Assembly: GCA_017615245.1 (NCBI GenBank) | Contig: JAGAAL010000057.1 | Coordinates: 1 to 39,442 of the forward strand | Direction: 5' to 3' | DNA: 39,442 nt | From: Bacteroidaceae bacterium | GTDB taxonomy: Bacteria; Bacteroidota; Bacteroidia; Bacteroidales; Bacteroidaceae | Shown: positions 1-39,442 of the stretch, one piece after another | Layout of the letters: each line of letters starts with the position of its first letter | Position numbering within the stretch: the stretch's first letter is position 1 | Position numbers and translations under genes: made by a program | The notes under the pieces: generated by a model | The model's input: only the letters and a program-made list of their open reading frames with translations | What the model was told of the DNA's origin: nothing | Database searches by the model: none

Positions 1-28
1 TCACTTTTCACTTTTCACTTTTCACTTT
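1..28. repeat. Heptamer tandem repeat (TCACTTT)x4
   Basis: Four perfect head-to-tail copies of TCACTTT begin at the first base, so the array may extend beyond the window. It lies just upstream of the trmB -7 box and overlaps the place where a -33 element would be expected. Repeat-copy change could alter promoter spacing, but that is inference. Confidence 0.8.
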
Positions 29-33
29 TTTTG

Positions 34-41
34 TAACTTTG
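34..41 (+). promoter_or_regulatory. Bacteroidetes -7 promoter box for trmB
   Basis: TAACTTTG matches the Bacteroidetes -7 consensus TAnnTTTG and lies 23 bases before the trmB ATG. No clean TTTG -33 box is seen at 19-21 bp upstream, where the heptamer repeat sits. Confidence 0.6.
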
Positions 42-64
42 CAGTAATTTTAATGGAATAGTAT

Positions 65-829
65 ATGGGAAAAGGAAAATTAGCGAAGTTTGCCGACATG
101 GCAGCCAATCCGCTCGTGGTGGAATGTCCATACTGGAAGCTGCAGAAAGAAGGATTCGACTTGAAAGGCAAATGGGGGAGTGATTTCTTTCATAACCAGA
201 ACCCCATTGTGCTCGAACTTGGCTGTGGACGTGGTGAATATACCGTCGGACTTGCTCGCGAATTCCCCGATTGCAATTTCATTGGTGTTGACATCAAAGG
301 CTCACGTATGTGGCACGGTGCTCAGCAAGCACAAACGGAAGGATTGACGAATGCCGCCTTCCTTCGGACGAATATCGAATTCATCCACGAGATGTTCGGC
401 CCCAATGAAGTTAGCGAATTGTGGCTCACCTTCAGCGACCCGCAGATGAAGAAGCCCACTAAACGTCTGACTTCCACTTACTTTATAACTCGCTACCGCC
501 GTTTCCTGATTGATGGCGGCATTATCCACCTGAAGACCGATTCGAACTTCATGGCCACATATACCCGCCTGATTGCTGAAGCAAATGGCCTCCCTATCGA
601 GGATTTCACAGAAGATCTCTATGCGGATCCCATGCGTGAGGGTTCCGCTCTTACGAAAATCAAAACATATTATGAATCAATGTGGCTCGATCGTGGTCTT
701 TCCATTAAGTATATCCGTTTCCGTCTACCTCACGAAGGTTCACTGGCAGAACCAGATGTCGAAATCCCCATCGATGAGTATCGTTCGTACGATCACGAAG
801 TAAAAACCACTGTCAAAACCCGCAAATAA
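65..829 (+). CDS. trmB: tRNA (guanine-N7-)-methyltransferase TrmB
   Basis: TrmB uses SAM to methylate N7 of G46 in the tRNA variable loop. The 254-residue protein has a class I Rossmann methyltransferase fold: [11 protein letters not shown] (about 51-61) is the SAM-binding glycine loop, followed by the acidic IGVDIKGSR strand and the family motif [16 protein letters not shown], where TrmB proteins usually have FPDPWxKxRHxKRR. The Bacteroidales form is known to diverge there. The ATG at 65 follows a -7 box at 34-41. The gene leads a plus-strand run with mrp 9 bases downstream. Identity is secure from the overall motif order. Confidence 0.93.
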
Positions 830-838
830 CCCAATATT

Positions 839-1903
839 ATGACACTATATCCTAAACTCATCACCGATGCGCTTGCAACCGTGCGCTATCCAGGCAACGG
901 CCGTAACCTCATCGAAGCCGAAATGATTGAAGACGACCTCCGCATCGACGGCATGAATGTTTCTTTTTCTATCATCTTCCCCAAAGACCCCGACCCTTTC
1001 AGCAAGTCCGTCGTTAAAGCTGCCGAAACCGCTATCCATACTTTCGTCAGTTCTGATGCTAACGTCACTGTCAATACAAAATTTATTGCATCCCAGCCCC
1101 AAGCTGCCGATGAGCCTCCAATCCTTCCTGACGTACGGAATATCATTGCAGTATCCTCAGGCAAGGGTGGGGTAGGTAAATCCACTATTGCTGCCAATCT
1201 CGCTATAGGTCTCGCAAAACTTGGCCACCGTGTCGGGCTTCTTGACACAGATATCTTCGGCCCATCTATGCCCAAGATGTTTCAAGTGGAAGATGCTCGA
1301 CCGTACGCTGTCAATATCGATGGCCGTGACCTCATCGAACCCGTTGAGCAATATGGTGTGAAACTTCTTTCTATCGGCTTCTTTGTCAATCCTAATCAAG
1401 CCACACTTTGGCGTGGCGGTATGGCTTGCAACGCACTAAAGCAACTTATCACTGAAGCAAATTGGGGAGAACTCGACTACCTTGTACTTGACACTCCGCC
1501 AGGTACCAGCGACATCCATCTCTCACTCATCCAATTGCTGAACATCACTGGCGCTGTAATTGTCAGTACCCCACAACAAGTTGCACTTGCCGATGCACGC
1601 AAAGGTATCAACATGTACCAGAATGAGAAAGTCGCTGTGCCTATCCTCGGCCTTGTAGAGAACATGGCTTGGTTTACTCCTGCCGAACTCCCTGAAAACC
1701 GCTACTACATTTTCGGCCGCGAAGGTTGTAAACAACTTGCTGACGAACTCAACGTGCCCCTTCTCGCACAGATTCCATTGGTTCAAAACATTTGTGAGAA
1801 CGCTGATGCTGGACTTCCTCCCGTTCTCCAACCATCCACACCTGAAGGTATCGCTTTCATGTCTCTTGCAGCAAAAGTGGTGACAGTTGTAGACAAATTG
1901 TAA
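839..1903 (+). CDS. mrp: Mrp/NBP35-family P-loop ATPase (Fe-S carrier type)
   Basis: Mrp/ApbC proteins bind and transfer Fe-S clusters using a deviant Walker A ATPase. This 354-residue protein has an N-terminal MIP18-like (DUF59) region (about 1-90) and then SSGKGGVGKST (about 106-116), LLDTDIFGPSMP and LDTPPGTSD, the three signature blocks. The usual C-terminal CxxC that binds the bridging cluster (in ENMSYFxCPxC-type sequence) is replaced here by ENMAWFTPAELPENRYYIFG; the only cysteines are isolated (MAC, EGC, NIC). I recall the same substitution in Bacteroides homologues, so it looks like a lineage trait rather than decay. It is 9 bases after trmB and probably co-transcribed with it. Confidence 0.9.
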   Translation: MTLYPKLITDALATVRYPGNGRNLIEAEMIEDDLRIDGMNVSFSIIFPKDPDPFSKSVVKAAETAIHTFVSSDANVTVNTKFIASQPQAADEPPILPDVRNIIAVSSGKGGVGKSTIAANLAIGLAKLGHRVGLLDTDIFGPSMPKMFQVEDARPYAVNIDGRDLIEPVEQYGVKLLSIGFFVNPNQATLWRGGMACNALKQLITEANWGELDYLVLDTPPGTSDIHLSLIQLLNITGAVIVSTPQQVALADARKGINMYQNEKVAVPILGLVENMAWFTPAELPENRYYIFGREGCKQLADELNVPLLAQIPLVQNICENADAGLPPVLQPSTPEGIAFMSLAAKVVTVVDKL

Positions 1904-1918
1904 GTATAAGACAAGGTT

Positions 1919-2605
1919 ATGGGGTATTCTAAAGCGGACAGAAGAGCAGTCATAGTGCTCGCCATCATTGCATGTTGCATCGTTGTCGGCATTGTACTTT
2001 TTGGCCAACGAGAGCAGTCGATGGTGCAAGCACCTCTGCTGCCACAAGAAATTTTTAAAGGTTTGAAGGTTTCTAAGAACTATAAGGAGTATAGAACCTA
2101 TAAACCTTATAAGTCTTATAAGTCCAATAAGAAAAATAATCCTTATCGTTCTTATCAATACTCAGAACATTCCAATTATTCCGATTATTCTGAATCTTCT
2201 CGACCTACAAAATTCTCCAACCTCACGATTGTTGACCTTAATTCGGCTGATACCACACTTCTTCAACGTATTCCCGGCATCGGCTCGAATATCGCCCGAT
2301 GGATTGTGGAGCGCCGCGATAAGTTAGGTGGTTTCTACACTGTGGAGCAACTCCTTGAAGTACGCTACGTAGAACCCACAATGCTCCAATGGTTTACTGT
2401 CGACACTACTCAAATTCGACATTTCCGAATCAGCGACCTGTCTTTCTCTGAGATGTCTCGTCACCCTTATATCGGCTACGAAAAAGCAAAAGCCATCAGC
2501 AACTACCAGCGTCTTTACGGGCCTATTACTGACTTGGAACAGCTTCGCGCGACTACCATCTTTACCGACGAGGAACTGGAAAAACTGCAGAATTACATTT
2601 TTTGA
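1919..2605 (+). CDS. Membrane-anchored helix-hairpin-helix (ComEA-like) protein
   Basis: The 228-residue protein has one N-terminal transmembrane helix (about 10-29), a spacer rich in Tyr, Lys and Ser (about 50-95), and two helix-hairpin-helix units: LNSADTTLLQRIPGIGSNIA (about 107-126) and a second around HPYIGYEKAKAISNY (about 182-196). Such folds bind DNA non-specifically, and in ComEA they capture incoming DNA. Here the topology suggests an envelope-facing DNA-binding domain, but competence function is not shown. The spacer is built from a low-complexity DNA repeat, described separately. The gene starts 15 bases after mrp. Confidence 0.8.
   Translation: MGYSKADRRAVIVLAIIACCIVVGIVLFGQREQSMVQAPLLPQEIFKGLKVSKNYKEYRTYKPYKSYKSNKKNNPYRSYQYSEHSNYSDYSESSRPTKFSNLTIVDLNSADTTLLQRIPGIGSNIARWIVERRDKLGGFYTVEQLLEVRYVEPTMLQWFTVDTTQIRHFRISDLSFSEMSRHPYIGYEKAKAISNYQRLYGPITDLEQLRATTIFTDEELEKLQNYIF
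2066..2192 (+). repeat. Low-complexity TATAAG-type repeat inside a coding region
   Basis: Irregular repeats of the kind ACCTATAAACCTTATAAGTC recur across this segment and are translated as YKEYRTYKPYKSYKS and similar. A related string (TTTCATAAGCCTCATAAGAC) occurs between rsmE and mazG near 5684, outside any gene. The coding copy may therefore be intergenic-type repeat DNA captured in frame. Confidence 0.6.
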
Positions 2606-2638
2606 CATAATTCCTACCTGTATTTGTATTCTTTTTTG

Positions 2639-2646
2639 TAACTTTG
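2639..2646 (+). promoter_or_regulatory. Bacteroidetes -7 promoter box for map
   Basis: TAACTTTG, a perfect TAnnTTTG box, lies 19 bases before the map ATG. A TTTG occurs at 2623-2626, but the 12-bp spacer is shorter than the usual 19-21 bp. Confidence 0.6.
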
Positions 2647-2665
2647 CATCCGTTTAAACGATTGT

Positions 2666-3529
2666 ATGAGTATATTCAATAAAAACCCAAGGAATTGGCA
2701 TCCGTTGAAGGGACAACCTTTAACGGAAATGGACAAACGCATTCTCTGGTTTCAGAACAAAGGAAAATTGTGTCCCAGCCGCGAACTCATCAAGACGCCC
2801 GAACAAATTGAAGGTATCCGTCGAGCAGGCAAACTCAATACAGCATTGCTCGATCATGTAACGGAGAAAATTCACGAGGGAATGACAACTGCAGAAATCG
2901 ACCGCATTGTCTATGATTTCACGACGGCGCATGGTGGCATCCCTGCTCCGCTCAATTACGAGGGATTTCCCAAGAGTGTGTGTGTGTCTAGGAACGACGT
3001 AGTGTGTCATGGAATTCCGAGCGAAGATGAAGTGTTGGAAGTAGGCGACATCGTGAACGTGGATGTGACAACCATCCTCGACGGTTACTTCGCTGATGCC
3101 AGCCGCATGTTCATCATCGGCAAGACGAGTGAGGAGCGTGAACGCCTTGTGCGAGTAGCGAAGGAATGTCTTGAAATCGGCGCAGAAGTTTGCAAGCCCT
3201 ATACCTTTGTTGGCGACATGGGTAATGCTATTGCAAAGCATGCTCATAAGAACGGTTTTACCATCGTCCGTGATTTGTGCGGACATGGTGTCGGTAACGC
3301 TTTCCATGAAGATCCCGATGTCGAACATTACGGCAAAAAGGGTAGTGGCATGTTGCTTGTGCCCGGCATGGTGTTTACGATTGAACCGATGGTCAATGCC
3401 GGTGATTGGGAGGTAGTGGTGGATGAGGATGACGGTTGGACCGTTTACACCGAGGACTACAGCGATTCAGCGCAGTGGGAGCATACATTCTTGATGACTG
3501 AAGACGGTTTGGAAATATTGACATATTAA
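2666..3529 (+). CDS. map: Methionine aminopeptidase, type I
   Basis: The enzyme removes N-terminal methionine from new proteins. The 287-residue sequence has a short N-terminal extension (about 1-38) and then the pita-bread peptidase core. Metal ligands are visible in order: Asp in NVDVTT, Asp in GYFADASRMF, His in CGHGVG, Glu in FTIEPMVNAG and Glu in QWEHTFLMTEDG. The extension lacks the zinc-finger cysteine pattern of eukaryotic MetAP1. The gene has its own -7 box at 2639-2646, and tsaD follows after 8 bases. Confidence 0.95.
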   Translation: MSIFNKNPRNWHPLKGQPLTEMDKRILWFQNKGKLCPSRELIKTPEQIEGIRRAGKLNTALLDHVTEKIHEGMTTAEIDRIVYDFTTAHGGIPAPLNYEGFPKSVCVSRNDVVCHGIPSEDEVLEVGDIVNVDVTTILDGYFADASRMFIIGKTSEERERLVRVAKECLEIGAEVCKPYTFVGDMGNAIAKHAHKNGFTIVRDLCGHGVGNAFHEDPDVEHYGKKGSGMLLVPGMVFTIEPMVNAGDWEVVVDEDDGWTVYTEDYSDSAQWEHTFLMTEDGLEILTY

Positions 3530-3537
3530 AATCGTAA

Positions 3538-4548
3538 ATGGTATATATTTTAGCTATAGAATCATCGTGCGACGATACGTCGGCGGCAGTGTTGCGTGAT
3601 GGACTGCTGTTGTCGAATGTTACGGCTAGTCAGGCTGTGCATGAACAATATGGGGGCGTAGTGCCCGAGTTGGCAAGCCGTGCACACGAGCAGAACATCG
3701 TTCCTGTAGTCGACGCAGCCTTAAAACGAGCAGGAGTGGAGAAGGAACAGCTCACTGCCATTGCTTTTACGCGTGGTCCTGGATTGATGGGTAGTCTGTT
3801 GGTGGGCGTAAATTTCGCAAAGGGGTTGGCACTTGCGCTTGGCATACCATTGGTTGAAGTGAACCACTTGCAAGGTCATGTCCTCGCACATTTCATTAAA
3901 GAGCAGGGTGACGAGACCGCTCCGCCGTTCCCGTTCTTGTGTCTACTGGTAAGCGGTGGCAATAGTCAGATTATTAAAGTAAAGGCTTACAACGATATGG
4001 AAATCATGGGGCAAACTATCGACGATGCAGCGGGTGAAGCCATCGACAAATGCTCGAAGGTGATGGGCCTTGGTTATCCAGGTGGACCGATTATCGACTG
4101 CTTGGCACGTCAAGGAAATCCCGATGCTTATCAGTTTGCCAAGCCCAACATCCCTGGCTATGACTATAGTTTCTCGGGACTGAAGACCTCATTCCTCTAC
4201 TCTCTTCGTGATTGGTTGAAGGATGATCCTGATTTCATTGAGCACCACAAAGAAGATCTTGCTGCATCGTTGGAGCGAACCGTTGTCGATATATTGATGA
4301 AAAAACTGCGAATGGCGGTGAAGGACACAGGCATCACTCATGTGGCTGTGGCAGGTGGCGTAAGTGCGAACAACGGTTTGCGAAATGCTTTCCGCGACCA
4401 TGCACAACGATACGGATGGACTATTTATATTCCGAAATTCAGTTATACGACCGACAATGCTGCGATGATTGGCATCGCCGGTTACTTTAAATATCAAGAC
4501 CATGAATTCTGTGACATCAATGCACCAGCGTTTGCTCGCATCGGGTAA
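3538..4548 (+). CDS. tsaD: tRNA N6-adenosine threonylcarbamoyltransferase TsaD
   Basis: TsaD transfers the threonylcarbamoyl group to A37 of ANN-decoding tRNAs, with TsaB and TsaE as partners. The 336-residue protein starts with the ASKHA nucleotide-binding ILAIESSCDDTSAAV, has the HEQYGGVVPELASRAHEQNI block, the metal-binding VNHLQGHVLAH (HxxxxH), LLVSGGNSQI, and VAGGVSANNGLR near the C-terminus. It overlaps the next gene, pncC, by about 47 bases in another frame. Confidence 0.95.
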   Translation: MVYILAIESSCDDTSAAVLRDGLLLSNVTASQAVHEQYGGVVPELASRAHEQNIVPVVDAALKRAGVEKEQLTAIAFTRGPGLMGSLLVGVNFAKGLALALGIPLVEVNHLQGHVLAHFIKEQGDETAPPFPFLCLLVSGGNSQIIKVKAYNDMEIMGQTIDDAAGEAIDKCSKVMGLGYPGGPIIDCLARQGNPDAYQFAKPNIPGYDYSFSGLKTSFLYSLRDWLKDDPDFIEHHKEDLAASLERTVVDILMKKLRMAVKDTGITHVAVAGGVSANNGLRNAFRDHAQRYGWTIYIPKFSYTTDNAAMIGIAGYFKYQDHEFCDINAPAFARIG

Positions 4549-4981
4549 ATCGCTGTGTACGGCTGAGAGCTGTACGGGCGGACGTATCGCCGCACTTATC
4601 ACCAGTATGCCAGGCAGTTCGGAATATTTCCGCGGCGGCATCGTTTCATATCAGACCGAGATAAAGGAAACTGTGCTGCAAGTGGATGCTGATATTATAG
4701 ATAAATATGGAGTGGTGAGTCGCGAGACAGCCGATGCCATGCGGATTTCTGCCTGCAAAGTATGCGCTGCCGATTATGCCATCGCTATTACAGGCTACGC
4801 AGGTCCGACGGGCGGAACGGAAGCCGATCCTGTCGGGACGGTTTATATTTCTGTGGGCACGGCATCGCAAGGTGTGACCAAGCGCGTGGTGAGTCAGTTT
4901 TCTGAACGTACTGAGATTCAGGACGACGTGGCTCAGCAAGCTATTGATTTGTTCAATAAGTTTTTAGACGTGGAACTATGA
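4502..4981 (+). CDS. pncC: Nicotinamide-nucleotide amidase, CinA C-terminal type
   Basis: PncC hydrolyses NMN to NaMN in pyridine nucleotide salvage. The protein is the stand-alone CinA C-terminal domain. AESCTGGRIAALIT carries the catalytic Ser, GGIVSYQTEIKETVLQV the conserved Tyr-Lys region, and ITGYAGPTGGTEADPVGTVYI the second signature. The ATG at 4502 gives 159 residues, in line with the family; an in-frame ATG at 4469 would lengthen it inside tsaD, and one at 4520 would clip the first helix. It overlaps tsaD by 47 bases and rsmE by 4 (ATGA), which suggests translational coupling. Confidence 0.88.
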   Translation: MNSVTSMHQRLLASGKSLCTAESCTGGRIAALITSMPGSSEYFRGGIVSYQTEIKETVLQVDADIIDKYGVVSRETADAMRISACKVCAADYAIAITGYAGPTGGTEADPVGTVYISVGTASQGVTKRVVSQFSERTEIQDDVAQQAIDLFNKFLDVEL

Positions 4982-5682
4982 AGGAAGTCCGGTTCTTCTA
5001 TACGCCTGAGCCGCAGACGGGATTGTTGCCTGAAGAGGAAGCTGCTCATGCTGTTCGCGTGCTTCGTATGATAGAAGGCGACGAATTGTTCCTGATGGAC
5101 GGTCGAGGAACTTTCTATCGTGCGGAGATTACGGAGGCGTCGAAGCATCGATGCGGCTATCGCATTGTGGAAACGATGCCGCAGCTGCGTCAGTGGAAGG
5201 CGCACCTGCACTTGGCGATGGGGGCGACGAAGAACATGGACCGTACGGAATGGTTTGCAGAAAAAGCAACGGAGATAGGATTCGACGAGCTTACTTTCCT
5301 CGACTGCCGATTCTCGGAGCGCAGGATAGTGAAGAACGAGCGTATAGAGAAGATTATGGTTGCAGCGATGAAGCAGAGCCGCAAGGCCGAGCTACCTCAT
5401 CTTAACGCCATGATGCCGTTTAGCGAATTTATCAAGCGTCCGTTCTCTGGTCAGAAATTCATCTGTCATTGCTACGAAGACAACCTTCCTCTGCTCAAAG
5501 ACCAATTGGTGAGTGGGGAGGATGCTGTGGTAATGATTGGTCCGGAAGGAGATTTCAGCATTGATGAGGTACAAGAGGCTGAAGCTGCGGGATTTCGGTC
5601 GGTGAGTTTAGGCAAGAGCCGATTGCGGACGGAAACGGCTGCACTTGTGGCGGTGCATTTGATGCAGTTGATGAACCAATAA
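4978..5682 (+). CDS. rsmE: 16S rRNA (uracil(1498)-N3)-methyltransferase RsmE
   Basis: RsmE methylates U1498 of 16S rRNA. The 234-residue protein has the N-terminal PUA-like domain (EEEAAHAVRVLRMIEGDEL, where HxxxVLR is the family mark) and a C-terminal SPOUT knot with IGPEGDFSIDEV and SLGKSRLRTETAA. KATEIGFDELTFLDCRFSER is also typical. The start overlaps the pncC stop as ATGA. Confidence 0.93.
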   Translation: MKEVRFFYTPEPQTGLLPEEEAAHAVRVLRMIEGDELFLMDGRGTFYRAEITEASKHRCGYRIVETMPQLRQWKAHLHLAMGATKNMDRTEWFAEKATEIGFDELTFLDCRFSERRIVKNERIEKIMVAAMKQSRKAELPHLNAMMPFSEFIKRPFSGQKFICHCYEDNLPLLKDQLVSGEDAVVMIGPEGDFSIDEVQEAEAAGFRSVSLGKSRLRTETAALVAVHLMQLMNQ

Positions 5683-5719
5683 GTTTCATAAGCCTCATAA
5701 GACAAATAAATAAAACAAT

Positions 5720-6499
5720 ATGCATACAAGAGAAGAACAATTACAAGCTTTCGGACGGTTGCTCGATGTGATGGACACTTTGCGTGAGAAATGTCCGTGG
5801 GACAGGAAGCAAACGAACCAGAGTTTGCGACCTAACACAATAGAGGAGACATACGAGCTGTGCGAAGCACTGCTGAACGAGGATAATGTGAACATCTGCA
5901 AAGAATTGGGCGACGTGCTGCTGCACATCGTGTTTTATGCTAAGATTGGCAGCGAGAAGGGTGAGTTCGACATTGCCGACGTCTGCAACAAACTCTGCGA
6001 TAAACTCATCTTCCGCCATCCGCATGTTTATGGTGAAGTGAAGGTAGATGGTACGGAACAGGTGTTGCAGAATTGGGAGCAACTGAAGACGAAGGAGAAG
6101 GACGGCAATAAGACCGTGCTGAGCGGAGTGCCGACGGCACTACCATCGGTTATTAAGGCCGAACGCATTCAAGAGAAGGCGAGCAACGTGGGGTTCGATT
6201 GGCACAATCGCGAGGACGTGTGGCCGAAGGTGAAGGAGGAAATTGCGGAGTTCGAAACCGAAGTAGCGAGCATGGATCGCGATAAGGCTACGCGTGAGTT
6301 TGGCGACATCATGTTTGCGCTCATCAATGCCGCCCGACTTTATCACATTACGCCCGACACGGCGCTCGAGTTGACGAACCAGAAATTCATCAGCCGTTTC
6401 AACTACGTGGAGCAGCGGGCGAAAGAACAGGGACGCGCTCTTAAAGACATGACGCTCGAAGAGATGGATGCGCTGTGGGAGGAAGCGAAACGCCAATAA
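5720..6499 (+). CDS. mazG: Nucleoside triphosphate pyrophosphohydrolase MazG
   Basis: MazG hydrolyses NTPs and dNTPs to the monophosphates, in house-cleaning and in the stringent response. The 259-residue protein has two tandem MazG folds: LREKCPWDRKQTNQSLRPNTIEETYEL (about 17-43) with the ELGDVLLHIVF metal-binding EExxD-type motif, and a second half with WPKVKEEIAEFE and EFGDIMFALINAARL (about 174-213). It begins 37 bases after rsmE across a short TATAAG-like repeat and ends just before a terminator shared with convergent metX. Confidence 0.93.
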   Translation: MHTREEQLQAFGRLLDVMDTLREKCPWDRKQTNQSLRPNTIEETYELCEALLNEDNVNICKELGDVLLHIVFYAKIGSEKGEFDIADVCNKLCDKLIFRHPHVYGEVKVDGTEQVLQNWEQLKTKEKDGNKTVLSGVPTALPSVIKAERIQEKASNVGFDWHNREDVWPKVKEEIAEFETEVASMDRDKATREFGDIMFALINAARLYHITPDTALELTNQKFISRFNYVEQRAKEQGRALKDMTLEEMDALWEEAKRQ

Positions 6500-6544
6500 C
6501 CCTCATGACATGATAACGGAATAAAGTGATTAAAAGATAGGAAG

Positions 6545-6579
6545 GACCTTATGGCAGGTATGGTGCCATAAGGTCTTTT
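6545..6579. terminator. Bidirectional terminator between mazG and metX
   Basis: A perfect 12-bp stem (GACCTTATGGCA with TGCCATAAGGTC, 7-base loop) is followed by TTTT on the plus strand. The metX stop codon (6549-6551) lies in the left arm, so the last metX codons are part of the hairpin. Confidence 0.85.
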
Positions 6580-7562
6580 AATTGTTTCCATTCCAGCAGG
6601 AAACCGTCGTGGCCATAGAGCGATGTGATTTCGTGATATTCGGCGTCAGGGATGAACTGCGCCCATAGCTCCATTTCTTTGGGCGGAAAGAGCAGGTCGG
6701 TGTTGATGCTGACGACCATCGAGTGGGCTTTGATGCTGCCAAGTGCTTTCTCCACACCGCCACGGAATCGGCCTACGTTGTGGCTTTCGGCTGATTTTGC
6801 CACGCTATAATAAGAATAGGCATCGAAGCGTTTTACGAGTTTCTCGCCCTGATATTGTTCGTACGATTCGACGCGTTCGGGGAAGATACTGTCTTCGTTG
6901 CGCTCCGACTGCGTGAGTACGAAACTGTCGTAGGTGCGGTAGGTGATCAGTCCCTGCGCACGGGCGCATTTCAGTCCTGTTCGTCCGCCTTTGAGCGAGC
7001 GTTCTGCAAGGAATGTCGGGTCAGCTTCGAGGGCCATACGTTGTGCCGCGAGCGTGGCACCGCACCATGCGTTCATTCGGGCGCAGGTGGCAATGAATAT
7101 GGCGTTACGGATTACTTTCGGTTCCATGATGCTCCATTCCAAAGCCTGGAATCCGCCTATGCTGGCACCTACAAGCAGGTCGATGGTTGTGACGCCGAGA
7201 TGTCGGCGTACGAGAATGGAGGCGTTGATGATGTCGCGCACCGTCACGGGCGGAAACGACAGCATGTAGGGTTTGCGGGTACGGGGATTGATGGACGAAG
7301 GTCCGCTCGATCCGTAGCACGAGCCAAGCATGTTGACGCAACATACGAAATATTTGTCGGTATTGATGGCACACCCTGGACCTACGAGGTCGGGCCACCA
7401 TTCCTCTGCATCGGAATTGGCTGTCAGCGCGTGACAAATCCACACCACTTTCTTGTCGGTTGTGTATTCGCCCGACACGTGGTAGCAGATGTCGATTTCA
7501 GGCAGTTCGCCGCCAGCCTCGAATTTGAAGGGTGTTGTGACATGTAAATTCTTCTGTATCAT
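6549..7562 (-). CDS. metX: Homoserine O-acetyltransferase (MetX-type alpha/beta hydrolase)
   Basis: MetX acylates homoserine, the first committed step of methionine synthesis. The catalytic triad is visible: Ser134 in LLVGASIGGFQALEW, Asp in SINTDLLFPP and His in YGHDGFLLEW. The oxyanion/entry motif ICHALTANSDAEEWW and NMLGSCYGSSGPSSINPRT fit the family. I choose the ATG at 7562 (337 residues): an upstream in-frame ATG at 7619 would lie before the -7 box at 7586-7593. Acetyl versus succinyl donor cannot be settled by eye. The gene converges on mazG and ends inside the shared terminator. Confidence 0.9.
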   Translation of the reverse strand: MIQKNLHVTTPFKFEAGGELPEIDICYHVSGEYTTDKKVVWICHALTANSDAEEWWPDLVGPGCAINTDKYFVCCVNMLGSCYGSSGPSSINPRTRKPYMLSFPPVTVRDIINASILVRRHLGVTTIDLLVGASIGGFQALEWSIMEPKVIRNAIFIATCARMNAWCGATLAAQRMALEADPTFLAERSLKGGRTGLKCARAQGLITYRTYDSFVLTQSERNEDSIFPERVESYEQYQGEKLVKRFDAYSYYSVAKSAESHNVGRFRGGVEKALGSIKAHSMVVSINTDLLFPPKEMELWAQFIPDAEYHEITSLYGHDGFLLEWKQLKDLMAPYLP

Positions 7563-7585
7563 GCTTCGTTTTCTAATTTCGGCTG

Positions 7586-7593
7586 CAAAGTTA
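7586..7593 (-). promoter_or_regulatory. -7 promoter box for metX
   Basis: On the minus strand the sequence is TAACTTTG, a perfect TAnnTTTG box, 23 bases before the chosen ATG. It decides the metX start, since the longer reading frame would begin upstream of it. No TTTG -33 box is evident. Confidence 0.6.
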
Positions 7594-7639
7594 GTCATTT
7601 TTTTTGAATTGGCCATCATTTCCGAGCGGAAATGAGTTC

Positions 7640-7798
7640 AGCGAAGAGCAGGAAGAAATTACCGAGCCGCAATGAGCTCATGCAGCTGCAAGAAGAAATT
7701 GCGTGGTCAGCAACGTGCCTATGCAGCTGCAGGAAGAAATTGTGCAGTCAACAATGGCGCTATGCAGCTGCAAGAAGAAATTGTGCGCAGACAATGAC
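7640..7798. repeat. Imperfect 41-bp tandem repeat, about four copies
   Basis: The unit begins ATGCAGCTGCAAGAAGAAAT at 7680, 7721 and 7762, an exact 41-bp period. A more diverged copy precedes them, aligned by GGAAGAAATT at 7651. Each of the three good copies holds the palindrome GCAGCTGC. Because 41 is not a multiple of three the array is unlikely to be coding. It fills the gap between the radical SAM gene end and the metX promoter. Confidence 0.8.
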
Positions 7799-8686
7799 TT
7801 ACCTATGGTGAGGCTCTTCAATGCGGCGCTTCACCAACTCCATGAATTCATAATTCTTCAGTCCCCAACCAGGTTCGGCTAATAATTGTGGCGGTGACTG
7901 GCTCACGAACCGCTCGAAGACGAGGTCGGGACGTGAACGACGGATGAATTCAACAACAAGGTCGGCATATTCCTCCGCCGTGAAGCGAATGAAATCTTCT
8001 GGGCAATCGGCATATTCTTCAGCCATCCGCGTTCCCTTGATGAGTTGCAGCTGATGGAGTTTGAGTGTGGTGAGTGGTAGGTCCGAGAGAATGTCGGCCT
8101 CGGCCAGCATATCGGCTTTCGTCTCCCCGGGCAGTCCCATGATAATATGTCCGCCGACTCGGATTCCGCGTGCCGCTGTCGCCTCGATGGCCTGACGAGT
8201 ACAAGCAAAGTCGTGACCGCGGTTGATGCGTTGCAAAGTGCGGTCGTACACGCTTTCGATGCCATATTCCACCAGAATGAACGTGTGGCGATTCAAGTCG
8301 GCGAGATAGTCGAGCAATTCTGCCGGCATACAGTCGGGCCGTGTGCCGATGACCAGTCCCACGATATCATCGACGTCCAATGCCTCTTCATATTTGTTGC
8401 GTAATGTGTCAAGGTCGGCGTATGTATTTGTATAGGCTTGGAAATAGGCGAGGTAGCGCATTTCTGGATATTTCCGTCCGAAAAAAAACTTGCCCTCTTC
8501 AAGCTGCTGGCGGATGGAACGGTCGGTTTGACAGTAATCGGGATTGAACGTCTGGTTGTTGCAATACGTGCAACCGCCAGTGCCCACTCGTCCGTCACGA
8601 TTGGGACAGGTGAAGCCTGCGTTGATACTGATTTTCTGGGCTTTGAATCCCAATTGTCGGGTAAGCCACGAACCGAATTCGTTCAT
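7799..8686 (-). CDS. Radical SAM protein, TIGR01212/YhcC-YtqA family
   Basis: The protein carries a Cys-rich radical SAM motif near the N-terminus, GFTCPNRDGRVGTGGCTYCNN, the CxnCxxC arrangement of the YhcC family (elongator-like radical SAM fold). Further marks are YLAYFQAYTNTYA, IGTRPDCMP, EYGIESVYDRTLQRINRGHD and HIIMGLPGET. The substrate of this family is unknown to me. The ATG at 8686 gives 295 residues and leaves about 17 residues before the first cysteine, as is usual; a TTG at 8716 would overlap the promoter box. Confidence 0.88.
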   Translation of the reverse strand: MNEFGSWLTRQLGFKAQKISINAGFTCPNRDGRVGTGGCTYCNNQTFNPDYCQTDRSIRQQLEEGKFFFGRKYPEMRYLAYFQAYTNTYADLDTLRNKYEEALDVDDIVGLVIGTRPDCMPAELLDYLADLNRHTFILVEYGIESVYDRTLQRINRGHDFACTRQAIEATAARGIRVGGHIIMGLPGETKADMLAEADILSDLPLTTLKLHQLQLIKGTRMAEEYADCPEDFIRFTAEEYADLVVEFIRRSRPDLVFERFVSQSPPQLLAEPGWGLKNYEFMELVKRRIEEPHHR

Positions 8687-8713
8687 TTTGTATTCTTCGT
8701 GTATAATTTCGCA

Positions 8714-8721
8714 CAAAAATA
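8714..8721 (-). promoter_or_regulatory. -7 promoter box for the radical SAM gene
   Basis: On the minus strand TATTTTTG fits TAnnTTTG and lies 27 bases before the ATG at 8686. It is divergent from the box at 8765-8772, so both promoters share a gap of about 90 bp. Confidence 0.5.
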
Positions 8722-8764
8722 CAAATTATTTGCGAAACATCGTGATACTTTCTGAATTATTTTG

Positions 8765-8772
8765 TATTTTTG
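8765..8772 (+). promoter_or_regulatory. -7 promoter box abutting the GT2-DUF4922 start codon
   Basis: TATTTTTG fits TAnnTTTG and ends only 4 bases before the ATG at 8777. With transcription starting a few bases past the box, the mRNA would be leaderless or nearly so. Confidence 0.5.
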
Positions 8773-8776
8773 CAGC

Positions 8777-11068
8777 ATGAAAACGATTGATTGTTTTATT
8801 CCCTACAGCGACGAGGCAATTGCGAGGCAAAACATAGCGCAGTTCCGCTCGTCATCCCAAGTAAACCAAATATTCCTGCTGGCACACGATGCAACACTTC
8901 CGCAGATTGAAGGTTGCAGCATGTTGTTCATCGACACGCTCGAAAGTTCAGCTACCTTGCGACAGATGGCGCTCGTTGCCAAGGCCGATTTTGTAGCAAT
9001 CTACGGTAAGTGGGAACCAGTGACGATTGGTTACGGTGCTATTGACCGCGTACTTTCCATTGCCGATACAATGAACGCTGGCATGCTCTATAGTGACCAC
9101 TATGCAATGCGCGATGGCGAACAGACCAAGGCTCCTGTCATTGCCTACCAGAAGGGAAGTGTACGAAACGATTTCGACTTCGGTTCACTGCGTTTTGTCC
9201 GTACTTCTCATTTGAAATCATGGGCCGAACAATATGGAGAAAACCGTTGGAAAGCTGCCGCACTGTATGAGCTTACGCTTTTCGTCAGCCGACAGACCAC
9301 ACCTATATATTATATAAATGAATATCTCTACACTGAGGATGAGACCGATTTGCGTAAGAGCGGCGAGCGACAGTTCGACTACGTAGATCCACGCAATCGT
9401 GAAGTGCAAGAAGAAATGGAACAGGTCTGCACCGAACATTTGCGGCAAATCGATGCGTACGTATCGCCCGCCGATGTTACCGATATCGCAACGGGCAGCA
9501 GTACGTTCCCCGTCGAGGCATCGGTCATCATTCCGGTGAAAAACCGTAAGAAAACCATTGAGGATGCCATCATGTCGGCCATGTCGCAGAAGACTCGATT
9601 CAACTACAATATCATCATTGTCGACAATCATTCGACCGATGGTACGACCGAAATCATCGCCCGTCTGGCCAATTATGATCCGCGCGTCATTCACATCATT
9701 CCCGAGCGCAACGACCTCGGCATCGGCGGTTGTTGGAACATGGCCGTTCAAGATCCGCGTTGCGGACGCTTCGCCATCCAACTTGATTCCGACGATCTCT
9801 ATTCACGTGAGTCAACTCTCCAGATGATTGTCGATAAATTCTACGAAGAACATTGCGTTATGGTCATCGGCTCGTATCGCATGTGCGACTTCAATCTTCG
9901 CACTCTGCCGCCTGGCATCATCGACCACAAGGAATGGACAGCCGACAACGGGCGTAATAACGCCCTGCGCATCAACGGTCTTGGTGCGCCTCGCGCATTT
10001 TATACTCCGTTGCTCCGACAAATCGGCGTGCCTAATACTAGTTACGGTGAGGATTACGCCCTCGGACTGGCTTTCTCTCGAAAATATAAGATCGGTCGCA
10101 TCTTCGACGTAGTTTATCTCTGTCGCCGGTGGGAAGGAAATTCCGACGCTGCCCTTTCGCCAGAGCGCGTCAATCAAAACAATTACTACAAGGACCAGTT
10201 GCGAACTCTCGAGATAACTGCCCGCCAGCAACTCAATCGCTTTTGGCAAGGAAGCGCCACGCAAGAGGATGTCGACACATTCTTCGAAGAGCAACTCAAA
10301 GCTTGGCCGGAAGTGGGCCAGCGCTATCGTAATCTCTCAGTGCAAACCAAATCGTTCGCTATTGGAGGCAAGACTTTTACTATTCAGCACAATCCTGCAA
10401 GAATCGTTTCGACAGGTGCGAAAATCAATAAGGAAACCATCAGCCAGCGTCCGTGTTTTCTTTGCGATACGAATCGCCCCGCCGTTCAGTACGGCATTGC
10501 GATGAACCATCGTTTCCAGATGCTCATCAATCCGTTCCCCATCCTTCGCCGTCATTTCACCATTCCGTTGCGACAGCACGCTCCCCAACAGATACTGCCA
10601 TATTATGGTGACATGCTCGATTTTGCAGAAACACTCGACCGTATGTTCCTCTTCTATAATGGTCCACTCTGTGGCGCATCGGCTCCCGATCACATGCATT
10701 TCCAAGCAGGCCCGAAGGAACAACTTCCGAAGACTTGTCTCAGCAAGCACTTCGAGATTCGCGCTAAGACAAAGGATGAAATGATGACCCGTTTCCACCA
10801 TGTGTACGATAGTTTGCCTATCGTATCGTCAGAAATCGAGCCTCGCATGAATGTCCTTACATGGAAAGATGATGACGAATTTGTTTCCATTGTCATTCCT
10901 CGCACCAAACATCGTCCCGATTGTTACGAAGCCGAGGGCGACGCACAGATGATGATTAGTCCGGGAGCACTTGATATGGCGGGATTGATGATTGTCCCAC
11001 GAGCTGAAGATTTCAATCGCATCACTGCTGAACAAGCAGAAAGTATCATTAAAGCATGTGGCGCATGA
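8777..11068 (+). CDS. Glycosyltransferase family 2 - DUF4922 fusion protein
   Basis: The 763-residue soluble protein has three parts. Residues 1-240 look like a degenerate glycosyltransferase-like region. Residues about 245-475 are a GT-A family 2 domain: [29 protein letters not shown], and the metal-binding QLDSDDLYS. Residues about 535-763 match DUF4922: [23 protein letters not shown] and [17 protein letters not shown], the last resembling the HIT/GalT-type nucleotidyl-transfer motif GASxPHxHxQ. A sugar-nucleotide transferase or phosphorylase joined to a glycosyltransferase is my inference. I use the ATG at 8777; a TTG at 8762 would overlap the -7 box. Its stop overlaps the SpoIID gene start (ATGA). 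Confidence 0.82.
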
Positions 11069-12369
11069 ACGAACCGGAAGTCAAAGTGGGTATCGTGAAT
11101 GCCAGCAAGATTCGCTTCACGCTCAATGGAAAGTACAGCGCAAAAGGCGAGAGCGTGGAAGGACAGGAGGAAGTGGAATACGATGAAGGTGGAATCCTTT
11201 GGAAAGGAAACATTTATCAGCGGCTTACTTTTGAACCGCAAGCCGACGATGCGTCCTTTTCCCTTTTTGAAGTCACCATCGGCAAAGAATTCCATTGGGA
11301 ACGCAAGGAAACGCAGACGTTCCGTGGAAAGTTGCATTTTATTGTCGATGAAGGCCAACTCTGTGCCATCAATATTCTCCCCGTGGAAGAATATCTCGAA
11401 AGTGTCATCTCCTCGGAAATGAAAGCCACCGCTTCACTTGAATTCCTTAAAGCGCATGCCGTCATTTCTCGTAGCTGGCTCATGGCGCAAATCGAGAAAC
11501 ACCAACAAATGGAACAGGAGTCGCGCGATGCGTTCTTCTCTTATCAAAAGACCGACGCAGAACTCATCCGCTGGTACGACCGCGAGGACCATACGCTTTT
11601 CGATGTTTGCGCCGATGATCACTGTCAGCGTTATCAAGGCATCACGAAAGCAACAAGTGAACAAGTACATCAAGCCGTCGAAGCAACTCGTGGCATTGTG
11701 CTTTATTATCAAGGCGAGATATGTGATGCACGCTTCTCCAAATGTTGTGGCGGCGTGTCAGAGGAGTTCGGCACCTGTTGGGAAAATCTTGATAAACCTT
11801 ATCTAAAAGCATTACACGACGGTACGGACGAACACGATATGCCTGACCTCACCATAGAGGAGAATGCCCGTCAATGGATTCTATCATCCCCTGATGCATT
11901 CTGCAACACTCAGAACAAAAGGATTCTTTCACAAATCCTAAATAATTACGACCAAGAAACTGATGATTTCTACCGATGGGTTGTACAATATACACAAGAA
12001 GAACTCACTCAGCTCATTGCACACAATCTAAAAGAAGACTTGGGTGATATTATCAATCTTGTTCCGCTCGCTCGAGGAAAATCCGGACGAATCTATCGTC
12101 TGCAGATTGTCGGAACAAAGAAGAGTTTCGTCATCGGAAAGGAATTGGAGATACGTCGTGTCTTGTCGCATTCGCATCTATTTTCTTCGGCTTTCGTGGT
12201 TGACAAGAACTACGATCGTTTTATTATTCATGGAGCAGGGTGGGGACATGGAGTCGGGCTTTGTCAGATAGGTGCAGCCGTGATGGGAGAACAAGGGTAT
12301 AGTTACAAGCAAATTTTGCAACATTACTATCCCGGATCGTATTTGGCAAGTTCGCTCCTCAATGATTAA
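11065..12369 (+). CDS. SpoIID/LytB-domain protein without signal peptide
   Basis: SpoIID proteins are lytic transglycosylases that cut peptidoglycan glycan strands stripped of peptides. The SpoIID core is visible: [20 protein letters not shown] with candidate catalytic Glu118, [14 protein letters not shown], the cysteine-containing [13 protein letters not shown] block and the C-terminal [13 protein letters not shown] (from about residue 392). The N-terminus ([18 protein letters not shown]) is hydrophilic and has no signal peptide or membrane segment, unlike secreted SpoIID. The ATG at 11065 overlaps the upstream stop as ATGA. A cytoplasmic job on imported wall fragments is inferred from this and from the AmpG-like neighbour. 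Confidence 0.85.
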
Positions 12370-12407
12370 CTCTTCAACGATTGAAACAACAAACAATTAC
12401 AAATAAT

Positions 12408-13697
12408 ATGTTTAAACGATTAACACATAAACCTTGGACTTGGGTGCCGACGCTTTATTTAGGGGAATCACTTCCGTTCTCAGCAGTTATGTTGATATCG
12501 GTCATCATGTTTAAAGACTTCGGGTTGAGTGATGGGCAGATTACCGTTTATACTGGTTGGCTCGGTTTGCCTTGGGTCATTAAACCGCTTTGGAGTCCTT
12601 TTGTTGATAATTTCAAGACCAAACGTTGGTGGATTCTTTCCATGCAGTTCTTCATGGGCATAGCCCTTGCTTTGGTGGGTTTTACGATTCCTACATCCTA
12701 TTGGCTTCAATGTTCATTAGCGATCTTTATGCTCATTGCTTTTGCCAGTGCTACTCACGATATATCCGCAGATGGCTTTTATATCATCGGATTGAAAGAA
12801 AAAGATCAGGAATTATATGTGGGAGTACGCAATACGTTCTATCGTATTGGTATGGTTATCGGACAGGGTGGATTGGTGATGCTGCAAGGAGCGATGAGTC
12901 ACGGACTGTTAGGTAATCAAACTGATTCAGCTGTTCAAAACAATATAGCATGGGCCATCACCTTCGCCATCATTGGCATTTTAATGTTTGTGCTGGCAAT
13001 TTATCATACTATTAGCCTGCCAAAGGTTGAGACACCGTTACATGAAAAATTCGTGTTAAGAACTCAGCTCATTGAATTTTGGAACACTTTGAAAGTATTT
13101 GCTACGAAACAACATGTTATCACTGCCCTATTGTTCATCCTCTTATTCCGTTTGCCTGAAGGATTGCTGACGAAAATCGTTCCGCTGTTCCTCACGCGTG
13201 GAGTGGAGGAAGGCGGATTGGCAATGACGAAAGTCGATTTTGGCTTGGTCTATGGCACACTTGGTGTGATAGGACTCCTCGCAGGAGGAATCATTGGTGG
13301 ATGGGCCGTATCAAAGTGGGGCTTGAAACGTTGTTTGTGGCCATTGGTATTATGTATCACTCTTCCTGATATTGTGTATGTTTATCTAAGCTATGTTCCT
13401 ACAGACAACATTTGGCTGATTGGTAGTTGCGTCTGCATCGAGCAGATAGGCTACGGTTTGGGATTTGCTGCATATACCCTCTACTTGGTTACGTTCTCCC
13501 GAGGCGAACGTAGTACAGCAGTCTTTTCCATTTGTACCGCAGGTCAATATCTTGGTGGCGTTATGCTTCCAGGAATGGTGTCAGGACTTATTTCCGAGAA
13601 CGTGGGATATCAAACATTCTTCCTCATTGTCATGGTCCTCTGCCTTGTTACATTTACTGTGACAGCCCTTGTGAAGATTGAGAAAGAAAAAGCCTGA
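12408..13697 (+). CDS. AmpG-like MFS permease
   Basis: The 429-residue membrane protein has about 12 hydrophobic segments of the major facilitator type. The start (WVPTLYLGESLPFSAVMLIS, GLPWVIKPLWSPFVD) and HDISADGFYI fit the AmpG/acetyl-CoA-transporter group, which imports muropeptides or amino sugars through the inner membrane. The ATG at 12408 is chosen over an in-frame TTG at 12381. It lies 38 bases after the SpoIID gene, and the gene set suggests peptidoglycan-fragment import. Substrate is not proven; Tannerella MurT is a related MurNAc importer. Its stop codon sits in the left arm of the terminator. Confidence 0.82.
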   Translation: MFKRLTHKPWTWVPTLYLGESLPFSAVMLISVIMFKDFGLSDGQITVYTGWLGLPWVIKPLWSPFVDNFKTKRWWILSMQFFMGIALALVGFTIPTSYWLQCSLAIFMLIAFASATHDISADGFYIIGLKEKDQELYVGVRNTFYRIGMVIGQGGLVMLQGAMSHGLLGNQTDSAVQNNIAWAITFAIIGILMFVLAIYHTISLPKVETPLHEKFVLRTQLIEFWNTLKVFATKQHVITALLFILLFRLPEGLLTKIVPLFLTRGVEEGGLAMTKVDFGLVYGTLGVIGLLAGGIIGGWAVSKWGLKRCLWPLVLCITLPDIVYVYLSYVPTDNIWLIGSCVCIEQIGYGLGFAAYTLYLVTFSRGERSTAVFSICTAGQYLGGVMLPGMVSGLISENVGYQTFFLIVMVLCLVTFTVTALVKIEKEKA

Positions 13698-13718
13698 TTA
13701 TCTCAGGCTCTTTCTTTT
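13685..13718. terminator. Bidirectional terminator with zero-gap convergent genes
   Basis: AGCCTGA (13691-13697) pairs with TCAGGCT (13703-13709) around a 5-base loop, flanked by A-rich and T-rich runs. The permease stop (13695-13697) and the opposing lipoprotein stop (13698-13700) are directly adjacent within it. Confidence 0.8.
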
Positions 13719-14015
13719 TTCTGTTACTTTCTTGTTGTATTCTCTTTCTATAGTTATCACTTCTTTCGAAGTCATCACTTTGTTTTGCTCAACGGGTGTA
13801 AGTCCTTTGAGCGATTTGTTGATGTCGCCAATTAGAATCTGTGAGGCTCCATTGAGTGATTGTTGAGATTTCGCTTTTTCCACACGTTCGATGGCATCTT
13901 CAAAACTAGCCACAACTTTTTCTTGAGGAGTTGCAGGTGTGCATGCAGTTAGCAATAGTGCCAGCCCTGAAGCGGCACAAAGCGAAAGGAGGTGTCTGGT
14001 AGCATTCATAAGCAT
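13698..14015 (-). CDS. Small putative lipoprotein
   Basis: The 105-residue protein has a type II signal peptide with lipobox LLTAC (Cys about 25), then a short acidic/basic helical segment rich in Lys, Glu and Ser. I do not recognise a family. An in-frame ATG two codons later (14009) is an equally good start. The last residues, KRKSLR, are encoded by the terminator stem. A full promoter lies at 14084-14114. Confidence 0.7.
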   Translation of the reverse strand: MLMNATRHLLSLCAASGLALLLTACTPATPQEKVVASFEDAIERVEKAKSQQSLNGASQILIGDINKSLKGLTPVEQNKVMTSKEVITIEREYNKKVTEKRKSLR

Positions 14016-14083
14016 GTCGTTTTCTAATGTTAATAAGTAAGGTTGTTGTTATAATTAATTTTGTAGTAATCACGCTTTCACTG

Positions 14084-14114
14084 CAAAAGTAGATATTTTT
14101 TTCCTATTAGCAAA
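14084..14114 (-). promoter_or_regulatory. Full Bacteroidetes promoter for the small lipoprotein
   Basis: On the minus strand, -33 TTTG (14111-14114) and -7 TACTTTTG (14084-14091) are separated by 19 bp, the textbook Bacteroidetes arrangement. The leader would be about 65 bases. Confidence 0.75.
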
Positions 14115-14216
14115 CAAATAATGCAAAAATATACAAAAAAAATCAAAAAAACAATGTGGATATACATTTTTGCAATGTATACCCACAATTGTGAAATGTG
14201 ATAAAGCAAAGAAAGA

Positions 14217-14864
14217 TTACAATCCGAGTTGTTTCTTTACATCGTCGGCAGCCTTGTTGATTGCATCATTTGCCTTTTGCTGCTGAGCATCAATGGCCTC
14301 GTTTGCTTTCTGCTTTTGTGCATCGACAGCTTCTTTAGCTTTTGTCTCGGCTTCTGTTTTTGCTGCATCTGCAGCTGCTTTTGCTGCATCTACAGCCTCA
14401 TTTGCTTTGTTTACGGCAGCATTTGCTACATCCACTGCAGCATCCTGAGCTGTTTTTGCAACGTCTAAAGGTAGGTCAGCTACTTTCTGTACAAGGTTTT
14501 CTACAGTAGTTTCAGCAGATTCTGCAACCGTGGTACTGATTGCTTCTACTTGTTCTTTGTTTGTTTCAAGATAACCCTTGAGAGAATCGAGATACTTTTG
14601 AGCAACGGCTACGTTACCAGCGTTGACAAGAGCCTGAATGCGAGCCTTAAATGCTTCGATAGAACTTTGGAGGGCATCAGCATCTTTAGCTTCAACATCT
14701 CCAGCAATCTCATCGAGCAATTGGGCCAAATCATCATCAACAATTGCGTCAGCTTCTGCAGTTGTCATGGTGTCTTGGTCTGAATTAGCTGATGTGCTGC
14801 TGTTTGTACATGCACAGAATGTAGTAGCAAGAGCTACGGTAACAATCACTAAAATTTTCTTCAT
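14217..14864 (-). CDS. Alanine-rich coiled-coil lipoprotein
   Basis: The 215-residue protein has a signal peptide with a lipobox-like end (FCAC, Cys about 19), an acidic segment (TTAEADAIVDDDLAQLLDEI), and then a long Ala/Lys/Glu/Gln helix. Its last 70 residues repeat units such as KANEAIDAQQQ and KANDAINKAADD, an 11-residue-like periodicity seen in coiled coils and LEA-type proteins. This suggests an envelope-anchored rod or spacer; no enzyme motif is present. It could be an abundant structural lipoprotein, since it has a full promoter at 14917-14948. Confidence 0.78.
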   Translation of the reverse strand: MKKILVIVTVALATTFCACTNSSTSANSDQDTMTTAEADAIVDDDLAQLLDEIAGDVEAKDADALQSSIEAFKARIQALVNAGNVAVAQKYLDSLKGYLETNKEQVEAISTTVAESAETTVENLVQKVADLPLDVAKTAQDAAVDVANAAVNKANEAVDAAKAAADAAKTEAETKAKEAVDAQKQKANEAIDAQQQKANDAINKAADDVKKQLGL

Positions 14865-14916
14865 AATGCAATTCGTTTAAGTGTTAATAATGAAATATCC
14901 ATTTGAAACTACGCTG

Positions 14917-14948
14917 CAAAAATAGTAATTTTTTTGGAGCAACACAAA
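14917..14948 (-). promoter_or_regulatory. Full Bacteroidetes promoter for the coiled-coil lipoprotein
   Basis: On the minus strand, -33 TTTG (14945-14948) and -7 TATTTTTG (14917-14924) are separated by 20 bp. Confidence 0.75.
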
Positions 14949-14976
14949 CAAATTAGAATACTTTTTTATAATATTT

Positions 14977-15007
14977 CTTGTTAATTCATTTTATTTTATT
15001 AATTTTG
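14977..15007 (+). promoter_or_regulatory. Probable promoter for the GH51 gene
   Basis: The -7 box TAATTTTG (15000-15007) is preceded after 19 bp by CTTG (14977-14980), one mismatch from TTTG. It implies a leader of about 160 bases. Confidence 0.5.
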
Positions 15008-15172
15008 CAAACAATCTATGTGTTTTTATGACTCAATTATCACATATGAGAACGAATTTTATCATCCTTCCGATGATTTCTTTGCCGATTCTTAAGATTG
15101 GATGCCTATCAGGGCCGAGACTTTTGAACTCTTGAATTCTTTAACCCCATAAACTCTAAATAAATTACAATC

Positions 15173-17146
15173 ATGAAAACAATGTTTATTGCTTTTGCAG
15201 CATCTTTATTATTAATGGCAGCACCCGTTAATGCTCAACCGAAATTGACCCTTCAGGTCGATAAGGCTCAGCGTACTGTTAGTCCTACACTCTATGGACT
15301 GATGACAGAGGAAATCAACTACTCCTATGAAGGAGGACTGTATTCACAGTTGTTGCGCGACATCGCCATGCAGGAAATGACTGGAGGTCAGCAAGGTCGC
15401 CGACAGCAGAGTGGTGGAGGTAGACCAGGTGGCCCTGCTCCTAAGCCACGTTATTGGTTGCTCAACGATTCTACGGCAGGAATGTTGCGTTTCAATACTA
15501 CAGGAGGTATCAACTTTATCCAAAAACGTTCTCTCTCCATCGAACTTACCAAAGCAACTTCATTGGAGAATCCTGGCTTTTGGGGTATTGCCGTCCATCC
15601 GTCAACCACTTACAATGGTGATGCCTACTTCAAAGGTAATGGCCGTGTGACTGTAGGTTTGCGTTCTGTGGATGGTACTACTGTTTATGCCAGTCAAGAT
15701 CTTACCCTCAGTGCAAACGACTGGCGACAGTACACATTCAATCTGCAGACGGCAGCAGATGTAAAAGCGACCAAAGACGCTGTGTTTTTCATTCAATTCC
15801 AGAGTGCAGGCAATTACAATCTGGCTTATCCTACTTTGTTCCCGAAGGCCAAAAAGGCCTACACAGTAAAGTCCGATTGGTACCGTACCGACATCATGGA
15901 CCTCTTGCGAGAGATGAATCCTACCTTCCTGCGATTCCCAGGAGGTAACTATTTGGAGGGAAACACCTTCAAAGAGCGATTCGATTGGAAGCGTACTATT
16001 GGTCCGCTCACCACACGTCCTGGCCATCGTAGTCCTTGGGGTTACTGGTCGACTGATGGTATGGGTTTGCTGGAGTTCCTTTGCTGGGCGGAAGAATGCG
16101 GAGCGGAACCTATCCTCGGTGTATTTGCTGGCTATGTGCTTAATGGCGACTACGTTGAGGGTGATGCCCTCGAACCATTTATCAAGGATGCGCTCGATGA
16201 AATCGAATATACCATTGGAGGTCCAGAAACCCGTTGGGGAGCACGTCGTATTCGTGACGGACATCCCGAGCCATTCAAACTCACCTATGTGGAGATAGGT
16301 AATGAGGACTTCTTCGATCGTAGCGGTAGCTATTCACATCGTTTTATGCAGTTCTACGATGCCATTAAGGAAAAATATCCTCAGTTGCAGATTATTTCCA
16401 CACAGGATGAGCGGACATTGCGTGGTAATGCAGAGAATCCTGCAGCCGTCAAGGTAGATGTCATCGATGAACACTATTATCGCAATGCCGAGGCTATGTA
16501 TCGTGCAGCACAGCAGTACGATTCATACGATCGCAATGGCCCAAAGATCTTCTGTGGAGAGTGGGCTACACGTGAAGGTTCACCTACCACCAATATGAAT
16601 GCAGCCCTTGGTGATGCTGCGTGGATGACCTGCATGGAACGAAACTCTGACATCCTTGTGGCACATTGCTATGCGCCGCTGTTTGTCAATGTCAATCAAG
16701 GTGGTATGCAATGGGAGAGCGACCTCATTGGTTACGATGCCCTCACTTCCTTCGGTTCGCCTTCCTACCATGCTCAATGCATGTTTGCACAGAACTTGGG
16801 TAACAAGGTTGTGCCTATGTTGGCGGAAGGAGTCCCAACCATAGCTATGGGACGTGGCGACCCTGTTCCGCAACTTTATTACAACACCACTGTCGATAGC
16901 CGCACAGGTCAGTTGTTCCTTAAGGTAGTTAATATAGGTGCTACAGCCCAGCAAGTGACGGTTGCAGTTGAAGGAGCCAAACCAAAGGGAAAAGCAGAAG
17001 TCATCACCCTGAAGGGAGCACGCCCAGAGGATACCAATTCTATTGACAATCCCAACAACATCATCCCACAGAAGACTAGCTTGAAAGTATCAAGTAATTT
17101 CAGTTTGCCACTTGCTCCATACTCCATCACCGTGGTGAAGATGTAG
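15173..17146 (+). CDS. Secreted alpha-L-arabinofuranosidase, GH51
   Basis: GH51 enzymes release terminal arabinofuranose from arabinoxylan and arabinan with retention. The 657-residue protein has a signal peptide ending at VNAQ (about 22), an N-terminal region with a carbohydrate-binding-like stretch (about 100-220), and a TIM barrel with FLRFPGGNYLEGN. The acid/base is Glu378 in EIGNEDFF and the nucleophile is Glu463 in FCGEWATREG. A C-terminal beta domain follows. Residues about 71-92 are an unusual Gln/Gly/Arg/Pro-rich insert. With the CE1 esterase downstream it suits debranching of feruloylated arabinoxylan. Placement in the periplasm or outside is inferred from the signal peptide. Confidence 0.93.
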   Translation: MKTMFIAFAASLLLMAAPVNAQPKLTLQVDKAQRTVSPTLYGLMTEEINYSYEGGLYSQLLRDIAMQEMTGGQQGRRQQSGGGRPGGPAPKPRYWLLNDSTAGMLRFNTTGGINFIQKRSLSIELTKATSLENPGFWGIAVHPSTTYNGDAYFKGNGRVTVGLRSVDGTTVYASQDLTLSANDWRQYTFNLQTAADVKATKDAVFFIQFQSAGNYNLAYPTLFPKAKKAYTVKSDWYRTDIMDLLREMNPTFLRFPGGNYLEGNTFKERFDWKRTIGPLTTRPGHRSPWGYWSTDGMGLLEFLCWAEECGAEPILGVFAGYVLNGDYVEGDALEPFIKDALDEIEYTIGGPETRWGARRIRDGHPEPFKLTYVEIGNEDFFDRSGSYSHRFMQFYDAIKEKYPQLQIISTQDERTLRGNAENPAAVKVDVIDEHYYRNAEAMYRAAQQYDSYDRNGPKIFCGEWATREGSPTTNMNAALGDAAWMTCMERNSDILVAHCYAPLFVNVNQGGMQWESDLIGYDALTSFGSPSYHAQCMFAQNLGNKVVPMLAEGVPTIAMGRGDPVPQLYYNTTVDSRTGQLFLKVVNIGATAQQVTVAVEGAKPKGKAEVITLKGARPEDTNSIDNPNNIIPQKTSLKVSSNFSLPLAPYSITVVKM

Positions 17147-17148
17147 AA

Positions 17149-17194
17149 ATAGGACTTTTCCTATCCTTTGCGTCAACGAAAAGTGCTACCTTTG
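17149..17194 (+). promoter_or_regulatory. Weak hairpin and promoter between GH51 and esterase genes
   Basis: ATAGGA and TCCTAT (17149-17164) form a 6-bp hairpin just after the GH51 stop, possibly a weak terminator. A -7 box TACCTTTG (17187-17194) follows, with TTTG at 17167-17170 but only a 16-bp spacer. The esterase may thus be transcribed on its own as well as with GH51. Confidence 0.45.
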
Positions 17195-17222
17195 CAGCAT
17201 AATTTTAAACTAACAGACTTAA

Positions 17223-18140
<918 letters not shown>

Positions 18141-18161
18141 AAAGAAGATTCAACATACATA

Positions 18162-18206
18162 AACCAAAAGGACACGCTGAATTTCAGCGTGTCCTTTTGG
18201 TTATCA
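18162..18206. terminator. Strong hairpin terminator after the esterase gene
   Basis: A perfect 19-bp stem (18162-18180 with 18184-18202) around the 3-base loop ATT contains the CACGCTGA/TCAGCGTG core and ends in CCTTTTGGTT. It could also stop transcripts from nhaA on the other strand, about 160 bp away. The rest of the gap to 18359 shows nothing recognisable. Confidence 0.85.
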
Positions 18207-18359
18207 GTTGTAATATCCGTAAAGACAAGTAAATTAACTAAAAGTTGATCGCTTGCTATTTTTTGTTTGTTAAACTACATTTTAAAGAATATAGTCTTCT
18301 CACGAACATATGCTCATTGGCTAAAGAACCTATGTTCACCTGTAGTTTCTGTCACCTAT

Positions 18360-19811
18360 TTATGCTGCTTGTGTATTTGGTTTCAACTTGTGTACCACTT
18401 GAATAAGGAGGCTACCGAGGATGCCGGCGGAGAGGGAGCCGAGGAGGACAGCTATCTTACCACTGGCTCGGAGGTGCTCCACAAGGTCGGGATAGTCGCC
18501 GAAGGAGAGGGTGTCGACGAAGATGCTCATGGTGAAACCGATACCGCCGAGGCAGGCTACAGCGAAGAGCATGGACCATGTGGCGCGTTGGGGCATCTCG
18601 CCAACCTTGCATTTGATGGCAATGAAGCTGGCGAGGGTGATGCCGATGGGTTTGCCTAAGAGGAGACCGAAGAAGACACCCATTCCTACACTGCCAATCT
18701 CGGGTGACCATTGGAAGATGTTGAAATAGCTGAGGTCGGGTATCTCGACGCCTGCATTGGCAAGTGCGAAGATAGGCATGATGCAGAAGTTGACCCATGG
18801 ACCGAGTGCGTGCTCGAGACGATATGACATACCCATGGTGTTGGAACTGATGTGGCTCATGCGACGTAGGCAATGGCGTTGGTAGTCGTTGGGGAACTCT
18901 TCATTGACACCATCAATGTCATCGATGGTTTCATATGAAACGAGTCGCCGCTCGTATTCGCGGTTCTTGTGTGTGAGATATGCGCGGTTGTATTTTCCCT
19001 GCATCGGTATCATGAAGGCCATGACGACTCCCGACATGGTGGCGTGGATGCCTGCATAGTAGAACAAGAACCATACAGCGGCAGCTGGGATGAGATAGTA
19101 CATCATGCGTTTCTCACCCATCTGGTTCATGATGAAGATGGCTGCCAGAAGAATGAGTGCGATGGCAAGGAGTGCGATATTGACTTGTCCGCCATAGAAG
19201 AATGCTACGACGAGGATGGCTCCAAGGTCGTCGGCTATAGCAAGGGCGGTGAGGAATACTTTCAGGGAGATGGGTACGCGGTCACCTAGGATGGACATGA
19301 TGCCTACTGCGAAGGCTATATCGGTAGCTGTTGGGATTCCCCATCCGCTGACGGCATCGGTGCCGTGGTTGAAGAGAAGGTAGATGAGTGCAGGAAAGAG
19401 CATTCCACCTGCTGCTGCAATGACGGGTAGCATGGCTTTCTTGGGTGAGGACAGCTCGCCACATACAATCTCACGTTTGATTTCAAGTCCTACGGTGAAG
19501 AAGAAGATGACCATGAGGATGTCGTTGATAAACTTTTCAACGGTCATGCCATGTGGAAATACCCAATCGATGACATGAGTGCCATCGGAGAGGGTAGGGC
19601 TTTGGATGCTCATGGAAAGACTGGTGTTGAGCACATCGTGGTAGAACTGGTGTGTGAAGGGCAGGTTGGCCAACAGCATAGCGATGATGACACACAGGAT
19701 AAGTATGCCTCCCGCAGCCCATGGCTTGTTGCGGAAATTCTTATTGGAGAGGCGTACGGCTCTCACGTTCTTTGCCCATTTGTAAGTTGGAATAAGTCTC
19801 ATAATTTTCAA
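18360..19811 (-). CDS. nhaA: Na+/H+ antiporter NhaA
   Basis: NhaA exports Na+ in exchange for protons and supports pH and salt homeostasis. The 483-residue protein has about 12 membrane helices. IFFFTVGLEIKREIVCGELS, GWGIPTATDIAFAVGIMSILG and ALAIADDLGAILVVAFFY are family signatures, and the Asp pair in ADDLGA is the ion-binding site. A hydrophilic loop (about 285-320) is longer than in E. coli NhaA. The ATG at 19811 overlaps the upstream AraC-type stop as ATGA; an ATG at 19802 also fits. The coupling suggests joint expression with the two regulators. Confidence 0.93.
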   Translation of the reverse strand: MKIMRLIPTYKWAKNVRAVRLSNKNFRNKPWAAGGILILCVIIAMLLANLPFTHQFYHDVLNTSLSMSIQSPTLSDGTHVIDWVFPHGMTVEKFINDILMVIFFFTVGLEIKREIVCGELSSPKKAMLPVIAAAGGMLFPALIYLLFNHGTDAVSGWGIPTATDIAFAVGIMSILGDRVPISLKVFLTALAIADDLGAILVVAFFYGGQVNIALLAIALILLAAIFIMNQMGEKRMMYYLIPAAAVWFLFYYAGIHATMSGVVMAFMIPMQGKYNRAYLTHKNREYERRLVSYETIDDIDGVNEEFPNDYQRHCLRRMSHISSNTMGMSYRLEHALGPWVNFCIMPIFALANAGVEIPDLSYFNIFQWSPEIGSVGMGVFFGLLLGKPIGITLASFIAIKCKVGEMPQRATWSMLFAVACLGGIGFTMSIFVDTLSFGDYPDLVEHLRASGKIAVLLGSLSAGILGSLLIQVVHKLKPNTQAA

Positions 19812-20728
19812 TCGTTATCGAAATGAATCATGGTATATTTCTTTGGCGACATGCCTGTTGTACGTTTAAAGAATCGGCCGAAGAAGCTCTGCGTGGGGAA
19901 ATTGAGGATGTTGCTGATTTCACGTATCTTGCATTTCTTTTCACGCATGAGATTGATGGCTAACCCTACGACATAGTCGGCAATCCATTCGCTGGCATTC
20001 TTCCCGCTGTAGGTCTGTGTGATGGTAGAGAGGTACTTGGGTGATATGCCGAGCTGGTCGGCATAGAACTGCACCTCGCGTTCACGATCAGCATAGAGGT
20101 TGAGCAGATCGATGAATTGACGGTAGATGTTTTCCTGACGTGATACGGCCTTCCCTTTGATATTGGTGTCGATGCCGAAAGCGTTGAATAGGAATATCAT
20201 GATGAGGTTGCAATAGCTTCGCGCATATATATTAAGGTATTGCAACTCGCGATGTCCCAATCCCTGATTGAAGTCGTTGTACATGTCCATCAACTCACGG
20301 AATGCATCGTTTGAAAGTATGGTACAGTCGTAAGATGTATGGAAATAGCGATTCATGTAGAGTCCCAAGTCTTTGTAACTTTGTGTGATGGCGTTTTCGG
20401 AGAATCGGATAAACGCAAATCGGGTTTCGGGTGAAATCTGCTGTAACTTGAATGCGGCCTGTGGCGGTATGATTGTGACGGCTTTCCTATCCAGCAACTG
20501 CTCTTTCCCGTTGATGGTTAGCATGGCTTGACCTTGAATGATCCACAGACAGGTGAAGTCGTACATAAGGTAGGTGGATTCGGACTTGTAGAGAGCGGAC
20601 AGCCGGACGTTGTTGTACATGTTATCGAAGAGCGCAACGTAGTCTTTGTAGTTTGCAGCTCGACGAAGGATGCTCTCAATACGTGCCGTCGTATCGTCGA
20701 TATATCGGTTTGTTATGTTCTTCTTCAT
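19808..20728 (-). CDS. AraC-family transcriptional regulator (proximal to nhaA)
   Basis: The 306-residue protein has an N-terminal cupin-like sensing region (about 40-130, with WIIQGQAMLTINGKEQ) and a C-terminal double helix-turn-helix: QLGISPKYLSTITQTYSGKNASEWI and ILNFPTQSFFGRFFKRTTGMSP. It shares the C-terminal pattern of its upstream neighbour, so the two are probably paralogues. Starts and stops overlap by ATGA on both sides. The effector is unknown; control of nhaA is an inference from coupling. Confidence 0.85.
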   Translation of the reverse strand: MKKNITNRYIDDTTARIESILRRAANYKDYVALFDNMYNNVRLSALYKSESTYLMYDFTCLWIIQGQAMLTINGKEQLLDRKAVTIIPPQAAFKLQQISPETRFAFIRFSENAITQSYKDLGLYMNRYFHTSYDCTILSNDAFRELMDMYNDFNQGLGHRELQYLNIYARSYCNLIMIFLFNAFGIDTNIKGKAVSRQENIYRQFIDLLNLYADREREVQFYADQLGISPKYLSTITQTYSGKNASEWIADYVVGLAINLMREKKCKIREISNILNFPTQSFFGRFFKRTTGMSPKKYTMIHFDND

Positions 20729-21603
20729 ACCTGTGCCGAATTTTGTTTTGACAACTTCTTACTATGCATATTGAGGAACTTCGCTGGGGAGTAACCTGTG
20801 ACACGTTTGAAATAACGTCCGAAGAAACTCTGATTGGGGAAGTTAAACATCTCGCTCACCGTCTTCACACTCAACTGGTTGTTGTAGAGCACAGCCTTGA
20901 TTTTGAAGATGACATACTCGTTGATAACTCTCGAAGCCGTCTTGCCTGCATACTTATGGGTGGCTGTGGTGATTTGCTTGGACGGCAAATCGAGCAGCTT
21001 GGCATAGAAATCAACTTTGCGTTCTTCTTTATAGTGTTCGCTGAGTGCCCGCAGGAACTTGTCGAAAACCTGACGATGGAACAACGGTGACTTATACTCG
21101 ATGCGGCTGTTGACTGCGAGGAAAGAGAACATGTGGCTCATGAAGATGCCGGTTCCAGCCTTGAGCATTTCCTCATGGAGTGATGGTATCTGCCGCAGCA
21201 TAATGTTCTTGATGCGCAGGTAGTCGTGCATCATGATTTCTAACTGCTGAGGATGGAAATGGTAGTGGTGGAATGTATAGCAGTTCTCTATGATGTTGTC
21301 AGGGCAACCAATCTTGTTGTACATGTCGAGCGCAATATAGTTGCGAATCACGCAACAGAAGACAGAACAGCGCGATGTGAGTATCTCCACTTTCGTGAAA
21401 GGCATGATAAGCAGAAAATCGTTAGATTTCATTCGCACTTCCTGACCGTTGATGATGAGACCCATACTACCTTGCTGCACAGCGATGACGATGTGGTAGT
21501 CTTCATTTCCCTGCTGATGGCATGCATTGATTTTGGGGTCGAAGCCCATCAGCAGATTGTCGAAGCAGTAATAATTCTTTTGGAAATTGATTGAGTTGTC
21601 CAT
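20725..21603 (-). CDS. AraC-family transcriptional regulator (distal to nhaA)
   Basis: The 292-residue protein has an N-terminal cupin-like region (HIVIAVQQGSMGLIINGQEV and DFLLIMPFTKVEIL) and a C-terminal AraC DNA-binding pair: LLDLPSKQITTATHKYAGKTASRVI and MFNFPNQSFFGRYFKRVTGYSP. It is the first of the tandem pair in transcription order, 57 bases after the FHA gene. No separate promoter is evident, so it may be read from the secG-FHA transcript. Confidence 0.85.
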   Translation of the reverse strand: MDNSINFQKNYYCFDNLLMGFDPKINACHQQGNEDYHIVIAVQQGSMGLIINGQEVRMKSNDFLLIMPFTKVEILTSRCSVFCCVIRNYIALDMYNKIGCPDNIIENCYTFHHYHFHPQQLEIMMHDYLRIKNIMLRQIPSLHEEMLKAGTGIFMSHMFSFLAVNSRIEYKSPLFHRQVFDKFLRALSEHYKEERKVDFYAKLLDLPSKQITTATHKYAGKTASRVINEYVIFKIKAVLYNNQLSVKTVSEMFNFPNQSFFGRYFKRVTGYSPAKFLNMHSKKLSKQNSAQV

Positions 21604-21660
21604 TTCTGTTAGTTTGTAGTAGTGGTTAACGGCCGTTTCCGAGTGAACTCCTGAACGGAT

Positions 21661-22185
21661 TCATTGAGCAGCAGCCCTTAGGATAAGGGTGGTGGCGCCG
21701 ATGGTGATGATGGCACCGTCTTCCAGATTGATGCGGTCGGAATCTTTGAGAATCTGATTCATGTAGAATGTTCCCGTATCGCTTGGGGCATCACGTAGGA
21801 TATAGCGAAGTTGACCTTGCCGATTGTGTTCTACCCGAATTACACAATGGAATGTGTCGATGCTGGGATCGCTTGTCTCGATAGGTTTATTAATGTTCGT
21901 CCCTTTGAGATATCGTCCGAATTCGTTGTCACCGATGTCGAGGGGAATGATTTGCTTGAAAGCAAACTTGTTTTCTACCACAATGATGCTTCCGTAGTCT
22001 TGATTGTAGGCATTCTCGTCGATGGTACGCTCTTCATGTATGTTTGTCAACTTCGATTTACCGATACGGATGCGGAATTCTTTCTTGCATGCGGAACAAA
22101 CAAAAACAAGTGACTGGCCTTCATTGTATTTCGTTTCGTCGAATACAATGAAGGAGTCACATTTCGGACAGCGTACCCTTTTCAT
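21661..22185 (-). CDS. Zinc-ribbon plus FHA-domain protein
   Basis: The 174-residue protein begins with a zinc ribbon (Cys6, Cys9, Cys30, Cys33 in RCPKC and CSACKKEF, the MJ0042 type). It ends with a forkhead-associated domain (about 75-170): FGRYLKG, PSIDTFHCVI and GTFYMNQ. FHA domains bind phosphothreonine peptides, so it may read a Ser/Thr kinase signal, but no kinase is in this window. It is cytoplasmic by sequence and starts 27 bases after secG. Confidence 0.85.
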   Translation of the reverse strand: MKRVRCPKCDSFIVFDETKYNEGQSLVFVCSACKKEFRIRIGKSKLTNIHEERTIDENAYNQDYGSIIVVENKFAFKQIIPLDIGDNEFGRYLKGTNINKPIETSDPSIDTFHCVIRVEHNRQGQLRYILRDAPSDTGTFYMNQILKDSDRINLEDGAIITIGATTLILRAAAQ

Positions 22186-22212
22186 CTTATGACAGATTTA
22201 GAGGGTTACTAC

Positions 22213-22602
22213 TTATTCTGCAGGGGCTGGAGCGGGTGTCTCGGCTGGAGCCTGAGCTTCTTTGTCTGAAGTGTTCTGTGCTGGAGCCTGTTGCTGAGTT
22301 GCTGCAGGGAATGACTGAACGTTGTTAGCGTCTGTCTGGGTAGTGATAGGAGCAGTAAGTGGCTGCTCTTCTGCAGTAGTCTTAGTCACGAAGGCAGCTG
22401 AGACAACGCTCAGTACTACCATGATGATGGCAAGACCCCATGTTGCTTTCTCAAGGAAGTCTGTAGTCTTGCGAACACCCATAATCTGATTTGAAGAAGA
22501 GAAACCTGATGCCAGACCTCCTCCCTTAGATTCTTGGATTAACACGATACCACACATGAAGATGGATGCGATAATCACAAGTACGATAATTAATGGATAC
22601 AT
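22213..22602 (-). CDS. secG: Protein translocase subunit SecG
   Basis: SecG is the small accessory subunit of the SecYEG channel. The 129-residue protein has two transmembrane helices (about 2-21 and 53-75) joined by QESKGGGLASGFSSSNQIMGVRKTTDFLEK, a close family signature. The C-terminal tail (about 80-129) is Ala/Pro/Gln/Glu-rich, longer than in E. coli, as is common in Bacteroidetes. It has a full promoter at 22667-22697. Confidence 0.93.
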   Translation of the reverse strand: MYPLIIVLVIIASIFMCGIVLIQESKGGGLASGFSSSNQIMGVRKTTDFLEKATWGLAIIMVVLSVVSAAFVTKTTAEEQPLTAPITTQTDANNVQSFPAATQQQAPAQNTSDKEAQAPAETPAPAPAE

Positions 22603-22645
22603 TTTCTTTCTATTTTTAAGTTGTTAAAAATCTCTTATGCTTTCG

Positions 22646-22697
22646 GCCATTTGTCAAAATGGCTTGCAAAGTTATCACTTTTTTCTGATATGACAAA
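22646..22697 (-). promoter_or_regulatory. secG promoter with 5' hairpin
   Basis: On the minus strand, -33 TTTG (22694-22697) and -7 TAACTTTG (22667-22674) are 19 bp apart. The predicted transcript begins near 22661, inside a 7-bp hairpin (GCCATTT and AAATGGC, 22646-22663, 4-base loop) that could protect or regulate the mRNA 5' end. Confidence 0.7.
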
Positions 22698-22724
22698 AAG
22701 TTTTGTGAATATTGTGCAATTTTT

Positions 22725-23249
22725 CTACCAATCAGCCACTGTTTTGTTAAATATTTGGTCTACAATGTCGTTAATCATCTCCTGAACCAACTGTTCTTGC
22801 ACTGCATTGAGCTGTTGCTTTGAATCGTATTGTGTGGTAGCAGAGAACGACTGTTCAAAGTCAGCACTTGGCTTGGCTGAGTTCTTGAAACGTACGTTGA
22901 CGGTCATCTTCAATTGTGTCTGTGCAGAGAATCCGTCTGAAGATATTGACTTGTTGGTTTGGCTGTATTCCGTAATCTCGCCTGTGAGTTGCAGGTCGCC
23001 GTTTTTCTTCAGTATCTTTAGTTTGGTCTTCTTGGCATATGCATCGCTGAGGCTATTGTAGAACATTCCTTCCATTGGTGCCCACACATAGGCACAGCGG
23101 ATGGGGAACTTCGTCAGTGAGATGCTTTTCACTTCGTTGTAGTTGATGCTGGCACCATTAAACGAGAATTCCACTTTGCACGCAATTAGGACGATGCACG
23201 TGAGTGCCAGGCAAAGACTTAATATGATGCTATTCTTTTTCCAATCCAT
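22725..23249 (-). CDS. lptE: LptE-like LPS-assembly lipoprotein
   Basis: LptE plugs and helps assemble the LptD outer-membrane LPS translocon. The 174-residue protein has a lipoprotein signal (CIVLIACKVEFSFNGASI, Cys about 24) and an LptE-like pattern of two strands and helices, with the IKSISLTKF-type NEVKSISLTKFPI early segment and QLTGEITEYS. The ATG at 23249 is chosen over an upstream non-ATG extension. It overlaps the sigma-54 activator by 20 bases. In other Bacteroidetes an LptE-family gene sits in the same place between the sigma-54 activator and secG. Confidence 0.82.
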   Translation of the reverse strand: MDWKKNSIILSLCLALTCIVLIACKVEFSFNGASINYNEVKSISLTKFPIRCAYVWAPMEGMFYNSLSDAYAKKTKLKILKKNGDLQLTGEITEYSQTNKSISSDGFSAQTQLKMTVNVRFKNSAKPSADFEQSFSATTQYDSKQQLNAVQEQLVQEMINDIVDQIFNKTVADW

Positions 23250-24459
23250 AGTCTTTGATTCTGCGGTAGAGTGTACGTTCACTGATACCAAGTTCTTTTG
23301 CTGCCTTGCTGCGATTGAAATGGTTGCGTTGTAGTGCCTCTTTGATTTGCATCTCCTCCACTTCTTTCATGGAGCGCGGTGTCGGCTCAACATATTCCAC
23401 GACATTCTGTACGTTCTCCGATGGAATATTGATGTGTGTCACAGGTGTGGTGTCGTAAGCAGGTGCTACTGCATATTCTGCATCTTGCAGGATGTGGGTG
23501 GGGGCTTGCTGACGAATGTACGTCTGCGAATTAATCATTTCCTTCAGCTCTTTAACTTCCTTGCCCAAGCTCGTCAGGGCATGTACCAGCCATTCGCGTT
23601 CGCTCTCATATGAATGCTGACCTGCTTGTGCCTGGTTAGCCAATACCAGCCCTCCGCCTGTGTTCGAATCGTCTGTAATACCGAATTGTATTAATGCATC
23701 AGCAGTGATGGTGCGTTCCTGACTGATGAGGCAAATCTGCTCAGCCACGTTCTTCAGTTGGCGGATGTTTCCAGGCCACTTATAGCTTTGGAGCAACATC
23801 TTGGCATCGTCTGTCAGCACGATGGGGTCGAGCATATATCGCTCGGCAAATGAAGAGGCGAACTTGCGGAACAGCAGTTCTATATCACGTCCTCGTGCGC
23901 GCAGGGGTGGCATATTAATAGGAATGGTGGCAAGACGGTAGTATAGGTCTTCGCGGAATTTCCCTTCGCTGATGGCCTTCTGTATGTTCACGTTTGTAGC
24001 TGCGATGATACGCACATCCGTCTTCCTCACTTCCGATGATCCTACACGGATGTATTCGCCTGTTTCCAACACACGGAGTAATCGGGCTTGCGTGCTTAAT
24101 GGCAGCTCACCTACTTCGTCGAGGAATAAGGTGCCCTTATCGGCTGCACCAAAATAACCTTCACGTTCGCCCACAGCACCTGTAAAGGCACCTTTCTCGT
24201 GGCCGAATAATTCACTGTCGATGGTTCCCTCGGGAATGGAACCACAGTTGATGGCAAAGTACTTCTGATGTTTGCGAGCCGATTTGTCGTGGATGATGCG
24301 TGGAATCACTTCCTTACCCACACCCGATTCACCTTGAATCAGCACGCTGAGGTCAGTCGAAGCCACCTGTACGGCAATGTCCAACGCTCGATTCAGTTCG
24401 GGAGCATTGCCTACGATTCCATATCGTTGCTTTATCGTTTGAAGTGTCGATTCGTTCAT
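23230..24459 (-). CDS. Sigma-54-dependent AAA+ activator without receiver domain
   Basis: The protein remodels sigma-54 RNA polymerase to open promoters. Its 409 residues start almost directly with the AAA+ module: Walker A GESGVGKE (43-50), the sigma-54 contact loop GAFTGA (90-95), Walker B GTLFLDEVGEL and the arginine-finger region YYRLATIPINMPPLR. The C-terminus is a Fis-type helix-turn-helix (HFNRSKAAKELGISERTLYRRIKDYGL). No N-terminal receiver, GAF or PAS domain is present, so control must act by expression or by a partner. A 3' overlap of 20 bases with lptE suggests one transcript. Confidence 0.92.
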   Translation of the reverse strand: MNESTLQTIKQRYGIVGNAPELNRALDIAVQVASTDLSVLIQGESGVGKEVIPRIIHDKSARKHQKYFAINCGSIPEGTIDSELFGHEKGAFTGAVGEREGYFGAADKGTLFLDEVGELPLSTQARLLRVLETGEYIRVGSSEVRKTDVRIIAATNVNIQKAISEGKFREDLYYRLATIPINMPPLRARGRDIELLFRKFASSFAERYMLDPIVLTDDAKMLLQSYKWPGNIRQLKNVAEQICLISQERTITADALIQFGITDDSNTGGGLVLANQAQAGQHSYESEREWLVHALTSLGKEVKELKEMINSQTYIRQQAPTHILQDAEYAVAPAYDTTPVTHINIPSENVQNVVEYVEPTPRSMKEVEEMQIKEALQRNHFNRSKAAKELGISERTLYRRIKDYGLEKE

Positions 24460-24861
24460 ATCTTATATTCTTGCCTCCTTTTCCTCTCTCCCCTGAGGGA
24501 GTGCGAAGGGGGAGAAAATCCGTTCCTGTCCCTCGCAGGGGAATGACGGGGATTAGAGAGCCTTTTTCTTAAATTGCTGACAAAATTACATATTTTTTTT
24601 GAGAAAGCATGACAAAATTGCAAAAAAGTGAGGAAAACATATGGATATTTACTAATTACCATTTACTATTTATTTCCACTCCCCCTTTTTCCCATCAGAT
24701 AGGGAGGGTTTATGTAATAATAGGTGTTTTCTTCCATTTTAGATGAATAAATACAGAAATGAGCCATAGGATTATCAATATTTTGTCATACATTAAGATG
24801 GAAAGACATGTGTCCCTACAATAAGATGCAGAATGTCCGTCGGAAATGGTGTGATTAGTTA
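24460..24861. other. Intergenic region with repeat-like G/C blocks
   Basis: This 402-bp gap contains inverted C-rich/G-rich blocks at 24490-24560 (for example CTCCCCTGAGGGAG) and near 24680-24709, similar to the blocks at 25517-25551 and 33221-33250. It also holds the -7 box for the sigma-54 activator. The stretch 24710-24861 shows no convincing gene or hairpin. Confidence 0.6.
24581..24588 (-). promoter_or_regulatory. -7 promoter box for the sigma-54 activator gene
   Basis: On the minus strand TAATTTTG fits TAnnTTTG. A TTTG lies upstream at 24613-24616, but with a 24-bp spacer, longer than usual. The leader would run through the C/G-rich repeat blocks. Confidence 0.45.
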
Positions 24862-25503
24862 TTAAACGTAGGGATTGTAGCGACGTTCGTAGTCGATGAT
24901 GGTGGATGGACCGTGACCTGTAAAGACTTGTGTGGTGTCGGGCAGGGTGAAGAGGACATCGCGGATAGAGCGGATGATGGCTTCTGTGTCGCCTCCTGGA
25001 AGATCGGTACGTCCTACGGAACCTTGGAAGAGGGTGTCGCCAGCCCATAGTACATCTTCGTCTGGGCAATAGAAACAGAGGCCGCCTGGTGTGTGCCCAG
25101 GAGTCTTGAGAATAGTAAGTGTGTGGGTGCCGAACTGGATGGCAGATTGATGGGATATGTCATGCACGGGTGGCTGTGGAGGTATGCTGGTGGGGTCGAG
25201 GCCGAAGGCGTTCATGTAATCACGCAGTTGCTGGTATTGTGTGAGATCGGCCATACTGCCCTCAATATCGAGCTGGTAGTTACGATGAACATATCCGCAC
25301 CCCATGATGTGGTCGAAATGGAGATGGGTGCAGAGCATGTGAACAAGCTTGAGACCTTTGTTATCTATATAGCGTTTGATGGCTGTCCACTCCGTCTCAA
25401 ACATGCATCCTGGGTCGATGATGCAGGCTTCGAGGGTGTCATCGCTGACGATATAGCAGTTTTCCATCAGCGGATTTACTTGAAAGGTTTTGATATTCAG
25501 CAT
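24862..25503 (-). CDS. MBL-fold metallo-hydrolase (glyoxalase II-like)
   Basis: The 213-residue protein is a single metallo-beta-lactamase fold. Metal ligands are in THLHFDHIMGCG (HxHxDH), TPGHTPGG, WAGDTLFQGSVGRTD and TGHGPSTIIDYE. The compact form resembles YcbL-type hydrolases, related to hydroxyacylglutathione hydrolase but lacking its C-terminal glutathione-binding domain. The substrate is uncertain. The gene follows rsmG after 70 bases containing a C/G-rich inverted repeat. Confidence 0.87.
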   Translation of the reverse strand: MLNIKTFQVNPLMENCYIVSDDTLEACIIDPGCMFETEWTAIKRYIDNKGLKLVHMLCTHLHFDHIMGCGYVHRNYQLDIEGSMADLTQYQQLRDYMNAFGLDPTSIPPQPPVHDISHQSAIQFGTHTLTILKTPGHTPGGLCFYCPDEDVLWAGDTLFQGSVGRTDLPGGDTEAIIRSIRDVLFTLPDTTQVFTGHGPSTIIDYERRYNPYV

Positions 25504-25516
25504 AATTAATCAACTG

Positions 25517-25551
25517 CCCCTCTCTGTCCTTTGGACATCTCCCCCGAGGGG
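25517..25551. repeat. C/G-rich nested inverted repeat
   Basis: CCCCTC (25517-25522) pairs with GAGGGG (25546-25551), and inside lies GTCC-TTT-GGAC. The same style of block occurs at 24490-24560, 24680-24709 and 33221-33250, so it is probably a dispersed intergenic element. Confidence 0.55.
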
Positions 25552-25573
25552 AAGAATTCCTTTCGGTTTGAGG

Positions 25574-26203
25574 CTATTTGTTATTTATGGTTACATGTAC
25601 TACCTTTTTTGTCTCAAAGAAAGGCTCTTTAAAATATTGTGAGAGATCCCATGTCGTACAGATTTTGCGCATGGGAGCCATCTCGCCTTCGAGTTCTCCG
25701 CCTTTTAGGGCGATAATGCCGTTTGGCAGGGAGTTGTGTTGGGTGGAGTCAATGTTCTTACGTACACACTTGATGAGTTCCGCCAACGACATCACGGCTC
25801 GCGTCACGACGAAGTCGTACTTCGTCTTGATGTCTTCGCCGCGTGCATGACTGAACTCCACGTTCTTCAATCCTATGACAGTTGCTACTTCCTGGGCCAC
25901 ACGTACTTTCTTACCGATGGAGTCGACCAGATGGAAGTGTACGTCAGGGAAGAGAATAGCAAGTGGAATACCTGGGAATCCGCCTCCGCAGCCGAGATCC
26001 ATCACACGGGTACCTGGCCGGAACGTGATGACTTTGGCGATGCCTAAGGAGTGGAGCACATGATGCTCGTAGAGGTTCTCAATATCTTTGCGCGAGATGA
26101 CATTGATTTTGGCGTTCCAATCAGCATATAGGTCGTACAGCTGAGCAAATTGTGTAGTTTGTTCAGGGGTAAGGGTGGGGAAGTATTTTGTGAGGATATT
26201 CAT
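25574..26203 (-). CDS. rsmG: 16S rRNA (guanine(527)-N7)-methyltransferase RsmG
   Basis: RsmG (GidB) methylates N7 of G527 in the 530 loop of 16S rRNA; its loss gives low-level streptomycin resistance in several bacteria. The 209-residue protein has KINVISRKDIENLYEHHVLHSL, the SAM loop VMDLGCGGGFPGIPLAI, HLVDSIGKKVRV and FVVTRAVMSL, all family marks. It starts 12 bases after the metal permease gene. Confidence 0.95.
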   Translation of the reverse strand: MNILTKYFPTLTPEQTTQFAQLYDLYADWNAKINVISRKDIENLYEHHVLHSLGIAKVITFRPGTRVMDLGCGGGFPGIPLAILFPDVHFHLVDSIGKKVRVAQEVATVIGLKNVEFSHARGEDIKTKYDFVVTRAVMSLAELIKCVRKNIDSTQHNSLPNGIIALKGGELEGEMAPMRKICTTWDLSQYFKEPFFETKKVVHVTINNK

Positions 26204-26215
26204 CTTCGAAGGAAG

Positions 26216-27466
26216 TTAAAGTGGAATGGCAGAAAATCCTATCGCTTCTACGGCAGAGATAATATCTTCATCGGACGCTGTACCTGTGATGGTAGCTGTC
26301 TCAGAGCTGAGGTCCACCGTCACGTTCTCGATGCCTTCCACCTTACGAATAGCCTTCTCTGCGTTCTTGGCACAATGAGAACAATTCATGCCCTTGATGG
26401 TAAAGCGGCGTATATAATCCGCGTGGGCTTCGCAGGTTCCTTCTTCTTCGTGACAATGGCAATGCTTGTGTCCTCTGAGGTGGTCGATGAGGGCATAGAG
26501 CAGGAGGAGTGCTAGCAGGATGGTGCAGCCGATGTTGAACCACTCAACATGGTTGTCACAACATTCGGCGGCTTTAGCGAGGGTAGGGATGAACCACTCG
26601 GCAGGGAGCAGGTAGTCGATACCCAGTCCGAACCCGATAGCACCCAAGGCGATGGCGATGAGATAGACAAGCAACGTCTTACGTCCCAATACCTTATTTA
26701 TGACAAGGATGGATGCTGCGTTGGCAGCAGGACCTGCCATGAGGAGCACTAATGCCGCTCCTGGAGTCAAGCCTTTCATCATCAGCGCAACAGCAATAGG
26801 GATAGAACCAGTGGCGCACACATACATGGGAATAGAGATGCAGAGCACGAGCAGGATGCTCATGATAGAGTTGCCTGCAAAGACGGAAAAGAACGACTGT
26901 GGCACGAAGGTGGTGATGAGGCCTGCGATAATAAGACCTATCACGAGCCATTTGCCGATATCGCCCATCATCTCGATGAATCCGTAGCGCAAGGCTTCTA
27001 TGAGACGTTCGAGAAACGTGTGATGCTTTTCACTATAATCGCGCTGAGTGGTATGCTCTACAGCAGTTGCTGCCTCTTTGTTGAAAAGGTTGACTGCATG
27101 TCCGCCGATGATGGCTGTGCAGAAAGCAACGATGGGACGTATAATCGCAAAGGGAAGTCCCAGTAGGGAGTAGGTGGCGAAAATCGAGTCGACACCTGTC
27201 TGTGGGGTGGCAATGAGGAATGAGACGGTTGCACCTTTAGATGCTCCTTCTTTTCGCATAGACATCGCAGTAGGGATGACGCCACACGAACATAATGGGA
27301 GGGGCACTCCAAACAAGGCTGCATAGACAACCGACTTGAGCGTGTTGCCGGCCATATAATGGGTATAAAGGCGATTGGGAATGAACGCATGCATCAATCC
27401 TGCCAACAGGAATCCCAATAGCAGGAAGGGTGACATCTCGTTGATTAAATCAAAGATTTCTTGCAT
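26216..27466 (-). CDS. Cu/Zn-efflux-type permease with C-terminal HMA domain
   Basis: The 416-residue protein resembles the SO_0444 group of metal-efflux permeases (DUF318/ArsP-related). About ten helices flank PLPLCSCGVIPTAMSMRKEG (CSC at 59-61) and a second half with CATGSIPIAVALMMKG. A linker with RGHKHCHCHEEEGTCEAH (about 331-348) leads into a heavy-metal-associated domain, GMNCSHC (Cys362, Cys365) to the end. The His/Cys linker and HMA tail suggest a soft metal is captured and handed to the channel. The exact metal is not known from sequence. Confidence 0.85.
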   Translation of the reverse strand: MQEIFDLINEMSPFLLLGFLLAGLMHAFIPNRLYTHYMAGNTLKSVVYAALFGVPLPLCSCGVIPTAMSMRKEGASKGATVSFLIATPQTGVDSIFATYSLLGLPFAIIRPIVAFCTAIIGGHAVNLFNKEAATAVEHTTQRDYSEKHHTFLERLIEALRYGFIEMMGDIGKWLVIGLIIAGLITTFVPQSFFSVFAGNSIMSILLVLCISIPMYVCATGSIPIAVALMMKGLTPGAALVLLMAGPAANAASILVINKVLGRKTLLVYLIAIALGAIGFGLGIDYLLPAEWFIPTLAKAAECCDNHVEWFNIGCTILLALLLLYALIDHLRGHKHCHCHEEEGTCEAHADYIRRFTIKGMNCSHCAKNAEKAIRKVEGIENVTVDLSSETATITGTASDEDIISAVEAIGFSAIPL

Positions 27467-27470
27467 AGCG

Positions 27471-28070
27471 TTATGATTGTTGTGATAGAATCATTGAGGT
27501 GATTTTGCCTTCGCTGTTAATCTCCGAAAGTCCTGCGAACGTGTGTTCGCCTGTCTTATCGCCTTGACGGATAATCTGTGTTACAGAAAAATGAACTTTA
27601 TAGTGGGGCGTAGAGCCGTCTGTCTCTTTATTAACGATAAGGTGGCGAATCACGTATTTTATATCCTGACTGCTGTCTGCATGGAGGCTATTCATGTACT
27701 TCTCAATGTCTGCAGGGGTCACGTTACTCATGCCGATATACGAAGTCACCACATCGGCTACTGTATTTCTCAACATCTGTCTGTTGCCTTGAGCCAAGGC
27801 AACGAAATGGTTGTTGATTACCTGTCCTGCGTCCTTCACTTCGTGTTCTCTCTCTTCTCTTTTTATATCCTCTGCGGTAGGTGAATCGTCATATTCCACG
27901 AAAACAGGTTCATTCTGTTCCTCAGACATCTCTTCCTCTGTAGTGAGACCGTCAGGTGAGTCAGATGGCTTGGTAGAGGAGCCGCTATTACATGCAAAAA
28001 CAACCACTATGGCGAGCACCATAGGGATGATTAGCAGCATATTTATGTTGAGATGACGTTTGATGCCCAT
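27471..28070 (-). CDS. Putative lipoprotein with NTF2-like C-terminal region
   Basis: The 199-residue protein has an N-terminal hydrophobic signal with a possible lipobox (VVFAC, Cys about 27), a Ser/Thr/Glu-rich acidic linker (about 28-72), and a folded end beginning NHFVALAQGNRQMLRNTVADVVTSYI. That end resembles SnoaL/NTF2-like domains used for binding small molecules or as envelope scaffolds. No catalytic motif is seen. It lies 3 bases from the Rid-fold gene and 4 bases from the metal permease gene, so an operon with them is likely. Confidence 0.65.
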   Translation of the reverse strand: MGIKRHLNINMLLIIPMVLAIVVVFACNSGSSTKPSDSPDGLTTEEEMSEEQNEPVFVEYDDSPTAEDIKREEREHEVKDAGQVINNHFVALAQGNRQMLRNTVADVVTSYIGMSNVTPADIEKYMNSLHADSSQDIKYVIRHLIVNKETDGSTPHYKVHFSVTQIIRQGDKTGEHTFAGLSEINSEGKITSMILSQQS

Positions 28071-28073
28071 ATT

Positions 28074-29168
28074 TTAATAGTCTTTGAATCGTTCGTCTTT
28101 CGCTTTCGTTACAGCGATACATTCCATCTCGATAAGCCATTTCGGACGGCATACAGGTGCGTATGTAATGACGTATGGAGTGTCAGGGAATCGTTCTTCG
28201 AACAACTGGCGAACGACCTCGTAGTCGGCTGTGTCGCGCAGATAGACGATAATCTGCATTACATCGTCGAATGTGGCTCCACCTTCTTTCAGTAGTGCTT
28301 CTACATTCTCCCACATGCGACAGGCTTGTTTGCGAATGTCTCCTACATATACCACCTCACCTTTGTTGTTGATGGATGCTGTACCGGAAATGAGCAGATG
28401 GGTGCGGTCGCCATATACAATCTTCACCCCTCGTTCGAAGGTCACACCATATTCGTAGGTGGGGTTGAGATGGGAGCGGGCATAAAGATAGGTCTGCTGC
28501 TCAGCCTCCAGTCCTTTCACCATATAAGTGTCCATCTGCACGATGGCATTGGTGTCGGCAGGGATGCCGTGAATGCCTGTAGATGCCAGATAGTGGGTAT
28601 CGGAGGTCAGCCCTTGCTCTGCAAAGTTCTCCCTGCGAGCCACTACCAGTCCTTTATATTGGGTGTCTACATCGCGCACAAAGAACCAAGTTCGCAGGCA
28701 GTGTTCAGCGATATTGGCATTATATTGTTCCTTGAGTTGTTGCTCGTAGCGTTCCAACAGCGTACGCGACTGATGATAACTATCTCCTTCTGGCACCACC
28801 TGATTCATCGTCCACACTTGCTGATAGTGGGTATCTCCCTGATGCAGATAGAGCCACATTGCTACTTTCGTACCGTCGAGCGGTGGTTGCTGGATGACGG
28901 ATACATGTTCGGCAACGTCCTCTATCAGCGGCATCTGATTGGTTGCATCGCTGACAAAGTAACGTTTCATCATCACCTTCGCACCACCTACAGCTTCTAT
29001 TAGTGCCTGCTGACCCTTCAGAAGCTGCTCATACTGCGTACGGAAATCTGCTTCCAGATTCGTGACATGCAACATGGCATGTATCTCTGTCAGTTTCCCT
29101 TCAAGGGCAAAGACCGAGTATTCGATTTCCACCCCTAATTCCTGTATGTTTATTCGATATGTTTTCAT
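28074..29168 (-). CDS. Tandem Rid-fold (YjgF-like) protein, chorismatase-like architecture
   Basis: The 364-residue protein looks like two YjgF/RidA-type halves in one chain. The second (about 235-364) has LLISGTASINNKGEVVYVGD, a Gln/Asn helix, LKEGGATFDDVMQIIVYLRD and PVCRPKWLIEMECIAV, where the Arg and Glu match the usual active-site positions. Chorismatases of the FkbO/Hyg5 type share this double-Rid layout and a CR motif, so chorismate or an enamine/imine is a possible substrate; this is inference. The ATG at 29168 sits just after a -7 box; a start at 29231 would lie in the upstream palindrome. Confidence 0.7.
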   Translation of the reverse strand: MKTYRINIQELGVEIEYSVFALEGKLTEIHAMLHVTNLEADFRTQYEQLLKGQQALIEAVGGAKVMMKRYFVSDATNQMPLIEDVAEHVSVIQQPPLDGTKVAMWLYLHQGDTHYQQVWTMNQVVPEGDSYHQSRTLLERYEQQLKEQYNANIAEHCLRTWFFVRDVDTQYKGLVVARRENFAEQGLTSDTHYLASTGIHGIPADTNAIVQMDTYMVKGLEAEQQTYLYARSHLNPTYEYGVTFERGVKIVYGDRTHLLISGTASINNKGEVVYVGDIRKQACRMWENVEALLKEGGATFDDVMQIIVYLRDTADYEVVRQLFEERFPDTPYVITYAPVCRPKWLIEMECIAVTKAKDERFKDY

Positions 29169-29177
29169 TCTAAGCGG

Positions 29178-29185
29178 CAAAGGTA
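29178..29185 (-). promoter_or_regulatory. -7 promoter box for the Rid-fold gene
   Basis: On the minus strand TACCTTTG fits TAnnTTTG and lies 9 bases from the ATG at 29168, so the leader would be very short. The -33 region falls inside the palindrome at 29187-29228. Confidence 0.5.
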
Positions 29186-29186
29186 C

Positions 29187-29228
29187 AAAATAATTGTCAA
29201 TTGGCACGTGCCATTTGACAATTATTTT
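29187..29228. terminator. 42-bp near-perfect palindrome, probable terminator of the feo operon
   Basis: Arms AAAATAATTGTCAA (29187-29200) and TTGACAATTATTTT (29215-29228) are exact complements. The 12-base centre TGGCACGTGCCA (29202-29213) is itself a palindrome; only the flanking T/T pair (29201, 29214) fails to match. It contains the 3' codons and stop of the Cys-rich gene and overlaps the -33 region of the next gene. Besides ending transcription, it could be a dimeric regulator site. Confidence 0.7.
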
Positions 29229-29400
29229 CATTTTTCATCATCTTGCACCCTTCGTTTGCCAACGGACAGCTGTCACAATGGCATTCATCACCTTCCTTTT
29301 CGCAACACTTGTGCTTGTGGGTGAAGATTCGGTAACCCCTGATGGCTACTGCCAGGACGGCCAAGCCGATGATGATATATACAATGACTTCTTGTGTCAT
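29197..29400 (-). CDS. FeoB-associated Cys-rich membrane protein
   Basis: The 67-residue protein has one N-terminal transmembrane helix (about 5-20) and a cytoplasmic tail with cysteines at 32, 33, 40, 42, 45, 52 and 61. Small proteins of this kind follow feoB in many bacteria and are thought to help Feo function (FeoC-like role or metal handling). It starts 12 bases after feoB. Its last residues, MARAN, are encoded by the palindrome. Confidence 0.85.
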   Translation of the reverse strand: MTQEVIVYIIIGLAVLAVAIRGYRIFTHKHKCCEKEGDECHCDSCPLANEGCKMMKNENNCQMARAN

Positions 29401-29412
29401 AATGAAGGAGTA

Positions 29413-31776
29413 TTATATGATGCTTCCTATCTGGAACACCAGCGTCGCACATATCCAAGCCAGACAGGTGGTGTAGCAGGCGGTGAAGAGTGCCCATCTC
29501 CATTTGCCCGATTCGTGTTTGATGGCGATGCAGGCAGGCAGGCAAGGCATGTAGAGCAGAACGAATACCATGAAGGCAAAAGCCGCTAATGGGGTCATAC
29601 CGCCTGTGGCGAGTACTTGAGAGAGGTGGGAACTGTCCTCTACGTCCTCTGATACTTCTTCTGAAGATGTAGCGTAGAGCACTCCCATCGTCGAAGCCAC
29701 AATTTCTTTTGCTCCCACACCTGTGATGAGACTCACACCTTCTTTCCATTGCAGGCCACACGGACGGATAGCTGGCTCAATAGCCTTACCCAACTGGCCG
29801 ATATAGCTTTGTTCCATCTGTTGCTCGTCGCTGAGTTCATCGTGATGAGGGAAGTATGCTAACGCCCATACTACGATGCTGGCTGCGAGGATGATGGTAC
29901 CCATTTTCTTTAGGTATTGCTTACCTTTTTCCCTTGTGTGGCGCACTACCGACTTGCCCGATGGCAGACGATAGGGTGGGAGTTCCATTACAAACGGACT
30001 TGATTCTCCTTTCACCACAAAACGACTGAACAGGTGCGCCATCAGCACACTCATCACGATGCCGATGAGGTAGATGGTGAAGAGAATAAGCGCCTGATTT
30101 TTGGGGAAGAAAGCGCCAATAACGATGATATAGACAGGCAGACGAGCCGAGCACGACATCAAGGGTACGATGAGCATCGTGATGAGTCGTGACTTGCGGT
30201 CCTCAATGGTTCGGGTCGCCATGATGGCTGGAATGTTACATCCGAATCCCATAATCATCGGAATGAACGACTTGCCGTGCAAGCCCATCTTGTGCATGAT
30301 TCTGTCCATGATGAAAGCAGCACGCGCCATATAGCCCGAGTCTTCCATCCAAGAGATGAAGGCATAGAGTATCAGGATATTGGGCAGGAATACAATGACA
30401 CCGCCCACACCAGCCAGAATGCCATCGACTAGCAGGTCTTTCAATGGACCATCAGCCATGTGACTGCTGATTAACTCGCTCAACCAACCCACACCGCTGT
30501 CTATCCAATCCATCGGGTACTGACCAAGGGTGAACGTGCAGAAGAATGTGAGGAACATCAGCGCGATGAAGATAGGGAATCCTAAGAATCGGTTCGTCAC
30601 ATAGGCATCAATGCGTTTTGTCATCCTGCGTTTATAGACTGTTTTCTTTACGAAGCACTCCTTCAGCGCCCCTTGCACAAATCCGTATTTGGCATCTGTG
30701 ATAGCTCCTTCGGAATCCTCACCCAGTTCTACTCGTATTTCCGCCTGACAACGGTTGCGTTCCTTCAGGATATCCTTTGCGTTGGGCAACATCTTTACGA
30801 TGCCCTCTACCTGATGGTCATTCTCCAATAGTTTGATAGCGAGGAAACGTCCTGAGTAGTTGTGGTGGGGTTCGGGATTCACACGTATCAGCGCCTCCAC
30901 TCGTTCAATCATCCCCTCCAATAGGGTTCCGTGATTGATGTGGATATGGCGGAACGTATGTTGCTTACCCTCGTATATCTCTATGATTTCATGGAACAAA
31001 CGTTGCACACCTTCACCTGTACGTCCGATAGTGGGCACGATAGGCACTCCAAGCAGCGTACCCAGTTGATTGATGTCGAGTGAATGTCCGCTCTCTTTCA
31101 GTTCGTCATACATGTTCAGCGCCATAATCATCGGCACATCCATGTCGATAAGTTGGGCAGTGAGATAGAGGTTACGTTCTAGGTTCGAAGCATCCACTAC
31201 GTTGATGATGACATCGGGTGTCTGCTCGATGATGTATTTTCTGACGTAGAGTTCTTCAGGTGTGTAGGCTGACAGGCTGTAGGTGCCAGGCAGGTCCACG
31301 ATGTTGAACGTATAACCTTCGAATTTCATGTTACCCACCTTCGCATCGACTGTCACACCCGAGTAGTTACCCACATGTTCGTGTGCGTTGCTGGCGATAT
31401 TAAATAGACTTGTCTTGCCGCAGTTGGGATTGCCCACAAAGGCTACGAGGATGCTCTTTCCCCGTTCCTCTGCTACCGCACGACGGAAATCGCAATCGTC
31501 CGCTACAATTCCAGGCGTAGCAGGCTGCTGTTTGTGCCATTCTTCCGCTTCGGCTTGTGTCACAACTTCCACCAAGTCAGCTTCGGCACGGCGAAGACTC
31601 ACCTCGTAGTCCATCAGCTTATATTTCACAGGATCCTGTAGCGGTGCGTTCAGCACCACCTCTACCTCCGTACCCTTGATGAACCCCATTTCGATGATAC
31701 GTTTTCTGAATCCGCCGTGACCATATACTTTCGCAATGACCGCCGTTTCACCTGTCTTCAGTTCCGATAGTTTCAC
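29413..31776 (-). CDS. feoB: Ferrous iron transporter, FeoA-FeoB fusion
   Basis: The 787-residue protein imports Fe2+ through the inner membrane. Residues 1-75 are a FeoA (SH3-like) domain; 108-270 are the GTPase, with G1 GNPNCGKT (115-122), G3 DLPGTYSL and G4-like LNMYD; the rest is the membrane part with two Gate motifs (around CSARLPVYIIVIGAFF and GVGAKEIVASTMGVLY). FeoA-FeoB fusion is usual in Bacteroidetes such as Porphyromonas. The start is a GTG at 31776, about 40 bases after the promoter. The Cys-rich partner gene follows. Fur-type control is likely, but no Fur box was identified. Confidence 0.95.
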   Translation of the reverse strand: MKLSELKTGETAVIAKVYGHGGFRKRIIEMGFIKGTEVEVVLNAPLQDPVKYKLMDYEVSLRRAEADLVEVVTQAEAEEWHKQQPATPGIVADDCDFRRAVAEERGKSILVAFVGNPNCGKTSLFNIASNAHEHVGNYSGVTVDAKVGNMKFEGYTFNIVDLPGTYSLSAYTPEELYVRKYIIEQTPDVIINVVDASNLERNLYLTAQLIDMDVPMIMALNMYDELKESGHSLDINQLGTLLGVPIVPTIGRTGEGVQRLFHEIIEIYEGKQHTFRHIHINHGTLLEGMIERVEALIRVNPEPHHNYSGRFLAIKLLENDHQVEGIVKMLPNAKDILKERNRCQAEIRVELGEDSEGAITDAKYGFVQGALKECFVKKTVYKRRMTKRIDAYVTNRFLGFPIFIALMFLTFFCTFTLGQYPMDWIDSGVGWLSELISSHMADGPLKDLLVDGILAGVGGVIVFLPNILILYAFISWMEDSGYMARAAFIMDRIMHKMGLHGKSFIPMIMGFGCNIPAIMATRTIEDRKSRLITMLIVPLMSCSARLPVYIIVIGAFFPKNQALILFTIYLIGIVMSVLMAHLFSRFVVKGESSPFVMELPPYRLPSGKSVVRHTREKGKQYLKKMGTIILAASIVVWALAYFPHHDELSDEQQMEQSYIGQLGKAIEPAIRPCGLQWKEGVSLITGVGAKEIVASTMGVLYATSSEEVSEDVEDSSHLSQVLATGGMTPLAAFAFMVFVLLYMPCLPACIAIKHESGKWRWALFTACYTTCLAWICATLVFQIGSII

Positions 31777-31822
31777 AATTCAGTTTAATTGTATATTTGT
31801 TTATATCGTTTCTTTTCGGGTG

Positions 31823-31854
31823 CAAATTTACTGCTTTTTTGTAAATTGTGCAAT
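31823..31854 (-). promoter_or_regulatory. feoAB promoter
   Basis: On the minus strand, -7 TAAATTTG (31823-31830) is preceded after 20 bp by ATTG (31851-31854), one mismatch from TTTG. It is back to back with the dehydrogenase promoter at 31860-31891. Confidence 0.6.
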
Positions 31855-31859
31855 ACTTA

Positions 31860-31891
31860 TTTGTGAGTATTCACTTTTTTCCCTATATTTG
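31860..31891 (+). promoter_or_regulatory. Full promoter for the alcohol dehydrogenase gene
   Basis: -33 TTTG (31860-31863) and -7 TATATTTG (31884-31891) are separated by 20 bp. The ATG is 45 bases downstream of the box. The two divergent -33 elements are only about 5 bp apart, so one bound regulator could affect both genes. Confidence 0.75.
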
Positions 31892-31936
31892 CATCGCAAA
31901 ATATAGTTACATTTATAAATTATTAAATTCCTCGCC

Positions 31937-33118
31937 ATGAAAGATTTTAATTTCTATGCTCCCACAGATGTGGAGTTCGGACAAGGGTCAGAAGAGAAGA
32001 TAGCTCAGTTAGTAACCAAATACGGTGGTACCCGTGTCTTGGTGCATTATGGCGGTCAGAGTGCCATTCGCTCAGGTCTGCTCGATAAGGTATGCGGTCA
32101 GTTGCAGTCGGCAGGTATCTACTTCGAAAAGTTGGGTGGTGTAGTACCCAATCCTCGTCTGTCAAAAGTACACGAAGGAATCGCCCTCTGTCGCGAATCG
32201 CGTCTCGACTTCATTCTCGCTATCGGTGGCGGTAGTGTGATTGACTCTGCGAAGGCTATCGGCTACGGAGTGCTCTATGATGGAGAAGTGTGGGATTTCT
32301 ATCTCGGCAAAGCCGATGCAACCCAGTGTATACCTGTCGGTGTGGTGCTTACCATCCCTGCAGCAGGAAGCGAAATGAGTGAGGCAAGTGTCATCACCAA
32401 CGAAGACGGCGGCATCAAGTTGGGTTACTCCAACAACATCTGCCGACCCAAGTTCGCCATCATGAATCCTTGCCGCACCTTCACGCTTCCTCCTTATCAG
32501 ACAGCAGCAGGTGTTACCGACATCATGATGCACACGATGGAGCGTTACTTCAATCCCGATTGCGACATGACCATCACGGACGAAATCGCCGAAGCCCTGA
32601 TGCGCACCATGCAGCAATGTGTGTTGGAGGTCCTCAAGAATCCAGAGGATTACCGTCAGCGTGCCCAGATTATGTGGGCAGGCAGTTTGGCACACAACGA
32701 CGTGACAGGCAATCGCAACAATGGAGATTGGGCAACTCACAACATCGAGCATGAACTAAGCGGACTTTTCGATGTTACCCACGGAGCAGGTCTCGCAGCC
32801 ATCTGGCCGAGTTGGGCACGCTATGTTTATCGTCAGAATGTGAGCCGCTTCGTCCGCTTCGCCGTCAATGTCATGGGAGTGCAAAACGACTTCACCGACC
32901 CCGAAGCAACCGCCCTGCGTGGTATCGAGGCGATGGAACGCTTCTACCATCTGATCGGTATGCCAATTAACATCCACGAACTGATAGGCCGTGAAGTCAC
33001 AGACGACGAAATCGACCTCATGACCCGTAAGTGTACCCGCAACGACACCATGCCACAGGGTAAGTTTATGCGTCTCCATGCTGCCGATGTCGCAGCTATC
33101 TATCGCATGGCACGATAA
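31937..33118 (+). CDS. Iron-containing (group III) alcohol dehydrogenase, YqhD/BDH-like
   Basis: The 393-residue enzyme probably reduces aldehydes to alcohols with NAD(P)H. NAD(P)-binding IGGGSVIDSAKAIGYG (96-111) and VVLTIPAAGSEMSEASVI mark the N-terminal domain. The metal site is seen as Asp and His in VTDIMMHTMERYF, His in HNIEHELSG and His in VTHGAGLAAIWP. The GNRNNGDWATHNIEHELS block fits the butanol dehydrogenase/YqhD group. It is divergent from feoAB, which makes shared iron control plausible but unproven. Confidence 0.93.
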   Translation: MKDFNFYAPTDVEFGQGSEEKIAQLVTKYGGTRVLVHYGGQSAIRSGLLDKVCGQLQSAGIYFEKLGGVVPNPRLSKVHEGIALCRESRLDFILAIGGGSVIDSAKAIGYGVLYDGEVWDFYLGKADATQCIPVGVVLTIPAAGSEMSEASVITNEDGGIKLGYSNNICRPKFAIMNPCRTFTLPPYQTAAGVTDIMMHTMERYFNPDCDMTITDEIAEALMRTMQQCVLEVLKNPEDYRQRAQIMWAGSLAHNDVTGNRNNGDWATHNIEHELSGLFDVTHGAGLAAIWPSWARYVYRQNVSRFVRFAVNVMGVQNDFTDPEATALRGIEAMERFYHLIGMPINIHELIGREVTDDEIDLMTRKCTRNDTMPQGKFMRLHAADVAAIYRMAR

Positions 33119-33143
33119 GCAAACCTCTAAACAAGCACGTAAC

Positions 33144-33187
33144 AAAGCAATCAGCACACGGTTTCCCATGCGCTGATTGCTTTATTT
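33144..33187 (+). terminator. Terminator after the alcohol dehydrogenase gene
   Basis: A perfect 12-bp stem (AAAGCAATCAGC 33144-33155 with GCTGATTGCTTT 33172-33183) has a 16-base loop and is followed by ATTTATT. The gap that follows includes a G-rich block at 33221-33250. Confidence 0.8.
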
Positions 33188-33220
33188 ATTGCATTATTAC
33201 ATTTTTTAATTATTACATTT

Positions 33221-33250
33221 TCTCTTTGGGGGAGTTAGAGGGGGTCTTCC
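33221..33250. repeat. G-rich intergenic block (GGGGGAG...GAGGGGG)
   Basis: TTTGGGGGAGTTAGAGGGGG matches the style of the C/G-rich blocks at 24490-24560, 24680-24709 and 25517-25551 and lies immediately beside the broken LRR gene. Confidence 0.5.
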
Positions 33251-33253
33251 ATT

Positions 33254-33990
33254 TTAATGCTCCTGAATATACTTATATATCTCCAGCACATCCTGGGTAT
33301 CTACCACTCCGTCACCATTCACATCTTGAGGAACTTTCTCTGGTTGTTCTTCTTTGTATGTCTCTATTTTCTTGAAGTTCTTCCACCCATCTGCCACATA
33401 GTATGCATTTTCTGAACCTTCTGGAACATAGAGGGTACAAGTTTCATAAAGCGGGCTTGCAAAATCATTAGCCACTTTGGGAGGGCGTTTTGCTAGCACA
33501 GCCAGAGATTCGATACCTATTGTCTGTCCGAAAACCACATTATCAATAGATTCTACATTACTAGGGATAACCGCATTTTTTAACGGTTCTTCATTGAGTA
33601 TTAGATAATGATAAGGAGCAAAATAAAAAGCATAAGCCCCTCCTTTAACTCTACACCACGCATCAAAACTTGAAATATGTATTACTGTCAGGCTAGTGCA
33701 GTTATCAAAAGCCTGGGATCCAATCGATATCACACTATTTGGGATTTCAATTGAAGTTAATCCTATACAACCACCGAAAGCTCCATCTCCAATTGAAGTC
33801 ACACTATTGGGTATCTGTATTGAAATCAATCTTGTGCAACCACTGAAAGTACTACTTCCAATTGATGTTACACTATTTCCTATTGTTACTGATGTCAAAC
33901 CAGTACAACCATAGAAAGCCCAACCACCAATTGAAGTCACACTATTTGGAATCTCAATTGAAGTCAAGCCTGTACAATCAGAGTATTTAC
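33254..33990 (-). pseudogene. 5'-truncated BspA-like leucine-rich repeat protein
   Basis: The frame encodes about four and a half 23-residue BspA/TpLRR units of the form [21 protein letters not shown], then a unique segment. It ends with a dockerin-like [20 protein letters not shown], a tail common in Prevotella surface proteins. No ATG or signal peptide precedes the repeats: reading upstream, the frame gives [12 protein letters not shown] after a stop near 34000, so LRR similarity ends abruptly at about 33985. A TTG at 33967 could start translation, but the product would not be exported. Most of the gene, with its signal peptide, appears deleted or displaced at the edge of the accessory island. 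The DNA repeats have a 69-bp period. Confidence 0.75.
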
Positions 33991-34336
33991 AAGTCTCTTT
34001 TTATCAGCTATTTACATATAAAACGGTAGAAAAATGATGACGTAGATTCTATAAAGATTAGAAAATATGCAAATTTAACGTATTTAACTTTTCTTAAGCG
34101 AGCAGACATCGGATAATTTCCTGTTTTGGCATTTTGAATTGCATCGTCCTATGGAAGAATGTTATAAGCGAGTATGTTCTATGTGCGACATTTACAATGT
34201 GGTTGTTATTGCGGAATTTGGCAATTGCAAATCCCAAATAGTATAAAAATCGTGAAGGACAAACAGTTTTTTTCATTCTTCTGTATGTTTTCCGAAAAAA
34301 ATATATAACTTTGCACTTAAAATCAATATATTTACA
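33991..34336. other. Island edge: non-coding gap before the R-M cluster
   Basis: This AT-rich 346-bp gap has no convincing gene. A minus-strand -7-like box (TAAATTTG, 34070-34077) points toward the broken LRR gene and may be its orphan promoter. A 60-codon minus-strand frame at 34094-34276 has no recognisable motif and is not called. The cluster promoter is at 34299-34333. Confidence 0.5.
34299..34333 (+). promoter_or_regulatory. R-M cluster promoter with possible operator
   Basis: The -7 box TAACTTTG (34306-34313) lies 23 bases before the XRE gene. AAATATAT (34299-34306) and ATATATTT (34326-34333) form an 8-bp inverted repeat that brackets the box and start site. This is where an autoregulatory XRE/C-protein would be expected to bind. 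AT-rich composition makes chance a real alternative. Confidence 0.45.
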
Positions 34337-34540
34337 ATGGATGCGTTAAATAGAATAAAAGTTGTTCTGGTTGAGCAACGGAAGACTGGAAAATGGTTGT
34401 CTGAACAGTTGGGAGTTAATGTCGCCACAACAAGCAGGTGGTGCTCGAATGTGACGCAACCGGACTTGCAGACATTAGACAAAATCGCAAAGCTCCTTGA
34501 CATTGACGTAAAAGACTTGTTGAACTCAACTGAAAAATAA
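34337..34540 (+). CDS. XRE-family regulator (control-protein-like)
   Basis: The 67-residue protein is a single helix-turn-helix of the Cro/CI type: GKWLSEQLGVNVATTSRWCSN (about 18-38), then PDLQTLDKIAKLLDIDVKDLL. Small XRE proteins placed before restriction-modification genes act as C proteins, delaying endonuclease expression after transfer. It lies 12 bases before the methyltransferase gene and is transcribed with it, so control of the cluster is a good inference. No experimental link is implied. Confidence 0.82.
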   Translation: MDALNRIKVVLVEQRKTGKWLSEQLGVNVATTSRWCSNVTQPDLQTLDKIAKLLDIDVKDLLNSTEK

Positions 34541-34552
34541 AATTAGCATATT

Positions 34553-35527
34553 ATGGGAAAAGCAAAACCTTTTATCAAGTGGGTTGGCGGCAAGAGTCAG
34601 CTCATTGAACAACTGGATGCACAACTTCCAGCTGACTTTGATAATTGGGAGAATGTAACGTACATAGAACCATTTGTGGGTGGTGGAGCAATGCTCTTCT
34701 ATATGCTTCAACGTTATCCTAATATCCAACACGCTATTATCAATGATATAAATCCAGATTTGGCAATATGCTACCGAACTGTCAGAGATACCCCTGAACA
34801 GTTAATAGAGTCATTAATGGATATTGAGAATGCGTATTTGGCTCTTGAAACGGAAGAAGGAAGAAAAGACTTTTTCATGGCTGCTCGTTATAGGTATAAC
34901 GAGAAGAATCTTGACCCCATCGAGAATACAACAAAATTCTTCTTCCTGAATAGGACTTGTTTCAATGGTCTTTATCGAGTAAACAAGAAGGGATTATTCA
35001 ATGTTCCTTTCGGGAAATATGCAAATCCAACAATATGCGATCCTGAAACCATAAGGAAAGATAGCGAGTTGTTGCAACGCGTGGAGATTCTAAATAGTGA
35101 CTTTGAGACAACATTTGAACATGCACGTGGCAATACTCTTTTTTACTTCGACCCTCCATACCGTCCGTTGAGTGACACCTCAAGTTTCAATGATTATGCG
35201 AAAGAAGCTTTTAATGATGATGCTCAGGTGCGTCTAAAAGAGTATTGCGACCATATTAACGAAGCAGGGTTTCATTTCATGCTAAGCAACTCGGATTGTA
35301 AGGGCAAGAATGAAAATGACAACTTCTTTGATGTATTGTATGGCGCGTATCAGATTGAAAGAGTCTGGGCTTCAAGAAGCATTAACTCTAATCCTGAAAA
35401 GCGAGGAAAGTTGACAGAAATACTTGTTCACAATTATCTGGACACTAAGCATAACTATCAGACAAACCTTTTACAATTTGTGGCAAATAAGAATGCTCGA
35501 GTTGTTGCAATGGCTGTAAATCAATAA
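34553..35527 (+). CDS. D12-class DNA adenine N6-methyltransferase (DpnM/Dam-like)
   Basis: The 324-residue enzyme uses SAM to methylate adenine, most probably in GATC. FIKWVGGKSQL (7-17) is the D12 SAM-binding start, EPFVGGGAML follows, RTCFNGLYRVN (134-144) is the D12 signature, and DPPY (200-203) is the catalytic motif IV. It is followed after 6 bases by a DpnII-type endonuclease, which supports GATC as target. Codons are AT-rich compared with the genes before 33 kb. Confidence 0.92.
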   Translation: MGKAKPFIKWVGGKSQLIEQLDAQLPADFDNWENVTYIEPFVGGGAMLFYMLQRYPNIQHAIINDINPDLAICYRTVRDTPEQLIESLMDIENAYLALETEEGRKDFFMAARYRYNEKNLDPIENTTKFFFLNRTCFNGLYRVNKKGLFNVPFGKYANPTICDPETIRKDSELLQRVEILNSDFETTFEHARGNTLFYFDPPYRPLSDTSSFNDYAKEAFNDDAQVRLKEYCDHINEAGFHFMLSNSDCKGKNENDNFFDVLYGAYQIERVWASRSINSNPEKRGKLTEILVHNYLDTKHNYQTNLLQFVANKNARVVAMAVNQ

Positions 35528-35533
35528 TATAAT

Positions 35534-36352
35534 ATGAGAGACTTTAACAAATTCATGTCTCAGCTTCAAGAGACGAACCAAACACTTGATTTCTTCTGCG
35601 ATTTCGATAAAATTGCAGCAAATGTAGATAATATCAAACTAAGCTTATGTATGCTAAATAGTATGATTGGCACTACAGATTTAAGGAAGAGTGTTGAAAC
35701 TATATGGAATCGTGACCGTACCGCATTCAGCGTGATGGATATTCTTATTGCTGTTCGTAGCGAAGGCAAAAAAGCGGTTCTTAATTCCGCTGGTCAATGT
35801 ATTATTCTCGATAGGCTCTTCACCAGTATTGATGGCGTGTTGGAGTATCTTGAAGGAACAGGTCTTGCAGATTTGTTCCGTCAAAAGAAGATAAACGATT
35901 TGGTTGATTATGTTTTTGGAATTGAAACAGGTCTCGATAGTAATGCAAGAAAGAATCGTAGTGGTCATGTCATGGAAAGTATGGTAGCTAACATTTTGGA
36001 CAAGAATGGAGTTAAGTACCGTCAGGAGGTATATTCAACGGAATGGCCAAACCTCCAGAAAGTCCTTGGCGATGATGAAAAGAGATTTGATTTCGTAATC
36101 AAAACTACTTCTAAAACCTATTTGATAGAAGTGAATTTCTATAGTGGAGGTGGTTCAAAACTTAACGAAGTCGCACGCTCTTATTCTGATATTGCTCCAA
36201 AGGTTAACTCGGTGCCAGGTTTTGAATTTGTGTGGATTACAGATGGTATTGGCTGGAAGAGCGCAAGAAACAAATTGCAAGAGGCTTATTCTATTATTCC
36301 AAGTATCTACAACCTTACAGATATTGTTGATTTTATTAAATTTGTAAAATAA
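35534..36352 (+). CDS. Type II restriction endonuclease, DpnII/MboI-like (GATC)
   Basis: The 272-residue protein matches the DpnII family. GLDSNARKNRSGHVME (133-148) holds a conserved Glu, KRFDFVI (183-189) the active-site Asp, and LIEVNFYSGGGSKLNEVARSY (197-217) the EVN variant of the PD-(D/E)XK core, with the family's GGGSKLNEVAR. DpnII cuts unmethylated GATC, so the adjacent D12 methyltransferase would protect host DNA. Length fits known members (about 270-290). Confidence 0.9.
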   Translation: MRDFNKFMSQLQETNQTLDFFCDFDKIAANVDNIKLSLCMLNSMIGTTDLRKSVETIWNRDRTAFSVMDILIAVRSEGKKAVLNSAGQCIILDRLFTSIDGVLEYLEGTGLADLFRQKKINDLVDYVFGIETGLDSNARKNRSGHVMESMVANILDKNGVKYRQEVYSTEWPNLQKVLGDDEKRFDFVIKTTSKTYLIEVNFYSGGGSKLNEVARSYSDIAPKVNSVPGFEFVWITDGIGWKSARNKLQEAYSIIPSIYNLTDIVDFIKFVK

Positions 36353-36353
36353 T

Positions 36354-36626
36354 ATGGCTTGTAACAAAGATCATTCTCAGATTCAAAGAATTATGGCAAC
36401 TCTGCCTACTGACCAAGGTGGAGTCGGCCGACATAAATGTGCTGCTTGTGCTTACGAAGCAGGGTATCAAGCAGGATACAATCTTAACGGTACGTTGAGT
36501 GTTGATAATGTTTTATTACACTTGGAAGAGAGTCAGGCAAAAGCGCAACGACATAAAAGTCCACATGCTGCTTTTGCATTAGGTTATTATCACGGAGTAT
36601 GCCAACGAACAAACGACGACAATTAA
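36354..36626 (+). CDS. Small CxxC protein with internal duplication, unknown function
   Basis: The 90-residue protein starts one base after the endonuclease stop. It has RHKCAACAYEAGYQAGY (26-42, CxxC at 29-32) and, 40 residues later, RHKSPHAAFALGYYHGV (66-82). The two segments align as RHK then A-aromatic-x-x-GYxxG, so the protein looks like two copies of one short unit, only the first keeping cysteines. I do not know its function. Its place inside the operon suggests a role in restriction, its control, or in DNA or metal binding. Confidence 0.75.
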   Translation: MACNKDHSQIQRIMATLPTDQGGVGRHKCAACAYEAGYQAGYNLNGTLSVDNVLLHLEESQAKAQRHKSPHAAFALGYYHGVCQRTNDDN

Positions 36627-36627
36627 T

Positions 36628-37152
36628 ATGATTAAAGGCGGAGTAGGTGGTGGTAATACCATCACAGGATTAATCTATGAAGGTAAGGTTGACCTATCGA
36701 CCTATCTATCTCAACAAAATGATTATGAAGTAAAAGGCTCAGAAGTCTTTTATAAAGGGAATGTAGTTGCCTATGTTTTTAAAAAACATGAGTTTTACAG
36801 GTTCCTAAATAAAAATGGCGTTGACTGGAAACAAAAAATTTCTAGTCAGTTACTTCCCGACAACTGCATTTATGTAATTGTCAACAATACTCTGTTTATT
36901 ATTGAAGTAAAGAATCAAAATGTTGGAGGTAGTGTTGATGAAAAATTGCAGACATGCGATTTCAAGAGAAAACAATATATTAAATTGCTATCTCAGTTAA
37001 ATATCGAAGTAGAATACGTTTATATACTTAGTCAATGGTTTAAGAATCCAAAATATAAGGATGTCTTGGACTACATAATTAGTGTAAATTGCCATTATTA
37101 CTTTGATTATATTCCACTTCAAAAATTGGGGTTGCCTGTACCTGAACAATGA
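36628..37152 (+). CDS. PD-(D/E)XK nuclease, probable second restriction endonuclease
   Basis: The 174-residue protein has a clean PD-(D/E)XK core: Pro77-Asp78, then Glu93-Val-Lys95 in LFIIEVKNQ. A conserved-looking N-terminus KGGVGGGNTITGLIYE (3-18) and GSVDEKLQTCDFKRKQY (101-117) complete the fold. I recognise this as a widespread nuclease-like family but cannot name a characterised member. Its stop overlaps the start of the next methyltransferase by ATGA, the arrangement of an R-M pair. A nicking or Vsr-like repair role is an alternative. Confidence 0.75.
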   Translation: MIKGGVGGGNTITGLIYEGKVDLSTYLSQQNDYEVKGSEVFYKGNVVAYVFKKHEFYRFLNKNGVDWKQKISSQLLPDNCIYVIVNNTLFIIEVKNQNVGGSVDEKLQTCDFKRKQYIKLLSQLNIEVEYVYILSQWFKNPKYKDVLDYIISVNCHYYFDYIPLQKLGLPVPEQ

Positions 37153-38027
37153 TTCCATCATACTATAAATCATCCAACAACGACTTCACCTTGATTCAAG
37201 GTGATTGCGTAGAGACTTTGTCAAAATTTAACTTTGGATTTGACATGGTCTTTGCTGATCCACCATACTTTTTGTCAGGCGGTGGCATATCATGTCAAAG
37301 TGGGCAGGTCGTTTGTGTTGATAAAGGTGAATGGGATAAACCTTCAACTCCTGAAGAAATGGATGCGTTTAATCTTAAATGGTTATCTGCTTGTAGAAAG
37401 CACATGAAAGATAATGCAACTATTTGGATTTCTGGTACTCATCACAATATATTTAGTGTTCAGCAACAACTTCTGAAACTGGGCTTCAAAATACTGAATG
37501 TTATAACTTGGGCAAAAACCAATCCGCCGCCAAACATTTCTTGTCGATATTTTACATATTCGGCGGAGTTCATCATCTGGGCAAGAAAGTCACAAAAAGT
37601 AGCTCATTACTACAACTATGATTTGATGAAGCAACTTAATGGAGACAAACAAATGACAGATGTGTGGCAATTGCCAGCCATTGGACGTTGGGAGAAGTCA
37701 TGTGGTAAGCACCCGACACAAAAGCCACTGGGAGTTTTAGCAAGATTGATTCAAGCCAGTACTCAACCAGGGGCGTGGATTCTTGACCCCTTTAATGGAA
37801 GTGCGACAACTGGTATTGCTGCAAACTTACTTGGCAGAAAATACCTTGGGTTAGAAATAGAAGATGAATTCCTTTCAATGAGTAAAGCCAGAAGAGAAGA
37901 AATAGAGAATAGTGCCGTTCGTAGCGACTATCTGGAAAGATTGGCTAAGGCAAAAATAATTCTGCCTCCTGATAACTTCTTTGTGGCGGATGACCCTGAT
38001 ATAAATTACGGAGTGCCTTGGTTATAA
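37149..38027 (+). CDS. Beta-class DNA methyltransferase (DpnA/HinfI-like)
   Basis: The 292-residue protein has the beta-class order: catalytic DPPY (37-40) in FADPPYFLSGGGISCQSGQ, then motif I near the C-terminus, DPFNGSATTG (213-222). NPPPNISCRYFTYSAEFIIWA and GKHPTQKPLGVLARLI are shared with DpnA, the second methylase of DpnII systems, and more loosely with GANTC methylases. Motif I has Ala where FxGxGTTG usually has Gly. It may be the second GATC enzyme of a DpnII-type system or the mate of the upstream PD-(D/E)XK protein with another site. Confidence 0.88.
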   Translation: MIPSYYKSSNNDFTLIQGDCVETLSKFNFGFDMVFADPPYFLSGGGISCQSGQVVCVDKGEWDKPSTPEEMDAFNLKWLSACRKHMKDNATIWISGTHHNIFSVQQQLLKLGFKILNVITWAKTNPPPNISCRYFTYSAEFIIWARKSQKVAHYYNYDLMKQLNGDKQMTDVWQLPAIGRWEKSCGKHPTQKPLGVLARLIQASTQPGAWILDPFNGSATTGIAANLLGRKYLGLEIEDEFLSMSKARREEIENSAVRSDYLERLAKAKIILPPDNFFVADDPDINYGVPWL

Positions 38028-38043
38028 GTTTTGCTCAACAAGG

Positions 38044-38868
38044 ATGACATTAGAAAATTTAGATGGGATTAAGGTCTTTATAATCGAATCGCTTCGTAAT
38101 GGAGATAAAAAGACTGGTGAAGATTTGAAAGATAATCTTCGCCAGATTTGGTATGACCAGAATTTGATTTCTGACTTTGATTGTCAATATACTTATGTTC
38201 ATGACTCAAATGACTTAATTTTCACTATCAAGGATATTGAAAAACAAGTAACAACAAGTAACAAGTTGCCAATTCTCCAAATTGAATGTCATGGCTCATC
38301 AGATGGACTTCAATTAGGTTCAATGGAAATGGTCACATGGAAAGAACTCTTCAATTATATAAGACCTATTAATATTGCATCATACAATCTATTGATGCTC
38401 AATCTATCAATGTGTAATGGAGAGACTGTAATAAGATATATTGATCCGACGCAAAGAGCACCATTTAGAGCTGTCACAGGTCCAATTGGTGAAGTATTGC
38501 CTGAGGTCTTAGAAAAAGCGTGGTTATGTTTTTATGAGAATTACATAAAAGCTTTGACAGAAGATTATGGCCTTCATAAACTTGCTCAATCATCAGGATT
38601 AATTTATTATACCCAAGATTTTATTTTTGACGCTTACTATGATTTAGCCAATCAGAATCCTGAACTTTTTGAAGCATTGAGAAAAAAGGAGTTGTACGAA
38701 ATGTATGTTGCAGAAGGACCTCTCTTGATAGATCCAAAAGTTCATAGTTTATGGGTTGCAAAGGAACAAGCAAAAATCAAAGAGAAATATCGTTCAATGT
38801 TCTGCTACGATGATTTGAAAAGCCTTCAACAGGAAGCTTACAACAAGTTAAAACAAAGCGAAGAGTAA
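38044..38868 (+). CDS. Putative caspase/CHAT-like cysteine protease
   Basis: The 274-residue protein has the two catalytic signatures of the caspase-haemoglobinase fold. ILQIECHGSSDGLQL (77-91) has His83-Gly, and NLLMLNLSMCNGE (115-127) has Cys124 after a hydrophobic strand, 41 residues apart as is usual for CHAT and caspase-like domains. Between them WKELFNYIRPIN is a typical helix. The C-terminal half (150-274) is helical with no recognised domain. No signal peptide or membrane helix is present. It starts 16 bases after the methyltransferase and ends the operon. A protease effector that acts when restriction fails is a hypothesis from context only. Confidence 0.7.
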   Translation: MTLENLDGIKVFIIESLRNGDKKTGEDLKDNLRQIWYDQNLISDFDCQYTYVHDSNDLIFTIKDIEKQVTTSNKLPILQIECHGSSDGLQLGSMEMVTWKELFNYIRPINIASYNLLMLNLSMCNGETVIRYIDPTQRAPFRAVTGPIGEVLPEVLEKAWLCFYENYIKALTEDYGLHKLAQSSGLIYYTQDFIFDAYYDLANQNPELFEALRKKELYEMYVAEGPLLIDPKVHSLWVAKEQAKIKEKYRSMFCYDDLKSLQQEAYNKLKQSEE

Positions 38869-38876
38869 TATTTCAA

Positions 38877-38964
38877 GAACAAGCTTGCTTGTTCATCTTA
38901 TCAAAATTGATAATGGAAAAAGGAACCCCACTGACTATCTGCAGTTATGCCAAATGTCAGTGGG
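38877..38964. repeat. Three consecutive inverted repeats after the R-M cluster
   Basis: GAACAAGC-TT-GCTTGTTC (38877-38894), TTATCAA-AA-TTGATAA (38898-38913) and CCCACTGAC (38927-38935) with GTCAGTGGG (38956-38964, 20-base spacing) follow each other. No T-run follows the first hairpin, so a normal terminator is doubtful. Such clustered repeats occur at oriT, recombination or attachment sites. Confidence 0.6.
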
Positions 38965-39015
38965 TTAATTGTTCTCAAATTGTGTCACAGGCACCATGAT
39001 GGTAACATTATATGT

Positions 39016-39442
39016 TTAGAGCCAGTTGCACCATCTGCCAACTATCATGACTATGGCAGTGGCGAATACAAAGAAGCCCAAGACGAAGAAGAACCAGAAG
39101 AACCACTGGGCATAATGCCCAAGGTAACAGCCATCATATTCCTTATAGCGATTCATGGCTTTCTTGCGTTCTTCGACCAACATGGCATTGACAGTCTGAA
39201 TAGTTGTCTGTGCTTGGTTGATCAGCCATTCTCGCTGCTTGCTGAACATCTCTTGTATCTTCTCCCAGTCAGCATCAGAAACAGTCACCGACACCTTCAA
39301 CTTTGTGGGCGCATCTTCCATGACCTGATCAATATGCTCATTGATGGTGTCAACTTTGCCGCTGATGGTTGTAACAGCATTGTCTAATTTGTTTTCTGCA
39401 CGTTGGTACTGTTGAATTGCCGACTCCAGTCCGAGCCTGGCA
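39016..39442 (-). CDS. Partial coiled-coil membrane protein, perhaps mobilization-associated
   Basis: The frame is open from the right edge of the window to the stop at 39016; 141 residues are visible and the N-terminus is missing. The visible part is a coiled coil (AIQQYQRAENKLDNAVTTI, INEHIDQVMEDAP), a second helical region (DWEKIQEMFSKQREWLINQA) and one strong C-terminal transmembrane segment (WFFWFFFVLGFFVFATAIVM). Proteins of this shape lie near relaxase genes on Bacteroidales mobilizable elements, as I recall, but no relaxase is visible here. An ATG at 39321 inside the frame is unlikely to be the true start. Confidence 0.65.
   Translation of the reverse strand, partial: ARLGLESAIQQYQRAENKLDNAVTTISGKVDTINEHIDQVMEDAPTKLKVSVTVSDADWEKIQEMFSKQREWLINQAQTTIQTVNAMLVEERKKAMNRYKEYDGCYLGHYAQWFFWFFFVLGFFVFATAIVMIVGRWCNWL

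Follow-up and report, generated by a model that had tools for sequence, protein, structure and literature searches.

A DpnII-type restriction-modification operon that also encodes a second nuclease and a caspase-fold protein

The window, which is the whole stretch of 39,442 nucleotides that was analysed, contains seven open reading frames at 34337–38868, all on the plus strand. Successive genes are separated by 12, 6, 1, 1, −4 (an ATGA overlap) and 16 bases, and these measurements bear out the original prediction of seven co-directed genes with short gaps or an ATGA overlap. A motif scan of the plus strand from 34000 to 38900 located a TAnnTTTG box, which we take to be the Bacteroidales −7 type promoter consensus, upstream of the first gene; the three other matches are all intragenic. 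The CTTTGCA portion of the box is conserved in all three aligned loci (the window and two related loci). The features of the operon are the following:

34306..34313, plus strand: promoter-like TAnnTTTG box upstream of the first gene
34337..34540, plus strand: XRE/Cro-type regulator, 67 aa (PF13443, HTH_26, E 5e-10)
34553..35527, plus strand: M1, the D12/Dam-type adenine methylase of the DpnII core (PF02086, E 1.4e-60; TIGR00571 above cut-off)
35534..36352, plus strand: DpnII endonuclease (PF04556, E 1.3e-100; PADLOC REase_II, E 5e-85)
36354..36626, plus strand: small CxxC/His protein of the phrog_3941 family, 90 aa, with two similar halves (judged by eye)
36628..37152, plus strand: second nuclease, a 174-aa PD-(D/E)XK endonuclease that fills the cargo slot flanked by DpnII and M2
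37149..38027, plus strand: M2, the DpnA-type N6 adenine methylase of the DpnII core (PF01555, N6_N4_Mtase, E 4e-56)
38044..38868, plus strand: protein of 274 aa with a caspase fold (CHAT-like) and a predicted H83/C124 dyad

The gene identities proposed earlier are backed by Pfam matches for the XRE, D12, DpnII and DpnA-like proteins, and by the motif, the CxxC residues and the caspase fold, respectively, for the PD-(D/E)XK, CxxC and caspase-like proteins. Families, motif and fold together support a DpnII-type restriction-modification (R-M) operon to which an extra nuclease and a protein of caspase fold have been added. The regulator has a 97% identical counterpart in the related locus L066 and a 75% identical one in L006. 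The structure model of the small CxxC protein has a mean pLDDT of 86. The complete combination of seven genes had no second instance among the sequences searched.

All components of a DpnII-type system, namely a DpnII-family endonuclease, a D12/Dam-type methylase and a second, DpnA-type methylase, were identified by profile matches, and judging from these enzyme families the operon probably recognises and methylates GATC. DpnA-type methylases elsewhere act on single strands, D12/Dam-type enzymes on double-stranded DNA. The second methylase of the window shares 53% identity over 250 aa with that of the DpnII-type operon of Lactococcus plasmid pSRQ700, presumably the LlaDCHI system. Operons of this DpnII/MboI type likewise have adjacent, co-directed genes for a D12 enzyme, a DpnA-type methylase and DpnII, but the window has the order M1–R–M2 with cargo between R and M2. 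Of 19 matching records in the plasmid collection, eight from outside Bacteroidota and Fusobacteriota were read, and these showed no further nuclease among the core genes in their gene tables, which are incomplete. One locus (L123) has a solitary DpnII-domain gene adjoining an exonuclease-domain gene, and another (L126) has a different R-M system nearby on the opposite strand. GATC occurs 42 times in the window against 162 expected. This scarcity is compatible with GATC restriction; it is common to samples of the genus, where CTAG and CCGG are about equally scarce, and the genome scarcest in GATC (G013, 0.07) lacks a DpnII match.

We read 23 related DpnII loci: 17, plus the window, L006, L018, L057, L066 and L067, of which L006, L066 and L067 are contigs from a viral collection with no host assigned. 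Distant, partial PF04556 matches were left out. For the methylases, 21 loci including the window could be counted, L166 and L174 being unreadable there. A DpnA-type methylase stands beside DpnII in 19 of these 21; the exceptions are L057, which has a different N6_N4 methylase, and L178, which has a distant DpnII and no methylase in view. With this association, the core has not come together by chance, and the DpnA-type methylase is part of it. No D12 gene was seen beside DpnII in L169.

For the cargo, 19 loci including the window were compared. L166 (contig ending past DpnII), L177 (order M1–M2–R), L057 (other type of M2) and L178 (distant DpnII, no methylases seen) were excluded; L174 was kept, its contig ending within the slot nuclease. 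An additional nuclease is present in 10 of the 19 loci, in nine of them between DpnII and M2; in the nine of ten loci measured, −14 to 19 bases separate it from the gene on either side. It is absent from the other nine, among them L150 of the same genus. The occupants of the slot vary. The nucleases of L167 and L168, which belong to one genus and are not independent, match MutH (PF02976; E 9e-21 and 3e-19). The protein of L167, the only one compared with solved structures, found Sau3AI (E 1e-21) and MutH (E 2e-17), both of which are GATC enzymes; it also exceeds the cut-off for MvaI_BcnI (E 1e-5), a family with targets other than GATC. L165 holds a second DpnII. Other relatives have HNH or DUF6996/6997 nucleases, for which we know of no link to GATC, and the nuclease call in L066 is weak (HSDR_N, E 0.002; NucS_C, E 0.005; both below cut-off). 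The slot nucleases point, in part, to a common GATC target.

The 174-aa nuclease of the window shows no detectable similarity to the Sau3AI/MutH endonucleases that fill the equivalent slot in L167 and L168, and is a different PD-(D/E)XK protein. Its PD...ExK motif is present in all eight aligned sequences, the window included; the match to PF20472 (E 0.002) is below cut-off. In all eight readable homologous loci besides the window (L113, at a contig edge, was omitted) a D12 and/or DpnA-like methylase adjoins the gene, DpnII in two of them. L114 has the order D12–nuclease–DpnA with no DpnII within the 15 kb read. As far as gene arrangement shows, the 174-aa type can replace DpnII beside the same methylases. 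L117 has the D12 enzyme and the nuclease together, with no N6_N4 methylase match within the 14 kb read. In L112, L115, L116 and L021 (Neisseria gonorrhoeae) the nuclease is paired with an N6_N4/DpnA-like methylase, and neither a D12 enzyme nor DpnII adjoins it. By eye, L021 corresponds to the NgoAXI/drg locus, where the nuclease homologue, with 52% identity, comes after a related adenine methylase; no DpnII match was found there. In the available part of PMC6789123, the methylase of that locus is described as disrupted, and its neighbour as Drg or, in two of 25 strains, Dam.

These pairings would suit two stacked, independent R-M systems, one of the alternatives raised originally, in which D12 and DpnII serve GATC and the 174-aa nuclease and the N6_N4 methylase serve another sequence. 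In a search of PDB entries, the window M2 also scored best against CcrM, with entries named DpnA next. We nevertheless regard stacking as improbable. The second methylase accompanies DpnII in 19 of the 21 loci, mostly where the 174-aa nuclease is missing, so that as an R-M operon the window has gained just a nuclease. L117, with D12 and the nuclease and no N6_N4 match in the part read, and L114, with D12–nuclease–DpnA and no DpnII, also speak against stacking, and the same slot is elsewhere filled by Sau3AI/MutH-like enzymes or a second DpnII. We view the second nuclease as a putative GATC endonuclease, a predicted isoschizomer of DpnII that would cleave unmethylated GATC. It might instead act on another state of GATC, as a nickase of hemimethylated sites or on single-stranded or modified DNA. 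The L167 enzyme has two known relatives, and one of these, MutH, does nick hemimethylated GATC. In L114, L117 and L112, however, the window-type enzyme is the only nuclease beside the methylases and should thus be able to restrict alone, which makes a role of this kind unlikely.

The last protein of the operon has a caspase fold (clan CD) in its structure model. Residues H83, G84 and C124 are invariant in two alignments (12 of 12 and 10 of 10 sequences; the split open reading frame of L054 was left out), and the protein is probably a protease. It has no credible sequence-family match in Pfam, PADLOC or NCBIfam, and none to the Pfam CHAT or peptidase C14 models at E up to 1; ‘CHAT-like’ is therefore a description of the fold only. 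In this respect, and in the lack of a recognised sensor domain, it differs from SAVED-CHAT, Craspase and other caspase-fold proteases. The C-terminal part, where an Ig-like domain was looked for because Canu has one following its caspase domain, is helical and of low confidence in the model.

Of the 19 DpnII loci, only the window and L006 have the caspase-like gene, and a search of 21 further DpnII loci with a model of it found none. The two operons are closely related (D12 DNA 96% identical), so that the gene may stem from one acquisition. Elsewhere, one relative is placed in a type I R-M operon, where HsdS and HsdR flank it (L053), and another directly after HamA–HamB of a Hachiman operon (L014); R-M or Hachiman operons make up only four of its 15 contexts. 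In this count near-identical loci were taken once (L012 with L059–L063; L014/L064; L011/L058), as were 16 Klebsiella plasmid records, one of which was opened (H2–H16 and H20 unopened).

The gene may be a mere passenger of a mobile element, co-transcribed and unrelated to restriction, and its rarity in DpnII loci as well as the relatives L013, L052 and L007, where no recognised defence gene adjoins, fit this explanation. We consider it possible but doubtful, since other relatives sit inside type I R-M and Hachiman operons, the gap of 16 bases to the methylase is identical in the window and L006, and two other DpnII loci have an AbiH or GmrSD-type protein at the equivalent position after M2. The proposal of restriction combined with cell suicide stands as a possibility on the strength of the type I and Hachiman contexts, and is weakened by the count of two in 19. 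It had also been stated that the original interpretation as a whole would fall if homologues of the last four genes occurred mostly apart from DpnII-type genes. Such is the distribution of the CxxC and caspase-like genes; for the 174-aa nuclease it applies by half, DpnII-type methylases adjoining in eight of eight loci and DpnII in two, and for the DpnA-type methylase it does not apply.

Caspase-family protease genes acquired by defence loci, beside nuclease genes, are known from Canu and from the Hachiman and AVAST protease–nuclease pairs, according to the available part of PMC12799240. By analogy, the caspase-like protein could cleave and so activate a pro-nuclease, either the 174-aa enzyme or DpnII, and the fold and conserved dyad would suit such a role. 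We judge this very unlikely. The protease is missing from all eight readable loci with a homologue of the 174-aa nuclease, and L006 has the protease without this nuclease. DpnII measures 272 aa in the two protease-bearing loci and 271–292 aa in the remaining ones of the 19, so that no gating insertion is evident. Unlike Canu, the seven window proteins gave no match to an MBL-fold model at E up to 1, and, unlike all these pairs, the window-type protease accompanies restriction systems and is not tied to one nuclease. The word ‘restriction’ does not occur in the main text of PMC12799240. The available parts of the open-access literature compared, including PMC4269198, PMC6789123, PMC10952713, PMC5608340, PMC12805718, PMC13373217, PMC4081073 and PMC12799240, describe neither a DpnII operon with two GATC endonucleases nor an R-M operon with a caspase-like gene, which is not proof of absence.

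Gene content, families, the position of the slot, the substitution in L114, the Sau3AI/MutH-like slot enzymes, the caspase fold and the conserved dyad are direct observations. The reading we favour, with a probability of about two in three, is a single DpnII-type GATC R-M operon extended at fixed places by plug-in genes, not two systems. The two adenine methylases (D12/Dam-type and DpnA-type) would mark the GATC sites of the host, and two endonucleases unrelated to each other, DpnII and the 174-aa PD-(D/E)XK enzyme, would cut unmarked incoming DNA. If target and methylase protection are common to both, a phage that blocks one of them with an inhibitor could still face the other. As a second line, the caspase-fold protein may be a protease that harms the cell if restriction fails or is interfered with.

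More tentatively, DpnII operons of Bacteroidota might be seen as a platform with two cargo sites. The first, between DpnII and M2, would take a back-up endonuclease that shares the specificity of DpnII and comes from one of at least five protein families; the second, after M2, a suicide effector (caspase-like, AbiH or GmrSD-type), with the caspase-like protein of the window sensing failure or inhibition of restriction and killing the cell. Were this so, a restriction system would have its own caspase, and classical restriction would join the defence systems with an acquired protease. If the slot nucleases do share their target, different families would have been recruited repeatedly to one site under one methylase pair, which would directly counter phage inhibitors aimed at a single restriction enzyme, and position alone would reveal new GATC endonucleases such as the 174-aa and DUF6996/6997 families.

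The seven co-directed, tightly packed open reading frames (ORFs) originally predicted in this operon were borne out, with spacings of 12, 6, 1, 1, −4 and 16 bases. Family scans of the operon identified an XRE regulator (first ORF), a D12/Dam-type methylase (E 1e-60), DpnII (E 1e-100) and an N6_N4 methylase (E 4e-56), and assigned no family to the 90-aa CxxC protein, the 174-aa protein, which carries a PD...ExK motif, or the 274-aa protein. Element borders around the operon were not found.

Features in the window
33254–33967: leucine-rich-repeat ORF (BspA-like, by eye), left of the operon
34306, + strand: promoter-like TAnnTTTG box upstream of the first gene (motif scan)
34337–38868, + strand: operon
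36337, 37229, 38622, + strand: the three other TAnnTTTG matches, all intragenic
36354–36626: phrog_3941 CxxC protein
39016–39441: membrane-protein-like ORF running past the contig end, right of the operon

A D12 methylase, DpnII and an N6_N4 methylase form the usual DpnII set, and single-stranded GATC is the substrate of Streptococcus DpnA. The N6_N4 methylase of the window shares 53% identity over 250 aa with the second methylase of Lactococcus pSRQ700; the D12 methylase and DpnII encoded there match their window equivalents at 37.5% and 32% identity. The best PDB match of the window's N6_N4 methylase is CcrM, followed by two entries named DpnA. Where the sequence could be followed far enough (21 related loci, the window among them), a DpnA-type methylase adjoins DpnII in 19; the exceptions are L057, with another N6_N4 methylase, and L178, which has a distant DpnII and in which no such methylase was seen. 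The second methylase is thus no sign of a second system, and the suggestion of two stacked restriction-modification (R-M) systems was not upheld. The operon is a single DpnII-type system with a second nuclease and accessory genes.

DpnII matches (PF04556, E threshold 0.001) were found in 15 of 395 genomes of the phylum sample (full-length in only three), 3 of 17 from the genus and 18 of 101 from the family sample. The loci read were the window, those of all 17 other matching genomes from the genus and family searches, and L006, L018, L057, L066 and L067. In 19 loci we could judge the slot, meaning the stretch from DpnII to the second methylase; these loci are non-independent (L167 and L168 represent one genus, and the window is closely related to L006). 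Ten carry an additional nuclease; in the nine where distances were measured (all but L174), −14 to 19 bases separate this gene from those on either side.

Additional nuclease at the judged loci
Window, L171, L174: 174-aa family
L006, L172: DUF6996/6997
L167, L168: MutH/Sau3AI-like
L165: second DpnII
L149: HNH
L066: 383-aa protein, weakly assigned nuclease, upstream of DpnII rather than in the slot
L018, L067, L150, L164, L169, L170, L173, L175, L176: none

L165 (6356–8022) carries its two DpnII genes in tandem, under a single methylase pair; their products share 73% and 46% identity with the window enzyme. In a plasmid collection, 19 records matched and nine were opened. In one, Fusobacterium L120, DpnII and an N6_N4 methylase flank an Mrr-type nuclease (E 2e-21); no further nuclease was found among the core genes of the eight other-phyla records, whose gene tables are incomplete. 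In L123 a DpnII-domain gene stands alone, next to a gene with an exonuclease domain, and L126 has another R-M system nearby on the opposite strand.

Three lines of evidence point to GATC as the putative target of the second nuclease. The slot protein of L167 matches solved structures of the GATC enzymes Sau3AI (E 1e-21) and MutH (E 2e-17), but also passes the cut-off for MvaI_BcnI (E 1e-5), a family with targets different from GATC. A second DpnII occupies the slot in L165. Homologues of the 174-aa enzyme, present in 7 of 395 genomes of the class (own genome counted) and two N. gonorrhoeae records (one opened), adjoin a D12 and/or DpnA-like methylase in all eight readable loci (L171 and L174 counted), two of which also have DpnII. 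Against a GATC target, four of the pairs lack an adjoining D12 methylase and DpnII, and neither HNH nor DUF6996/6997 is known to be linked to GATC.

Further loci with 174-aa nuclease homologues
L114: D12–nuclease–DpnA, 4-base overlaps; DpnII absent from the 15 kb read
L117: D12–nuclease
L112: DpnA-like methylase, then nuclease
L115: DpnA-like methylase, then nuclease; locus interrupted by an insertion
L116: methylase divergent from XRE–nuclease
L021 (N. gonorrhoeae): DpnI-like gene (by eye), disrupted methylase, nuclease
L113: runs to contig edge

In L021 the homologue (5974–6508), unannotated in the record used, follows the disrupted methylase. This locus looks like NgoAXI, for which one study reports a disrupted methylase preceded by Drg or, in 2 of 25 strains, by Dam (PMC6789123).

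GATC is scarce in window positions 1–34000 (42 observed, 162 expected; ratio 0.26), as are CTAG (0.22) and CCGG (0.27). GATC ratios were 0.23–0.61 in three other contigs of the same genome, 0.24–0.56 across eight same-genus samples, 0.07–1.03 in five same-family samples, and 0.99 and 0.89 in two same-order samples. The lowest belongs to G013, a comparison genome with no DpnII match in the family-sample search. The scarcity agrees with GATC restriction in the genus and is no proof for this operon.

The same operon occurs in L006, a viral-collection contig, with DNA identities of 96.1% (D12), 93.7% (DpnII), 89.0% (methylase) and 92.7% (caspase-like gene). High similarity ends at 36339 of the window, close to the DpnII end, and returns at 37148, the methylase start; between them only the CxxC gene is similar (74%). 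L006 there reads DpnII, a 259-aa DUF6996/6997 protein (a type II restriction enzyme according to PADLOC, E 2e-36), CxxC, a membrane protein (by eye), a DndB/DGQHR-type protein, methylase and caspase-like gene. Two proteins of L006 look by eye like tyrosine recombinases and one like a relaxase, so the operon is probably spread by a mobile element; L006:7186–14973, though filed as viral, resembles a mobilizable integrative element more than a phage. L066 (XRE–D12–383 aa–DpnII–DpnA) is a mosaic, its XRE gene being 88% and its D12 gene only 66% identical to the window DNA.

The CxxC protein (window and L069–L103) has two similar halves and lies on numerous prophage-like and plasmid stretches; a resemblance to ribosome modulation factor is weak and unconfirmed. 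Caspase-fold genes were met in other operons. In L014:1389–6289 (the same locus as L064), one overlaps by one base the end of hamB in a Hachiman HamA–HamB operon (PADLOC HamB1 E 0, HamA1 E 2e-86). In L053:4186–11395, one lies between HsdS and HsdR of a type I R-M operon; a 410-aa gene separates HsdM from HsdS there, and HsdR is followed by a gene that looks, by eye, like AbiEii. Of our reading, the part on the caspase-like arm goes furthest and is the least secure. The new point is a recurrent nuclease slot with exchangeable enzymes.
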